Source: Bacillota bacterium (lineage in GTDB: Bacteria > Bacillota > Sulfobacillia > Sulfobacillales > Sulfobacillaceae). From it: a stretch of DNA of 56,088 bases. Position numbers and translations under genes: made by a program. Shown in pieces: positions 1-56,088 of the stretch. The notes beneath the pieces are model-generated. The model was given only the letters and a program-made list of their open reading frames with translations, made no database searches and was not told where the DNA came from. Every line of letters starts with the position of its first letter. Position 1 is the first letter of the stretch. The stretch spans positions 1 to 56,088 of the forward strand of contig JAJZZH010000076.1 of the NCBI GenBank assembly GCA_021797675.1, written 5' to 3'.

Positions 1-698
1 GGCGTTCGTCCTAACCACGACGCACGAAACTCGTCTCCATCCTGCGTTAGCGCCTGAATTCCGGACCAACGTCTTTGGTAAACGCGTGACAGCTCCCATC
101 CAGCGACACCCAACTCGCCAACGGCATCCATGCGGTTCAGCCAGCAGGCTCCGGCCTACGGCCAGAGCGCTGGCTCAAGATTAGCGTTCGACGGTGGATT
201 CCCGACAACGGTCGCTGCGCGTCCTACAGACGCTGAATGACTCTCGGATTCTTTCCCTGTCCAAGACGTAGGCACACACCGTCGAGAGTGCCGATCCACC
301 ACTGCACCTATATCATAGCGGTTGCCTTCGGCCGGGTCGATAGGCGAAGTCGACCGCGCGACAACACCGGTAAGCCGATACGCGTTAAAGTCCCATTATA
401 GAAGATATTTGCGTGGGTCGGATTTGTCGGTCCGCAGCGTAGTGTTCGGCGCGTGGTCGTCAATGGTCTGAACGGGAACGGAAGCTCGGCGGGACGCGAT
501 CAATATGCCAGAGCGGTGGCGACCATTTCCGCTGCTCCTCAGCCATTTTGGATTATCTCGTGCAGCCGGTTGCCGCATTCGCGGGAAGAGCGCCATGATC
601 TTTTAGACGCCATGCCGCCAGCCCAAGAGATCATCGACAAACGATTGGCTCACGGCAAGTCATCGCTAGCCGAGGCGGCGAAGGGGCATCCCGCGACG
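1..698. other. No gene recognised
   Basis: No open frame here has the composition or motifs of a protein family I recognise. Short frames exist on both strands but none has a convincing ribosome site. The stretch follows the stop codon of the AroA-like gene on the minus strand. I saw no tRNA, riboswitch or clear terminator. It may be decayed DNA, but I cannot show that. Confidence 0.4.
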
Positions 699-2171
699 TT
701 ATCGGGCGGGGGTGGGCGCGGCTCCCCCGTTTCCCGGTGCCTCGTCGGAAATAATGGCAGCCGATACGTGGAGCGCAGTCAGCTGATCCAAAAACTCCGG
801 ATAGGAAACCCGGTAGGCCCATGGATAGTTCAACCAGGTCGGCCCCGTTGCCGCGGTCCCCGCGATGGCATAGGCCATCAACAGCCGGTGGTCATTGTAC
901 GTGTTGATCGTGGCACCGTGCAGCACCGATTGCCCATCGATCACGAGGTCGTCGCCGCGCACTTCGATCACCGCTCCCATCCGGCGCAACTGGAGCATGC
1001 CTTGCACGCGGTCCGACTCCTTGTGCCGCCCTCTCCCCACGTGGCGCAGGACCGTCCGGCCCCGGGCGCGACTCGCTATTACGCAAAGAATCGGCAGGAG
1101 ATCAGGAGTATCGGCCAGGTCGATGTCGGCACCCTCCAGCCGCTCGTCGCCATGCACGACCCATAAGCTCTCGGTGGTCGGATCCCACGTCCATTTGAGC
1201 CCCATCGCTCGAAGAATCTGCAAGATTCGTGCTTCTCCTTCTCCTTCTCCTTCCGGGTGCTCGATGCCGGGCTCGCGGACGCCGACCAGCGTCAAGCGAC
1301 TGGGATTCATCGCCGCCAAGGCGAGCAAAAATGCCGCCAAGGACCAATCGGGTCGACGCTCGACCACGCTCGGCCGATAGTACTGTCCTCCCGGCACCGT
1401 CCACCGGTTCGCCTCCGGGTCGTCGGCCACTTCGATGCCAAATCGGCGCAACAGGCGCACCGTTCGGTCGATGTCCGTGCGATCGCGAATGCGCGGCGTC
1501 AAGTGCACGCTGACCGGCCCGCTGGCAAATGGGGCTAGCATCAGCAACCCAGATACCGCCGGACCCCAATCCCCGCCCAACGTGATTGGCCCGGCCCGGG
1601 GCTGGCCAGGACAAACCACCAACCCGCCGGCCGGATCCGTTGGCGCGACGCGCACCGCGAGGTGCGCAAGCACTTCTGCAACCCTGGGAACCGCCTGGCC
1701 AAGCATCCCCGTTTGGCTGCGGAACACCACCGGCCCATTGTCCACTTGGCTCGCGAGCCCCAGCAGAAATTGGAGGCTGTCCGCCGACCGTCCCACGGAC
1801 GTCCGCAGACTGTGAGCGTGAAAGGTGCCTCCTTGGACAAGGTACTCTGCTGGCTTCTGCACGACCCGCGCACCCAACGAGCGGACGACCTGCACGGTAT
1901 CTTGGACCCGGCGAGCTGCCGATTTTCCGCGAATCATGGTTTCCCCACGGGCCAGCCATCCCATGATTAAGCCTCGTTGGAGATTGGCCACGGACGCCGG
2001 GATCGCGACCGTGCCGGACACTTCATCTTGAACCGGGGCAATCCTCAGACGGGCCGTCGTGCCCACCCCCTCTTCGAGCCCCAAAGACCGCCGCGTCCGG
2101 CCTGCTGTTCGGTTTGAATGGATATCCGAAGCTCCCAGCCTTAGCCGTGCCGTGGGGTCGATGACGCTCAT
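699..2171 (-). CDS. EPSP synthase (AroA)-like protein with altered active site
   Basis: 490 residues if the ATG at 2171 is used; about 35 residues precede the usual family start, so a later GTG is possible. The fold family is enolpyruvyl transferase. The C-terminal lobe keeps KESDR near residue 385, a DTPDLLP segment and NDHR near 424, which match substrate- and PEP-binding motifs of AroA. The N-terminal lobe is different. The family motif PGSKSxxNRAL reads PASVANLQRGL at about 58-68, so the catalytic lysine is absent. The S-S-Q phosphate motif reads WGP, and the late KTxP lysine reads VSYP. A Gly-Glu repeat (EGEGEGE), encoded by a 6-bp microsatellite, interrupts the protein near residue 310. 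It lies last in a minus-strand operon with a nucleotidyltransferase and UxaA-like proteins, not with shikimate genes. I infer it is not an ordinary EPSP synthase. It could be a related carboxyvinyl transferase or an inactive paralogue. Confidence 0.72.
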   Translation of the reverse strand: MSVIDPTARLRLGASDIHSNRTAGRTRRSLGLEEGVGTTARLRIAPVQDEVSGTVAIPASVANLQRGLIMGWLARGETMIRGKSAARRVQDTVQVVRSLGARVVQKPAEYLVQGGTFHAHSLRTSVGRSADSLQFLLGLASQVDNGPVVFRSQTGMLGQAVPRVAEVLAHLAVRVAPTDPAGGLVVCPGQPRAGPITLGGDWGPAVSGLLMLAPFASGPVSVHLTPRIRDRTDIDRTVRLLRRFGIEVADDPEANRWTVPGGQYYRPSVVERRPDWSLAAFLLALAAMNPSRLTLVGVREPGIEHPEGEGEGEARILQILRAMGLKWTWDPTTESLWVVHGDERLEGADIDLADTPDLLPILCVIASRARGRTVLRHVGRGRHKESDRVQGMLQLRRMGAVIEVRGDDLVIDGQSVLHGATINTYNDHRLLMAYAIAGTAATGPTWLNYPWAYRVSYPEFLDQLTALHVSAAIISDEAPGNGGAAPTPAR

Positions 2172-2301
2172 ATCGTCAAACTACCCGGATTCAGAACCCT
2201 GTTCCAAGAGCCATTGGTCAATATTCTCTGGGTCAAAAGGTCCGGATATCGGCGACGATGGGCCCGCGTCCACCCCCCTCCAGCGGCCATCCAAACGCGG
2301 A

Positions 2302-3006
2302 TCAGCCCAGCGGCTCCTTGGGCAGTGTCCAGTCCGCTTGAATGCGGCCGCCCACAGGCGCCAGCACGTAGTCGGCCAGTGCTTCGAGGCTTGCCCGGTC
2401 AGCCGTCACAGCTCCGCGCACTGCATCACCGAAATCGGGATGGCGGGCCAAAAACGCTTCCACCTGATCCTTGGGTTTGGGTGCCCAGAGACGGTACAAC
2501 CGAAAATATGCCGCCAGCATCGTAACCATCAGATTGCCCGTCAGCATCTGCGCCGCCTCGCGGCGCCCAGCCTCCAGGAGATCGCACACGTCTTTGACTC
2601 CGTCGGACACCGCGTAGCGCAGCAACTGGGACGCAAGCGGCGGGCAGGCAGGCGGCCCAGCTGCCCAAATAGCCTCGGCCCTCATCTTCAGGCGCGCAAT
2701 AACTCCCGTAGCGTCGTCAATAATCTCGGCGTCGTGCAAAATAGACACCGTGGACGCGTTGGCCTCGGTCTGGCCTTCGGCCAATTCGCGTTCCAGTTGG
2801 GCGACGGGGTTAAAAAAGATCTCGAATTCGTAGCCCTCCCGATAACGAATTTGGCGTTGGCGCCACAGGCCGGGGACCACGACAAAGATGTCGACATCGC
2901 TCGTGGCCATAGGCGCACCGCGGGCATACGACCCTGCCAGGAACGCGCCCAACACCGTTTCCTGGCGACGGACTTCCAAGAGCAAATGGTTGAGCGCGAC
3001 CCGCAT
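2302..3006 (-). CDS. Nucleotidyltransferase-domain protein
   Basis: 234 residues from the ATG at 3006, chosen because GGGAGGTGG sits eight bases upstream; an in-frame ATG at 3048 lacks such a site. The N-terminus carries the polymerase-beta-type nucleotidyltransferase signature: GSYARG followed after a short spacer by DVDIFVVV, giving the G-S and D-x-D metal site. The rest is mostly helical, as in kanamycin nucleotidyltransferase and other minimal NTases with an added helical domain. Such enzymes transfer a nucleoside monophosphate to a small molecule, RNA or protein. The substrate cannot be read from the sequence. It lies 72 bases after the UxaA-like gene and 130 bases before the AroA-like gene, on the same strand, so it is probably part of their operon. 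Confidence 0.75.
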   Translation of the reverse strand: MRVALNHLLLEVRRQETVLGAFLAGSYARGAPMATSDVDIFVVVPGLWRQRQIRYREGYEFEIFFNPVAQLERELAEGQTEANASTVSILHDAEIIDDATGVIARLKMRAEAIWAAGPPACPPLASQLLRYAVSDGVKDVCDLLEAGRREAAQMLTGNLMVTMLAAYFRLYRLWAPKPKDQVEAFLARHPDFGDAVRGAVTADRASLEALADYVLAPVGGRIQADWTLPKEPLG

Positions 3007-3078
3007 ACCGAAGCCACCTCCCGTTCGTGCATCCGGCCTCGGATCCAAGAACTTGCGCGGCGCGGCGGCCGGTCTCGC

Positions 3079-3966
3079 TTACAAGGTGGGCCCGACGCGC
3101 GCAATGGCAAATACCTCGGTCCCCGTCGTCTCGGCCAGCGCCGGCTGCCCGCTGGCCACGGCGCCAACATAGTCAACCCACGCCGCCGGCGGACGGTCTG
3201 CGATCCAGCCGTCAAGGTCGTCCCCTAAAATGGGCTTGAGGGCGGGATCGTGGCTTAATCGGATCACGGGGGCCACAGGGTGGCCTCCCAGATGCTGGAG
3301 GTCGCCGCCTGCCAAGATGATCTGACATCCGGCGGCCACCAATCCGGTCAAGGTCTCCGCCTCGCCTCCCGTCTCCTGCATCCAACCTACCTGGATCCCT
3401 GCGGGCAGCGGAGTAGCGTAGGCAAGGGCTGTCCCCGGGCCTGGTCCGGCGGCCGCCCATAGCAGCCGCGCCCCCGCTTGTCGCAAGCCTTCAACCACCT
3501 GCGCCCCCGCCGGACCAAGCCGATCCCATCCGGCTAGCCCAATCACGAGGCGGTTCCAGGCTACGGGATGACGCAGCGGCTCTGCCCCGGCCGCCAACCG
3601 CTCACGGACCGCGGCCGCCGTCGTACGCATCCCTCCGGTGTCCTGAATCAACACCGCGTGCGCTGAGCGGCCGCGCTGCCGGATCCCCTCGGCCACCACG
3701 TCCGCGCCAATTCCCTCGCAGCCCAGTCCCACCACGACGGTGTGGCCCACGTTAGGGTGGGACCCAATCCCGATCAAGGTGCGCAAGGTTTGTTCCCTAT
3801 CGCTGCCAACTTGGGCACAGCCGAGGGGGTGGGCAACCGCGCGACCGCCATAGACGGCTTCGGCGGCCCGTTCGGCCGCGCGGGTGGCACACACGACCGA
3901 GGGCAATGCCAGCCTCCAATTCCGCACCCCCACCCTTCCGTCGGGTCTTTCATAGGCCTTGACCAT
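3079..3966 (-). CDS. UxaA-family hydro-lyase-like protein, N-half motifs kept
   Basis: 295 residues. The start GAYxRPDGRVGVRN-like segment (YERPDGRVGVRN, residues 5-16) is the entry motif of the altronate/galactarate dehydratase core (UxaA). It keeps the N-half signatures: H46 and GCAQ at 49-52, LGCE at 81-84, and IQDTGG at 107-112. It then lacks the whole CGGSD to SPGN...EKSLG block that holds much of the active site, and resumes with ETGGEAETLTGLVAAG and the PVAP/DDLDGWI tail. The family core is normally about 390 residues, so roughly 100 are missing. The neighbour at 5177-6349 shows the opposite pattern. The ATG overlaps the upstream stop (TAATG), with GAGAGGAG upstream, so it is translationally coupled to the FAH/SAF protein. 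I infer a subunit of a multi-protein hydro-lyase. Confidence 0.75.
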   Translation of the reverse strand: MVKAYERPDGRVGVRNWRLALPSVVCATRAAERAAEAVYGGRAVAHPLGCAQVGSDREQTLRTLIGIGSHPNVGHTVVVGLGCEGIGADVVAEGIRQRGRSAHAVLIQDTGGMRTTAAAVRERLAAGAEPLRHPVAWNRLVIGLAGWDRLGPAGAQVVEGLRQAGARLLWAAAGPGPGTALAYATPLPAGIQVGWMQETGGEAETLTGLVAAGCQIILAGGDLQHLGGHPVAPVIRLSHDPALKPILGDDLDGWIADRPPAAWVDYVGAVASGQPALAETTGTEVFAIARVGPTL

Positions 3967-5180
3967 TACGACTCCTCTCCGTGGGCCCCCGCGTCCACGC
4001 CTGCCTCCAAGCCCCGGCTGGCCTGCGTCAGATCACCGCGTCCGCGGTTGCTGTCGCAATTGTGCACATGCACATGCTCTCCGGACTCAATGCCTTGGCG
4101 AGCCCGACCAATGATTTCTCCGTACTTCACGACGGCTTGGCCCGCGGCTATGGCACGCACGGCCACCTTGTGTCCAAACGGAACGGGCGCCAACACCGTT
4201 ACGGTTCCTGCCCCGGTGCTCACGCGATCGCCCGTCGAAAGCGCCCGCAATGCAACGGCTACGTTGTCGGCCGGATGCACTTGGACCAGGGTATGGCCCT
4301 CGGTCGGCTTCACGGGTGCCCAAGCGGGGTCGATTCGACGCACCCCGTGTTCCATACGTCCTAGACGCGGAGCCGTCAGGGTCACCCGGTCACCATCCTG
4401 CAGGAAAAACGCCTCGTCCCAATCCGTTGCGGCGAGCGTGATCACGCCGGTCCATGCGGCGGGCGGCCAATTCCGGTACCGAGTGGCCATTTCTTGCACC
4501 AAGCCAGCCGGGTTCCAGCGCTGACCGACGGTCTGGGCCAGCACGCGCTCTCCCCCGCGTTCCACGGTCAGGGTGAGCGGCCATTCGGCGTCTTCGGCCG
4601 GGTCGCCGTCGTACACCGCGATCAACGGCGCCAACGCGAAGCTATGGTAAAAAAGCTTGGCCGCCTGCGGCCGGCCAGCCAGCCAAAGGTCGAGGGCGGT
4701 GACATCGAGCCCCAGTCCGTACCCGACAATCTCTTGACCGGCATATACGACCGCGGTGATGCCCGGCATGGCCACCTGCCAGGATGCGTCACGGCGCAGA
4801 CCCAAGGGATCCCCCGGTTTCGCCCCGGATCCCAGTTGCTTCAAAATCCACTCCCCGGGCGACGCGGTCGCGGCGGTGCTTCCCGCCAGGCGCAGTTCCC
4901 AGCGGCTCCGAGCGGATTCCCACACCTCGTCGAGGTCGAAGCCGAGCAGCCGGCCAGGATCCACCGCGATCGGAGGACCGTCAAACTCGGCGAGGCGGTG
5001 TACGGCGGCGGCGATTCCAAGGCCTTGATCGACCGCCCAGGCCGCGAGGTCGTCCAGCGTGGCCAGCGGCCGCCCGGCTACTTGGTCGGCCGGCACCACC
5101 TGCCAAGCCGTCGCATCCCGGCGAACGCCCATCCGTGCCCGCGCTCCGTCATGCCAACGCAACAGATAGACCGGATTCAC
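3966..5180 (-). CDS. FAH-like / SAF-domain fusion protein
   Basis: 404 residues from a GTG at 5180, which overlaps the upstream stop as GTGA and has GGGAGG eight bases before it; an ATG at 5204 is possible. The N-terminal ~300 residues resemble the fumarylacetoacetate hydrolase superfamily, closest in layout to 2-keto-3-deoxy-sugar-acid dehydratases: a DEVW segment, then a GYGLGLDVTALDL segment matching GYTxxNDVSARD. The metal-ligand motif E-x-E expected just before it reads PGI, so two acidic ligands are missing. The C-terminal part (about 300-376) is a SAF domain of the UxaA small-subunit type, with HPADNVAVAL, GHKVAVRAI, VVKYGEIIG and ending VHVHN. Fusing a FAH-like domain to the UxaA SAF domain is unusual. 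Both flanking genes encode UxaA cores without a SAF domain, so this protein probably supplies it to a complex acting on a sugar-acid-like compound. Confidence 0.75.
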   Translation of the reverse strand: MNPVYLLRWHDGARARMGVRRDATAWQVVPADQVAGRPLATLDDLAAWAVDQGLGIAAAVHRLAEFDGPPIAVDPGRLLGFDLDEVWESARSRWELRLAGSTAATASPGEWILKQLGSGAKPGDPLGLRRDASWQVAMPGITAVVYAGQEIVGYGLGLDVTALDLWLAGRPQAAKLFYHSFALAPLIAVYDGDPAEDAEWPLTLTVERGGERVLAQTVGQRWNPAGLVQEMATRYRNWPPAAWTGVITLAATDWDEAFFLQDGDRVTLTAPRLGRMEHGVRRIDPAWAPVKPTEGHTLVQVHPADNVAVALRALSTGDRVSTGAGTVTVLAPVPFGHKVAVRAIAAGQAVVKYGEIIGRARQGIESGEHVHVHNCDSNRGRGDLTQASRGLEAGVDAGAHGEES

Positions 5181-6349
5181 TGGACCGCCCTCCCTTCTCC
5201 CCATCCTGGAAAGATCCCGAATTCCCAGTCACGGCCGCGTTCGGCCGCCACCGTCTCTCCGTTGGCCACCGCGATGATCTTTCGGAAGAGCTGGTCCGCG
5301 ACCTGCTCGACGCTCAGCTCACCATCAATAATCGGCCCCGCGTCCAAGTCAATGAGGTCATCCAGGTGCATTTTCAAGTCCGTGCGGGTCGACACCTTGA
5401 TCACAGGGACAATGGCCGATCCCGTCGGTGTCCCGCGTCCGGTGGTAAACACGATAATCTGTGCGCCTCCCGCTGCCATCCCTACCAGTTGCATGACGTC
5501 GTGGCCCGGGGTGTCCATCACGGTCAGTCCCGGTAGGCGCGGGCGCTCCGCATAATCGATGACGTCCACCAAGGGGCTTGACCCGCCTTTATGCACGCAT
5601 CCCAGCGATTTTTCCTCAATGGTGGTAATGCCCCCGGCCATATTGCCGGGCGACGGCTGCGCCCCCCGAAAGTCCACGCCCATGCGCATTGCTGCCGATT
5701 CGGCGTGGCGGACGGTGGCCAACAGCCGTTGTCGCACCGCCGGGGTAATTGCGCGCTGTGCCAACAGGTGCTCGGCACCAATTAGCTCGGTGGTCTCGGC
5801 CAATATCACGCGCGCTCCGGCGTCGACCAAACGGTCGCTGACCCGCCCCAAGGCCGGGTTAGCGGACAGTCCCGAGCAGGCATCCGAACCGCCACACTCG
5901 GTTCCCAACACCAGTGCAGAGAGCGGCGCCAGCTTTCGGCTCAGCGCGTTTTTCGCCCGGTTCCAGTCACCCAGCCAGTGTAACACGGCCTCGATCGTTC
6001 TTCGGGATCCTCCCGCCTCGGCTAGCGTGATAACGTCGTAGGGCGCGGTGGCCGGCAAGAGCTCGGTAACCGCGGTGAGCAGGGGATCGGCAGGCGTCGC
6101 CCCTAACAGGATGGCCCGGTAAACGTTCGGATGGTTCACCCAGCCCGCTATCGTGCGCACGGCGAGTGTCCATCCTTCCAGGTCGGGCCCATAATCCTGA
6201 CTCACCTGAATGCCCACTGCTCCCGACTCCTCGCGCACCGCGGCCATCGCCACCCGATTGACCGCGGGCGACAAGGGCAACACCAGAACGTGGTTCCTAG
6301 TGCCTACGCTGCCGTCGGCGCGTATATATCCATGAAATGTTGACAGCAT
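5177..6349 (-). CDS. UxaA-family hydro-lyase-like protein, C-half motifs kept
   Basis: 390 residues from the ATG at 6349, where the family entry motif GYIRADGSVGTRN (residues 8-20) begins; the frame is open 93 codons further upstream, but that part looks non-coding. This is a full-length altronate/galactarate dehydratase core. The C-half is intact: CGGSD at 152-156, SANPALG, ETTELIGAEHLL, PSPGNMAGG near 232-240, IEEKSLG near 244-250, DTPGHD and FTTGRGTPTG. The N-half signatures are lost: the HxxGCxQ position reads SQDYGPD, LGCE reads LGATPA, and the IQxxGG position reads LAEAGGS. This complements the 295-residue neighbour, which keeps exactly those N-half motifs. It is the first gene of the operon, and its stop overlaps the GTG start of the FAH/SAF gene by four bases. 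I infer a heteromeric enzyme assembled from both cores plus the SAF protein. Confidence 0.8.
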   Translation of the reverse strand: MLSTFHGYIRADGSVGTRNHVLVLPLSPAVNRVAMAAVREESGAVGIQVSQDYGPDLEGWTLAVRTIAGWVNHPNVYRAILLGATPADPLLTAVTELLPATAPYDVITLAEAGGSRRTIEAVLHWLGDWNRAKNALSRKLAPLSALVLGTECGGSDACSGLSANPALGRVSDRLVDAGARVILAETTELIGAEHLLAQRAITPAVRQRLLATVRHAESAAMRMGVDFRGAQPSPGNMAGGITTIEEKSLGCVHKGGSSPLVDVIDYAERPRLPGLTVMDTPGHDVMQLVGMAAGGAQIIVFTTGRGTPTGSAIVPVIKVSTRTDLKMHLDDLIDLDAGPIIDGELSVEQVADQLFRKIIAVANGETVAAERGRDWEFGIFPGWGEGRAVQ

Positions 6350-6563
6350 CGTTGGTCCAACCCTTCCGTATTTTGCCCTGCCCCGTCCCCGGTTCGGCTG
6401 TTCCTCTCTATCCGGCACAAGCCTGAGCGCGCGCATGGTCTTGACCCGCGTCAAGCGCAACCTCAGGCAAGGACGATGACGTCTGATACGGGAGATTTGA
6501 CACCGCGAACCCATATTCCTGCCCCGATGGGCCGACGATCGAGCGATTTCCTCGCCCTGGGCT

Positions 6564-6651
6564 AATGAACGCTCCCGCCGCCTAACCCTCTCAGGTTGAG
6601 GCGGCGATGTCTGGGATCGCTCCCGCAAGTGCCTGGCTCATTGATCTCTGC
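6564..6651 (-). repeat. TnpB-type (IS605/IS1341) right-end-like scar, copy A
   Basis: Read on the minus strand this holds two hairpins: a GGGA/TCCC hairpin, then a GCCGCC/GGCGGC hairpin, ending GGGAGCGTTCATTAG. A copy with the same order and a covarying first hairpin is at 32005-32090. The layout (tail, hairpin, GGGAG, GTTCAT end) resembles the 3' end of IS1341/TnpB elements. No tnpB gene adjoins it. The surrounding 6350-6852 stretch otherwise holds no gene I can support. Confidence 0.45.
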
Positions 6652-6852
6652 GTCGGCCAATCGGCCCACCGAGTGCCCTCAGCCTTCTCCTCTGAAAAAT
6701 CCTTGCCGACCACCACATCTAGACGGATCGATCCTGGCCACCACAATATCCCGATCGCAACCACGCGACCTTCCGGGGTGGCCGTCCCCATTTTTCATTC
6801 CTGTGGGTGCCCCGAACCCGGGGCATGGACGTCTCCTGCGCGAATCGGCTGC

Positions 6853-7590
6853 TTACAGCACTCGGCTGGATTCTCCGACCCAGGCATCGGGATCCACCGA
6901 TAGGGTTTTGCGATACTCCACGCGATCGACGCGGCAGCCTCGGCCGATGGTAATGTCGTCACCGCGCACCAGCTTCGCCGTGGTCTGAATCAGTTGCACC
7001 TGGTCCCCTGATACTTCCGAGACGAGCACGCGACCCAGACGTTCTCCCCACACGCGGTGCCACACGGTTCCCCCGCGGCCCCACGGGTCTTCGACCACGA
7101 TAGAGGATCCGGCTAACTCACCCACGTGGGAGGTCCACCCCCCCGCGGTCAATCGGATAGACTCTGCCGTCACCATCCCAGGACATTGTATCGCGCCGGA
7201 GACGGACAACGACTCCAAGGCGACCTCCTGGTCTACCTGCAGCGAACCGCTGCACCGAAACGTCTCGCCGGACAGCTTTCCCGAAATTTTCGCGGATCCC
7301 GACACGCTGGCTGCTTGCCGAACGACGAGATCGCCATCCACTTTCAAGGATCCGCTGATCCTGGCTTGGCCGACGTTGAGGCCAGAACCGATGGCCGCGC
7401 TGCCCGATACGTGGACATCATCTCCGCGCAGCGCGCCCTGGCTGTGCAGGGACCCCGAGCAGTGGATGCGGTTGGCCTCCAGATCGGCGCTGATGTGCGC
7501 CGACCCGGCGCAGCGTATCTCGGCGTACTTTCCGCCGCCGAGATGGGCACTTCCCGAAACATTTACCGATTGCAGCGATGAATTCGTCAT
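6853..7590 (-). CDS. Bactofilin-like polymer-forming protein (YhbE/YhbF type)
   Basis: 245 residues from the ATG at 7590, chosen for the GAGGTG site just upstream. The protein is a long run of short beta-helix repeats of the form V-S-G-S-A-x-I (VSGSAHLGG, CAGSAHISA, CSGSLHSQG, VSGSAAIGSG, ISGSLKVDG, VSGSAKISG, CSGSLQVDQ). That is the pattern of bactofilins, which self-assemble into filaments at membranes. The C-terminal third is less repetitive, with a basic patch and a VRGDDITIG segment. Bacillus YhbE and YhbF share this layout and also follow yhbD. Here the gene begins 11 bases after the YhbD-like gene, so the two are surely co-transcribed. A structural or sporulation/envelope role is inferred from the Bacillus case, not shown here. 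Confidence 0.75.
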   Translation of the reverse strand: MTNSSLQSVNVSGSAHLGGGKYAEIRCAGSAHISADLEANRIHCSGSLHSQGALRGDDVHVSGSAAIGSGLNVGQARISGSLKVDGDLVVRQAASVSGSAKISGKLSGETFRCSGSLQVDQEVALESLSVSGAIQCPGMVTAESIRLTAGGWTSHVGELAGSSIVVEDPWGRGGTVWHRVWGERLGRVLVSEVSGDQVQLIQTTAKLVRGDDITIGRGCRVDRVEYRKTLSVDPDAWVGESSRVL

Positions 7591-7601
7591 CTCACACCTC
7601 A

Positions 7602-8279
7602 CTAGAATTTGGATTGCGGCTTGGCCGGCGAACTCGTCTGGGTTATGGCCACCGCCTGCCATGCCGCCTTAGCCGTTTGGCACACCGGTCCCAATTCGGC
7701 GCGGAAGGGGGGCTTCAGGCCGCCAAGCCAAAGACTGGCGGGCGATTGCAACACCCCAAACTGCCATCCCTGCGCGCCTGGCCAGCCGATGATTTCGAGC
7801 TCCGGGTAGTCCAGCCAGTCCGGCGGAACCGTGCGCAGCACTGCAAACCAGGTCTGCACGGCGTCGACCGGGAGCGCGCCGCCCCAACGCCGCCAGGCCA
7901 GCCCGGCCAAAAATTCGCTCCGCGAGACCTGTTCTGCTTCACGGCCAGCCCACATGTCCGCCACCGCTGCGGGCATGGGCCCGGTCTCGGCAGCTGCCCA
8001 TAATTGGCGAGCCGGCAACCGTTCCTGCCATTGTTCCGGATTTTGCAGCTGCTGCGCTAACGCATCGAGGGCGGTCTCGGATTTGAGGCTGAGAATCAAT
8101 TGAACGCGCTCGATGATGGCGTCGCGAGGAAAAAAGGTTTCCTGTCCGGTGAAGGTCGCTCGCCGAACAAACCATGATTCGGGTATCAAATGCTTGCGTT
8201 TCCATCGGTACAGCTGACCGTACGAAATCCCGGTCAGCTGCAAAAGCTCCTTCTTGCTGACCCAATTCTCCGTAATCAT
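7602..8279 (-). CDS. YhbD-like MerR-type regulatory protein (DUF4004)
   Basis: 225 residues from the ATG at 8279 with AGGGGGG upstream. Residues 6-30 (SKKELLQLTGISYGQLYRWK) form a MerR-type helix-turn-helix, followed by a RRATFTGQETFFPRD wing, as in Bacillus YhbD (DUF4004). The remaining C-terminal part is Trp-rich and without a domain I recognise. It heads the operon with the bactofilin-like gene. The promoter directly upstream has a 17-base spacer within a partly palindromic GCATA...TATGC stretch, so autoregulation is plausible but inferred. No metal-binding cysteines typical of metal-sensing MerR proteins are seen. Confidence 0.7.
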   Translation of the reverse strand: MITENWVSKKELLQLTGISYGQLYRWKRKHLIPESWFVRRATFTGQETFFPRDAIIERVQLILSLKSETALDALAQQLQNPEQWQERLPARQLWAAAETGPMPAAVADMWAGREAEQVSRSEFLAGLAWRRWGGALPVDAVQTWFAVLRTVPPDWLDYPELEIIGWPGAQGWQFGVLQSPASLWLGGLKPPFRAELGPVCQTAKAAWQAVAITQTSSPAKPQSKF

Positions 8280-8290
8280 CCCCCCTGCAT

Positions 8291-8319
8291 AACATAACAC
8301 TGTTCTATGCTCGGTGCAA
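8291..8319 (-). promoter_or_regulatory. Promoter of the yhbD-like/bactofilin operon
   Basis: Minus strand: TTGCAC at 8319-8314, 17-base spacer, TATGTT at 8296-8291. The start codon at 8279 lies only about a dozen bases below the -10, so the leader would be very short. A partial dyad (GCATA...TATGC) overlaps the spacer and -10 and could be an operator. Confidence 0.45.
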
Positions 8320-8425
8320 GCCCATTTGCGGGGACAACGGCGCAGGCTGCCGTTGAGAACCTATCCGTTCGCGGTTCGGGGTTAACGGGGCACCGCGGAC
8401 CGGCAGAAAAATACGCCCTGGCGCT

Positions 8426-9610
8426 TCACGGGAGGGCGAATTCCAGCAACCGCGCGACCCATGCCGTCCAGCGACGGCTTGCGGTCAGGGATGCCGCCGC
8501 ATCCCCCAACGCTTGGCGTCTGCGCGGGTCCTGTTGCAATTCTTGGAGGGCCCGACCAAATCCCCGCGCATCACCCGGTTCGACTAAAATGCCACCAGCA
8601 CCCCGGGCGGCCCGAAAAAAGTCTTCCACGCCACCCGTGGCGTAGGCCACCACGGGTACGCCACAGGCCATGGCCTCCAACATGGCCATCGGCAATCCCT
8701 CAAAGTAGGCGCTGGGTAGCCCAAACACGTCTAACCGTTGATAAAACGCGACCAGCTCCGGGCCGTGCAGCGGGCCAAAAAACTCCACCGCTCCGCCTGC
8801 GACGGCCGCGCGGCGAATGCGTTGTACCAGGCGGGGCGCGCCGGTTCCGGCGATGGCCAGCCGACACTCGGCGGCCGCGGGGCCTTGGCTCCAATCCAGC
8901 AACACCCCAAGTCCCTTTTCGGGGTCGATGCGGCCGGCGTATCCCACCACCATGATATCGGGCTCCCATCCGCGTTCCGCTCGACGCAGCTGGCGGGTTG
9001 GCCCGTCGAGTGGATGAAAGCCTTCGGCCACAGGATTTTCCAACGTCATCAACTGGTCGGGGCCAAGGTGTAAAGCCTCTCGCCAACTGGCCTCCAGTCG
9101 AGGACTAATGGTGACGATACGGGGCACCCGCGGGATGAGGCGCGCATTGTTGCGCCAGTGGCGCCGGGCGTGTATGCGCCGGAGCGCGGATTTTAGGTCG
9201 CGGCGGCCCGCCAGCTGCCGCGCATTTTCCAGTGCCGACCCGTGCAAGATATACACCAATGGGACATGGGCGGTGAGAATCCAGTCTAAGGCGCTGTGGG
9301 CAGCCGTCGACTGACTGATAATAAGATCGAGCGGCTGGGCAGTGTGCAATTCCCGCAAGGTGGGGAGCAAATGCGCCTGCCACGCCCGAGTATAGCGCCG
9401 CGGGCGGGTACCGTGAAGGCAGATGACCTGTTCGGGCCGGTCGGCGGTCAAGACGGCTTCCGGCACCCGAGTGGTCACCAGGACGACCTGGTGACCCAAC
9501 GCGCAGAGCGTAGCCGTCAATTCATCCGTATGCCGCTCCAGGCCCCCTACCCCGTGCATTCCCGTGGTGCGGGAAATCACCGCGATGCGCAGTGCCGCTG
9601 GAGGGCGCAT
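8426..9610 (-). CDS. Glycosyltransferase family 4 (GT-B fold)
   Basis: 394 residues from the ATG at 9610 (AAGGGG upstream); an in-frame start 14 codons earlier is possible. The N-terminal Rossmann half begins RIAVISRTTGMHGVGGLERHTDEL, with the GGxE nucleotide-sugar loop. The C-terminal half has YAGRIDPEKGL and the GT4 donor-site signature SAYFEGLPMAMLEAMACG followed by GVPVVAY. The fold and motifs identify a retaining glycosyltransferase; donor and acceptor are unknown. It is divergent from the PIG-L deacetylase gene at 9789, and the same region encodes dTDP-sugar enzymes. That fits synthesis of a cell-surface glycan or glycolipid. A GT4/PIG-L neighbour pair recalls GlcNAc transfer then deacetylation, which is inference. 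Confidence 0.85.
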   Translation of the reverse strand: MRPPAALRIAVISRTTGMHGVGGLERHTDELTATLCALGHQVVLVTTRVPEAVLTADRPEQVICLHGTRPRRYTRAWQAHLLPTLRELHTAQPLDLIISQSTAAHSALDWILTAHVPLVYILHGSALENARQLAGRRDLKSALRRIHARRHWRNNARLIPRVPRIVTISPRLEASWREALHLGPDQLMTLENPVAEGFHPLDGPTRQLRRAERGWEPDIMVVGYAGRIDPEKGLGVLLDWSQGPAAAECRLAIAGTGAPRLVQRIRRAAVAGGAVEFFGPLHGPELVAFYQRLDVFGLPSAYFEGLPMAMLEAMACGVPVVAYATGGVEDFFRAARGAGGILVEPGDARGFGRALQELQQDPRRRQALGDAAASLTASRRWTAWVARLLEFALP

Positions 9611-9689
9611 TGGTGTATCGACCCCTTGCTGGTAGGATGGTGGGTGAAGCAATCGTTTCTTTCGATTCGATAGAGGACAAGTTCCCGTC

Positions 9690-9698
9690 TTTGTCGAA
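9690..9698 (+). promoter_or_regulatory. Possible Spo0A box
   Basis: TTTGTCGAA matches the Spo0A box consensus TTTGTCRAA and lies in the divergent region between the glycosyltransferase and PIG-L genes. About one such 9-mer is expected by chance in a window this size, and other copies lie inside genes, so support is weak. Confidence 0.25.
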
Positions 9699-9788
9699 CG
9701 CTTTCGTTGTTGCCTGTTCTCACTGTATCACGTCGCCTTGTCAACATTCCAGCCAGGGTCCCCCCAGAAGGAGGCTTCGCACCCCCCC

Positions 9789-10889
9789 ATGCCAACCCTG
9801 CCTTCGCTGAGGCGCCATCTTAACGCCCTGGCGGCACCCATCCGGCGCCAACCAATCCTGCCGCCTTCGGCGGAATTCTTGGATCCCAGCATGCTACCTG
9901 CTCGACTGCTTGTGGTGGCTCCCCATCCGGATGACGAATGGATCGGCGCGGCAGGCTTGTTGCACTCCGCGGTCAACCGCGGAAGCGCCGCTTCAGCGGT
10001 CATTCTCACCGACGGTGCCGCCTTCGTTAGTGCCAAACGGCGCTGGGATAGGCATTCGCCGGTGCCGTTCGCCGAGGCGCGCTCAGCAGAGTCCGTTCGA
10101 TTCTTGACCGATTTAGGCGTCCCCCCTGGGCAGGTGCATCTGTTGAACCTGCCCGACGGCAGACTCGCCAGTCTCCTGCGCACGACCGGCTCAGGGGCCA
10201 GCGATCCCTTTTGGGATGCGGTGACGACCTTGGCTGGTCATATCAACGCCTTCGCCCCGGAATGGATCGTGATCCCCTCGCCCTACGATTGGCACCGCGA
10301 CCATTGGAGCGGTTATGTTCTGGCCAGCGCCGCAATCTGGGCCAGTACGCGTCACCGCCCGCTGCGGATCATGAGCTATCTGACCCATTGGGGAGAGTGG
10401 CCAGCGCCCCTCGGCCACCATCCGCGCTTTCAACTGGTGCCTCCCGGCGATCTGGCCGGCGATCCGGGCTGGTTGGCCTGGCCGCTTACGCCCGCCGCGC
10501 GCGAATTCAAACGCAGGGCGCTGAAGCTTTATGCAACGCAGGTACAACTGCCTAGCGAGCGCCTTTACCTGCTCGCCTTCGTCAAGGCCAACGAACTGTT
10601 TCAAACGACGGACGTGGCCGGATTTCGCCGGGAGCGGATCCACGTGACGCGAGCCGGCCGAATGCTAAGAATAGAACAAAGCGGACCGGCGGGTCCGCTA
10701 TATGGTCAGTTGTGGCAAATTGATCCGACGCATGCGCGGCGGGTCCACTGGGCCGACGGATCACGGGTACACCTCTTGCCCTTACGGGCCGAGGAACCCA
10801 ATCCCAGCTATTTTTTCTGGTCCCTGATCGACGGCGAAGGGGCTCTGACGGCCACGTCAGCCGGCGGAAGGCAACCGGACTGCCCGTGA
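9789..10889 (+). CDS. PIG-L/LmbE-family deacetylase
   Basis: 366 residues from the ATG at 9789, preceded by AGAAGGAGG at a rather long 14-base spacing; an upstream in-frame start at 9738 is less likely. The zinc-binding signature APHPDDE is at about residues 42-48, and a second motif DWHRDHW near 168-174 supplies the other histidines. These enzymes remove N-acetyl groups from GlcNAc-containing lipids, mycothiol or bacillithiol precursors. The C-terminal ~120 residues extend past the usual core and have no domain I recognise. It is divergent from a GT4 glycosyltransferase and convergent, with only eight bases between, to an aldo/keto reductase. Confidence 0.85.
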   Translation: MPTLPSLRRHLNALAAPIRRQPILPPSAEFLDPSMLPARLLVVAPHPDDEWIGAAGLLHSAVNRGSAASAVILTDGAAFVSAKRRWDRHSPVPFAEARSAESVRFLTDLGVPPGQVHLLNLPDGRLASLLRTTGSGASDPFWDAVTTLAGHINAFAPEWIVIPSPYDWHRDHWSGYVLASAAIWASTRHRPLRIMSYLTHWGEWPAPLGHHPRFQLVPPGDLAGDPGWLAWPLTPAAREFKRRALKLYATQVQLPSERLYLLAFVKANELFQTTDVAGFRRERIHVTRAGRMLRIEQSGPAGPLYGQLWQIDPTHARRVHWADGSRVHLLPLRAEEPNPSYFFWSLIDGEGALTATSAGGRQPDCP

Positions 10890-10897
10890 CACCGGGT

Positions 10898-11725
10898 CTA
10901 AAAGTTGAAGTTATCAGGGTCGGGACCAAGTCGATGATCCTGGTTCATCGCGTCGATGGCTTCCATATCTGCTTGAGCCAGCTCAAAATCAAATACTTGG
11001 GCATTTTCTATGATGCGCTCCCGGTGGACAGATTTCGGAATCGTCACGATATGGTGTTGCAGTTCCCAGCGCAGCACGATTTGCGCGTTGGTCTTGGCGT
11101 ATTTTTGAGCCAAGGCGTCCAGCACGGGATGGGCAAGATGCCCCTGCATCAAGGGGCTCCAGGCTTCCATTTGGATCGCGTTGGCGGCACAAAATGCGCG
11201 CAAAGTCCCTTGACTGAGAAGCGGGTGGAGTTCTACCTGATTGACCATCGGCTGAACGCGGGCGACCGACAATACATCTTGCAGATGATGGACTTGAAAA
11301 TTGGAAACGCCGATCGCCCGCACCCGCCCCTCGTCATACAGGTGTTCCAACGCCCGCCAGGTCTCCCGGTATTTGCCTTTCACGGGCCAGTGAATCAAGT
11401 ACAGGTCGATAACGCCGAGATCGAGGCGCGACTGACTCGCGTCAAAGGCGCGCAAGGTGCTGTCGTATCCCTGATCGGAGTTCCAAACCTTGCTCGTCAC
11501 GAAGATTTCCTCGCGGGGAATTCCGGAGGCACGAATCGCCTTGCCGACCCCCTCTTCGTTGCCGTATAGCGCGGCCGTGTCCACATGGCGGTAACCGGCT
11601 TCTAAGGCATCCCTCACGGCGGCTTCCACCTGGTCCGGCGGCGTGCGCCATACCCCCAAGCCAAGCCACGGCATCAACACGCCATTGACCAATTTCGTCG
11701 TATCGGCGATATGCGCTGCGATCAT
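10898..11725 (-). CDS. Aldo/keto reductase
   Basis: 275 residues, the normal length for family AKR5 enzymes. The NADPH-dependent catalytic tetrad is present: Asp in GYRHVDTA, Tyr in [10 protein letters not shown], Lys in FVTSKVWN and His in LYLIHWPV. The cofactor region [21 protein letters not shown] near the C-terminus is also typical. The start ATG has GGGAGGG about 12 bases upstream. It lies 175 bases downstream of rmlB on the same strand but is not RmlD: it has the TIM-barrel AKR signature, not a Rossmann SDR one. It probably reduces small aldehydes or ketones; the physiological substrate is not evident. Confidence 0.9.
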
Positions 11726-11900
11726 GTGATGTTCAACCCTCCCGTTCGTTTCAGCACTCCCTGACCCTCTTATGGTAGCACACGGCCACGATTTCCATCC
11801 ATCCCATCACGGGCGGCCTGGCTATCCGGCTCCACGGCCGACAGCGTCGGCGTCGCGGGAACGCATGTCGAGGCCACCATCGCGCGGATCCGTCAGAAGT

Positions 11901-12893
11901 CTATGACCTTGGAGAGGGCGCGGCCGCTTTCAACGGTTCCCACCATTCGCGGTGGGCGCGGTACCACGCAACCGTCTCCCGCAGGGCCTCATCCCAGCCA
12001 TGACGGGGATGCCACCCGAGTTCCCGCTCTATCCGGTTCGGATCGATGGCGTAGCGACGATCATGGCCGAGGCGATCCTCCACCCGTACAATCTGACTGG
12101 ATGGCAAATCCATCCAGCGCAAGAGCGTCTCCGCCACCGCACGGTTGGAATGCTCGTTGCGCGCGCCAATATTGTACACGCGCCCCGGCGTTCCCCGTTG
12201 GAGGACTTCCCATACCGCCTCGACATGATCTTCGACAAAAATCCAGTCGCGCACATTCTGGCCGTCTCCGTACAGGGGCCAAGGCTTCCCTTCGATCCCG
12301 TTGGTGACGAACAGGGGAATCAATTTTTCGGGATATTGATAGGGACCGAAGTTATTCGAACAACGCGTAATCACCACCGACTGCCCATAGGTGCGGTGAT
12401 GAGCCAAGGTCAGCAAGTCAGCGGAAGCTTTGGAAGCCGAGTATGGACTGGAAGGGTTGAGCGGAGTCTCTTCGGTAAATGTGCCTTGGTCCAAACTAAG
12501 ACTCCCGTAGACTTCATCGGTGGACATCTGAAGAAAACGTTCCACGCCATATCGACGGCTGTAATGCAATAACACTTCCGTACCCAACACGTTGGTGGCG
12601 ATGAAGGGTTCGGGATCCTGAATCGAGCGGTCCACGTGTGATTCGGCCGCACAGTTGATGATGGCGTCCACCGTCAGTCGGCTCAATAGCGCACGGATGG
12701 CCGCACTGTCTTGAATCTTGGTCCGTACCCATTGGTAGCGGGGACTGCGGTCATAGCCGGCGAGGTTAGCCGGGTTGCCGGCATAGGTCTGGCAGTCCAC
12801 GTTGATGACCTCGACCTCGGGCTTGCCGTCCAACAACCGCCGGACAAGCGCGGAACCGATGAAGCCTAATCCCCCCGTTATCAGCACCCGCAT
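11901..12893 (-). CDS. rmlB: dTDP-glucose 4,6-dehydratase
   Basis: 330 residues. It converts dTDP-glucose to dTDP-4-keto-6-deoxyglucose with bound NAD. The Rossmann motif GGLGFIGSAL starts at residue 7. The substrate/catalytic segment MSTDEVYGSL matches the family TDEVYG, and YSASKASAD is the Y-x3-K pair. CSNNFGPYQYPEKLIP is another RmlB hallmark. It follows the rmlC-like gene by 24 bases, which in turn follows rmlA. No rmlD was found in the window, so the final sugar may be something other than rhamnose, or rmlD may lie elsewhere. Confidence 0.95.
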   Translation of the reverse strand: MRVLITGGLGFIGSALVRRLLDGKPEVEVINVDCQTYAGNPANLAGYDRSPRYQWVRTKIQDSAAIRALLSRLTVDAIINCAAESHVDRSIQDPEPFIATNVLGTEVLLHYSRRYGVERFLQMSTDEVYGSLSLDQGTFTEETPLNPSSPYSASKASADLLTLAHHRTYGQSVVITRCSNNFGPYQYPEKLIPLFVTNGIEGKPWPLYGDGQNVRDWIFVEDHVEAVWEVLQRGTPGRVYNIGARNEHSNRAVAETLLRWMDLPSSQIVRVEDRLGHDRRYAIDPNRIERELGWHPRHGWDEALRETVAWYRAHREWWEPLKAAAPSPRS

Positions 12894-12917
12894 GGCGATG
12901 CCTCCCCTCCCGATGAC

Positions 12918-13379
12918 TTAGCGATACTGTGTCGTCCAGTCGAAGCCAATCGTCGGATCATTCCACGCCAGCCGCTTTTCGTCCGGATGGTCGGGCTGGT
13001 ACGATTCGGTGGTGAAGTAGACGATCATCAGCGGTTTGGATCCCAGCACGCGATAGCCATGAACCACGCCTACGGGAATCACGATGAGGAGGGGGTTGTC
13101 TTGTCCCGGATACAGGACTTGGGTCTTGCCCGCGGTGGACGACGCGGAACGCCCATCGTACAATACCACCTGGGCGGAGCCGACCGGGAAAAACCATAAA
13201 TCGTCCTGTCGCTCATGATAATGAAAGGCCTTAATGACCCCTGGATAACTCATCGAGAGTGAAGCCTGTCCAAATCGGCGCAACAGATCGTCATCATCGC
13301 GCAGAATTTCCTCGAAAAAACCCCGGTCATCCGGATGCCGAACCAGCGGTTTCACCTTAACCCCTGCGATTTGTCCCAT
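12918..13379 (-). CDS. dTDP-sugar 3,5-epimerase-like cupin
   Basis: 153 residues from the ATG at 13379; a TTG at 13388 has better spacing from AGGAGGGG and could be the true start. It follows the RmlC pattern: DDRGFFEEIL, then GVIKAFHYHERQDDLWFF (catalytic-histidine position), GVVHGYRV, and SYQPDHPDEKRLAWNDP near the end. Classical RmlC is about 180 residues and has HxQ where this has HYH. It sits between rmlA and rmlB, so it very likely acts on the dTDP-4-keto-6-deoxy sugar, as 3,5- or single-position epimerase or isomerase. The exact product cannot be fixed from sequence. Confidence 0.8.
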   Translation of the reverse strand: MGQIAGVKVKPLVRHPDDRGFFEEILRDDDDLLRRFGQASLSMSYPGVIKAFHYHERQDDLWFFPVGSAQVVLYDGRSASSTAGKTQVLYPGQDNPLLIVIPVGVVHGYRVLGSKPLMIVYFTTESYQPDHPDEKRLAWNDPTIGFDWTTQYR

Positions 13380-13428
13380 ATCGCTCAATCCAACCCCTCC
13401 TGCCTCGCACAATGCTCCAGTGTGAAGA

Positions 13429-14496
13429 CTAAAATTCGATCCGGCTTTGATCGCCGAGCACGAGCCGCACCGTATGCGGCCGGTCCTGGCGGCCGCATAC
13501 GGTTACCCGGCTGCCGATCAGGCTTTGGTCGATGCGTCCCTCAATGTTTTCCAACCGGCTTTCCGGCAACACCACGCTAAGCTCAATTTCTACGCCGCGA
13601 AGTTCCACCTTGTCTCCTATGGACGTATAGGGTCCCACGTAACTGTCCACGATGACGGCATCTTTGCCGATGATGGCCGGCCCCCTGAGCGTGCTGCGCT
13701 CCACCCGTGCCCCGGCTTGCACGGTGACTCGGCCGGTGAGGCGTGATTCGCGGTCGACGCTGCCGTCCAGCCGCGGCTCAAGGTCTTCCAAAATGAGGCG
13801 GTTGGCATCGAGAACGTCTTCCGGTCTCCCCGTGTCCTTCCACCATCCGGTCACCTCAGCCGCGTCAACCGGCTGATCGTGGTCCACCAACCATTGGATG
13901 GCGTCCGTGATTTCCAATTCGCCTCGCCATGACGGCTCGAGGTGGGCCACCGCCTCATGCACCCGGGCATCAAAGCAGTACACCCCCACCAGGGCCAGGT
14001 TGGAAGGCGGATCTTGCGGTTTTTCCACCAGGCGCACCACACGGCCCGACTCGACCACCGCCACGCCGAATTGCCGGGGGTCGTCGACTCGAGTCAACAG
14101 CACGGCAGCTGCCGGCTGGGCGGCCGCAAAACGCTCCACCAGGGAAACTACTCCGCCACGCAAGAGATTGTCGCCCAAAACCATCAGAAATGGCTCGTTC
14201 CCGAGAAACGGGCGGGCGATCTTGACCGCATGGGCAAGGCCCAGCGGGGATGCTTGGGGCAAGTAGGTAAACCGACAGCCGAATTGCGTGCCGTCACCCA
14301 ACGCCTCTCTGACCAACGCCCCGGTTTCCCCCACCACAACGCCAATGTCGGTGATGCCGGCGCGAACCATATCATCGACAGCATAAAATATAATGGGGCG
14401 ATTGCCGACCGGCAACAACTGTTTAGCCCCGGTGTAGGTCAACGGGCGAAGCCGCGATCCGGTTCCTCCAGCCAAAATTAAACCTTTTATAGCCAT
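13429..14496 (-). CDS. rmlA: Glucose-1-phosphate thymidylyltransferase, long form
   Basis: 355 residues. The N-terminal nucleotidyltransferase domain starts with KGLILAGGTGSRLRPLT and includes GDNLLRGGV and WWKDTGRPEDVLDAN. A C-terminal left-handed beta-helix (GRVTVQAGARV, GPAIIGKDAVIVDSYVGPYTSIG) marks the long RmlA type found in archaea, actinobacteria and antibiotic clusters such as StrD. It makes dTDP-glucose, the substrate of RmlB two genes downstream. It is first of the rmlA, rmlC-like, rmlB series, with 49 and 24 bases between genes. A short open frame overlaps its start on the same strand (see rejected list). Confidence 0.92.
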   Translation of the reverse strand: MAIKGLILAGGTGSRLRPLTYTGAKQLLPVGNRPIIFYAVDDMVRAGITDIGVVVGETGALVREALGDGTQFGCRFTYLPQASPLGLAHAVKIARPFLGNEPFLMVLGDNLLRGGVVSLVERFAAAQPAAAVLLTRVDDPRQFGVAVVESGRVVRLVEKPQDPPSNLALVGVYCFDARVHEAVAHLEPSWRGELEITDAIQWLVDHDQPVDAAEVTGWWKDTGRPEDVLDANRLILEDLEPRLDGSVDRESRLTGRVTVQAGARVERSTLRGPAIIGKDAVIVDSYVGPYTSIGDKVELRGVEIELSVVLPESRLENIEGRIDQSLIGSRVTVCGRQDRPHTVRLVLGDQSRIEF

Positions 14497-14775
14497 CCCT
14501 GTCCACCTTCCACCAATCGGTGCGATCTCTCTTCTTCATTCTGGATGCGACGGTAAAATTCCTTCGAAATCCCGGCGCTTTCGCCAAATTCTAACATTTT
14601 GCCGCGTTGAGTTGGAAACGAGAACATACTATAATCGCTCTTGGCCTTGTCTTGGCCGCTCGCCGGCATGGAATGATCTGAGCGCCTAGCGACCCCGGTC
14701 CATCACGGCCCCGTATGAAGGTCGTGCCTATGACACCGGGACCCGGACGTCGAATTTTTGGGAAGCAGGGCTGCC

Positions 14776-15984
14776 ATGAAACCTCCGACCCGACTCTTCT
14801 TGATTACTACCGCCTGGACCTTCGCCTTGTTGATCGCTTCGAACTTTCTTGCGGCCTGGTTTTGGGACCTGGGCACCGGTCTGCTCCCTATCTTTGGATT
14901 CTACACCGTCTTGTTTGCCACCATGCTCTTGGGGTTTGCGCTCGCTTGGCGGTATGCCCTGCCCATGAAGAGTTCCTGGTTGATGGCCGGGGGGATCGGG
15001 CTCAATCTCTGTTTTCTCGCATTATTGCTTGTCTTGCGAACCGCCGTGCGCCACGATTATCTGCCCTTGGCCGTGCTGGAAGGCGCGTCCGCCACCGCCT
15101 ACTGGCTCGCGTTCTACGTCTTGGCCGCCGTCTGGATCCCCCCGGCAGATGCGGGCTGGTATAACGGCTGGACAGGTACATTGGAAGCGATTTTGGGTCT
15201 GATCGTCCCCCCGCTAAGCGGGTGGACCATCGCATCCATGGAGGGACTTGAAGGCTATCAGGTGGTCTTCGTCGCCGCCCTGGTCAGCTTGGTCAGCTGC
15301 CTTTGGCTCATCCTGGGGGGCATACGCCACGGCAGCTTGCCCGCGCCCCAAACGGCGCGGGCCAAGAGCGCCATGGCACCTCCGGCCTGGAGACCGCTGA
15401 TGTGGGGTTTTTGGGGACTCGGCCTGCGTGACGGCATATACTTTTTCCTCCCCAACGTGCTCCTGTTCATCATCAGCCGTAGCGCACTATGGCTCGGCGT
15501 CTTTGTCGCCGCCGAGGCGGCCGCTCAAGGCGCACTCTTTGGGATCCTAACCCGTCGCACTGACGATCGGACCCTATCGGCCAGCCTTCTGCTGGCCACG
15601 GTGGGCTCCATGGCGGCACTGGCCCTTCTTTGGATGCACCTGACGACGATCACCCTGTTTGCCCTGGGAATGCTCACCTCCCTAGCCTATCCGCCCTTTA
15701 AAGTTGCCTTGGAGTCTTCCGCCTTGGCGGCCATCGGCCGCTCGAGCCGCCACGAGGACGACCGCGTCCGCCTTACCGGCCTGAAAGAAGTGTGGATTAA
15801 CGGCGGACGGCTCATCAGCCTGGGCGTACTCGTGCTTTTGACGATCACTGCCCGAGGCGTCCCCGCAGGCCGATTTCGTGATATTTTGGCTCTTTGGGGA
15901 ATGCTCCCTCTTTTTATTTATGCCACCTACCGCCGCTATGGCCGATCCCCCATGAACTTCTCGGCGTCATCTTCCGCGAAGTAG
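14776..15984 (+). CDS. MFS-type multi-pass membrane transporter
   Basis: 402 residues from the ATG at 14776; an upstream in-frame start six codons earlier is possible. About ten to twelve hydrophobic segments are visible, for example 9-30, 38-58, 68-88, 97-120, a central pair around 160-185, and four more after residue 205. A charged linker lies near 200. The layout of two halves suggests the major facilitator superfamily. I see no substrate-specific motif. It ends 30 bases from the convergent spoIIE gene. The final residues are polar. Confidence 0.6.
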   Translation: MKPPTRLFLITTAWTFALLIASNFLAAWFWDLGTGLLPIFGFYTVLFATMLLGFALAWRYALPMKSSWLMAGGIGLNLCFLALLLVLRTAVRHDYLPLAVLEGASATAYWLAFYVLAAVWIPPADAGWYNGWTGTLEAILGLIVPPLSGWTIASMEGLEGYQVVFVAALVSLVSCLWLILGGIRHGSLPAPQTARAKSAMAPPAWRPLMWGFWGLGLRDGIYFFLPNVLLFIISRSALWLGVFVAAEAAAQGALFGILTRRTDDRTLSASLLLATVGSMAALALLWMHLTTITLFALGMLTSLAYPPFKVALESSALAAIGRSSRHEDDRVRLTGLKEVWINGGRLISLGVLVLLTITARGVPAGRFRDILALWGMLPLFIYATYRRYGRSPMNFSASSSAK

Positions 15985-16000
15985 ATCGCTTTAGAATTTG

Positions 16001-16018
16001 GCTGGGAAGCCCAGCTAT
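16001..16018 (+). terminator. Possible terminator between convergent genes
   Basis: GCTGGG-AAG-CCCAGC forms a six-pair hairpin followed by TATTT. It overlaps the spoIIE stop codon and lies just after the MFS gene, so it could serve the plus-strand gene. The U-tract is short. Confidence 0.35.
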
Positions 16019-18198
16019 TTGGTCCCGCGGGCGCGGGCAGCGGTCGCCTCCGAGCGGCGTCCGCCCACTTCCGGTGTCACTCGGGTCCACTCACTGAAGG
16101 TCAGATGACCGAGCGTCTCCCGGATTTCCCGCATGCCACGATGCGCCATGATCTTGACCACTAGCACCGCCGCATCGTCATGACCTTCTTCCATACTATC
16201 CAGCATGTAGCTCAAGATTGATTCGGCTATCCAACCGGCGTCGGTCATCGGCAGGCGGGCCAAAAGCTCGGCTAACCGGTGATCGCCGTGAGGACCCTGT
16301 TCCTCCAAGACTCCGTCGGTCACCATGACGATCACGTCGTCGGGTTCTAGGATGTGATAGCTGGGTTCAACCCCCACCTGGTCGACGATGCCGACGGGTA
16401 GGCTTTGTCCGCGGATGATCTCTACTTGGCCGCGGCGGCGAAGAAAGCTCGGCGTCGCCGCCACCTTAATCATCTCCGCACCGCCGCTTTGACGGTCCAG
16501 GACGAGCAAGTCCAGGGTCGCGAATTGGTCCTCAACCGATCGCAAGAGGAGGGTGGTGTTCACCGCATGCACGGCCAGCGGGGACGAAAAACCCGCCTCC
16601 AATAGCTGACCGATCAGGGCCATGGCCGTCCCGCTTTCCCACGCGGCCTTAGCGCCCACCCCCATGCCGTCCGACAGTCCCATCAACACGCGATAGTTGG
16701 CCAGATCCTTGACCAACGCGGTATCGCCCGAGATGGTGCCCCCGGCCCGTGGCCGCTGGGCGACGGCTACCTTGTAGTCGAGTACGACCTTGGCTTGCCG
16801 GTACTGAAACGGCAGGCCGTGCCAGTCGACCGCCATGGCGGACAGAATCTCGGCCACGCCCCGAAGCTGTACCTCGGCCAAGGCTCGGCTTTCTCGCACC
16901 CGCTGCCGATACCCGGCGTGCTCCCGTTCCTTGTCTTTGGCCGCATTCACCGCGGCCGCCAGTTGCTCGCGACGGATGCAGCGTCTAGCCAGATCGCCCG
17001 CCACATCTTCGACCCCAACCCGCCGGTGCTCTGCCAACGCCGTCAGGTCCAGCGTCCCGCGATATGAGCGATAGAAGTTGTCCTCCCAGCACGTTCGATA
17101 TAGCGAACAGCGCCGGCACACCGCTTCCACGACCATTTCGCTGACTTGATTCTCGGGGCTCGGTTCCTCGTCGTCGACGTGGAAGGCTTGCGCCATTTCC
17201 GCCATCACGCGCGAGATGCGCGCCATTTGGTCGGGGAGCGACGTCTCTTCATAACCCGCCATCAGGTTAGTCGCCAAACGGGACAGTTGCCCAACCCATC
17301 CTGGTGGGACCATCTGCCAGACGATGGCCGCAGCCAGCACCGATGGGCCCATATGCTGAAAAGCCGCCCAGGGAAGAATCAGCAGCGCATAACCGACCAC
17401 GCCCAGCACGAGTCCTAAGCCCGCCCAGCGCCAATGATGCCGGCCCATGCTGCCGGCCGCAAATCCGCCGGCCACCAAAAGCCCCACACTCGCCCCACCA
17501 ACTTCGCCGCGCAAAACGAGGGTCAACCCCAGCATGGCGCCCGCTAGCGCCCCGAGCGGGGCGCCGCCCGCCACCGCGGCAACCAGCACCAGGATCGCCC
17601 CAGCCAGAAAGCTGAGATTGAACCAGCCGGTGTGAAAGCCCGCGAGCCCTGCAATGACGGCCGCGAGCCCCGTCAACAATAGGACGAACGTTGTCCGGTC
17701 GCTGGTTCCTCGTTCCACCTGGCCCCATTCTCGCAACAAGCCGACATAAAGCGCAACCGAACCTGCCCCCGCCAGACCCGCCCAGATGACCGCCCATTGG
17801 GACAGGCTGGGTTCACCGGCCCAAAACATCAACGCCCCGCCAAAACCGACCAACGGCCAGAGCAGCCAGGCCCCCCCCAAGACGCGATGGGGCAGGGGAA
17901 TGGCCACCGCCAAGACTAAAAAGGCCAGGCCGCCAACCCAAGATGTCGCCAGCACCGTGCCCGCAAACCCGCCCAACACGGCATAGAGAAAGCGTCGACG
18001 ACGAAATTGCCAGACGCTGAGAACGAATAACCAGGCAAATGGCGCACTATGTCGATAGATCAGGGCTTGTCCCAAGATGAATCCGACGACCACGATCAGA
18101 GCCGGAAGTGCTGAGCCCGCCCATCGGCGCATCTCCTCACCGGCGGCATGCACCGCCTGCTCACGACGAAAACTCCATGGTGCGGTGTTTTGGGTCAT
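16015..18198 (-). CDS. spoIIE: Stage II sporulation protein E, PP2C phosphatase
   Basis: 727 residues from the ATG at 18198 (GGAGGGAG upstream). The N-terminal half holds about ten membrane segments (residues 25-320, such as ALPALIVVVGFILGQALIY). A central cytosolic part includes a cysteine cluster CRRCSLYRTC near 375. The C-terminal PP2C phosphatase domain has SDGMGVGAKAAWES and VTDGVLEE, the metal-binding Asp-Gly motifs. SpoIIE sits at the polar septum and dephosphorylates SpoIIAA to switch on the forespore sigma factor. It is slightly shorter than the Bacillus protein (827). The gene stands alone, convergent with the MFS gene. A sequence TGTCGGCAAA upstream only loosely resembles a Spo0A box. 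It is the strongest evidence in the window that the organism forms endospores. Confidence 0.92.
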   Translation of the reverse strand: MTQNTAPWSFRREQAVHAAGEEMRRWAGSALPALIVVVGFILGQALIYRHSAPFAWLFVLSVWQFRRRRFLYAVLGGFAGTVLATSWVGGLAFLVLAVAIPLPHRVLGGAWLLWPLVGFGGALMFWAGEPSLSQWAVIWAGLAGAGSVALYVGLLREWGQVERGTSDRTTFVLLLTGLAAVIAGLAGFHTGWFNLSFLAGAILVLVAAVAGGAPLGALAGAMLGLTLVLRGEVGGASVGLLVAGGFAAGSMGRHHWRWAGLGLVLGVVGYALLILPWAAFQHMGPSVLAAAIVWQMVPPGWVGQLSRLATNLMAGYEETSLPDQMARISRVMAEMAQAFHVDDEEPSPENQVSEMVVEAVCRRCSLYRTCWEDNFYRSYRGTLDLTALAEHRRVGVEDVAGDLARRCIRREQLAAAVNAAKDKEREHAGYRQRVRESRALAEVQLRGVAEILSAMAVDWHGLPFQYRQAKVVLDYKVAVAQRPRAGGTISGDTALVKDLANYRVLMGLSDGMGVGAKAAWESGTAMALIGQLLEAGFSSPLAVHAVNTTLLLRSVEDQFATLDLLVLDRQSGGAEMIKVAATPSFLRRRGQVEIIRGQSLPVGIVDQVGVEPSYHILEPDDVIVMVTDGVLEEQGPHGDHRLAELLARLPMTDAGWIAESILSYMLDSMEEGHDDAAVLVVKIMAHRGMREIRETLGHLTFSEWTRVTPEVGGRRSEATAARARGTK

Positions 18199-18425
18199 AA
18201 CACTCCCTCCCCTTCCCAAGCCTATCGAAAAGATCAGGAATTGTGTGCCACATAATGGAAGGCAGAAGAGGGTTTTTGCCGACAGCGATCGCGGAAAAAT
18301 TCCTTGCGGTGCACGGACTCTAATGGTTGCGGTTGACCCGGTCGGTCGTCAGTGGGGGCAACGCAGGCTCGGACCCGAGCACGCAGCCCAGCGATGCTCC
18401 GCTGCGTCTTCTCCACATAGTTAGG

Positions 18426-19283
18426 TCAAGGAAACTGCCCGCCTTGGGCAATGGGTTGGTCGGGCTGAAGCCCGGCACGAATCTTAGCAGCTTCCAGCTG
18501 GATGAATTGTTCCAATAACCAATGCAGCTGTTGCAAGGAAGCCGCGGCTAACCCTTGGGCGGGCCAGAATTTCACCGACTGGATAGCGCCAACTTTCCAC
18601 AGCGCACCGCCCACGGAACCCGGCGTCCGGATTTCCCGCACTGGGCGCTTCGAAGATAGATTCACAGAAATGGCGTATTGCCGCAAAGCGGAATAGGGAA
18701 CATACCGTTTCGGTCGTTTCAACGGAAACCGCTCAAGGATTCGCTGGAACGCTTTCCAGGTGACCTGACTCTTTTGACTGCGACGACTCAGCGTGCGACG
18801 CCAATAACGCGTCGCGACCCGGTAGACCTGGTACCACTGCCGCCAGTTCCCGGCCATACCAAAGCACGCCTAAGAGGCCTTGCAGGAGTTGGTTAATCCA
18901 CCGGACTTGGTCTTCTACGCGGTCATGGCGAATTTCGCGCGTGCGCGCTGGCAAACGCTGAATCGTCCGCCGCACCCGCGACTTCTCGGTTTTCCTCCCT
19001 AGCATGAAGCCCCCCGTTGGTTCCGGGTGCAATAGTGGGTGAACCCGAGGAAATACAGGGTCTCCGGCTTCGCCCCCGGTGCTGGACGTCTCGCTGAGCA
19101 AACCGCGCCCAAAGGCAATCAGGCGCGTTTTGGTCGATTCCAATGCCAGGTGGAACGTGTTGAGCCGTCGGCTCAACACCGCCTGAAAACGCTCGCCATC
19201 TCGACCATACCGGAAGCAAACGATAAAGTCATCAATGTAACGAATGAGGTACGCCTCGCCCTCCATCCGGGGCTTAATGGCCT
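18426..19283 (-). pseudogene. Group II intron-type reverse transcriptase/maturase remnant
   Basis: Two minus-strand frames together match the C-terminal two thirds of a group II intron-like reverse transcriptase. The upstream frame (to about 18733) has AYLIRYIDDFIVCFRYGRD, containing the YxDD catalytic box, then LESTKTRLIAFGR, GGFMLGRKTEKSR and a thumb-like stretch. The other (18426-18857) has YWRRTLSRRSQKSQVTW and FPLKRP, the usual C-terminal maturase signatures. A frameshift lies around 18800. The fingers region before MEGEAYLIRY is missing; a stop (TAG) interrupts the frame near 19283. The IS630-type element lies 160 bases beyond. The gene is dead or at least broken. No intron boundary was identified. 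Confidence 0.75.
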
Positions 19284-19444
19284 AGGCTGGGAAAAATCTT
19301 GCCCTCTTCCAGGACCGGGCCATACACATAGAACATTCCTCCTCAAAAGATGGATGAATGTACCATGGCGAACAACCGAAGACTTGTTCCCACAAAGTTT
19401 GCCAATTGCCGCGGCTTCGGTATTTAAAAATCTTTATAACCGGA

Positions 19445-20629
19445 TATATACTGCTCGCGGGTCAAACTTTACGTTTTAAGCGGCGGACTTGAACCGTTGA
19501 AACTTACGCAAGGTATCGAGCCGTGATTTGTGGACGGTGGAGATCTCGTTCAAACATTTAGTAATCGCCTCAGAAAATCCCGAAAATTGCTCGTAATAGA
19601 CCGAGTTGAGGCACTCGGCTTGGACAAATTTCCAAAGTCGTTCGATCAGGTTCAAGTTCGGAGAATAGGGCGGCAAAAAAGCAACTGAATGCCGAGTGCT
19701 TCCGCCTTTTCCCGCACTAACGCACAACGTTGGTAGGCAGCATTATCCAACACCAGTGTGATCGGGAGATCGTTAAATTTCTCATGGATTTTCGCCAACA
19801 ATGCGACCACCGACGCGGAGTTGCTATAGCCCGTGTTCGTGATGGTGACCACTTCGTGCGTCAGGGCATGGAGGGCCCCGAGGACATTAAAACGTTGGCG
19901 GCCCGATGGCGTGCGAATAAACATCCGGACCTGACACCACAAGTACTCCAAAAAGGCAGCCATCACAAAATGCGCGGCATCTAATGAACAGCACGTGGCG
20001 TTGGCCCGCTTTGGCTTCTTGGAGCACGGGCTCTAGTTGATCCGTCAGAAACTTTTCCGGATTGGCCTTGGCGGGAATGGGGGGCTCCCTTGCGGCATTT
20101 AAACCCTAAACGTTGGAGGTATGCCCGCACTTGACTCGGGCTGCGTTGCAGCCCGTTGAGCCGACGGATCCGATGCTGGGCTTCGTGCACACTCCGCGGG
20201 GGCGTTGGTCGAACTCCTCCCGCAGCGAGCCCCGATGTGCCTCCAAGTCGCTCGTGCTACCGCCGACCGAAAAGTGTTTCAGCGCCTCGATGCCGCCGCC
20301 CTGGTACGCTTTGAGGTAGGTGCGAACCGTGGTTTCACTGCATCCGGCCACCCGAGCGACGACCGATCGCGACAAGCCGAGAGCCGTTAACGGGACCGCC
20401 GCCATCGTCATTTGAACCCTGGGGTGAGGATGGTGAAAGTGTTCATAGCGTAACGCTTCGATCTCGTCCTCGGTGCGAGTCAGGTGAATCACGAAATTCC
20501 CTCCTCGAATGGACTGGGATGTCTTCCCATCCCAGCCTGCCGAAGAGGCTGCACGATGTCCACTGGGATCTAATCTTTGGTGAATCGACGGATTAAAAAA
20601 CGTAAAGTTTGACCCGCGGGCAGTATATA
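19445..20629 (-). mobile_element. IS630-type insertion sequence
   Basis: About 1.18 kb bounded by inverted repeats. The left end begins TATATACTGC, then T, then CGCGGGTCAAACTTTACG (from 19445). The right end read inward from 20629 is TATATACTGC, then C, then the same CGCGGGTCAAACTTTACG. Only one base differs over about 33. The TA-rich flanks agree with the TA target of the IS630/Tc1 group, though the exact duplicated dinucleotide is obscured by the TATATA run. The single transposase gene inside is frameshifted. The right end abuts the upstream region of the SUV3-like helicase gene. Confidence 0.85.
19479..20490 (-). pseudogene. IS630-family transposase, broken by frameshifts
   Basis: Reading from 20490 down, the N-terminal helix-turn-helix part is intact (LTRTEDEIEAL, LGLSRSVVARVAGCSETTVRTYLKAY). 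The frame must then change near 20180 to continue with HEAQHRIRRLNGLQRSPSQV and QVRAYLQRLGFKCRKG. It changes again near 20060 to reach the first catalytic Asp (FMDAAHF) and the second (LVLDNAAYQ). It changes once more near 19690 to reach LPPYSPNLNLIERLWK, with the catalytic Glu. All three DDE residues are present but in separate frames. One programmed frameshift is known in some IS630 elements; three are not, so I call it inactive. Confidence 0.85.
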
Positions 20630-20648
20630 CTGCTTTTTTTCCACACCC

Positions 20649-20655
20649 TATACTG
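20649..20655 (+). promoter_or_regulatory. TATACTG motif upstream of SUV3-like gene
   Basis: TATACTGAAGAAAA lies 37 bases before the helicase ATG. Very similar motifs precede the coiled-coil genes at 23570, 25138 and 53215 (minus). It could be a -10 element, but I see no consensus -35. Confidence 0.35.
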
Positions 20656-20691
20656 AAGAAAACGCTCATCCCCGATGCAGGAGGACTTTTC

Positions 20692-23394
20692 ATGGATACC
20701 GAAAAACGCGAGCTCGCCGACGTGCTTTTCGCGCAATTAACCCATCACCCCACCGCTTCGGACGCGGATTTCACGGCCTGGCTCCGTCAGCTTCCTCCGC
20801 ACCCCGCATCCTGGGACAACGCCATCACGCAAAGCGTTTTGGATCGCTGGCTGCGCTCTCGCCCATCCTCGCCGTTAGCCGCGCTCGCGCCCAGCAAGGT
20901 TCGAAACCGCAATACAAACCCGCCAGCCTTCAACGCCGAGCAACACGCCTTGCTTAAAGCCCAGCGTAAAGCCCAGAAGTTGGCCCGATCGCAACGAAAA
21001 GCGTGGAAACACGTTTATCTTCAACAATGCGTCGATTGGCTTCGCGCGCATCCTTCCGACGCCGTCAACGAACAGGGCCACGTGCTCTTGACCCCCGTTT
21101 CCGCCGCGGTGCCGGTTCCCGTCGTGGACGGGGATCCCCTTCCCATGAGCTTAAACGAAATCCAGCAATACCTGGTGGACCACAAGCTAGCGGTTTGGGA
21201 CTCCGAGGACCAAGTCCTCTTGACCCCGGAAGCGCATGCCCAAAAACAGGCTCAACGCCAAGCGGAGAAAGCAGCCGCCCATCTGCAATGGTGCTCTCTC
21301 GCGATCGCCGCCCTCGATCTTCACCGCACCGAGTGGTTGGACGGGCCCGGGGTGCCTGAAGCGACGCTCTGTACGGTCGCCCAAGCCCATACCACCAAAG
21401 AAGTGAAGGCGGTCCGTCAATGGGCGGCACGGGTCGGGCTTGTTCCGTGGACTGTCGGGTTCCACCAGAGATTCTATGGCAGTACCGATGCGGCTGAGAA
21501 AGCCCGGCGTGAAGCCGAACGTGCCGCCTATCACACGTTTCTTGTTCGGCACCATTCCACCGTCGAGCACACGCGGTCCGCATGGCGGGCTTTAGGCCTT
21601 CCGGGCGATCCGCCTCCGTCCGAGACGTTTTGGGCGCCAACGGACCAACTTCCCGTCTTCACGGAAGGTGCCCGGCCCTCGCAATACGGCTTCTGCACCC
21701 TCGCGCAAGCGGGGTTACGCCGGGTGCCGCGCGGCATTTCCGCCATTGCGACGCTGCAAACCGAAACCGGCTGGTTTAGCCATCACCGCTATATCCCCTT
21801 GTACCGCACCGCTGATCTGCAACCCCACAGTACCCAACTCTTGGTATCCCCGGAAACCGCCGCCGTGCCCTTCCGATTTTCCCCTCCGCATGCCCGTCAG
21901 GTCCTCTTGCATGTCGGCCCCACGAACGCCGGCAAAACCCACGCCGCGCTGCATGCGCTGGCCGACGCGCAACAAGGAGCCTATCTTGCCCCGCTCCGCC
22001 TTTTGGCGTGGGAGGCCTACGAACGCCTCAACGCCCTGGGGTGTCCCACCCGGTTGCTTACCGGGGAGGAGTCGCTCGACACCCCGAACGCCCAGGTGGT
22101 TGCCGCCACCATCGAAATGCTACCGCCCGCTTCGTATGATACGGTGGTGGTCGATGAGGCCCAATTGATCGCCGATCCGTCCCGGGGCGGAGCCTGGACC
22201 CGTGCCTTGGCGCTCACCGATACCCACACGCTGCATGTGTGCTGTACCCCGGAAGCCGCCCCGTTCTTGGCCGGCCTGTTCGAACATTGGGGCGATACCC
22301 TGACCATCATCGATTACGACCGACTTGTGCCGCTTGCGCCCGATCCGGAACCGATGACGCTTCGCGCGTTGCCCCCGCGTTCCGCGGTCATTGCCTTTTC
22401 CCGCACGGCGGTCCTGCGATGGAAAGCCGCGATTGAACAGGCCCATCCTGATGCCACCTGCGCCGTCATTTACGGAGCATTGCCTCCCGACCTGCGCCGC
22501 GCTCAAGTCGAGATGGTGCTGTCGGGCAAGGCGGCCTATGTTGCGGCGACGGACGCTATCGGCCTCGGTCTCAACCTGCCGTTGGATCATGTCTATTTTG
22601 CCGAAGCGGAAAAATATGACGGCACCCAGCGCCGCGCGCTCACCGGCGCGGAACTTCGCCAGATTGCCGGACGGGCCGGACGCTTTGGCTTGGCGGCCGG
22701 AGGAACCTTTGGGGGCTTAAGCGATTCGGTGCATCGCACGGTGTGCCGGTTGGCCCTTGCCGATCCCGTTCCCGTACAACGCGGCGTGTGGCACCCGGTG
22801 TTCTCCGATCTCGCCCCTTGGCCTTGGCGGCTGGGCGCTCGTCTGCGCGCTTGGCGCACCACCATCCCTCCGATTCTCCCGAACGCCATCCGCCTTGCCT
22901 CCCTCGACGACATGTTGCGCTTGGCCGACCTTTTGCCCGCCCCGATCGAAGCGGCGGATCCCCGCCGGGCCTTCCGGTTATTGATGGCTCCGGTGTCCCA
23001 CGAAACCTTGCCCTACTGGACCGACGCCGTACGCCGCAAAAGGATGCTCAAACCCCCGCAACCCTTTGGCCAACCCATTGTCGACGATGCCACCTTGGAG
23101 GCCGCCGAACGCTCGCTCCATGAACACGACCTCTGTTTATGGTTCGCGCGTCACGATCTCTTCCGATCCCTTCCGGATCTCGACGCCCTTCGCCGGCAAC
23201 GTAATCACCTTGCCAAGGCGATTCACTACGCGTTGCGCGACCGACACGTTTTCGGACGCTGTCGCGCGTGTCATCAACCCGTGCCTCCCACGCATCCCTA
23301 TCCGCTCTGCGACTCCTGCTATCATGCTCAGCGCTCGTATTCGTCATCCTGGCGTCATGGCCGGGATGCCTGGGATGCCTGGGATGATGATTAG
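20692..23394 (+). CDS. SUV3-like superfamily 2 RNA helicase
   Basis: 900 residues; ATG with GCAGGAGG seven bases upstream. The helicase core lies at about 400-675. It has HVGPTNAGKTHAALHAL (Walker A, 405-421), TGEESLDT, VVVDEAQLIADPSRGGAWTRAL (motif II, near 486), VIYGALPPDLRRAQ, ATDAIGLGLNLPLDHVYF (motif V, near 620) and QIAGRAGRFG (motif VI, near 657). This series, especially GPTNxGKT, the DPxRGxAWTRAL motif and IYGxLPP, is that of mitochondrial SUV3 rather than other bacterial helicases. SUV3 unwinds RNA for degradation in mitochondria. The first 400 residues show no domain I know and include an Arg/Lys-rich coiled segment near 95-110. The C-terminus has two CxxC pairs (CRACHQ, CDSCY; 857-877), a likely zinc ribbon, then an acidic tail. 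Its role in this host is unknown; the context suggests an accessory island. Confidence 0.85.
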   Translation: MDTEKRELADVLFAQLTHHPTASDADFTAWLRQLPPHPASWDNAITQSVLDRWLRSRPSSPLAALAPSKVRNRNTNPPAFNAEQHALLKAQRKAQKLARSQRKAWKHVYLQQCVDWLRAHPSDAVNEQGHVLLTPVSAAVPVPVVDGDPLPMSLNEIQQYLVDHKLAVWDSEDQVLLTPEAHAQKQAQRQAEKAAAHLQWCSLAIAALDLHRTEWLDGPGVPEATLCTVAQAHTTKEVKAVRQWAARVGLVPWTVGFHQRFYGSTDAAEKARREAERAAYHTFLVRHHSTVEHTRSAWRALGLPGDPPPSETFWAPTDQLPVFTEGARPSQYGFCTLAQAGLRRVPRGISAIATLQTETGWFSHHRYIPLYRTADLQPHSTQLLVSPETAAVPFRFSPPHARQVLLHVGPTNAGKTHAALHALADAQQGAYLAPLRLLAWEAYERLNALGCPTRLLTGEESLDTPNAQVVAATIEMLPPASYDTVVVDEAQLIADPSRGGAWTRALALTDTHTLHVCCTPEAAPFLAGLFEHWGDTLTIIDYDRLVPLAPDPEPMTLRALPPRSAVIAFSRTAVLRWKAAIEQAHPDATCAVIYGALPPDLRRAQVEMVLSGKAAYVAATDAIGLGLNLPLDHVYFAEAEKYDGTQRRALTGAELRQIAGRAGRFGLAAGGTFGGLSDSVHRTVCRLALADPVPVQRGVWHPVFSDLAPWPWRLGARLRAWRTTIPPILPNAIRLASLDDMLRLADLLPAPIEAADPRRAFRLLMAPVSHETLPYWTDAVRRKRMLKPPQPFGQPIVDDATLEAAERSLHEHDLCLWFARHDLFRSLPDLDALRRQRNHLAKAIHYALRDRHVFGRCRACHQPVPPTHPYPLCDSCYHAQRSYSSSWRHGRDAWDAWDDD

Positions 23395-23537
23395 ACGGCC
23401 CGAGCGCCCCGGATGGTTCCGCACAGCAACGCCAGCCGGTATCCGGAGGAAATTCCACCGATGATCCCCCCGCAGTTAGGTTCTCCATTGCCCCAGAGGC
23501 CCGCGAGGCACCTGGGCTCCCTCTTCACAGGGCATGC

Positions 23538-23544
23538 TATACTG
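23538..23544 (+). promoter_or_regulatory. TATACTG motif upstream of small coiled-coil gene
   Basis: TATACTGAAAAGAGAAGG lies 25 bases before the GTG start at 23570. It is one of four similar motifs in the window. Confidence 0.35.
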
Positions 23545-23569
23545 AAAAGAGAAGGAAGAGACTCCGGCA

Positions 23570-23758
23570 GTGTTCGAGGCGAATATTCCTTTGTCTTGGG
23601 GTTTTCACTTGCTCCAGGAACGGCATCGCATGGAAGACAAGCTCGCATCCAAGCTCGACACCGCCAACACTCGAATTGATGGCCTTCAATACTGGTATGG
23701 AGCCACCCTCGCCGTCATTATCGTCGGCTTGGTGACTGTGCTGTTCGCGGATCCCTAA
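23570..23758 (+). CDS. Small coiled-coil protein with C-terminal membrane anchor
   Basis: 62 residues from a GTG with AAGGAAGAG upstream. The N-terminal segment LSWGFHLLQERHRMEDKL closely matches NSWGFHLLQELRHLEDKI of the protein at 52796-53215 (minus), so the two are related. A short amphipathic helix follows (LDTANTRIDGLQYW). One hydrophobic segment (ATLAVIIVGLVTVLF) ends the protein, suggesting a tail anchor with the N-terminus in the cytoplasm. It lacks the 11-residue repeats of its relative and may be a short version. It follows the helicase gene by 175 bases. No function is known to me. Confidence 0.65.
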   Translation: MFEANIPLSWGFHLLQERHRMEDKLASKLDTANTRIDGLQYWYGATLAVIIVGLVTVLFADP

Positions 23759-24716
23759 CTTCCGTGCGTATTTAGAAGAGCAAGCGTATCCGCTCCGGGA
23801 TGGTATGGGTTTGGGCCACTCGCTTCCGCTGTAGAGGCATTTCCTTTAGTCGCTATCCGGCGGAATTAGGAGAAGCTCATCGCACGGGACGCGGATAGCG
23901 CTGCGCTACCGGCACGTCTGACGAACGCGCCAAAGGTTCTCCGCTTGCGCAACTGCACGCCAGCGGACCTGGCGGTGATTCGGAAACCCGCCGGTTCGTG
24001 TTTCCCTCACCGCTACCGCAGAAATCCCGACGCCTTATCATCATGACAGCGCCGAAAACTTACGATGCACGCCCCACGACGATTTATCCCAGGTGTTTTG
24101 ACTAACTCTTTTTGTCATGGGTTTGACTAATTGTACTGTCGTCGTGACGTTCCGATGGGGGAGTGAATATTGCAGGCTCCGGGTTCTCCCCCGGTCATTC
24201 GCGCTTCGGTGTAGGCCGTGGGTTTTTGCCGTACACCAAACGCGAATCGCAGCCCATTGGGCTGATTCTACGGCGCTCCATGGGCCACGATTCTGTCAAT
24301 TTTGGTGGCAGTTGGGTTAGTTGAAGCGGTGACCATGAGCATTAGCGCCAACACCCAGGACCGACATTTTGTGCGCGCGGCGTCCTGGCCAATACCCAAT
24401 ACCCGGTCCGCAACGTCTCGTCCCCTCCCCCAGCCTTCCGGCCGGGGGTTTTCGCGCAGGGCCGATCATTTCTAGGCAAGCTCTGATGACCCGAACGCTC
24501 CCACATTCTTCACGGACTGGATTGTGTGTTCACCGATACACCCGGGACGCGGACATTCTTCTTGCCCCCGGCGCGCTCAATGCACAGCCGCTCAACGGAA
24601 TGACTATCGACGAGTCTCTGAGGGGGTTGGCGTCCTGCAAGCCCTGCATTCTAAGGATATTCCCGTATCGCCGCCTGAATGCCGTCCACCACTTTCTTCC
24701 GAAAGTCGGTGTATTC
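23759..24716. other. Long intergenic stretch, no gene recognised
   Basis: About 960 bases with no frame that I can support as coding. It contains a terminator-like hairpin at 24425-24454. The in-frame extension upstream of the Nmad1-like gene does not look like protein. It may contain decayed DNA. Confidence 0.4.
24425..24454 (+). terminator. Rho-independent terminator-like hairpin
   Basis: CCCCCAGCC-TTCC-GGCCGGGGG is followed by TTTTCG. The stem is strong with one imperfection. No intact plus-strand gene ends just before it; the nearest is the small coiled-coil gene 670 bases upstream. Confidence 0.5.
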
Positions 24717-25079
24717 ATGCCTTTGTTTCCCACCACGTGGAACGATGCCGTCCGCCAGATCTTCGCCAATCCGTATGGCCTCCTGGTGCGCAAACAATCG
24801 GACTATGGGCGCGGCAACATTGCCGTCTTCGTCGAACTCGGCGTCCTCGTCCGTCTCAGTGATCACCTCGAGCGTCTCAAACATCTTCAGTTCACGCACG
24901 ATACCGAAGGTCATGTCATTCCCCGCACCGATTTGCCGCACAACGAATCCATCGATGACTCGTATCGCGATCTCCTCAACTACGCCCTCATTGCGACCAT
25001 GATCCGCCACAGGGATGGGAATCGACCGTTTGACGCCAGCGATTCGGCGTTGTCCCCAGAGCTCGCGCCCTTGGCCTAA
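24717..25079 (+). CDS. Nmad1-like (DUF1599) protein
   Basis: 120 residues from the ATG at 24717; the ribosome site is weak, so the start is uncertain. The body matches my memory of the nucleotide-modification-associated domain 1 pattern: NPYGLLVRKQSDYGRGN (Lys/Asp-Tyr-Gly motif), ELGVLVRLSDHLERLKHL (RLxDxLxRL motif) and NESIDDSYRDLLNYALIA (ExxxDxxxDLxNYA motif). The acidic helices would bind metal, as in all-alpha NTP pyrophosphatases. Proteins of this family occur in phages and in gene sets linked to modified nucleotides. A long antisense frame covers the same DNA but lacks such motifs. It lies in the island between the helicase and the coiled-coil gene at 25138. Confidence 0.6.
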   Translation: MPLFPTTWNDAVRQIFANPYGLLVRKQSDYGRGNIAVFVELGVLVRLSDHLERLKHLQFTHDTEGHVIPRTDLPHNESIDDSYRDLLNYALIATMIRHRDGNRPFDASDSALSPELAPLA

Positions 25080-25116
25080 CCTTTCCTTTCCATCCACCCC
25101 TTGCGGCGGGCGTAGT

Positions 25117-25123
25117 ATACTGT
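25117..25123 (+). promoter_or_regulatory. TATACTG motif next to the ribosome site
   Basis: TAGTATACTGTAAGGAGG places the motif directly before the ribosome site of the gene at 25138. If it is a -10 element, the transcript would be nearly leaderless; otherwise it may be a protein-binding site. Confidence 0.35.
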
Positions 25124-25137
25124 AAGGAGGAAAGCGC

Positions 25138-25557
25138 ATGCAAGCAAAGGAGGCCTCCGCTGTGGCCGAGGAATCTTCCGGATTGCCGCCCGCAAACACG
25201 GTCGTCGAAATGCCGTGGGTGCTGATCAGCAATCAAATCCAGCAACTCAGTTCGCAAATGAACGAACGCTTTAATGATCAGCGGTTGCGGTTTGACGATC
25301 GATTCGATGCCATCGACAAGCGCTTTGCCCAAGTCGATCAGCGTTTCGATCAAGTCGATCAACGCTTCGAGCAAGTCGATCAACGCTTCGAACAAGTTGA
25401 TAAGCGCTTTGAGCAAGTTGATAAGCGCTTTGAGCACATCGAACATCGCATCGATCAAATCGAAGGGCGCTTGGCGTTTCGCAACAGTACCTGGTTGACC
25501 ATCATCATCGCGATGCTGACGCTCATTCTCGGTGCTTTCGTCTCTCCGAAGTTCTAA
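25138..25557 (+). CDS. Heptad-repeat coiled-coil protein with C-terminal membrane anchor
   Basis: 139 residues with AAGGAGG upstream. Residues 45-112 are an almost perfect seven-residue repeat of the type V-D-Q-R-F-E-Q (for example QVDQRFDQVDQRFEQ), which predicts a long parallel coiled coil. The last 25 residues hold one hydrophobic segment (WLTIIIAMLTLILGAFV), a tail anchor. The DNA repeats are near-identical 21-mers, so the number of heptads may vary between strains. It has the same architecture as the protein at 52796-53215, with a different repeat. Function unknown. Similar proteins have been compared with Bdr-like or XhlA-like membrane-linked coiled coils; that is only a resemblance. 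Confidence 0.7.
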   Translation: MQAKEASAVAEESSGLPPANTVVEMPWVLISNQIQQLSSQMNERFNDQRLRFDDRFDAIDKRFAQVDQRFDQVDQRFEQVDQRFEQVDKRFEQVDKRFEHIEHRIDQIEGRLAFRNSTWLTIIIAMLTLILGAFVSPKF

Positions 25558-25584
25558 CGGGAACCCTCGGACCCAGAACTCCTC

Positions 25585-25980
25585 ACCGCGTGATAAGTAC
25601 CAACCCCAATTGGAACCACGCCACCAAGAACTCAAAGGGCCGATCGCGGTTGCCCCGGTATTGCTGAAAGACAACGCACGCATCGAGGCTACGGTGTCTC
25701 GAGTTTCTGGCGTTGTTGATCCGGGCCCTCATCGAGCGGGAAATCCGGCAGGCGATGGCCCGGGAACTCTTGGCCGAACTCGCTTCTATACCCTGAAGAT
25801 CGGGGATGTGCCGCGCCGACGGCACCCCGGGTGCTGGCCATCTTTGATGATCTGCCCCGGCACCGCCTCTTTTACGGCGAAACCCTCGTGCAAAGCTTTC
25901 CGCCTGAACTCAGTTCGCTCCACCACCCGGTGCTCACCTTGCTTGACCTCCCCTCGTCCGTCGACACCGCCATAGGAATT
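25585..25980 (+). pseudogene. IS1634-family transposase C-terminal remnant
   Basis: Three frames carry consecutive family motifs: DKYQPQLEPRHQELKGPIA and VAPVLLKDNARIEA (near 25588-25685), then EFLALLIRALIEREIRQAM (near 25692-25750), then PEDRGCAAPTAPRVLAIFDD and FPPELSSLHHPVLTLLDLP (to about 25960). This is the end of an IS1634-type DDE transposase. Two frameshifts and loss of everything before it show a dead fragment. It marks the right border of the accessory island. Confidence 0.75.
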
Positions 25981-26528
25981 CGCGGGCTGATCTTTCGGAT
26001 GGGGGAAGAAATGGTCTCTGAAATGTGCGGAAAAAGAGATATAACGCAACATACATGATCGGTTAACTCAGGTGACAGGGATCGGGCCTTAAAATCGCTA
26101 GGGTTATATGGGTTAACGAGGGCTATAGCGTGCCCAAACCGCCGCATTTTTGCCTTTTACTCCCACCCGCCCATCCAACCTGAGTTATCTGGGGATGTAT
26201 GTAACGCAAAGCCTTGAAGACTTTTTAATCCTAAATAAAGAGCCACCGGGCTTCGGTGCCCACGCCTTAAGGCAGGGGTTTTACGTCCGATTTTGGCAAA
26301 ACGTCCCCGGCGGCGATCGAGACGGCCGCCGCGGAAGATCTATCTTTGGCCGCAAAGGCCCCGCCGTTCGGTGGCAGAGCCGGTGCCCTCTGCCTGGCCG
26401 CTCTATAGCACCCGCGCGGGACCTGGATTAAGGGGCTGTGGCACGGGTATTTAACACCTCTTCTTCCCATCGGTCCACGCGATTTCCGCAGCGTGCGGGA
26501 TTCATCGATCGGCTCGCAACCTGGGTGA
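25981..26528. other. Intergenic stretch with hairpins
   Basis: No gene is supported. Around 26243-26285 lie two hairpins in a row (CACCG-GGCTT-CGGTG, then GCCTTAAGGC followed by AGGGGTTTTA). They may be the end of a small IS200/IS605-like element or a terminator. A loose likeness to a c-di-GMP riboswitch was rejected. Confidence 0.35.
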
Positions 26529-27239
26529 TCAGGCGCCGAAAAAGCGTGCTTCGAGGGCCATTTTGCCAACCAGTTCCGGCGCCCCCGGCGACAACTTGCG
26601 TGTTGTTCGCGTTAGCGCACGCTTGGTTTTTCTAAGCGCCTCGCTCGACATTCCGGTAATCAGACTTTGCCACTCCTCAACCACCCGATCCAGTTCTCGG
26701 CGCCCCACGATACGATGCACCGCTCCCAGCACAACAGCATCGCTCCCCCGCATAAATTCCCCCAAAAAGAGCAATTCACGGGTTTTGGCCTCGCCAAACG
26801 CGCTCAATAAGCGGCCGGCAAAGGTCTCCGAGATGGCGATGCCGAGCCCGGTCACCGGCATCCCCAAACGGACGGTGTCATCGGCCACCCGCAAGTCCGC
26901 GGTCAAGGCAAGCGCCAAGCCGCCACCCAGCGCAAAGCCGCGCAGGGCACAGACGACCGGCACCTCAATGGCTTCCATCGCCACCAGGGCACGCTCCATC
27001 TGGTTCAGCCCGGCCTGGGCCTGGATCAAGTCCAAGCTCACCAATTCTCGGAGGTCATAGCCAATGCTGAATTGCCGACCGGCCCCTTCGACCACGATCA
27101 CCTTTAGATGATCGTCTTCGGCCAGACCGAGGGCATGTTCCTCCAACTGTTCCCACATGGCGCGGTCCAAGCTATTGTGGAACGAGGCGTTTTGAATCAC
27201 AATCCTCGCACGCTGTCCCATCCGGATGCATTCAACCAT
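26529..27239 (-). CDS. Enoyl-CoA hydratase/isomerase-family protein, catalytic Glu absent
   Basis: 236 residues from the ATG at 27239; the frame is open to an ATG at 27284, but those extra codons span a GGAGGTGAAGGG sequence that looks like a ribosome site. The crotonase fold is clear: FHNSLDRAMWEQLEEHAL, a QFSIGYDLREL segment for the first oxyanion residue, and CALRGFALGGGLALALTADLRVA for the second. The two glutamates of true hydratases are not present: the GGG-x-E-L position reads GGGLAL and the PE position reads MPVTGLG. Members with these changes are isomerases, hydrolases, decarboxylases or unknown. It lies 120 bases downstream of galU on the same strand, and no fatty-acid genes adjoin. 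Confidence 0.8.
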   Translation of the reverse strand: MVECIRMGQRARIVIQNASFHNSLDRAMWEQLEEHALGLAEDDHLKVIVVEGAGRQFSIGYDLRELVSLDLIQAQAGLNQMERALVAMEAIEVPVVCALRGFALGGGLALALTADLRVADDTVRLGMPVTGLGIAISETFAGRLLSAFGEAKTRELLFLGEFMRGSDAVVLGAVHRIVGRRELDRVVEEWQSLITGMSSEALRKTKRALTRTTRKLSPGAPELVGKMALEARFFGA

Positions 27240-27407
27240 CCCCAAGCCGATCCCTTCACCTCCCGCAACCCCCACTATCTTCATCCATTATACCTCTGCC
27301 GACTCGGGTGTCAGGCATATTTGCCGCGTGAACCCGCTTGGGCCTAGGATCCATCTGGGTCACCGCTGAGCGCGTTTCCTCCATCCGAAGTCCACCCGCG
27401 CACCGAA

Positions 27408-28310
27408 CTACAGCTTGCGCAGTATCGTCGAAATACTTGCGTCGTCGTATTCTACCAGCAGGGCTTTCAGGTATTCCAAAATCGCGTCCCGCAGATCGGG
27501 GCGCCCAAGCCCTACCTCAATCGTCGCCTTGACAAATCCCAGCTTTTCGCCGACATCGTAGCGCTTGCCAATATAGGGAACGGCAATCAGCTGCCCCTCC
27601 CGGGCCAGCCGGTCAAGCGCATCGGTGAGTTGAATCTCTCCACCGGCACCGGGTTCCAAACCGTCCAACGCGTCGAAGACGCTGGGTTCCAAGACATAGC
27701 GGCCCATAATCGCCACCGGCTGGGCGTCAGCCGGCAACGTCCGCGGCTTTTCCACCAAATGGGAGACGCGCAAGACGCCATCTGCGGTCCAGCTGCCGAA
27801 CGCGATGCCGTAGCGCGAAGCCTCCTCCCGGTCGACGCGCTGTACAGCCACGACCGAGATCCCCGGTCGCCAGCGTTCGATCAACTGGCGCAGGACTGGA
27901 GGTTCGCCCACCATGACGTCATCGCCCAGCAGCACACAAAACGGGTTCGCCCCGACGTGGCGCCGAGCAGACAAGACGGCATGGCCGAGGCCCATCGGCA
28001 CCTTTTGGCGAATAAAGTGCAGGTCGGCCAAGTGGCTCACGGCTTGGACGACCTCCAGCAAATCCATTTTGCCCTTAGCCCTTAAGAATTCTTCCAACTC
28101 GGGTGCCCGATCGAAATGGTCCTCAATGCTACCCTTGTCACGACCGATAATGACTAAGATATCTTCGACGCCCGACTGCTTAGCCTCTTCCACAACGTAT
28201 TGAATCGTTGGGGTGTCGATCAAGGGCAGCATTTCCTTAGGTTGCGCCTTGGTCGCCGGCAAGAAGCGTGTTCCGAGACCAGCGGCAGGAATGACCGCCT
28301 TGGTGATCAT
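27408..28310 (-). CDS. galU: UTP-glucose-1-phosphate uridylyltransferase
   Basis: 300 residues, normal for bacterial GalU/GtaB. It makes UDP-glucose from UTP and glucose-1-phosphate. Motifs: KAVIPAAGLGTRFLPATKAQPKEMLP at the N-terminus (nucleotide loop and catalytic lysine), VLLGDDVMVG, VEKP and GEIQLTDALD, and IGKRYDVGEKLGFVKA near the end. The ATG is preceded by a GGAGGAA site. It lies 65 bases after manC on the same strand, so the two probably form an operon for nucleotide sugars used in surface polysaccharide. Confidence 0.95.
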   Translation of the reverse strand: MITKAVIPAAGLGTRFLPATKAQPKEMLPLIDTPTIQYVVEEAKQSGVEDILVIIGRDKGSIEDHFDRAPELEEFLRAKGKMDLLEVVQAVSHLADLHFIRQKVPMGLGHAVLSARRHVGANPFCVLLGDDVMVGEPPVLRQLIERWRPGISVVAVQRVDREEASRYGIAFGSWTADGVLRVSHLVEKPRTLPADAQPVAIMGRYVLEPSVFDALDGLEPGAGGEIQLTDALDRLAREGQLIAVPYIGKRYDVGEKLGFVKATIEVGLGRPDLRDAILEYLKALLVEYDDASISTILRKL

Positions 28311-28375
28311 GGGAAGTTCCTCCTTCGTCTGTATCCCTTGGCTGATGCCTGGTCACATGCTAAGCCGCCGAATGG

Positions 28376-29425
28376 TTAGAGCAGATGCTCATGACGGCCC
28401 TCTTTGAGCGCCTGGACCACTTGCCGAACGTCTTGGGCACGCTCGGGGGGCAGGATCAACACCGCATCGCGCGTCGCCACCACCACTAAATCTTTTACCC
28501 CGATAAACGAAACCACCGGCCCTTCGCTAATCGCCGTCACATTTTCACTGTCGACGAACACGGCGTGCCCGCGGGCGGCATTCTTCTCATCGTTTCGGGG
28601 CAAAAGCCGGGCCAAGGCGGCAAAGGTTCCCACGTCGTCCCAGCCGATATCCGCCGGCAATACATACATGGGGTGAGCCTTTTCAAATATTCCGTGGTCG
28701 ACGGATACCTGCGGAAATCTCGGAAATACGGCATCGAGTCGGCTCGGATCTTGCTGGATAAGCTCCAAGCCCTGGTACACTTCAGGGAGATGCACTTTAA
28801 CTGCCTGCAAAAATTCCTGGGCCGGGAAAACAAACATCCCCGAGTTCCAATAGTACCCGCCGGAGGCAACCATCGCTTCCGCTTGTTCCAACGGAGGCTT
28901 TTCGACAAACCTGGCCACCCGTTGGATGGCTGGACTGACCCCTTCGCCGTCTTGCTCAATGTACCCGTACCCCGTTTCGGGGTGACTGGGCACGATGCCG
29001 AACGTATAAAATCCTCCATGCGTCTCGGCCTGCTCAATCGCCATGCGCACTAAACGGCGAAACTCGTCGGTCCGACGAATCATATGATCCGATGGCAACA
29101 CCGTGATCACGGCTTCGGGGTCAAGCGCAAAAATTTCGAAGGCCGCCCAAGCAATCGACGGCGCGGTGTTTCTCCCCACCGGCTCACCCAATATTTGGGA
29201 TGTCGGCATGAGCGGAAGATTTTCCCGAACCTTGCCGACATAATCTCGGCCGGTCACCACCCAGGTGTGGGCGTCATCGATCAACGGCTTCAATCGCTCG
29301 CGGGTCGTGCGCAACATACTTTCGCTGCCGACCAGGGACAAGAACTGCTTAGGGTGCATCATCCGGGAAAGAGGCCAAAAACGCTCACCGCGTCCTCCCG
29401 CCAATATTACCAACCAACGTGCCAA
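28376..29425 (-). CDS. manC: Mannose-1-phosphate guanylyltransferase
   Basis: 349 residues, the single-domain form without the C-terminal isomerase half. The likely start is a TTG, with GGGAG and GAGG just upstream. WLVILAGGRGERFWPLSR is the nucleotide-binding loop and PKQFLSL carries the catalytic lysine. VLPSDHMI, ETGYGYIE, FVEKP and YYWNSGMFVF follow in the usual order. It forms GDP-mannose. It precedes galU in a probable two-gene operon. It is divergent from phoU. Confidence 0.92.
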   Translation of the reverse strand: MARWLVILAGGRGERFWPLSRMMHPKQFLSLVGSESMLRTTRERLKPLIDDAHTWVVTGRDYVGKVRENLPLMPTSQILGEPVGRNTAPSIAWAAFEIFALDPEAVITVLPSDHMIRRTDEFRRLVRMAIEQAETHGGFYTFGIVPSHPETGYGYIEQDGEGVSPAIQRVARFVEKPPLEQAEAMVASGGYYWNSGMFVFPAQEFLQAVKVHLPEVYQGLELIQQDPSRLDAVFPRFPQVSVDHGIFEKAHPMYVLPADIGWDDVGTFAALARLLPRNDEKNAARGHAVFVDSENVTAISEGPVVSFIGVKDLVVVATRDAVLILPPERAQDVRQVVQALKEGRHEHLL

Positions 29426-29610
29426 ATGCCTCGACTCCCTTGCTGCAGTGCGGCTGCAGTACTGGATTCCTTAAAATTGAAACGTGACAGGCAAACTCCG
29501 TAACTTCGGGCGGTTGCTGAACAGGATCATTCGGGATCCACGACAAAAATCCCTGCTAACCTTCCCCATCGTAATGGATTTCCCTGCGCGCTCCAAAGAT
29601 CGCGCCAATC

Positions 29611-29640
29611 TTGGTGAATTTCTTCCAGCCGTCGTATACA
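29611..29640 (+). promoter_or_regulatory. Promoter of phoU-Na/Pi transporter operon
   Basis: TTGGTG at 29611-29616, an 18-base spacer and TATACA at 29635-29640. The phoU start follows 28 bases later. No clear Pho box repeat is seen. Confidence 0.45.
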
Positions 29641-29667
29641 ATAAACGCTAGACAAGAGGAGGCTATG

Positions 29668-30378
29668 ATGGCGTTTATAGACCGATACAACCAGGGAATT
29701 CGGGCCGTGGAACATCGGATGGTCGACCTCACCGAGATGGCATCGAACATGTTGGGTCGAAGCCTTGAGGTGCTCCTGCGAGCCGACCCCGACGGCGCTC
29801 AGGAGGTCATCGACTATGATGACGTTGTGGACGCAGAGACGGATCGCATCGAACAGGCAGCGATCGAACTCATCTCCTTGCAACAACCCGCGCAAGAGGA
29901 CCTACGCGTGCTGACGGCGGCGCTGCGCGTGGTGCGCGACCTCGAACGCATCGGCGACTACGCCTGTGATATTGCCGAAATTGCGCAAGAACTGGAGAGT
30001 ACCCCGGACTTGAAACCGTTGGGCGATGTTTCCCGAATGGGCGACTTGACCCGAAGCATGCTGCGCCGGGCGGGAGAGGCCTTCGTCAGCAAGAATCCCC
30101 AGATCGCCTATGAGGTGAGTCGGCGCGATGATGCCGTCGACCAACTCTATCTGAATCTCCACCATGAGCTGATGGACGTTATGCGGCGCGACCCGTTGAA
30201 GGTCGCACAGGCCGCCAACCTGCTATTGGTGGCGCGCTACCTGGAACGCGTTGCCGACCACACCGTCAATTTGGCCGAAATGACGATCTATATGGCTCAA
30301 GGGGTGCGCCAGCCATTTCGGCACTCCCCACGCTCGGCGAATGCAGAAGCCGTACGGAAAAGTCCCCCCCCTAAATGA
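29668..30378 (+). CDS. phoU: Phosphate transport/PhoR regulator PhoU
   Basis: 236 residues from the second of two adjacent ATGs, which is the better spaced from AGAGGAGG. The protein is two repeated three-helix PhoU domains; each carries the family metal-binding E/D-x3-D pattern (VRDLERIGDYACDIAE and VARYLERVADHTVNLAE). PhoU links phosphate transport to the PhoR kinase and restrains uptake. Here it overlaps by four bases (ATGA) with a Na/Pi-cotransporter-like gene rather than a pst operon. That suggests it serves that carrier. A short basic tail extends past the second domain. Confidence 0.92.
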   Translation: MAFIDRYNQGIRAVEHRMVDLTEMASNMLGRSLEVLLRADPDGAQEVIDYDDVVDAETDRIEQAAIELISLQQPAQEDLRVLTAALRVVRDLERIGDYACDIAEIAQELESTPDLKPLGDVSRMGDLTRSMLRRAGEAFVSKNPQIAYEVSRRDDAVDQLYLNLHHELMDVMRRDPLKVAQAANLLLVARYLERVADHTVNLAEMTIYMAQGVRQPFRHSPRSANAEAVRKSPPPK

Positions 30379-31985
30379 CGGCGGCGTCACTTTTTCTCGC
30401 CTGGATTGGATTATTGGGCGGACTCGCCCTCTTTACCTTTGGCCTCAATCAAACCAGCGATAGCATTCGCGCCTTGACCAGCGGCGTCTTGCGCCGCCGT
30501 CTGAGCAGCGTTGCCCGCACCCCATTGGGTGCCGTGGGAACGGGCTTCTTGGCCACCTTGCTGGCCGGCTCGTCAAGCGCCATCACGGTGATCACCGTCG
30601 GCTTGGTCAATACGGGGCTGCTCTCTCTGCGCCAGGCCTTTGACGTCATCTTGGGCGCCTCGGTCGGCACGACCCTCACGGTACAGTTGATTTCGCTGAA
30701 CATCACCACCTATGCGCCCTTGCTTCTGTTTGCCGGCGTCGTCTGGATGCTCGTCGAGCGAGGCCGGGATGCTCCGCGCCTTGCTCCTATGTTATTGGGG
30801 CTCGGCTTCATTTTGTACGGAATGAATCGCATGGTGGTCTCCGTGCACACCCTGGCCGGTCTGAGTTGGGTGCACCAAAGCTTGAACGTCCTCAACGGCC
30901 TCCCCCTGCTAGCCGGAGCCCTGGCCTTCATGGCCACTGCCGTCATTCAGAACTCGGCTACCATCATCGCCCTGGCAATGACCTTTCAAATCCACCACCT
31001 GGCCACGCTGCCCACCGGATTGGAGATGGTGCTGGGCGCCAATCTCGGCTCCACCGCGGCGAGCGTCTATACGGCCCTGTTGGGCGGGTCGCGCGCGGCC
31101 AAGCGTACGGCACTCGGCTATTTCTTGATGAAGTTGGCCGGCGCCGTGGTTTTCACGGTGGGCGCGAAGGTGTTTGCCCACGCCGTGATGGCCGTCGATC
31201 CCAGTCCAGCCCGCACCCTGGCCGACGCCCATTCGCTTTTCAATCTCGTCTTGGCTACGGCCTTTTTGCCCCTCACGCCTTGGCTGGCCGGATGGTTAAG
31301 CCGCCTCTTACCGGACCCAAAACCGGTGCCGATTACCCGCCTCGATCCCGCCCTGCTCCAGCGGCCATCGGCCGCCCTGCCCCAAGTCCATTCTGAAATT
31401 GGCCGCATGGCGCTCATCATCGACGAGCGTTTGGTCGAACCGCTGGCCCCGTGGCTGTTTCAGCCGCGAGACGATGAAGAGCGGCGGCTCCGCCAGGCCG
31501 AAATGGAAATCGACCTGCTGCATGACGCCATTACGCATTATCTCGTGAGTTTGGGCAGAACCCAGCGGCTGAATGAGGCCGACCGCACGCGCCAGATTGA
31601 GCTCTTTTATCTGACCAACCGTTTAGAGCATCTGAGTGATAGCGTGATCAAGGTCATCGACACCCGAGTCAAACTCAGCGGTCGGGACTTTACTTGGACG
31701 CCTAAACTCGCTGGGCACGTACAAGAACTTATGCATGAGATCCAAATCCACTGTCGTGCGCTAGCCACCGCCATCTCTACCCGCGACGCGGAAGCGCTGC
31801 GCTCCGTGGTGCAAAAAAACCCTGAATTGCGACAGCGTGAAACCTCCGTGCGCCTGTACATTTTGACCCACGGTCCCGAATTCGAGCGGCGTGCCCTGGC
31901 CGCTATCTTGGAGCTTTCTGATGATTTGGGGATCCTCGCGGCCCGAATCGGCGAGGTGGGCCGAGCGGCTTTGGGTATCGTTTGA
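30375..31985 (+). CDS. Na/Pi cotransporter-like protein with PhoU-like C-terminus
   Basis: 536 residues; ATG overlaps the phoU stop. The first 310 residues form about eight membrane segments in two repeats, with the signature serine-rich motifs LLAGSSSAITVITVGL and ATAVIQNSATIIALAMT. These are the QSSSA-type motifs of the NptA/SLC34 family. The C-terminal ~200 residues are cytosolic and helical, with PhoU-like pattern (NRLEHLSDSVIKVID). The family imports phosphate with sodium, or in some bacteria exports it. Tight coupling with phoU supports phosphate. No terminator is obvious after the stop. Confidence 0.88.
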   Translation: MTAASLFLAWIGLLGGLALFTFGLNQTSDSIRALTSGVLRRRLSSVARTPLGAVGTGFLATLLAGSSSAITVITVGLVNTGLLSLRQAFDVILGASVGTTLTVQLISLNITTYAPLLLFAGVVWMLVERGRDAPRLAPMLLGLGFILYGMNRMVVSVHTLAGLSWVHQSLNVLNGLPLLAGALAFMATAVIQNSATIIALAMTFQIHHLATLPTGLEMVLGANLGSTAASVYTALLGGSRAAKRTALGYFLMKLAGAVVFTVGAKVFAHAVMAVDPSPARTLADAHSLFNLVLATAFLPLTPWLAGWLSRLLPDPKPVPITRLDPALLQRPSAALPQVHSEIGRMALIIDERLVEPLAPWLFQPRDDEERRLRQAEMEIDLLHDAITHYLVSLGRTQRLNEADRTRQIELFYLTNRLEHLSDSVIKVIDTRVKLSGRDFTWTPKLAGHVQELMHEIQIHCRALATAISTRDAEALRSVVQKNPELRQRETSVRLYILTHGPEFERRALAAILELSDDLGILAARIGEVGRAALGIV

Positions 31986-32004
31986 TTGCACCAGCCGGGA
32001 AGTC

Positions 32005-32090
32005 CCATGAACTTCTCCCCCGCCTGGCTAAGCCCAAGGTGGGGGTTTCTGGATGGATTCCCAGAAGTTCCTGGCTCATCGATCGCTGCA
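32005..32090 (-). repeat. TnpB-type right-end-like scar, copy B
   Basis: On the minus strand: TTCTGG/CCAGAA hairpin, then CCCCCACCT/AGGCGGGGG hairpin, then GAGAAGTTCATG. It matches copy A at 6564-6651 in order and flanks, with changed but still paired stems. A further hairpin (GGGAGGC/GCCTCCC) lies just to its right at 32090-32108. No tnpB gene adjoins. Confidence 0.45.
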
Positions 32091-32099
32091 CGGGAGGCT

Positions 32100-32490
32100 G
32101 TGGGCCTCCCGCGTCTTCCACCATCGCCCCCGGGCGCCACTTCAGACCGCTGGTCTCGTCATCGATTTGCGGGAGGAACCAGAATAACTCATTGGGTCAG
32201 CCACACCGCCTGCCGTCCGATCTTGCCGGGAACGCGCTCGCCGTTTGCCTCCAATCGATCCGCCCACCCTGAGTTTCTGAAAGAAGCGGCTGTACGCTTG
32301 GCCGACGAATGTGACCGCCCCATTGCGGAGGCGGCACCGCTTCGAGAAAGGCCGTGGGGTCGGTAATGAACCGGCTGTACGGTGGATCCAGGACCTCCAT
32401 CCCGGCCGTGCCCACCATCCGCCGCTGAAAGCGCCGGTAATCCCGACTCCCGACCTTCTTGCACTATAGCCACTGAGCATGCAAGCCCCC
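32100..32490 (-). pseudogene. Possible degraded coding remnant upstream of scar B
   Basis: Minus-strand frames here read like protein in pieces (for example GTAGMEVLDPPYSRFITDP, then LLSETQGGRIDW, and in another frame QAVWLTQ). Frameshifts break them. I do not recognise the family. Position directly before the TnpB-type end suggests the tail of its former gene, but that is inference. Confidence 0.3.
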
Positions 32491-32494
32491 CGGG

Positions 32495-34132
32495 CTAGGA
32501 CGATCGGTGGCCCTGACCTCCGCTTCGGGCGCCTTGAGCCCGTGAAACCATGAGCGTAATCACGGCCATCGCCAACAGGAAGGGGACGATAACTCCGTGG
32601 TCAATCAGCAAGTCGATCAGGTTTTGCAAGATGAAGGCGACCACCGTGCCCAGCGCTCCCAGGCTTAAGGCATACCAGAAGGGATCCTCCAGCGACCTCA
32701 GACTCTCTCGCACAGCTCGCCAGCCTGACGTCAGCCACCGCCATTCGAGCCAAATTCCGGCGATGAAGCCACCGACTCCAAGGTCTGCGCCCCACTCGAG
32801 GAACAAGTCGTGAGCCATGGGCGGGATCCCCCCCACCAAGTGACGGGGACGGTGATGTTGAATATAGATGTGGAAATTCCCCAGACCCACACCGAGTAAA
32901 GGATGTCTTAAAAAGGCCTGGATGGCGCTGCCCCAGATAATAAAGCGCTGCTGCACGTCATAGTATTTATGCGGATGCAAGATCACTTCGAAGATCGAAA
33001 AGACCTTGGTCAAGGTATTCGCGTGCGCCAACACTCCAATCGGCTTATGCGCGTGGTGCTGCGTGGTTAACCGCAAAGCCGACACCTTGCTGTGGGCCAC
33101 CTGCGTCATGGGCAACCCAGACATCCTGGGGCTCGCGACTAAATGATGGTAAAACGGCTTGAGATCGATCTTACCGACCAAATCCACCAGAGCAAACACA
33201 ACCACCGGGATTGCCACCGCGTACGGCAACAGCGGCGCCAGAACCCGCTTCCCTTGCGTCAGCACGGCGACGACTCCCATCGCGACGACGGCGCCGGCGT
33301 CGGAAACCCAGGCTCCCCGTGAATACGAGCTGATCACCCCGACGGTGATGATCACTAGGCCGACGGTCAACCATCGCTTCGGCAGATCCTTGGGGCCGAG
33401 GGCCACCAGCGCAGCCACCATGGGAAAGAGATCCGCGTTAAATCCCCCGAAGGGGTTCGGTTGCCCGAACAAGGAATCCGCCCTCACGTGGAACACCGCG
33501 ATCTGATTGGAGAGCGGACCGGCCCCGACCAGAAATTGGCCGAATCCGTAGAGCGACAACACGGAAGCCGCCGCCAGCAAAGCATAAATATAGAGCTTCC
33601 ATACCCCGGCATGGAGTCCCGTAAAGCGCGCCACCCCGATGATCACGACAAAGAATTCCACATACTCCAAAATCTTAATGATGGTGCCCACGTGGCTCAG
33701 TGAGGTGGCCAGAGAGAGGACCGAGAGCCCGCACAACAAGACCAGCGCCCATCGGTAAGCTCTGGGGAAAAACAGATCCCAGGCCTTTTGCCAAAATTCG
33801 GCCAGCGTGGGCGCCGATTGCCAGAGCTGGTACACCACGGCCAACACCAGCAAAATAGCCATGATGTCGGATACATAAAGCTTATGCGCATGAACGACAA
33901 CTTTCAGAGGAATCGGAGCCATCACGATGTAGGTCGCCAAGGCGATCGGAATCGTCTGGGTCAGCACCCAGGTGAACCCTATCAGCATCACCAGAGCCCC
34001 CGCCAAAGGGTTTAGCAGGGCCAACAACAAACCGGCCGCCATAATCCCCACCGGGCGCCATAGCGTCTTGGACCACCCGACGTCATCTCGAAAGGGAACC
34101 GCAAGCGGTCGACGGAGCATCTCATTCATCAT
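32495..34132 (-). CDS. O-antigen ligase/polymerase-like membrane protein (Wzy_C)
   Basis: 545 residues with about 12 membrane segments, several beginning within the first 120 residues. The large outside loop has GVGLGNFHIYIQHHRPRH and AHDLFLEWGADLGVGGFIAG, the Wzy_C/O-antigen ligase signature with its conserved His. These proteins join or polymerise lipid-linked glycans on the outer face of the membrane. No strong ribosome site precedes the ATG pair at 34132; a start at residue 5 is possible. TATAAT-like sequences lie upstream (34302-34307 and 34275-34280 on the minus strand) without a good -35. It fits with the glycosyltransferase and nucleotide-sugar genes elsewhere in the window. Confidence 0.8.
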   Translation of the reverse strand: MMNEMLRRPLAVPFRDDVGWSKTLWRPVGIMAAGLLLALLNPLAGALVMLIGFTWVLTQTIPIALATYIVMAPIPLKVVVHAHKLYVSDIMAILLVLAVVYQLWQSAPTLAEFWQKAWDLFFPRAYRWALVLLCGLSVLSLATSLSHVGTIIKILEYVEFFVVIIGVARFTGLHAGVWKLYIYALLAAASVLSLYGFGQFLVGAGPLSNQIAVFHVRADSLFGQPNPFGGFNADLFPMVAALVALGPKDLPKRWLTVGLVIITVGVISSYSRGAWVSDAGAVVAMGVVAVLTQGKRVLAPLLPYAVAIPVVVFALVDLVGKIDLKPFYHHLVASPRMSGLPMTQVAHSKVSALRLTTQHHAHKPIGVLAHANTLTKVFSIFEVILHPHKYYDVQQRFIIWGSAIQAFLRHPLLGVGLGNFHIYIQHHRPRHLVGGIPPMAHDLFLEWGADLGVGGFIAGIWLEWRWLTSGWRAVRESLRSLEDPFWYALSLGALGTVVAFILQNLIDLLIDHGVIVPFLLAMAVITLMVSRAQGARSGGQGHRSS

Positions 34133-34386
34133 TTACGCGCGGCGCGACCCCAGGCGCCGCTCTCCTCCTTTCCATCACCATGCTCGTACAGAGCCATCTG
34201 GCGCACGGAATGCCCTTCGCTGACCACACGTTCCAAGCCTCCTAGACTCGTCCCAGCCCAGGACGACCCGCCAATTATAAGATGGTCATTCGACGCGATT
34301 CATTATAGAACATTTGGCGAATCGAGGTTCGCCATCCTCGCATTCTTTACAAAATTCTCTTGATCCAAATCGTGGTCGGCGACCCC

Positions 34387-35145
34387 CTACTGTGGGCGCA
34401 GGACCTTCATCACTTTTCGCTTATAGTCGTTGAAATCCCGGTCCATTACCATGTCCCAGTGCCGGGGGCGGGCCAGGGTAATCCGGATTGTGGCGGCAAT
34501 CCGGCCCGGTCGCGGGCTCATAATCAACACCCGGTCGGCAAGTAAGATGGCCTCTTCCACGTCATGGGTCACGAATAGCACCGTATGCTGTAATTCGGTC
34601 CAGACCAACAGCAAAAACCGCTGCATGTCGCTGCGGGTCTGCGCGTCGAGGGCCCCAAACGGTTCGTCCATCAACAAAATCGCGGGGTCGGTAATCAAGG
34701 CACGGGCAATCGCGGCCCGCTGCTGCATTCCGCCGGACAGTTGGTAAGGATAGTGCGAGGCGAAATTCTTTAGCCCCATGGTCTCCAACGTCCCGTCCAG
34801 CCGCGTCCGATCCACTCCCCGTTTCCCCTCCCGCAGCGTCAAACCAAAAGCAATATTGTCCACCACCGTCATCCACGGCAAAAGGGAGGGCTGCTGAAAG
34901 ACCACGGCCCGTTCCGGCCCCGGCTTTAACACCGGTTCGCCGTCAAGCAGAATGTCGCCCTGCGACGGGCGCTCAAATCCAGCGATCATGTTGAGGATCG
35001 TTGTCTTTCCGCATCCACTGGGGCCGACCACGGTAACAAACTCTCCATCCTCAATCGTCATATCGACTTTGGACACCGCCATGACCGGCTCAGAACGTGC
35101 GTTGGGCGCTGGAAACACTTTGCTCACGCCGTGTAGTTCGATCAC
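34387..35145 (-). CDS. ABC transporter ATP-binding protein (SsuB/TauB-like)
   Basis: 252 residues from a GTG with GGAGGAGG seven bases upstream. Walker A GPSGCGKTTI, Q-loop (VVFQQPSLLPW), signature LSGGMQQRAAIARALI, Walker B ILLMDEPFGALDAQTR, and the switch His in LFVTHDVEEAI are all intact. The length and motifs are those of nitrate/sulfonate/taurine transporters. It is the last gene of a three-gene operon with a binding protein and a permease, under the c-di-AMP leader at 37440-37556. Confidence 0.93.
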   Translation of the reverse strand: MIELHGVSKVFPAPNARSEPVMAVSKVDMTIEDGEFVTVVGPSGCGKTTILNMIAGFERPSQGDILLDGEPVLKPGPERAVVFQQPSLLPWMTVVDNIAFGLTLREGKRGVDRTRLDGTLETMGLKNFASHYPYQLSGGMQQRAAIARALITDPAILLMDEPFGALDAQTRSDMQRFLLLVWTELQHTVLFVTHDVEEAILLADRVLIMSPRPGRIAATIRITLARPRHWDMVMDRDFNDYKRKVMKVLRPQ

Positions 35146-35278
35146 CCCAAGGCCTCCTCCAAAAAGTTACCCGGCAAGCTGACAACAAAAATACGGACTG
35201 GCTGCTGGTTCGCTCCCCGTCGACCATCATCAGGCTCCGCCGAGTGCACCGGCGGAGCCTGATAATCGGACCGAATCG

Positions 35279-36319
35279 TTACCCCTTGCCGTGCAAGACC
35301 GCTTCGGCGAAGCGGGGCGCGACATAACTGGACATGTTCTTGGGCAAATGCGAAATTTGATGGGTCTGGTAGAGCCATCGCACGGCTGCCGTCAACGACT
35401 TGGCCACCAAGGACCGTGATTTGGTGCGAAGATTGCCGAGGCGTCTGAGCGTCAACTGCTGGGGCAGACTGGTAAAGCTCAGCCCTTTGGCCTGAGCCTT
35501 GGCCTGAGCCGCCGTAATATGATTCAGCTTCCCCATGTCCGCATAAGCTTGCTGTGGATGCTGATGGAAAAACCGCACACCAGCCTGCTCGGCAGCGACG
35601 AAACCTTCTACCAGGCCGGGGTGGGCCGCGGCCCACTTTGAATTCACGACTGCCAGATTAAAAATAGGAGCCTGGCGGTACACGTTTTGGTCATACATCA
35701 GCATGCGTCCACTCGACTGAGCCATCGCGCTCACAAAAGGCACCCAGGTGTAAGCCGCGACCAGCCGGTGAGTCTTCCAGGCGGCCACCATTTCCGGCGG
35801 GCTCATATTGAGTTGGGTCACACTGGAAAGAGGGATATGGTGCAGCTTAAGAGCCGTATCGAGTTCAAACGGCGAGGTCGATCCTTTCACCAAGGCGACG
35901 GTTTTGCCCTTCAGTTGCTGCAAATTCGTAATATGACTGGACTTGGACACAACCAAGCCCTCTGCCGTAGTATACCGCTCCATCGCCCAAACTACCCTGA
36001 GCGGCACACCGTCGGCGATCGCTGAGGCCGTGGGCGGATTGCCCAGGGTGGTCATAAAGTCCAGTCGACCCGAGGCCAGGTCGGTCAAAGCCAATGGCCC
36101 ATCGGAGAAATACCGCAAGACGACCCGCGCATGCATATACTTTTGAAAGAAATGCTGCTCGATAGCTACTGCCTCCGGATCGGGTGCATTTTCGTATCCA
36201 ATGCTTACGGTCACCGTCGGCCGCGTCTTGGCCGGGTGCGCGGGCACCGCGCCAATGGTCAAGCCTGCCGCCAGTCCGACGGCCAATAATGTACTCCCCC
36301 TAGGTGGAACTTTTGCCAC
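35279..36319 (-). CDS. ABC transporter substrate-binding protein (NitT/TauT-like)
   Basis: 346 residues from a GTG with a near-perfect AAGGAGGTGAT ribosome site. The N-terminus has a Sec signal (STLLAVGLAAGLTIGAVPAHPA) without a lipobox cysteine, so it would be a secreted or membrane-held protein. The mature part follows the SsuA/TauA pattern: VSIGYENAPDPEAVAIEQ, DLASGRLDFMTTLGNPPTAS, LKGKTVALVKGSTSPFEL and the TYTWVPF-like region. The C-terminus is helical. The ligand cannot be told from the sequence; sulfonates, nitrate and pyrimidine precursors are bound by relatives. It lies 147 bases after the permease gene. Confidence 0.88.
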   Translation of the reverse strand: MAKVPPRGSTLLAVGLAAGLTIGAVPAHPAKTRPTVTVSIGYENAPDPEAVAIEQHFFQKYMHARVVLRYFSDGPLALTDLASGRLDFMTTLGNPPTASAIADGVPLRVVWAMERYTTAEGLVVSKSSHITNLQQLKGKTVALVKGSTSPFELDTALKLHHIPLSSVTQLNMSPPEMVAAWKTHRLVAAYTWVPFVSAMAQSSGRMLMYDQNVYRQAPIFNLAVVNSKWAAAHPGLVEGFVAAEQAGVRFFHQHPQQAYADMGKLNHITAAQAKAQAKGLSFTSLPQQLTLRRLGNLRTKSRSLVAKSLTAAVRWLYQTHQISHLPKNMSSYVAPRFAEAVLHGKG

Positions 36320-36466
36320 CTAGAATCACCTCCTTATGATATCGAACCGTGTCCAGTGACTCGCTCAGCGCACCAATCCCCCATACCGAGGCTCCGCGCT
36401 GACTGCGACACCTCTTTCCCTGGGCAAGACACCCTGCGTGGTGTCATCACACCCCGCGCTCGCGGT

Positions 36467-37333
36467 TTAGGCTTTCCCCTTCCATGGAATCATCCGCTGT
36501 TCGACGGTGCGGATAAAGAGCTCCATCAGGTAGCCAATCACCCCGATCAGAATGATCCCGACAAACACGACCCCCATCCGCAACTCATTGCCGGCGGTAA
36601 GGATTATCGCCCCCAGTCCGGTCTGGGCAGCGATCATCTCGGCGGCGACCAAACACGTCCACGCAACGCCAATGGCAACCCGCATACCGGTGAAGATCTC
36701 CGGCAACGCTGACGGCAAAATCACGTAACGAAAGAGCTGCCGGCGATCAGCGCCAAACACTTGAGCCACCCGAATACGCGTTTCTTGGACGTTCTTGGCT
36801 CCCGACATTGCGTTTATGATGATGATCGGAATCGTACAGACAAAGATCAGTACGAATTTCGACAGTTGACCGACGCCAAACCAAATCACCATCACCGGAA
36901 TGTAGGCCAATGGCGGAATGGGGCGTAGAAACTGCAACAGGGGGTCTACCGCGTTGAAGACGATCTTGCTCGAAGCCATCCCAAACCCTATCGGCACCCC
37001 GACAATGATCGCCGCCACAAAGCCTACGGCGATCCGGGTGACGCTGGCGCCGATGTTGTCGAGCAAACTGTACCCATTATAGCCGGTGGTGGCGATGACA
37101 TAGGCATCGCGCGTCACTCGCCCGGGGGACGGCAAGGCTAGGCGCGGAAAGATGTGTAGCGCGGATACCACCCACCACAGCACCACGATTACGCCGATCA
37201 CCATCCAGGGAACGTATCTATGATACGATGTCTTGGACACGACCGACGCCTGATCATCCGTTACCATCGCGCGTAACTGTGGTGCCCGCTCTTGGCTGGG
37301 CTCGGCGGAGCGTTGCAATGGCGAATATCCCAT
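36467..37333 (-). CDS. ABC transporter permease (SsuC/TauC-like)
   Basis: 288 residues from the ATG at 37333, chosen for GAGGAGGG upstream; the frame stays open for 51 more codons into the riboswitch, which are not real. There is a first membrane segment at about 45-65 (WMVIGVIVVLWWVVSAL) and five or six more after it. The EAA-type loop that contacts the ATPase reads VFGADRRQLFRYVILPSALPEIFTG. It is the first gene of the transporter operon and follows the riboswitch-terminator directly. Confidence 0.92.
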   Translation of the reverse strand: MGYSPLQRSAEPSQERAPQLRAMVTDDQASVVSKTSYHRYVPWMVIGVIVVLWWVVSALHIFPRLALPSPGRVTRDAYVIATTGYNGYSLLDNIGASVTRIAVGFVAAIIVGVPIGFGMASSKIVFNAVDPLLQFLRPIPPLAYIPVMVIWFGVGQLSKFVLIFVCTIPIIIINAMSGAKNVQETRIRVAQVFGADRRQLFRYVILPSALPEIFTGMRVAIGVAWTCLVAAEMIAAQTGLGAIILTAGNELRMGVVFVGIILIGVIGYLMELFIRTVEQRMIPWKGKA

Positions 37334-37400
37334 GAGACCCTCCTCGGTGTTTTGGGCAACACGCAACGATTGACGGTCGTGTGGATATTTTGGTGACGGG

Positions 37401-37427
37401 AATAAAAATTCCCGGGCCAGCCCGGGC
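37401..37427 (-). terminator. Terminator of the c-di-AMP leader
   Basis: On the minus strand CCCGGG-CTGG-CCCGGG is followed by AATTTTTATT. It sits a few bases after the riboswitch core and 68 bases before the permease start, so it is the likely expression platform. Confidence 0.75.
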
Positions 37428-37439
37428 TCAGAGGCACAG

Positions 37440-37556
37440 GCTTTCCTTGCCGACGAGGTAAGCTGACGGGCTAGGGTGGAAAGCAACCCCCATATTCATG
37501 CGCGCCCCAGAAACTTTGGGTCCCCCGTTCGTGCGTCCACACGATTAGGCCGTATG
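37440..37556 (-). ncRNA. c-di-AMP riboswitch (ydaO/yuaA type)
   Basis: On the minus strand the leader has the conserved parts in order. First GGCCTAATC then a GTG/CAC hairpin, then ACGGGGGACCC (consensus ACGGRGGAACC), TGGGGCGCGC, GGGGGTTGC, and the hallmark CCCGTCAGCTTACCTCGTCGGC split here as CCCGTCAGCTTACC and CTCGTCGGC. The last matches the CCCGACAGCUAACCUCGUAGGC-type 3' core of known ydaO riboswitches. An immediate intrinsic terminator follows. These riboswitches bind cyclic di-AMP and usually turn expression off; their usual targets are potassium and osmolyte transporters and cell-wall enzymes. Here the target is an ABC transporter operon. Covariation was judged by eye. Confidence 0.8.
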
Positions 37557-37854
37557 ACAGACACCTTGCGTTAGGCACACACTGCCAGCATGATGTCTCA
37601 TTCCTAGTATAAGGATTCGGGGTAAAAAATTCGCCTAAGCTGAGCGCCGCTCTCGCGGCGTCTCGCGCGACGTCCGCGCCTTAGACGCTCCCCTGTGTGC
37701 CGTTCTCAAAAATCCTCTCCTCTCCCCGGAATCCCTGCCGGTTAGAGCTAGATTGGAACGATGGGGGAGGATCCTCAATGGCCCGTCCACAAATGGGGGA
37801 TGCCTCTAGCCAGGCGACCAAAAGTTGATTACGATAGCGCTGGAGGCGATCGAA

Positions 37855-38250
37855 ATGCCGTCCACGAGTCGTGGCGCAACCACCCGGGATGATATCTTGG
37901 CCATCTTGCAAGCCAACCGGGAGTTGGGACCGGAATTTGATGAACACACGGCGGATCAAATACTTGAGATGATGAAAACTGCCCCGACGGTGGACGGTTC
38001 ACAGCCGGCTCAGGAAGCGATGCCGAAGGGCCTTGCTCCCTGGGAGGTGTTCGCTTGGGAACGCCACCAACGGCGACTCGCCCGCGACCAACGCCGACGC
38101 GATCGCCGCCAAACTCCCGAATGGATTATATTCCCGGTCATGGGGCTATCGATTCCTTTGATGGGGATCGCCGGCCACGTAGCCGGCTCCACCGGGGTGG
38201 TAGCCGTGTTGGCCTTTGACGCCTTTATCATCTTGACCCGCAAACGCTAA
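37855..38250 (+). CDS. Small protein with two C-terminal membrane segments
   Basis: 131 residues from the ATG at 37855, with TGGAGG eight bases upstream. The N-terminal part (TTRDDILAILQANRELGPEF and a helix after it) resembles a short helical domain seen in actinobacterial membrane proteins. A basic stretch (RHQRRLARDQRRRDRRQ, residues 69-85) precedes two hydrophobic segments (IFPVMGLSIPLMGIAG and TGVVAVLAFDAFIIL). The N-terminus is thus probably cytoplasmic. I do not recognise a function. It is divergent from the c-di-AMP-controlled operon. Confidence 0.6.
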   Translation: MPSTSRGATTRDDILAILQANRELGPEFDEHTADQILEMMKTAPTVDGSQPAQEAMPKGLAPWEVFAWERHQRRLARDQRRRDRRQTPEWIIFPVMGLSIPLMGIAGHVAGSTGVVAVLAFDAFIILTRKR

Positions 38251-38402
38251 GCTGCGGAAGGGTGGCACTGGACGTCAAGATGGGTGGCAATCGGAACACC
38301 AACCGCGGGCGTTTGGTGATGACCCGTTCGATTCGACCGTCGCCAACGCTGAATCGCTTACGCACTTTCGAATATGCGTGCATAAGGAGCCAGACTCTGC
38401 CA

Positions 38403-39116
38403 ATGACTGCCATCGAGGATGCTTTTTGGCAAGCGTGCGCCTCCGTTCCCTCCCCCTTAAAACTCCGGTGGACCGCCGCCTTGTTGAATGAGTGCGCAGC
38501 ACCAGCAATCCGATCCCCCGACGCGTCGGCCCGTTGGCCGTCCAGCACCTGGAGTGCCGTGCGCTACCTGTTGCATCTGGATACGCTTTGGCAACAACGG
38601 CTTGCGGACTGGAATTGGCCTGCGTGCCAAGCTTGGTTAGATGCTCAAGGCATACCGGCCTTGGATCCATGGCCGTTAGCGGTTTTGGCGCATCACCCCT
38701 TCACGCCGGCGGACGCCGTGGAGCGTTTTTCTGAATTCTTGCATCACCCGGTCACCCCGGGACCCGCACTTTGGGCGTATGCCTCATGGCGTTCGGTTCC
38801 ACTCAGGGGTCGCCGTCTGCCTCCGCCCAACGCGGCGCTCGACATCAACGCATACCGAGACGCCAACTGGCCTCCAGCCTTCGCCCACCTCCTGGCCCAA
38901 GTGGCGTGGGCCGTTCAGGATGAGCAGCGAGATCCCCCTCACTTCGTCCACGCGCTCGGCACCTTGGGCGAAGACGCACCGCTCTTCTCCACCGCTGAGG
39001 TAACGGACTTTCCCGCGCGCTATCCCTATGAGCTGGTGGCCTGCTGGAAGAAAATAACCGCGGCCATACCTGAACCCCCGGCCTTCGGACCAGCAGAACA
39101 ATTGCGATTCGATTAG
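38403..39116 (+). CDS. Hypothetical protein, Trp- and Pro-rich
   Basis: 237 residues from the ATG at 38403, with AAGGAG 13 bases upstream; the frame continues upstream without coding character. It is rich in tryptophan and alanine (LRWTAALLNE, WPSSTWSAVRYLLHL, LWAYASWRSVPL) and looks alpha-helical and soluble. No signal or membrane segment is seen and I recognise no family. The gene begins about 150 bases after the stop of 37855-38250, on the same strand. Confidence 0.5.
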   Translation: MTAIEDAFWQACASVPSPLKLRWTAALLNECAAPAIRSPDASARWPSSTWSAVRYLLHLDTLWQQRLADWNWPACQAWLDAQGIPALDPWPLAVLAHHPFTPADAVERFSEFLHHPVTPGPALWAYASWRSVPLRGRRLPPPNAALDINAYRDANWPPAFAHLLAQVAWAVQDEQRDPPHFVHALGTLGEDAPLFSTAEVTDFPARYPYELVACWKKITAAIPEPPAFGPAEQLRFD

Positions 39117-39645
39117 GCGCTCGCAGTTGAGACCAGGCATAGCTCCATGGACGCGATCCAGCTTTTCTCGGCCAGCGTCCGGCTCGTGACCTCCGTAAGG
39201 TGGTCATGGGCCCATCATAAAGGATCGCACGGCAGATATCCGGTCGTTCGTTCAACCGCGCTACCATGCGGCTTTCATGTACTGTGCCGAAGCCCTGGCG
39301 CGCGGTGCAATCCGAAACGCCCTAACGGGGTCGTGGCCGCTCGGTGGTCGACAACGCTGGGCGCGCTGCGCCCATCTGTCACCCGGAGCCGCTATGGCGC
39401 TGAAGACGGTAATGGCTTATGCTAAGGTGGGTCCCAGGATTACCCCCATCCATTCGCTCCTTGCTCTGGCCATACGCGCGCCAGCGACGGGGAATTCGCA
39501 TTATCCTGGATCCGTCCTTTCGCATCGGCGGATGATGACGGTACCCCGGTTAGTGGTCAGCTTGGCGACCTGCCGGGCTGAGTTGGCGGCGGTGGCCTCA
39601 AGGCCATCTCGCCGGTGCACGGCGGCTAGTCGGAGGGAAGCTACG
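39117..39645. other. Intergenic stretch, no gene recognised
   Basis: A frame is open through most of this region into the YdcF-type gene, but its composition is poor and the ribosome site at 39632-39640 fixes the start downstream. Nothing else is recognised. Confidence 0.4.
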
Positions 39646-40248
39646 ATGCCCATATCCGCATACCTTATCCTCCTCTGCCTACTCCTCATCAGCTTCATCG
39701 GGGGCACGGCGGTCGGCCGCCTGCGAGCCCACGCTGGCCGCTGGCTCGTGGTCAATCAAGCACCGGTCCGCTCCGACGTCATCATCGTGCTGGGCGGCGG
39801 GCCCGTCGAGCGCGTCCAAGTGGCCGCCCAATTATGGCATCGTGGGTACGCGGCCACGATGCTCCTGACCGGCGGTTGCCTGCGGGGCCACCGAGCGAGT
39901 CAAGCGCAAACGATGGCGTGCCAAGCAGAACATTTGGGGGTCCCACGCGTAGCGATGCTCCTCGAAGACCAATCGCGGTCCACCCTCGAAAACGCCCAGC
40001 GGACCCTGCCTGTGCTTGTCAACCACGGCCTGACCACAGCCCTGGTCGTTTCTTCCGATTACCATATGCGGCGCGTTGGCATCCTCTTTGATCGCGTATA
40101 TCGGGGGCACGGCATCCGGCTGACCTACGTGGCCGCCAGGGATCCGGCGTTTTCTTACCCCCGCTGGTGGTCCACTGCCCCCAGCCGACGGCTGACGGTC
40201 TCTGAATACGCTAAGTTAGTGGTGAACTGGGCCACGCTTCCGCGCTGA
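39646..40248 (+). CDS. YdcF/DUF218 family membrane-anchored protein
   Basis: 200 residues from the ATG at 39646, with GGAGGGAAG five bases upstream. One N-terminal membrane segment (ISAYLILLCLLLISFIGGTA) is followed by the DUF218 domain: SDVIIVLGGGPVERVQVAAQLW, MLLTGG, LLEDQSRSTLENAQ and VVSSDYHMRR. These last two are the family's E-x-x-S-x-x-T-x-x-N and S-x-x-H-x-x-R motifs. Relatives such as ElyC and SanA act at the envelope on lipid-carrier or peptidoglycan precursors; the exact reaction is not settled. An envelope role suits the surface-glycan genes in the window. Confidence 0.85.
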   Translation: MPISAYLILLCLLLISFIGGTAVGRLRAHAGRWLVVNQAPVRSDVIIVLGGGPVERVQVAAQLWHRGYAATMLLTGGCLRGHRASQAQTMACQAEHLGVPRVAMLLEDQSRSTLENAQRTLPVLVNHGLTTALVVSSDYHMRRVGILFDRVYRGHGIRLTYVAARDPAFSYPRWWSTAPSRRLTVSEYAKLVVNWATLPR

Positions 40249-40280
40249 CGACCTATCGCTTTGCCCCGATGACGCAGCGG

Positions 40281-40445
40281 TCACGATGATGCCTTGGAAT
40301 CATCCACATAAGGTTCAATCCGAATTTCCTCCCCCAGTTGGTAGACCACCACGGCATCTCCCGGACCAAGGCCAAAACGGCACAAGACCTCGCGGGGAAT
40401 CTCGACGGCGCCATCTTTGGTATGCACAATGATCGGTACCGACAT
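40281..40445 (-). CDS. AbrB/MazE/SpoVT-type DNA-binding protein
   Basis: 54 residues from the ATG at 40445 with GGGGGCAAGGAG upstream; a longer in-frame start at 40529 is less likely. The sequence SVPIIVHTKDGAVEIPREVLCRFGLGPGD is the swapped-hairpin AbrB fold: beta strand, IPREV helix, then LGPGDAVVVYQ. Such proteins are transition-state regulators or antitoxins. No toxin gene adjoins, so a chromosomal regulator is more likely. It is convergent with the YdcF-type gene, 32 bases away. Confidence 0.75.
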   Translation of the reverse strand: MSVPIIVHTKDGAVEIPREVLCRFGLGPGDAVVVYQLGEEIRIEPYVDDSKASS

Positions 40446-40848
40446 CTCCTTGCCCCCTTTTGCCCTCCGCAGAGGGCTACTTGCACGGTCCAACTTCGCC
40501 ATTATAGGCAATGCAAGCCACGAGGCCACGTGAAATCGTCCGCCAGATTCTCCTCCCGAACGACACCCCGGGGCCGGATGGCGTCACACCATGGCGGCTG
40601 GCCTCTCTTCTTCGCGACGGGTGTCGGAGGACGTCGAACGTTTTAGCCGGCACCGGCTGCGATCCGTGCCAGGCGGAGTACAACGTCCCGTTTCAGCCCT
40701 CGCGGACTTTTGCCGGAGGGCTGTCGCATCCTGGCTCCAGGGGCCGAAGCCATTCCTGAGCCAACCAATCCTATGAGGTCTGCGGGAGGGATCCAAGAAA
40801 ACCCTCATGATCCAAGGTCGGTTCTTCTAACGCGGTTGCACGCCGCGC
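40446..40848. other. Intergenic stretch, no gene recognised
   Basis: About 400 bases between the AbrB-type gene and the end of lysC. Short frames on both strands show no motif. No strong hairpin with a U-tract was seen after lysC. Confidence 0.4.
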
Positions 40849-42081
40849 TCAGGGCGATAACGCTTCGCTGTTCAGCGGTGCAAGTCCGAATGCTTCATGA
40901 ATTGCCAGCAAACTGCGCTTCGCATCGGCAGCGGCCACAATGCAGGAGATTTTGATTTCCGAAGTGCCAATCATTTGGATGTTCACTCCGGCATCCGCTA
41001 AAGCCTGAAAGACGCGGGCGGCCACCCCCGGGCGACCCAGCATCCCCGATCCCACGGCCGAGACTTTGGCAATATCGGTATCGACGATGAGCGTCGACCC
41101 CTTAAGTTCCGCCAGGACCTCTCTGGCAATGGGTTCGGCCTGCGGCAAGTCATCCAAATGGACCGTAAAGGCGATGTCATTCAATTTTTCGTGAGACAAG
41201 GATTGAATCACCAGGTCGACGTCGATCCCGTGCTCAGCGAGTCGGGAAAACAGGTGCGCCGCCACCCCGGGGGCGTCCGGCACCCCCACCAAACCGATTT
41301 TGGCGACCTTGCTCGCCAAGGCGACCGCGGTCACGGGAGGGTTATCCTGATTCTTTTCGACGATGAGCGTACCCGGAGCATCGTCGACAAACGTCGACCG
41401 AGCATGAATCACGACCTGGTTGGTACGCGCATATTCTACCGCGCGCGTCTGCAACACCTGAGCGCCTTGGCTGGCCAGTTCGACCATCTCATCATAGCTC
41501 AAATGATCCAAAGGCACGGCAGTCGGCACGATTCGGGGGTCGGCGGTAAACACCCCAGCGACGTCGGAGTATATTTCACAGCGGTCTGCCTTGAGAGCAC
41601 CCGCGAGGGCAATCGCGGTCAGGTCCGATCCTCCCCGACCCAGCGTGGTTACCGCCCCGCTTTCGTCTACCCCTTGGAAGCCCGCCACCACCGGCGTAAT
41701 TCCGCCAGCCAGGGCGGCTCGCAGGCGGATGGGGTCAATCGCCAAGATCCGCGCCCGCCGATGATGGCTGTCGGTCAAAATCCCGGCCTCCCGGCCTGTG
41801 AACGACTGCGCGGCAATGCCTATCCGCTGCAAAACCATGGCCAAAATCGCCGTACTCTGCACTTCTCCGGTGGCCATGAGGACATCCATTTCTCGCGCCG
41901 GCATCGCCGGATTGGCCTCGGTGGCCAAGTTGACCAACTCATCGGTGCGGTCGCCCATCGCCGACACGACGACCACCACCTGGTCCCCCGCGGCCCGCAC
42001 GCTGCGGATTTTTTCAGCGACGCGCTCCATGTGGTCCAGGGTAGCGACCGAGCTTCCTCCGAACTTCTGTACCAACAACAT
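40849..42081 (-). CDS. lysC: Aspartate kinase
   Basis: 410 residues from the ATG at 42081 at the family start LVQKFGGSSV; an upstream in-frame start at 42108 is unlikely. The kinase domain has VVVVSAMGDRTDEL, GREAGILT and TTLGRGGSDLTAIALA. The C-terminal third holds two ACT domains (KIGLVGVPDAPGVAAHLFSR and SAVGSGMLGRPGVAARVF), the lysine/threonine sensor. It phosphorylates aspartate at the head of the lysine, threonine and methionine pathway. It is the last gene of the methionine operon, 50 bases after the methyltransferase-MTHFR gene, so it is probably under the SAM riboswitch at 46232-46341. Confidence 0.95.
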   Translation of the reverse strand: MLLVQKFGGSSVATLDHMERVAEKIRSVRAAGDQVVVVVSAMGDRTDELVNLATEANPAMPAREMDVLMATGEVQSTAILAMVLQRIGIAAQSFTGREAGILTDSHHRRARILAIDPIRLRAALAGGITPVVAGFQGVDESGAVTTLGRGGSDLTAIALAGALKADRCEIYSDVAGVFTADPRIVPTAVPLDHLSYDEMVELASQGAQVLQTRAVEYARTNQVVIHARSTFVDDAPGTLIVEKNQDNPPVTAVALASKVAKIGLVGVPDAPGVAAHLFSRLAEHGIDVDLVIQSLSHEKLNDIAFTVHLDDLPQAEPIAREVLAELKGSTLIVDTDIAKVSAVGSGMLGRPGVAARVFQALADAGVNIQMIGTSEIKISCIVAAADAKRSLLAIHEAFGLAPLNSEALSP

Positions 42082-42131
42082 CGGTCCTCTGTCCTCCCTT
42101 GCAATCATCCCGCCGATTTCTCGTTCGTCAC

Positions 42132-44033
42132 CTAAGCTTGCGGCACCGCCCGGCGATAGCGCCGCCCAATGTGTTCGATGAGGGGAACCAGGGGTGCCAC
42201 CCGGTTAAACGAAGGGACCAGATAGACCCCTTGACACCGATTCGCGACCTGATCAATCAATTCCAAGGCCAAGGCGACCCCGATTTCTTCCGCACCCTGG
42301 CTTTGGCTCTCGAGGCGGGCCAAAATCTGCTTGGGCACCGTAATGCCCGGCACTTCGTTATTCAGATACTGCGCCTGGCGCAACGACACCAGGGGCATGA
42401 CGCCCACCAACAGAGGGATGCCGACCGGACCCATGGCATCCAAAAATCGCTGTAAGGGTTCGAGCTCATAAATCGGCTGCGTCATGATGAAATTTGCGCC
42501 GGCCTCCAATTTCTGACGCACGCGCACCATTTCGTCGGCGAACGAAACGGCATTCAAATTCAGGCCGACCCCCACCTCAAAATCCGTCGGGCTGCCCAAT
42601 TTCAATCCCACCGCGTCCACGCCGTGATTCAAGGCTTGGGTCACTTTGACCAGCCCAATCGAGTCGAGGTCGTAGACGGCCGTGGCGACCGCGTAATCGC
42701 CCAAACCAGGCGGATCCCCGGTCAGACACAAGACGTTCTTGATGCCGAGCGTATAGGCCCCCAACAGGTCGCTCTGCAATCCCATCAAATTGCGATCGCG
42801 CGTGGTAAAGTGCAGGATGGTGCTAATCGGCACGGCTTCTTGCACGATGCGACAGGTGGCGGCGGCCGATAGTCGCACCCTGGCCATGGGACTGTCGGCC
42901 ACGTTAATCAGGTCGACCCCCGCCTCCGCCATGCTTCGAGCCGCTTCCACGAGACGATGGACGTTCACCCCGCGAGGAGGATCGAGTTCCACGCTAATCA
43001 CAAATCCGCGTTCCGCCAAAATCTCACCAACGCCTCGGCCCATCTGCCGCACGCCGGTTCGCTCCTCCACGACAGACTCGCTTTCCTCGCGAAGGGCAGG
43101 ACCGCCCCAGTGGAGGTGGGTCCACGGCTCGGGCTGGCCGTGGGCCAGCATCCGGATGTGCTCCGGGCCGGTCCCGCAGCATCCGCCGACCAAGGCGCAG
43201 CCGGCGGCCTTGAGCGCCTGAGCCAGGTTGGCGACATATTGCGGGCCCGCCGGATACAAAACCTGTCCCCCGTGCCACTGCGGCTGCCCCGCATTGGGAA
43301 AGGCGGCCAGTCCAATGCCGAGCCGCTGGGCTATCGGGGCCATCCGTAAAATCGCGTCGAGCAAGGGACTCGGCCCGCTGCCACAATTCGCACCCACCAA
43401 GAGCGGCGGGCCGCCGGGAAGAGAGGCCATGGCTTCGGCGGCCATCTCCGGGGTGAGTCCATAAAGCGTGGTTCCTTCGGGAGAAAAGGCAAAGCTCACG
43501 ATGACCGGTGCAGCACTCTCCGCTCGAATCGCCGCCACCGCCGCCAGCACCGTAGGGACATCAGACATCGTCTCCACAATAAAACCGTCGACTCCGCCGG
43601 CCATTAGTCCAGCCACCACTTCCCGGTAGGCCGCGAGGGCGTCCTCAGCCGCTATGCCCGTCATCACCGGCGAACCCACGGGCAACGCCAGCGGTCCCAC
43701 CGAGCCCAGAATCCAGGCGTTTTCCCCGAAGATGTCGCGGGCATGGCGGGCAAGTTGCGCCGCCCGCCGATTAATCTCGTAGGCCTCATTGTGCAGGCCC
43801 ACCTGGGCCAATTTCGAGCGATTGGAGGCAAAAGTGTGCGTTTCGAGGACACGCGCTCCCGCCTTCAAATATTCGAGATGCAGGTTAATGACGGCTTCCG
43901 GGTGGGTCACCGGCATCCGGGGAATTGCCCCGGCGTCCCAACCCAGCCGGGAAAATTCGGTCCCCGCAGCCCCGTCGCCAATCAATGTGCCCTGACGGCG
44001 CATGGCATCAACAAAATCGTTCATATCCCGCAC
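42132..44033 (-). CDS. yitJ: Homocysteine S-methyltransferase / methylenetetrahydrofolate reductase fusion
   Basis: 633 residues. The N-terminal domain (1-300) is a homocysteine methyltransferase: LIGDGAAGTEFSRLG, ETHTFASNRSKL, the zinc cysteine in LLVGANCGSGPSP and the pair in GGCCGTGPEHI. The C-terminal domain (about 330-625) is a MetF-type flavoprotein: FVISVELDPPRGVN, NVADSPMARVRLSA, LCLTGDPPGLGDY, LGSPTDFEVGVGLN and FIMTQPIYELEPLQRF. This two-domain form occurs in Bacillus YitJ. It supplies methyl-tetrahydrofolate and can itself methylate homocysteine. It lies between the MetE-like pair and lysC in the SAM-controlled operon. Confidence 0.93.
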   Translation of the reverse strand: MRDMNDFVDAMRRQGTLIGDGAAGTEFSRLGWDAGAIPRMPVTHPEAVINLHLEYLKAGARVLETHTFASNRSKLAQVGLHNEAYEINRRAAQLARHARDIFGENAWILGSVGPLALPVGSPVMTGIAAEDALAAYREVVAGLMAGGVDGFIVETMSDVPTVLAAVAAIRAESAAPVIVSFAFSPEGTTLYGLTPEMAAEAMASLPGGPPLLVGANCGSGPSPLLDAILRMAPIAQRLGIGLAAFPNAGQPQWHGGQVLYPAGPQYVANLAQALKAAGCALVGGCCGTGPEHIRMLAHGQPEPWTHLHWGGPALREESESVVEERTGVRQMGRGVGEILAERGFVISVELDPPRGVNVHRLVEAARSMAEAGVDLINVADSPMARVRLSAAATCRIVQEAVPISTILHFTTRDRNLMGLQSDLLGAYTLGIKNVLCLTGDPPGLGDYAVATAVYDLDSIGLVKVTQALNHGVDAVGLKLGSPTDFEVGVGLNLNAVSFADEMVRVRQKLEAGANFIMTQPIYELEPLQRFLDAMGPVGIPLLVGVMPLVSLRQAQYLNNEVPGITVPKQILARLESQSQGAEEIGVALALELIDQVANRCQGVYLVPSFNRVAPLVPLIEHIGRRYRRAVPQA

Positions 44034-44158
44034 AGCGGTCCCGCGCTTCGGCGATGGGCACCGGGACCGCGCTGCCTCCTCTCCGTACCTCTTGCTTGGT
44101 GCTCTCCAAGGCTACGGTCAGGGCGTGACCTTCCCCTTCCCCCGTCCTTGCCCGCCTC

Positions 44159-45139
44159 TTAGCGAGCCGCTAACTCCTGGCGCACTTCGTGAACGGCCTC
44201 CATCATCAGGCGCAGTTTGGCTTCGGCCTCGTCCCAGGTCCGCGTTTTCAGTCCACAATCGGGATCAATGTACAAGCGGTCAGCGGGGACCGTCTCCAGT
44301 GCCTTATAAATGCCGTGCTTCACCGAAGCTAGCGATTCCAGGCCGTGCGAATGCACGTCAACGACGCCCAACGCCAATTCCTTGCCCGCAGGCCAGGGAG
44401 AGCGGGCAATCAGGTCGAGCAGCTGAAATCCTTGGTTGGCGGCCTCCAAATCCAGTTGGTCCACCGGCAAATCCAGCAGCGCGGGATAAATCGTCTCGAA
44501 GTCGCCGTAGCAAATATGACTAATGGTATGCGCATTCAGTCCGCGCGTCACCACCGCCATCGCCTCGATGGCCAAGTCCAGTTCTTCGGGCCGGGTCGAG
44601 ATGGCCGGCTCATCAATTTGAATATAGGTGGCGCCCGCCTCGGCCAGCGCCATCGCCTCTTCGTGGACGATCGCCGCCAGATCCCGAATTAGCGAGCGAC
44701 GGTCGGGATAATAGGCGTTAAACGACCAGTCACAAATCGTGTAAGGCCCCGTCAACATGCCTTTGACCGGTTTAGCGGTGAGCGCCTGGGCCGCCTTCCA
44801 CGCGTCCACGGTGAGGCTCCGAGCCGCTCCCGGTTTGCCCACGACGATGGGTTTACGGTAATAACGGTTGCCGTACGAACGCACGGGCAAAGACTCCTCA
44901 AAGCCTTGCCAGTTTTCCGCGAAGTAGGCCACCATGTCCCCCCGTTCCATCTCGCCGTGCACCAAGATGTCCAACCCAAGATCTTCTTGCAGGCGGATGA
45001 CCGCCTCGGTCGCCTGACGTTCGGCGGCGGCCAGTTGCTCACGACTCCATTCTCCTCGACGGAATCGTCCTCTGGCTTCGAGGAGTTGCGGAGGCTTGGG
45101 GAAACTTCCTACCGAAGTGGTTCGTAATACTGGCTGCAT
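44159..45139 (-). CDS. Methionine synthase, MetE C-terminal (catalytic) type
   Basis: 326 residues from the ATG at 45139 (start LRTTSVGSFPKPP); an in-frame start 14 codons earlier overlaps the preceding gene. It has the MetE catalytic domain alone. The zinc site is intact: His and Cys in SHICYGDF, Glu region VDVHSHGLES and Cys in YIDPDCGLKTRTW. GEMERGDMVAYF is the substrate-side motif. Full MetE is about 750 residues, so this is a core MetE. It follows the zinc-less MetE-like gene by one base, which suggests that the two subunits together replace the two halves of MetE. Archaeal core enzymes act with corrinoid donors, so the methyl donor is uncertain. Confidence 0.88.
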   Translation of the reverse strand: MQPVLRTTSVGSFPKPPQLLEARGRFRRGEWSREQLAAAERQATEAVIRLQEDLGLDILVHGEMERGDMVAYFAENWQGFEESLPVRSYGNRYYRKPIVVGKPGAARSLTVDAWKAAQALTAKPVKGMLTGPYTICDWSFNAYYPDRRSLIRDLAAIVHEEAMALAEAGATYIQIDEPAISTRPEELDLAIEAMAVVTRGLNAHTISHICYGDFETIYPALLDLPVDQLDLEAANQGFQLLDLIARSPWPAGKELALGVVDVHSHGLESLASVKHGIYKALETVPADRLYIDPDCGLKTRTWDEAEAKLRLMMEAVHEVRQELAAR

Positions 45140-45140
45140 C

Positions 45141-46139
45141 TTAGCGTCCCTCGCTTTGCCTGGATGGGTTCGTCCCGTCAACCGCTGCCCGTACGGCCGC
45201 CAACTGGCGCACTTTGGCTTCGGCCCGGTCGGGGGGCAGCAATTCTAACCCGCTGGTCGGATGCACCACGACCCGTTCAGCCGACTGACGGTGGAGGACC
45301 GGCTCCAACTGGCGTGCCAGGCCTTCCGGATCCTCAAGGCGGACGTTGCGGGCGTCAATGGCGCCCACGCCCACCGTCCACGGCATGCTGACTGCCGCCA
45401 GCACAGCGTAGACCTCGGGGTCGGCCACCGCATCCAAATAGACCGCCGACCAGGGCAGACTCGCCAACGGTTCCAGCCAGGAGTGAACGCGCGGGCCCCA
45501 ATAGAGGGCAAGGGATTGGGGCAGCGAGGCTTCTGACAAGAGGCTCCGGTAGACGTCGATGACGGATTGGGCGTCCACCTCCCGGCGTTGAGCCAATTGC
45601 GGCTCATCCCACTGAATCTCGACGACTCCGGCCTCGGTCAGCGAGTCGCGCTCCATCTGGAGCACCTCAATGAGGTCGCGCAACAGGCGCTCCGGGTGAT
45701 GATAACTTTGATCTTCCGCCAGCGCCAAAAAGGTAAACGGCCCCGGCAGCGCCACCTTGAGCGGCACGCGGGAGACCTCGGCCGCCAAGGTGGTCCAGTA
45801 GCGCAGGGACCCGCCTTGAAACGCCAGCCGGCCGCGAATCACCGGATGGCGAAAGTAAAAGTTGTTGTCATACAGGCGCAGGAGGCCCTCCGCATAAAGA
45901 TTGTCGACATCACGCACGATAGGGTCAAAGGCGTCGTTCCATCGAATTTGGCCGTCGGTCGTCAGATCAACGCCCACCTCGGCGGCTAGATTGAGCACAC
46001 GGGCGGTAACTTCACGGTAGGTCCGTTCCAGATCCCGGGGGCCGCTAAGCCCGCGGTCAAACCGCTGAATCTGCGTCCTGACGCTGGGCCCGGGTCCAGC
46101 GGGAATTTTGGGATACGACCCTTGCAGGGCAATTTTCAT
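45141..46139 (-). CDS. MetE N-terminal-like protein without zinc ligands
   Basis: 332 residues from the ATG at 46139; the preceding codons lie in the leader. The fold is that of the MetE barrel: KIALQGSYPKIP, DLTTDGQIRWND, VALPGPFTFLALAED, VVEIQWDEPQLA. The zinc positions are changed: the HxC position reads GPRVHSW, and the DCGL position reads PTSGLEL. MetE N-terminal domains are such zinc-less copies of the catalytic domain, so this gene and the next (one base apart) look like a split MetE. Its role is probably folate or homocysteine binding. It is the first gene after the SAM riboswitch, terminator and ribosome site (GTGGAGG). Confidence 0.82.
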   Translation of the reverse strand: MKIALQGSYPKIPAGPGPSVRTQIQRFDRGLSGPRDLERTYREVTARVLNLAAEVGVDLTTDGQIRWNDAFDPIVRDVDNLYAEGLLRLYDNNFYFRHPVIRGRLAFQGGSLRYWTTLAAEVSRVPLKVALPGPFTFLALAEDQSYHHPERLLRDLIEVLQMERDSLTEAGVVEIQWDEPQLAQRREVDAQSVIDVYRSLLSEASLPQSLALYWGPRVHSWLEPLASLPWSAVYLDAVADPEVYAVLAAVSMPWTVGVGAIDARNVRLEDPEGLARQLEPVLHRQSAERVVVHPTSGLELLPPDRAEAKVRQLAAVRAAVDGTNPSRQSEGR

Positions 46140-46191
46140 CGTTTTCCTCCACTCGACGGTCGTTCTCGCTAGATTCCCTGACCAGCCGCGC

Positions 46192-46220
46192 AAAAAAAGA
46201 CGCGCCTGGAAGAGGCGCCC
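46192..46220 (-). terminator. Terminator of the SAM leader
   Basis: GCGCCT-CTTCC-AGGCGC is followed by GTCTTTTTTT on the minus strand. It lies just after the riboswitch and before the first gene, as in Bacillus S-box leaders. Confidence 0.85.
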
Positions 46221-46231
46221 CTTTTCGCTCT

Positions 46232-46341
46232 CTTCTCATCTTGAAGAACCAAGGCTCTTCCGGAATTGGCACCCGCTACATACTGGTAGGGGTTGCCGGG
46301 CTTCATCGGGCCAGTCCCTCCGCCACTCTGGATAAGAAGGG
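46232..46341 (-). ncRNA. SAM-I (S-box) riboswitch
   Basis: Minus strand in order: CTTCTTATCCAGAG (P1 and kink-turn start), GGCGGAGGGACTGGCCCGATGAAG written here in parts GGCGGAGGGACTGGCC and CGATGAAGCCCGGCAACC, then GGTGCCAATTCC, and closing GATGAGAAG. These are the classical S-box blocks. Binding of S-adenosylmethionine is expected to favour the terminator that follows and switch the operon off when methionine supply is good. Confidence 0.93.
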
Positions 46342-46360
46342 AATCTATTCGATTACTTAG

Positions 46361-46389
46361 ACCATACCCTGCCAGTCACAATTGGTCAA
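46361..46389 (-). promoter_or_regulatory. Promoter of the methionine operon
   Basis: TTGACC at 46389-46384, 17-base spacer, TATGGT at 46366-46361. The SAM riboswitch begins about 20 bases downstream, as expected for its transcription start. Confidence 0.7.
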
Positions 46390-46588
46390 GAGCATTCGCC
46401 GAACTCTTCGTTCGCTGAACAGTGCAAATAAATCTGGGAAAGGTCGCTATTTGGGTGACTCTTCGCTCAGGTAATGGTAGCATTAGTGGCAGTGAGAGGA
46501 TACCGGAACCAAATGCTAAGAGAATCCCGGCAAGCGAATCGGACTTGCCAACGTTTTGGCGTTCTACGATTGAATCCGGGAGGCAAGG

Positions 46589-47368
46589 ATGGGCCACCAT
46601 TTCCTCCATCAAAATCGACGCCGTTACGATCCGCGGCATTTGCCGCGACTGCTTCACTTTGCGCTGACTTCAGTCTTGGTAACCTTTGCCGGGTTGACCA
46701 CCCTCATCGGATGGTGGGCGGATACCTCGGGCGGTATCGCAACGGCGCCGGTGCTTTTCCGCGCCATTGCCATGGAAGTCGTACTGGTGTTTGTTTTGGG
46801 CATCGTGGCCCGTCTATTATTATTGCGGTTTGTTATCTTTCCCCTCCATCGCAAGGCAACTTACGACGATCTGACCGACCTCTTGCGACCGGGCTCGTTT
46901 TGGGACGAGGCGGAGTGTTTCATCGAACAAGCGGCCGGTGACGGCGTGCCCGTGGCCTTCGCCTTTTTGGACCTCGACGACTTCAAGCAGGTCAACGACA
47001 CGTACGGACACGCCACGGGGGACATGCTGCTGAAGGCCTTCAGCCAATTGCTAGCACAAAATGCCCGGGCCACGGATATCGTCGGTCGTCTGGGGGGCGA
47101 AGAATTCGGCTGGTTGATGCGCGGAGCCGATGATCAGGATGCCCGTCAAGCCGTACTGCGGGTGCTGGAAGTTTGTCAAAGCATGTGCGTGGGGTCTATC
47201 GCGGGCTTCACCTTTTCGGCTGGCGTGGTCAGCGACAAGCCCGACCTGAACAAAGTCCCCCGTGCCTGGGACTTGGCGCGTCGCGCGGATGAGGGGCTCT
47301 ATCAAGCGAAAGCCGAGGGTAAAGCGCGCATTGTGATCACCGATCCGCCCGATACGGTCGGCGCTTGA
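46589..47368 (+). CDS. Membrane-bound diguanylate cyclase (GGDEF)
   Basis: 259 residues; ATG with GGGAGG six bases upstream. Two membrane segments (FALTSVLVTFAGLTTLIGWW, near 25-45, and LFRAIAMEVVLVFVLGIVARL, near 57-77) precede the GGDEF domain: YDDLTDLLRPGSFW, AFLDLDDFKQVNDTYGH, and the active-site loop RLGGEEFGWLM. The signature GGEEF is that of an active cyclase. The domain makes cyclic di-GMP. No inhibitory RxxD was seen at the usual distance. It is convergent with the EAL gene. Confidence 0.9.
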   Translation: MGHHFLHQNRRRYDPRHLPRLLHFALTSVLVTFAGLTTLIGWWADTSGGIATAPVLFRAIAMEVVLVFVLGIVARLLLLRFVIFPLHRKATYDDLTDLLRPGSFWDEAECFIEQAAGDGVPVAFAFLDLDDFKQVNDTYGHATGDMLLKAFSQLLAQNARATDIVGRLGGEEFGWLMRGADDQDARQAVLRVLEVCQSMCVGSIAGFTFSAGVVSDKPDLNKVPRAWDLARRADEGLYQAKAEGKARIVITDPPDTVGA

Positions 47369-47399
47369 CCCCTCCCGCACCCCAAATCGCCGACGCCCC

Positions 47400-48179
47400 T
47401 CAGGCCAAACTCCCCCGCCACACGGTCACCGGTTCGGGCCGCCCCAGTGCGAATCCCTGCACCCATTCGACGCCCGCCTTCTCCAAGCGGTTAATCCACG
47501 CCCGATCCTCTACGCCCTCGGCCAATACCCGCGCCCCTACTTGTTGAGCGGCCTCCACCCACGCCAGCAGTGCATCGTTTTGGCCTCCACAAAAGGCCCG
47601 CACGATGGAATAATCCAATTTGACAATCGCCGGGCGTAACCATTGCAATCGATACCGGGTCGACCAGCCGGCTCCCGCATCGTCCATGGCCAGCACGTAC
47701 TGCTGCCCTTTTAACCACGCCACCCCGGCGCGGCCTGCCCGTGTACGGACGGCGGTTTCCGTCACCTCCCACACAATCCGTTCCGGGTGACCGAATTGCG
47801 CTAAGGACTCCGCTTGGTCCAAGTGTTGGGCGCTAATGTTCAAGAAGAGTTTGCCGGGCAGATCCTTTGCCGCCTGCACCGCCAACGTCAAGGCGAGATG
47901 CTCTAATCGATCCACGAGATTAAGCTCTTCCGCTGCCTGCCAGACCAAATTAGGCGGACAGCCGTTGGAAAATCGGGTCAGCGCCTCAAAACCGAGGAGC
48001 TCGCCGACCACCGTAAAAATCGGTTGAAATACCGGTTTCAGTCGACCCTGACGTAGTGCGGCGGAAAGCGCCTCCCTGCGCACATCGGTCGCATTCAATC
48101 GCGTTCCTCCTCGGCGCAATAGATTCATGGGGTCAAAACCATACGAACATATCACTTTGACAGGGTATTCTCTCACCAC
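47400..48179 (-). CDS. EAL-domain c-di-GMP phosphodiesterase
   Basis: 259 residues from a GTG at 48179, with AGGAG about seven bases upstream; an ATG at 48128 is also possible. The catalytic set is present: GFEALTRF (EAL motif), LFLNISA, VWEVTETA, MDDAGAGWS, VKLDYSIV, LAEGVED and QGFALGRP. It should hydrolyse c-di-GMP. No sensor or membrane segment is seen, so it is cytoplasmic. The convergent GGDEF gene 31 bases away is the opposing enzyme. A TTTGTCGAA sequence (a Spo0A-box match) lies at 48201-48209 just upstream. Confidence 0.9.
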   Translation of the reverse strand: MVREYPVKVICSYGFDPMNLLRRGGTRLNATDVRREALSAALRQGRLKPVFQPIFTVVGELLGFEALTRFSNGCPPNLVWQAAEELNLVDRLEHLALTLAVQAAKDLPGKLFLNISAQHLDQAESLAQFGHPERIVWEVTETAVRTRAGRAGVAWLKGQQYVLAMDDAGAGWSTRYRLQWLRPAIVKLDYSIVRAFCGGQNDALLAWVEAAQQVGARVLAEGVEDRAWINRLEKAGVEWVQGFALGRPEPVTVWRGSLA

Positions 48180-48776
48180 GGGCTAACTCCTGCTTCTCGG
48201 TTCGACAAATTTCCCCAAGGCAATTCAGCGCTGACGCTGACAGTCCACTCGGTTTTTGCGGTTCCGATGGGAATGCCCCGTATCGAGAACACGTGCTCCG
48301 GGTCCTGTTCCGGACGCGCCAGGGGCCCGGCCGGCGCATGGTGCACCCTGGCTCTACCCCAAACCGGCGTCGATCGACGCCGGCGGCACGTTTCTGATTC
48401 GGGAGGCGAAGCTTGACCTGACACGGCGTCCTGGCAAAACAACGGATCGGTCGGTAGGGACACTTGCACCGACACGGTACCGGTCCGTAATTTCCTGGAT
48501 CGATGGGCACGCCGGGAATGTACTCAGGCAGGCGTCGATCTCAGCCTCCCGGCCCCGGTACACGCATGGACCACGATCAGGGAGGTCGCGGGGCTCTTTT
48601 GGTCGAACCGTCGCCCTCGCTGGAAATCTTGGCGCATTCGCCTTAGCCCCCGGAGACGACCGCATCGATCGTCTCGCGTACAGGGCGTTGAGCACCGATC
48701 GTTCATCTGCGGTCGGTGACAGGATGGAACTCGCGTCCTCCTGGATTGGGATCGGGGTCTAGCCTTACGCCAACGA
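48180..48776. other. Intergenic stretch, no gene recognised
   Basis: About 600 bases between the EAL gene and the end of the nitronate monooxygenase gene. It holds the TTTGTCGAA sequence at 48201-48209 (minus) and no frame with protein-like composition that I can support. Confidence 0.4.
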
Positions 48777-50201
48777 CTAAAGTCCAGTGAGATAGTCAAT
48801 GACGTCTTGGGCCGAATAGTCGGAATCTCCGGTGAGCAACAGGGGACGAATCTCGTCAAGCGCATCACCACCGGTCACTATCGCCAATTCTTCTCCCGCC
48901 CGTCGACTTTGCGGAAAGCCAGCGGTGGCCATTAACCCGTTGCATAAGCATTTTCTCCCCGCCGTGTCGTCGGCCAGACCACCCTTTTTCACATAAGCCG
49001 CGATGGGTTCCGCAGCACATCGGAATTGTATACGTCCCTTGGAATCGCGAAAAGCTTCCCTAAGATACCCGATGTCACAAATGCGGTCGCGGGAAGCATA
49101 GAGGCTGTTATCCGACAAGGTGTTCGGCACCTGGACCACCTTGAAGGGGAACCCCGTCGGGGACGCCAACGGATCGGTCCTGACGCTTGCGCGTCCGGTC
49201 CGGACATCGTTTAAGACGGCGGTTTTCAACGAGGGGCTTAATCCAGATTCACGACAGAAGGCAAACAAGCTCCCGACTTGGATGCCCATTGCGTTATGAT
49301 CCTGCGCGAATTGCAATCCCTTTCGGGAGCCGAACCCGCCTGCCATCCAAAAAGGATATCCTAATGCATTCAACGCTTCCCAGTCCACCTGATCGCGCTG
49401 ACCGTATACCGGTTGTCCCTGCGCATCATACTGTTTAGGTCCGCGTGGCGGTGCATTATGACCGCCCGCCGTCGGACCTTCGACCACAAAGCCTTCGAGG
49501 GACCCGTTGGCCTTTTTAGCCAACATGGTCGCCAAACTATTGCTGGCCACGATAGGAAAAAACGCAGGCCGTTTTAAGGCAGCCGTGGTGGAGGAATCAA
49601 AGTCTCGGGGATCAAAGTGAATCCAAGGGAATTCACTCGCGGACATGCCGACGACATCACATCGCATCCGTGCCGGCTCGTGCTGAGCTAAACTGTCCAA
49701 GACCCCGGGGATTTCCCGGGGAATTCCCGCCCCCATTAGAACCACATCAACCCCGGCCTGCATCGCTCCGTAAAGCACCGCTAAGTTAGGCAGCGCAATC
49801 TTTGTGAGAAGATTAATCCCGACTAGTCCCTGGTGTTCTGCTTTGGCGAGCCACACCTCAACAAACCCTGCCAAAATCGCCAAGCTGGTCCTCGATCGAC
49901 TGGTGTCTAGGGTCCATAAGGCCAGCCGGGCGTAGGGCTCGCCTGGATGCCGGCCCTGAACCCGATAGAAACGCTTCAGAACGGGATTGACGAGATCCGG
50001 CCACGGGGATGCAGCCAGAGCGCGCCGAACATGGCCGCCCGGATCCCCATCCTGTAAGCGGCGTACCAAAACCGTGTCGATACCGGTCCCCGACACCACC
50101 CCGAGTTGCCCAGCCTGGGAAACGGCACGGGCTAAAGTCCACGTCGAAATCGCTACCCCCATACCTCCCTGAATAATCGCGGGCCACCCGGGTCTTGTCA
50201 T
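48777..50201 (-). CDS. Nitronate monooxygenase-like FMN enzyme
   Basis: 474 residues from the ATG at 50201, which has GGAGGATGTT upstream; the frame is open to 50306. The TIM-barrel FMN signature is present: AIIQGGMGVAISTWTLARAVS, GVVSGTGI, GINLLTK, GVDVVLMGAGIP, FVVEGPTAGGHNAPPRG, PFWMAGGFGS and a phosphate-binding GIQVGSLFAF. It is longer than simple nitronate monooxygenases (about 350), with a C-terminal cysteine motif GRKCLCNGLMA. Long members include PfaD-like enoyl reductases, but no polyketide genes are near. Nitroalkane or nitronate oxidation is the family function; the substrate here is unknown. Confidence 0.82.
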   Translation of the reverse strand: MTRPGWPAIIQGGMGVAISTWTLARAVSQAGQLGVVSGTGIDTVLVRRLQDGDPGGHVRRALAASPWPDLVNPVLKRFYRVQGRHPGEPYARLALWTLDTSRSRTSLAILAGFVEVWLAKAEHQGLVGINLLTKIALPNLAVLYGAMQAGVDVVLMGAGIPREIPGVLDSLAQHEPARMRCDVVGMSASEFPWIHFDPRDFDSSTTAALKRPAFFPIVASNSLATMLAKKANGSLEGFVVEGPTAGGHNAPPRGPKQYDAQGQPVYGQRDQVDWEALNALGYPFWMAGGFGSRKGLQFAQDHNAMGIQVGSLFAFCRESGLSPSLKTAVLNDVRTGRASVRTDPLASPTGFPFKVVQVPNTLSDNSLYASRDRICDIGYLREAFRDSKGRIQFRCAAEPIAAYVKKGGLADDTAGRKCLCNGLMATAGFPQSRRAGEELAIVTGGDALDEIRPLLLTGDSDYSAQDVIDYLTGL

Positions 50202-51645
50202 AACATCCTCCGTTCTCGTTCTACCTTGCAGGGGTTGTCCACCCGCCCGAGGGATTATTTCCTCTAGGCGGGGGATCATTTTGCCTCCCCGAGTCTCAAG
50301 CAGCAAAGAGCGCCGTAGTTGAGGGGGACGGTCGCTTCATGTGCCGCCCCGTGCGCCACCATGCCGGGTTTCCTCACCGCTCGCTCCAACATTCCGTACC
50401 GCCGACTTTCCTGAGTACGGCCTCGAACGACCCCTCCCGGACTCCGCCGCATCGTGGCACAAGCTTAAAGGCACCCGCCTATCCGCCTGACGGCACCGCG
50501 TTGGTTCCGACATCCGGGGAAACTACAGGCTCTGGCGGGAGCAGGCACCGTGCCTGTCCGTCGTCCTCTGGCCTCGCATGGGTCGTCCACGAGTCCTTTG
50601 CTTGCCGCCGTTTGTGTGTTGTCCCCATGCTTTGCAGAATGCGTGGGGATTCATTCCTACCGTCACTTGTCCCCATGCTTTGCAGAATGCGTGGGGATTC
50701 ATTCCTACCGTCACTTGTCCCCATGCTTTGCAGAATGCGTGGGGATTCATTCCTATTGTCACGTGTCCGCCGGATGCTCAGTACCATCACCCGGTCGGCC
50801 AGGCTTGGCCAGACCGCCGGACTTCGCGCCTTCACGCCTCGATACCGGTCATCCTGCCCGCCGCGAGTGCTCAGAGCGGGAACCGAATCCTTCCCAGCTT
50901 TGCATGAGGTTGTTGTGGGCCGTGCTGCTGCCCATATACCGCAGGGCCTTCCGGCGATCGCGCCCACTTCCCGGAAGATACCAGCCTTCGCCCAGGTCGC
51001 CAGGGCTCAGCCTCCTGTACATCCCGACAGCCACTTGCGCCGGGAGCCAAATTTCGACACGTCAACAATCGCTTTGTGCTACGGCTCGGTCACGCGTTAG
51101 CCTCCCTGATGGGTCCCACCCGAGAGTAGCGGAGGCAGGACCCTCGGAACTTGCGTTCAGACGGTCCCCCCGGCTGAACATCCGATGCACGGCACGCGCG
51201 GACGGATGGTCCGCACGGCCGGACTTCCCCCGACCAGCACATCATATTTACTGACTGCGCGCGTCTCGTTCGATCTGCCAATTGATCCACGATCGCGCCA
51301 ACCGACGCAGTGACATAGTCCACAATCTGATCAACGCGTTAACCGGCCCCCATTTAATCTTTAGCATACCATATGCCTGGCCCTTAAGATTTTGAATTCT
51401 TAACTCGCGTTGGCTGTAAGTGTCAAGCACTATTTTTCTACGTTCGGCGAAGCAAACGAAATCCCCGGTAACTTTATATCCCACATTTGGCGCCAAAGTT
51501 TTCCATCCCGTGGGCCGCAAGGGATTCCGGGTTCGTCACGTCGTTATACCGTACTTGCCTCACTTGAGCATGGTCAGCCCAGGCTTGAATAGAAAAGGAA
51601 GATCGGCGTGTATCTTGATGACCTGAGCAGGGGCACGCTCCGCTC
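50202..51645. other. Accessory region without supported genes
   Basis: Frames in this 1.4 kb are short, overlapping and without motifs. It contains the 48-bp tandem repeat at 50621-50764. The base composition shifts towards AT around 51350-51480. It may be decayed mobile DNA. Confidence 0.4.
50621..50764. repeat. 48-bp tandem repeat, three copies, with internal hairpin
   Basis: Three copies of a 48-bp unit starting GTCCCCATGC and ending CGTCACTT; copies 1 and 2 are identical and copy 3 differs at the end. Each unit has the near-palindrome CCCCATGC ... GCGTGGGG. The unit length is a multiple of three, so frames run through it on both strands. Copy-to-copy identity covers the whole unit, so there are no spacers. 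Confidence 0.85.
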
Positions 51646-51816
51646 CTAATAGCCGACCGGCGTCGCAATCACGTAATAGTCCGTGTCGTTGACCGTCACC
51701 GGCGCATCCGCACTACCCGTAACCGTATCAGTCCCACTGGCCATCGTCGAACACTGCTGGTGCAGATGCTGGCTGGTCGGACACGCATACTCGGACGGAT
51801 AGCTGTAATCCCACAT
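51646..51816 (-). pseudogene. Short coding remnant of unknown family
   Basis: A 56-residue frame with protein-like composition (begins MWDYSYPSEY, ends DYYVIATPVGY). It is open a little further upstream, to a stop near 51850, without a start. Two cysteines are present. It looks like the C-terminal tail of a lost gene. It lies after the frameshifted gene at 51862-52394 on the same strand. Confidence 0.35.
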
Positions 51817-51861
51817 TTCGCACCCCTTGACAGGGTCCCCTAGGGTTTAGCACCTGGCAGA

Positions 51862-52394
51862 TTATCCAGAGGGTACCTGCGTAAACCGGCGAGAATCCAT
51901 ACCTAACAGCAGCAAAGCTTGCCGTTGGACGAGGCTCAGTGCAGTGCGATAGCGATGGAGACGGCCGTCCTCATCCTGCCATTGAATGACCTCAATCGGC
52001 TGGAGGATTTCCTTGAGCCGTTTGGTGGTCGGCGCCGGTTGCAGCGCGTTGTTCGGGTAGGGCAACGACAAGCCCAAGCGTTCCTGGTTTTGCCGCATCA
52101 CCGCTTCCATTGTGTAGGGATACGACCGCGTTAGGCTCCCGTGCGCATCGGGAGCGGCGGCGAGAATCAAGGCCGCGATATCGGCGGTGCGCATGAGCTG
52201 ATCGTAGCGCAGGGAAAGGTGGACACCGCGCCGGCGGCCAGGGTATCGACGCAACAATGGCGCTCCATGTCGTGAGCGTCGACGGGAAATTGGTTGGTCA
52301 AAGCATCACGGAGGGCATCGATGGCATTGGTGACGAGGGTGCCGTCCAGCGTACAGGTGATTTCGTAGTTGAGATCGTTTGACATCAGTCTCAT
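51862..52394 (-). pseudogene. Frameshifted gene of unknown function
   Basis: The N-terminal frame from the ATG at 52394 (MSNDLNYEITCTLDGTLVTN, to about residue 55) looks real and then turns to poor sequence. Another frame takes over near 52225 and continues sensibly to the stop (SLRYDQLMRTADIAAL, RLKEILQPIEVIQWQDEDG, LVQRQALLLLGMD). A single frameshift joins them to about 175 residues. I do not recognise the family. It may be a phage- or element-borne gene. Confidence 0.5.
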
Positions 52395-52795
52395 TGTCTT
52401 CTTTGCAAATGACACGGTGGGTGGATGCTCGCCATGGCCAAGTCAGAGGCTACTCGGCGCCTTGCGTAAGTCTTATGGTTCGCCGCGTTTCCCGGAGAGG
52501 AAATCCATGCGGTATCACGCAAAATAAGCGCTCGGCGGTCGGCCGGGCGAACGCAGGCTCTCGGCTTATGGAATGGCTTGCATGGGAATGCAGGTTTCGC
52601 CCAATGCGCTGACGGACATGAAAGCAAGCAGAATCCGCAGTGCGTCGCGGTGAGTTCGTTTAGATGGCTCATGCTAGGAGCATGTCCATTAATTCGAATC
52701 ATGCCAACCGTATCCACAATATATGGTACCGTTTCCAGAAACTGTGGAATATATTGTAGTTTTGCACGTGCTCATGGGGATTTATGGACAAGCTC
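52395..52795. other. Intergenic stretch, no gene recognised
   Basis: About 400 bases with no frame I can support. It is less GC-rich near 52720-52790, next to the end of the coiled-coil gene. Confidence 0.4.
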
Positions 52796-53215
52796 CTAGG
52801 GTCGGAGGCTTAAGATGACGGTGACGGTGCCCACGAACACGGCGACAATACTGCCCCAGGCCCAGTATCGCAGCGCGCTGATCTCCTGCCGCAAGCCAAC
52901 CACAGCGGTGTCAAGCCGAGCGTCTTGAGCAACGAACCGCGCGTCGATCTTCTCTTCCAGGGCAGCAAACCGCGCGTCGATCTTCTCTTCCAGGGCAACA
53001 AACCGCGCGTCGTTCTTCTCTTCCAGGGCAACAAACCGCGCGTCGATCTTCTCTTCCAGGGCAGCAAGCTTCGTGTCTTGGCCGACGAAACGGGTATCGA
53101 TCTTGTCTTCCAGGTGGCGCAGTTCCTGAAGCAAGTGAAATCCCCACGAGTTGGGAATATCGCCGCTGGGCAACGCAGGGGTTTGTTCCTCGGGCACGGA
53201 ACTCCCTTCTTTCAT
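52796..53215 (-). CDS. Hendecad-repeat coiled-coil protein with C-terminal membrane anchor
   Basis: 139 residues with AAGGAAAGG upstream. Residues 21-36 (NSWGFHLLQELRHLED) match the start of the protein at 23570-23758. Then come 11-residue repeats of the type A-L-E-E-K-I-D-A-R-F-V, about five in a row, predicting a right-handed or mixed coiled coil. The end is one hydrophobic segment (GSIVAVFVGTVTVILSL). The DNA repeats are 33 bp and nearly identical, so copy number may vary. It shares the TATACTG upstream motif (53235-53241). Function unknown; architecture suggests a membrane-tethered oligomer. Confidence 0.7.
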   Translation of the reverse strand: MKEGSSVPEEQTPALPSGDIPNSWGFHLLQELRHLEDKIDTRFVGQDTKLAALEEKIDARFVALEEKNDARFVALEEKIDARFAALEEKIDARFVAQDARLDTAVVGLRQEISALRYWAWGSIVAVFVGTVTVILSLRP

Positions 53216-53234
53216 CGTGTGCCATCCTTTCCTT

Positions 53235-53241
53235 CAGTATA
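53235..53241 (-). promoter_or_regulatory. TATACTG motif upstream of coiled-coil gene
   Basis: Minus strand GCGTATACTGAAGGAAAGG precedes the gene at 53215. It is the fourth copy of the motif and the only one outside the 20-25 kb island. Confidence 0.35.
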
Positions 53242-53301
53242 CGCGACGCCTTCCGCGCTGTCGACCCAAGGGTTCGCCGGCAAGGACGGCTGGCGCCGGG
53301 C

Positions 53302-53754
53302 TCAGGAATCCAGCGGTGCGCCGGTGTCCCATCGGTAGTAGCGGTGGGGTTCCTCGGCGTCGGCGCGATAGGCGCGAACAACGAGGGTTTGATGGGTGGG
53401 ATGCCATTCGACCACGGCCGCCGTCACGCCATCCAAATCAATGGCCATGCCGGGATAGGCGTCATCGGGATCGCTAAAAGCCGTCAATTGGTGCTGGGAA
53501 TCGGAGGCGGGCACCGTGATGGAGGACAGCTGCGAGAGCAATCGGAAACAGAAGAACGTCTCCGCGCCCTGGGAATGGACAAAGGTGACCTCGGCGAAAA
53601 CATGGCGTCCGGTTTCGCGTCCCGGATGCCCATCGAAGTAGGCCAAACAGTCGCCCGGTTGGAGGGGCAGAGGGCCAAGCGGGCGAAGATCGGCGGTGCA
53701 TGCGCCGTCGGCAATGGCTTGGTAGCGTGCGGGATCGTGCAGGTGAAAAATCAT
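53302..53754 (-). CDS. DUF3850/ASCH-like small protein
   Basis: 150 residues; ATG with GAAGG nine bases upstream. The N-terminal 75 residues match the layout of DUF3850, a PUA/ASCH-like RNA-binding fold: ARYQAIADGACTADLR (the K/T-x-E-x-R strand), LQPGDCLAYFDG (vGDxL), and TGRHVFAEVTFVHS. The second half (DDAYPGMAIDLDG) has no domain I recognise. Such proteins are common in phages and accessory regions. It is followed on the same strand by the coiled-coil gene and preceded by two small genes, which may form one transcript. Confidence 0.55.
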   Translation of the reverse strand: MIFHLHDPARYQAIADGACTADLRPLGPLPLQPGDCLAYFDGHPGRETGRHVFAEVTFVHSQGAETFFCFRLLSQLSSITVPASDSQHQLTAFSDPDDAYPGMAIDLDGVTAAVVEWHPTHQTLVVRAYRADAEEPHRYYRWDTGAPLDS

Positions 53755-53802
53755 GTCAAGCGCCTTCTTTCGGAGAATCTGAGAGATGGAGGAAGGGGCA
53801 AA

Positions 53803-54018
53803 CTAGCCCGGGTTGGCAAAGGCGACCGGAATCCAGGCCCGATCGGCGGCAACGTGGTAGACGACGTCGCGATAGACCCAGGCGCCGTGATCGCAGGTCC
53901 CGTGGCGCGCCGCCTGCACGGCGGCTTCCATTGTCGGATAGACGCGGCGAAAAGTGTGGAGGGAGAAACAATCGTCGCGGGAAGATTTTATGTGGCGCAC
54001 AATGCGAAAACCGTTCAT
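53803..54018 (-). CDS. Small hypothetical protein
   Basis: 71 residues from the ATG at 54018, with AAGGAA seven bases upstream; a GTG two codons earlier is possible. It has a mixed composition with two cysteines and aromatic residues (MNGFRIVRHIKSSRDDCF, YRDVVYHVAADRAWIPVAF). No family is recognised. It lies 48 bases before the DUF3850-like gene on the same strand. Confidence 0.5.
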   Translation of the reverse strand: MNGFRIVRHIKSSRDDCFSLHTFRRVYPTMEAAVQAARHGTCDHGAWVYRDVVYHVAADRAWIPVAFANPG

Positions 54019-54228
54019 GATCACGTTCCTTTCTGGGACTCGGTGCAGGCTGAGGTGGGGGATTCCCGCGGTGTCTAGCCCAAGGTGCCGGGCGCTGGCA
54101 GTGCGGGAAAAGGTGCCGCGCCCGACGAACGCGCGCGTTTATGAGTTCCGGAAGGCGGCGACGCTCGCAGCGCCGCCGCCGGTTCGCAAGCGGTGCCCGG
54201 GTTGGGTGAAAGCCCATGGCGTGTTGCG

Positions 54229-54354
54229 TTAGAGCATGATCTCGGCCAGCGGAAAGGTGCGATCGCACGCATTGCAGTGCGCCGTCTCATCTTCCGTGTC
54301 CAGGGCCTTGGCGTCAAAAAAAGCAAAGCCTTCGGCGGCGACGCGGACGCCCAT
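54229..54354 (-). CDS. Small Cys-motif protein, probably truncated
   Basis: 41 residues from the ATG at 54354, ending HCNACDRTFPLAEIML, with a CxxC pair. The frame stays open upstream for about 25 protein-like residues (including PPYCQADNQLDLVHG) without a good start. The gene is therefore probably cut at its 5' end. The C-x2-C and the upstream C suggest metal binding. Unknown function. Confidence 0.35.
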   Translation of the reverse strand: MGVRVAAEGFAFFDAKALDTEDETAHCNACDRTFPLAEIML

Positions 54355-54642
54355 GCTGTTAAAAGTGCCGTGCACGAGGTCGAGCTGATTGTCGGCTTGG
54401 CAATAGGGTGGAGTTTGCGGTTTTTTAGGGAGTTACTCCGATAATTGGGGTGGAAGTTCGTGGTCCCACTCAAATAGGTATGGTTCGCTATTCGCGGAAG
54501 CGATGTCGGTCATGTAAGTCATCGGTATACACATTGAGAGAAGCGGTTCGAGTGACCTGGTCGTCGTCGACGATTTTGAAGGAGAAAGTACCAATATTTT
54601 GGTGGACAAGACGGGTTTTTTCCTTTACGGTTACCTTCAGAG

Positions 54643-54834
54643 GTGATACTTGTGAAGGCTACTTTACGACAATGGGACCAACTATTGCTACCTTTCCGTC
54701 AATTGTTCACCAAACCTGGCGCGGACCGATTTATCGAATGGTTGATGGCCTGGGTCCTCTGTCCGGGCCGCCGAACAGGCACACGGCTCTGGCAAATGAT
54801 CGCCGGGGCCGACCGGCCAATGCTGTCAGGTTAA
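54643..54834 (+). pseudogene. N-terminal fragment of a DDE transposase
   Basis: 63 residues: LRQWDQLLLPFRQLFTKPG, then ADRFIEWLMAWVLCPGRRTGTR and LWQMIAGAD. This is the N-terminal pattern of DDE_5/IS701-like transposases. The frame stops before any catalytic residue. Confidence 0.55.
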
Positions 54835-55010
54835 GGAAATCGAGGCATAATTGCCAGAAACTCGCCCGCGTCGACCACTGGCTTGAGACAGCATTCGACG
54901 ACCGATTGGGGAGTTTTCCTCATGATCGCAGGAAATCCTTGGAAAGTCCAGCTCGGATTTGGCCGATAATACCGTGTCGACCAATATCGCAAACAGGATG
55001 AACTCCACGA

Positions 55011-55037
55011 ATTACCAATATTACCAATATTACCAAT
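55011..55037. repeat. 9-bp tandem repeat
   Basis: ATTACCAAT three times without interruption. It lies between two transposase fragments and may be a footprint of repeated insertion or slippage. Confidence 0.9.
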
Positions 55038-55179
55038 GGTAGTCTCTGATAACGGACTGACGTCGTCGTGTACTAGTTCTTTGGCGATCCCCCCCTCCGG
55101 GCCGGAAGCCGGAGCCGGCCGCAAAAAAGTGCTGGACACCGGAGTCTCCCTTTGATACGGTGGGCGGGGAGGGCTGATT

Positions 55180-55350
55180 ATGGAAAGAAAAACGTCATGG
55201 CTCGGAACATTGGTGGGGAAATACCTTCGCAGCGGGGAATTTCGTGATCGAGCGCGGCAACGGCCGCAAGCCTTTACTCGCCAACGCAAGGTGGGATTTG
55301 TCGGCGTGGTGTCGATGATTCTCAACATGGTCCGTAAAACCACTCAAGTG
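55180..55350 (+). pseudogene. IS4-type transposase N-terminal fragment
   Basis: The frame reads FRDRARQRPQAFTRQRKVGF and then VGVVSMILNMVRKTTQ. The FTRxRKxxF...ILNxxRKSxQ pattern is the start of IS4-group transposases. After TTQ the match ends and DNA of the DUF4338 gene begins, so this is a fusion of two fragments. Confidence 0.65.
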
Positions 55351-56088
55351 GCTGCCGCAAGGCCTTGCAGCAGATGGAAGCCGACGGCGTGATCTGGTTG
55401 CCGCTGCCTACGACCGCGCCGGCCGCGGCGTCGTCTGCGGCACCCACCTTTCCCCCGGCTTCGGACCCGCACGCCCCCCTCACCGGATCCCGGGGGGATT
55501 TAGCGGATCTGCGGCTCGTCCTGGTGGTGCCCGACAGTGCGCAGACCAAGCTGTAGACCGCACTGATGGTGCGCTACCATCCGCTGCACAGTGCCCGCAT
55601 GGCCGGGGCTCAACTACGCTATGTCGCCTATGACGGCGACCGGCTGTTGGGTGCGCTGGGCTTTGGCGCAGCCGCCCTCAAACTGGCCGCCCGGGATCGG
55701 TTCATCGGGTGGACCCCGGCGGAACGCACCGCGCATCTGCATCAAGTGGTGGAGAACCGCCGCTTTTTGGTGATGCCGTGGGTGCAGGTGAAAGGATTGG
55801 CCTCGAGCCTGCTGGGGCTCACCGCCCGCCGGTTGGCGGCCGATTGGCAGGAGCGCTACGCGTACCGCCCGGTCCTGGTCGAGACGTTTGTCGAGCACGG
55901 GCGCTACGCGGGCACCGCCTACAAGGCCGCCAACTGGGTTGATCTGGGGCCCACCCAAGGGCAGGGACGCTTGGCCCCCAGCCACCGCGCGCCCCACGCC
56001 GTGCGCGATCTGTGGGTGTATGCCCTCGACCCGCACTTTCGGGCCGTCCTGACGGACGGCCGGCGGACGGAGCGCTGGATTCCGGGAA
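55351..56088 (+). pseudogene. DUF4338 (DruA-family) gene with in-frame TAG, cut by window end
   Basis: One frame from about 55351 to the window end gives a DUF4338 protein without its N-terminus: CRKALQQMEADGVIWLPLP, DLRLVLVVPDSAQTKL, then a TAG at 55554-55556, then TALMVRYHPLHSARMAG, AGAQLRYVAYDGDRLLGAL, AARDRFIGWTPAER, NRRFLVMPWVQVKGLASSL, DWQERYAYRPVLVETFVEHG and TAYKAANWVDLGPTQGQGRL. The family has a tryptophan where the TAG stands (TGG to TAG). DUF4338 includes DruA of the Druantia defence system and proteins found with mobile elements. The 5' end is replaced by an IS4-type fragment. I call it a pseudogene. The downstream part could start at the ATG at 55566. Confidence 0.75.

Follow-up and report, generated by a model that had tools for sequence, protein, structure and literature searches.

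Two genes of the UxaA/GarD type, located in the window (the whole stretch of 56,088 nucleotides that was analysed), were found to encode proteins that, judged from their sequences, very probably hold the two halves of one enzyme's conserved residues, through duplication followed by reciprocal loss. Our best reading, which we regard as likely, is that the long core (L) and the short core (S) constitute an obligate heteromer, arisen after this duplication and loss, whose active site would be formed by L, S and the SAF domain of the protein encoded between them (M).

Organization of the operon and the encoded proteins

The three genes are located head to tail on the minus strand in the order L, M, S. 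The L gene (5177-6349) encodes a long UxaA/GarD-type core of 390 amino acid residues, with an open frame that runs upstream as far as a TTG at 6628, and the S gene (3079-3966) encodes a short core of the same type with 295 residues. Based on Pfam, an alignment of M proteins and the start and stop overlaps, the M gene (3966-5180, GTG start) was assigned a product of 404 residues with an FAH-like domain and a C-terminal SAF domain; an in-frame ATG at 5204 would give an alternative product of 412 residues. The stop and start codons overlap in GTGA at the L/M junction and in TAATG at the M/S junction. In a preliminary description of this DNA, the middle gene was said to supply the SAF domain and to overlap both neighbours. 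The domain and the two overlaps are real, but the gene does not encode a SAF domain alone, being an FAH-SAF fusion.

Considered as one enzyme, L, S and M carry both core domains of the family: L exceeded the cut-offs of PF20629 (314 bits) and PF04295 (53 bits), and S exceeded that of PF04295 only (the second domain, 104 bits), its score for PF20629 (the C-terminal domain) falling just under the cut-off (22.5 vs 26.8 bits). Neither core reached the threshold of the GarD equivalog TIGR03248 (730.85 bits), with 227 bits for L and 18 bits for S.

The SAF domain of M (residues 313-382 counted from the ATG at 5204; 4059-4268, minus strand) matched PF08666 (E 5.5e-10) as well as the UxaA SAF structure 3k3s (E 1.9e-15), and these matches indicate that the C-terminal domain of M is the missing small subunit of the dehydratase. 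The FAH-like part (residues 155-288 in the same numbering; 4341-4742, minus strand) scored just under the PF01557 cut-off (22.3 vs 23.9 bits). The Glu-x-Glu found in other M proteins (HVPEPEL) reads QVAMPGI in the window. Together with an Asp, it forms what we take to be the metal ligands of the FAH family, and the window M does not have this ligand set of the COG3970 KDP dehydratases. In the alignment, Glu-x-Glu was lost in M of the window and of L035, L036, L037, L039 and L042, and was kept in most other M proteins. On these residues, the FAH part is probably dead and purely structural in the clade of the window, L035, L036 and L037. Across the M proteins, the motif was lost in two or three lineages with the SAF fusion kept, so that the domain seems to have persisted in the fusion after its own catalytic function was gone.

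On other contigs of the same genome, two further UxaA-like single cores (L055 and L056) were found, each with an ordinary SAF neighbour. Both are SuyB-like, the first three Cys being absent and the Cys of CxxSD kept. Elsewhere in the window, two adjoining genes for MetE-like cobalamin-independent methionine synthases (44159-46193, ∼340 and ∼350 residues), each matching both MetE domains to differing degrees, are located next to a homocysteine S-methyltransferase/MTHFR fusion (42132-44033). Moreover, a 900-residue protein (20692-23394, plus strand) contains a DEXQ helicase domain of the Suv3 type, a family better known from mitochondria.

Partition of the conserved residues between L and S

The N-half motifs were found in S and the C-half catalytic motifs in L, all on the minus strand. 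In S, these are VVC (residues 24-26; 3889-3897), GCAQ (residues 49-52; 3811-3822) within HPLGCAQ (residues 46-52), LGCE (residues 81-84; 3715-3726) and IQDTGG (residues 107-112; 3631-3648). The Cys of each of the first three motifs is present in 19 of 19 S sequences and in none of 18 L sequences; the Gln of IQDTGG is present in all 19 S and nearly absent from L. At every N-half motif, L has non-matching residues. In L, the motifs are CGGSD (residues 152-156; 5882-5896), with its Cys in 18 of 18 L and 0 of 19 S; SPGN (residues 233-236; 5642-5653), in which PGN is invariant in 14 aligned L sequences and the G and N columns are kept in L only; EKSLGC (residues 246-251; 5597-5614), invariant in L and deleted in S; and GRGTPTG (residues 304-310; 5420-5440), invariant in L and replaced in S. 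The preliminary description had reported that the 295-residue protein keeps HxxGCxQ, LGCE and IQxxGG and lacks CGGSD through EKSLG, and that the 390-residue protein keeps CGGSD, SPGN and EKSLG and has lost the N-half motifs; both patterns were seen in S and L.

Retention was scored on the 19 S and 18 L sequences, with the 76 columns that are at least 95% invariant across 30 full-length relatives as the reference. Eight columns were kept in S only (C27, G50, C51, D57, G83, C84, E85 and Q109 in L057 numbering), 40 in L only, 15 in both and one in neither (N321, same numbering), the remainder being partly kept. Not one orthologue carried all catalytic motifs on a single core polypeptide; they were split across L and S throughout. 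The overlap of the losses, one column against 5.1 expected (hypergeometric P 0.004 for one or fewer), serves as a guide only, since the columns are not independent. All 19 S and all 18 L sequences show the complementary pattern, and the losses share a single column, so that chance is not the explanation.

S is about 90 to 110 residues shorter than full cores, as might be seen if a full core were decaying into a pseudogene or had been misassembled. This explanation is extremely improbable, as it is refuted by the conservation of S: the same deletion, an open frame and invariant motifs were found in 19 sequences from 18 genomes, including that of Sulfobacillus harzensis DSM 109850. The predicted fold of S is likewise of high confidence (AlphaFold2, mean pLDDT 94). 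The mean pLDDT of the L model was 85.5, and both cores are predicted to have the GarD core fold, E. coli GarD (6u7l) being the only good structural match for either (L: Z 41.6 over 334 residues, rmsd 2.7, 36% identical; S: Z 24.6 over 263 residues, rmsd 2.9). According to these models, S is a whole two-domain core minus the C-half catalytic loops, not half a protein, and L is a whole core with altered N-half loops; an arrangement of two whole cores makes sense if loops from two chains together form the site. At CGGSD and SPGN-EKSLG, the pLDDT of L dropped to 40-63 (AlphaFold2, the modelled cores being L and S), and these loops may become ordered only with the partner chain.

A D-arabinonate dehydratase of the UxaA/GarD family contains ferric iron as determined by EPR, and four Cys residues that are family-wide and absent only from SuyAB were proposed in that one paper to be the likely iron ligands (PMC6336799). 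We assign these four to the Cys of VxC, GC, LGCE and CGGSD, in that order; the assignment is our own, and the spacing of the motifs fits it. E. coli GarD contains all four. In the split pair, the proposed ligands are divided three to one: S has the first three without the fourth (19/19), and L has the fourth without the first three (18/18).

Given this division, it could be argued that L and the SAF domain make up a complete lyase that has no need of a Cys site, as in SuyAB, and that S is a regulatory or iron-sensing subunit. SuyAB is indeed without these Cys (PMC6336799), the SuyB-like L055 and L056 of the same genome, which are single-core proteins, likewise miss these three Cys, and one genome (G001) has L and M with no detectable S. 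However, the SuyB-like proteins keep nearby N-half residues (HPYGxLQFGxD) that are lost in L, and L is nearer to the Cys-containing enzymes (40-48% identity vs 31-35%); moreover, a mere regulator would have little reason to keep the catalytic N-half set in 19 of 19 sequences. We therefore consider this explanation unlikely. The SuyAB sulfolactate sulfo-lyase resembles the present system in its separate SAF subunit and large core, but it has a single core without the three N-half Cys, whereas here there are two cores and the second, S, bears them.

Distribution and ancestry of the split pair

The class was surveyed in 154 genomes of Sulfobacillus and its kin, and the relatives of the window genome were searched. 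S was found in 19 genomes and L in 19, with both in 18, all of one class; for the L of the window, orthologues were identified in 18 other genomes. The carriers include Sulfobacillus harzensis (isolate DSM 109850), S. acidophilus AMDSBA3 and many metagenome genomes, and one genome has two copies of the operon. The co-occurrence search proposed in the preliminary description thus found L and S together in 18 of the 154 genomes of the class, and a core occurring alone with its missing motifs restored, which had been named there as grounds for rejection, was found in none of them. Together with the column retention, this co-inheritance strongly supports the part of its interpretation in which the family's conserved residues are divided between two paralogues.

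Both exceptions to co-occurrence stop at a contig edge. In G003, S and the end of M lie at the edge, and L is probably just unassembled. In G001, of the window's genus, L and M are present (L198, G001:C68), and S was absent from the 193 bases after M and from elsewhere in the assembly, which is 97% complete; this only exception of weight reflects a gap in the assembly or else a genuine loss of S. In G025, L adjoins S, and M is located on another contig.

A sample of 398 genomes from across the phylum yielded no other split pair; a short frame in G231 was considered as a split core and rejected, being a full core broken by a frameshift. S patterns run against 84,980 species genomes returned only the Sulfobacillus-type S already found, the rest being full-length, although an S of the type found in G106 (see below) would escape these patterns. 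Distances within the S proteins and within the corresponding L proteins were correlated (r 0.93 over 16 pairs), as co-inheritance of the operon alone would also produce.

In the maximum-likelihood tree, S formed one group (support 97) and L formed one group (support 100), and G106, a distant genome on a deep branch, was represented in both. S and L as a single clade were not rejected (p-AU 0.53), which fits one duplication. Independent origins in G106 and the Sulfobacillaceae were considered and are not favoured, as S and L each form one group (L167_S being a long branch). G106 has the order L (387 residues), SAF (98 residues) and S (273 residues) with the same losses and no FAH domain; a separate FAH gene with an intact Glu-x-Glu is found elsewhere in this genome. 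Because the losses in G106 are the same although its locus lacks FAH, the split is placed before the FAH fusion. The order of events was probably duplication and split, then FAH-SAF fusion in the Sulfobacillus lineage, and then loss of the FAH metal ligands in the window clade and in L039 and L042.

These data also bear on the view that L and S are separate enzymes or binding proteins with new functions, their complementary losses having come from independent relaxation. The pair is diverged, S orthologues differing by 51% on average, and duplicates often change function. Nevertheless, relaxed losses would be expected to coincide in about five columns and do so in one, no intact locus was found with the missing half restored in either core, and L and S remain adjacent both in G025, where M has left the locus, and in G106, where the locus has no FAH. 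We regard separate functions as quite improbable.

Candidate composite site, activity and significance

We infer a physical complex, a cross-interface site, its iron coordination, the reaction and the substrate along the following lines. The ancestor would have had one core and a small SAF subunit, presumably as a homodimer or a larger homo-oligomer, in which the halves of each active site came from different chains across the dimer interface. After duplication of the core gene, the C-half loops would have been lost from the S copy and the N-half loops from the L copy, leaving S with the N-half catalytic loops (three Cys and a Gln) and L with those of the C-half; both copies would have retained the two folded domains as a scaffold. 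An L/S heterodimer would then contain one dead site and one intact site, in which the N-half of S faces the C-half of L and M adds its SAF domain to complete the site. The second domain is reportedly the dimer interface in GarD, and this is the domain that holds the S motifs.

We consider it likely that the site is physically assembled across the L/S interface. The fuller proposal, that three polypeptides would build the iron site and substrate pocket, one paralogue giving three Cys, the second giving the fourth Cys together with the other catalytic loops, and M giving the SAF domain, is somewhat favoured; iron would then have three Cys ligands from S and one from L. Were the active site of the family contained in a single chain, the simple pairing of L with S would not repair it. 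We know of no work establishing that active sites are shared between chains in ordinary UxaA/GarD enzymes.

The most likely activity is the dehydration of a sugar acid in an iron-dependent reaction that yields a 2-keto-3-deoxy acid. M would have arisen as a fusion of the SAF subunit with an FAH-type 2-keto-3-deoxy-acid dehydratase, thereby linking two successive pathway steps, and its FAH part would later have lost the metal ligands in the window clade. By analogy, the fusion suggests that the dehydration was once coupled directly to the conversion of its product by an FAH-type hydrolase or dehydratase. In Herbaspirillum huttiense, the D-arabinonate dehydratase C785_RS13685 is encoded beside the KDP dehydratase C785_RS13680 (COG3970 FAH), the two forming a characterised pair in the D-arabinose pathway (PMC6336799). 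In both cases, the gene of a UxaA-type dehydratase is accompanied by that of a COG3970 FAH dehydratase acting in the following step, but there the two are separate, complete proteins, whereas here FAH and SAF form one protein and the core is divided in two.

In the window, none of the neighbours of the operon resembles a sugar-acid gene. In relatives, the neighbours include a pectate lyase and a pectinesterase (G006, G014), sugar dehydrogenases, enolase-type dehydratases and an aldehyde dehydrogenase (G030), and lactate-racemase-like nickel genes (G003, G028, G030). These point to sugar-acid and pectin metabolism; as they differ between genomes, the substrate is ambiguous. Near the operon of L042, L043 and L045, a nickel-pincer cofactor isomerase (NPN_iso_grp_22 in L042) and LarB/LarC-like genes were also observed.

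The altronate dehydratase UxaA and the galactarate dehydratase GarD (COG2721; PF08666, PF04295, PF20629) share with L, S and M the fold, the domain types, the SAF domain and, when L, S and M are pooled, all motifs. In those enzymes, however, all motifs are on one chain (or on SAF and one core), whereas here the motifs are shared out between two cores in complementary halves, with SAF joined to FAH. No two-core form was found in the freely available literature that was searched, and heteromeric members were described there only as SAF and one core. Annotation pipelines are likely to label both cores 'UxaA family hydrolase' and to miss that neither looks complete alone.

If the three-polypeptide site is true, it would mean that ordinary UxaA/GarD active sites are shared between chains. 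The split pair is in itself a clear natural example of how duplication and complementary loss would divide an active site, with the deep branch of G106 preserving an earlier step and the later branches showing the gain and decay of a fused second enzyme. The sequences by themselves predict the place of the poorly understood iron site of the UxaA/GarD family, across a chain interface.
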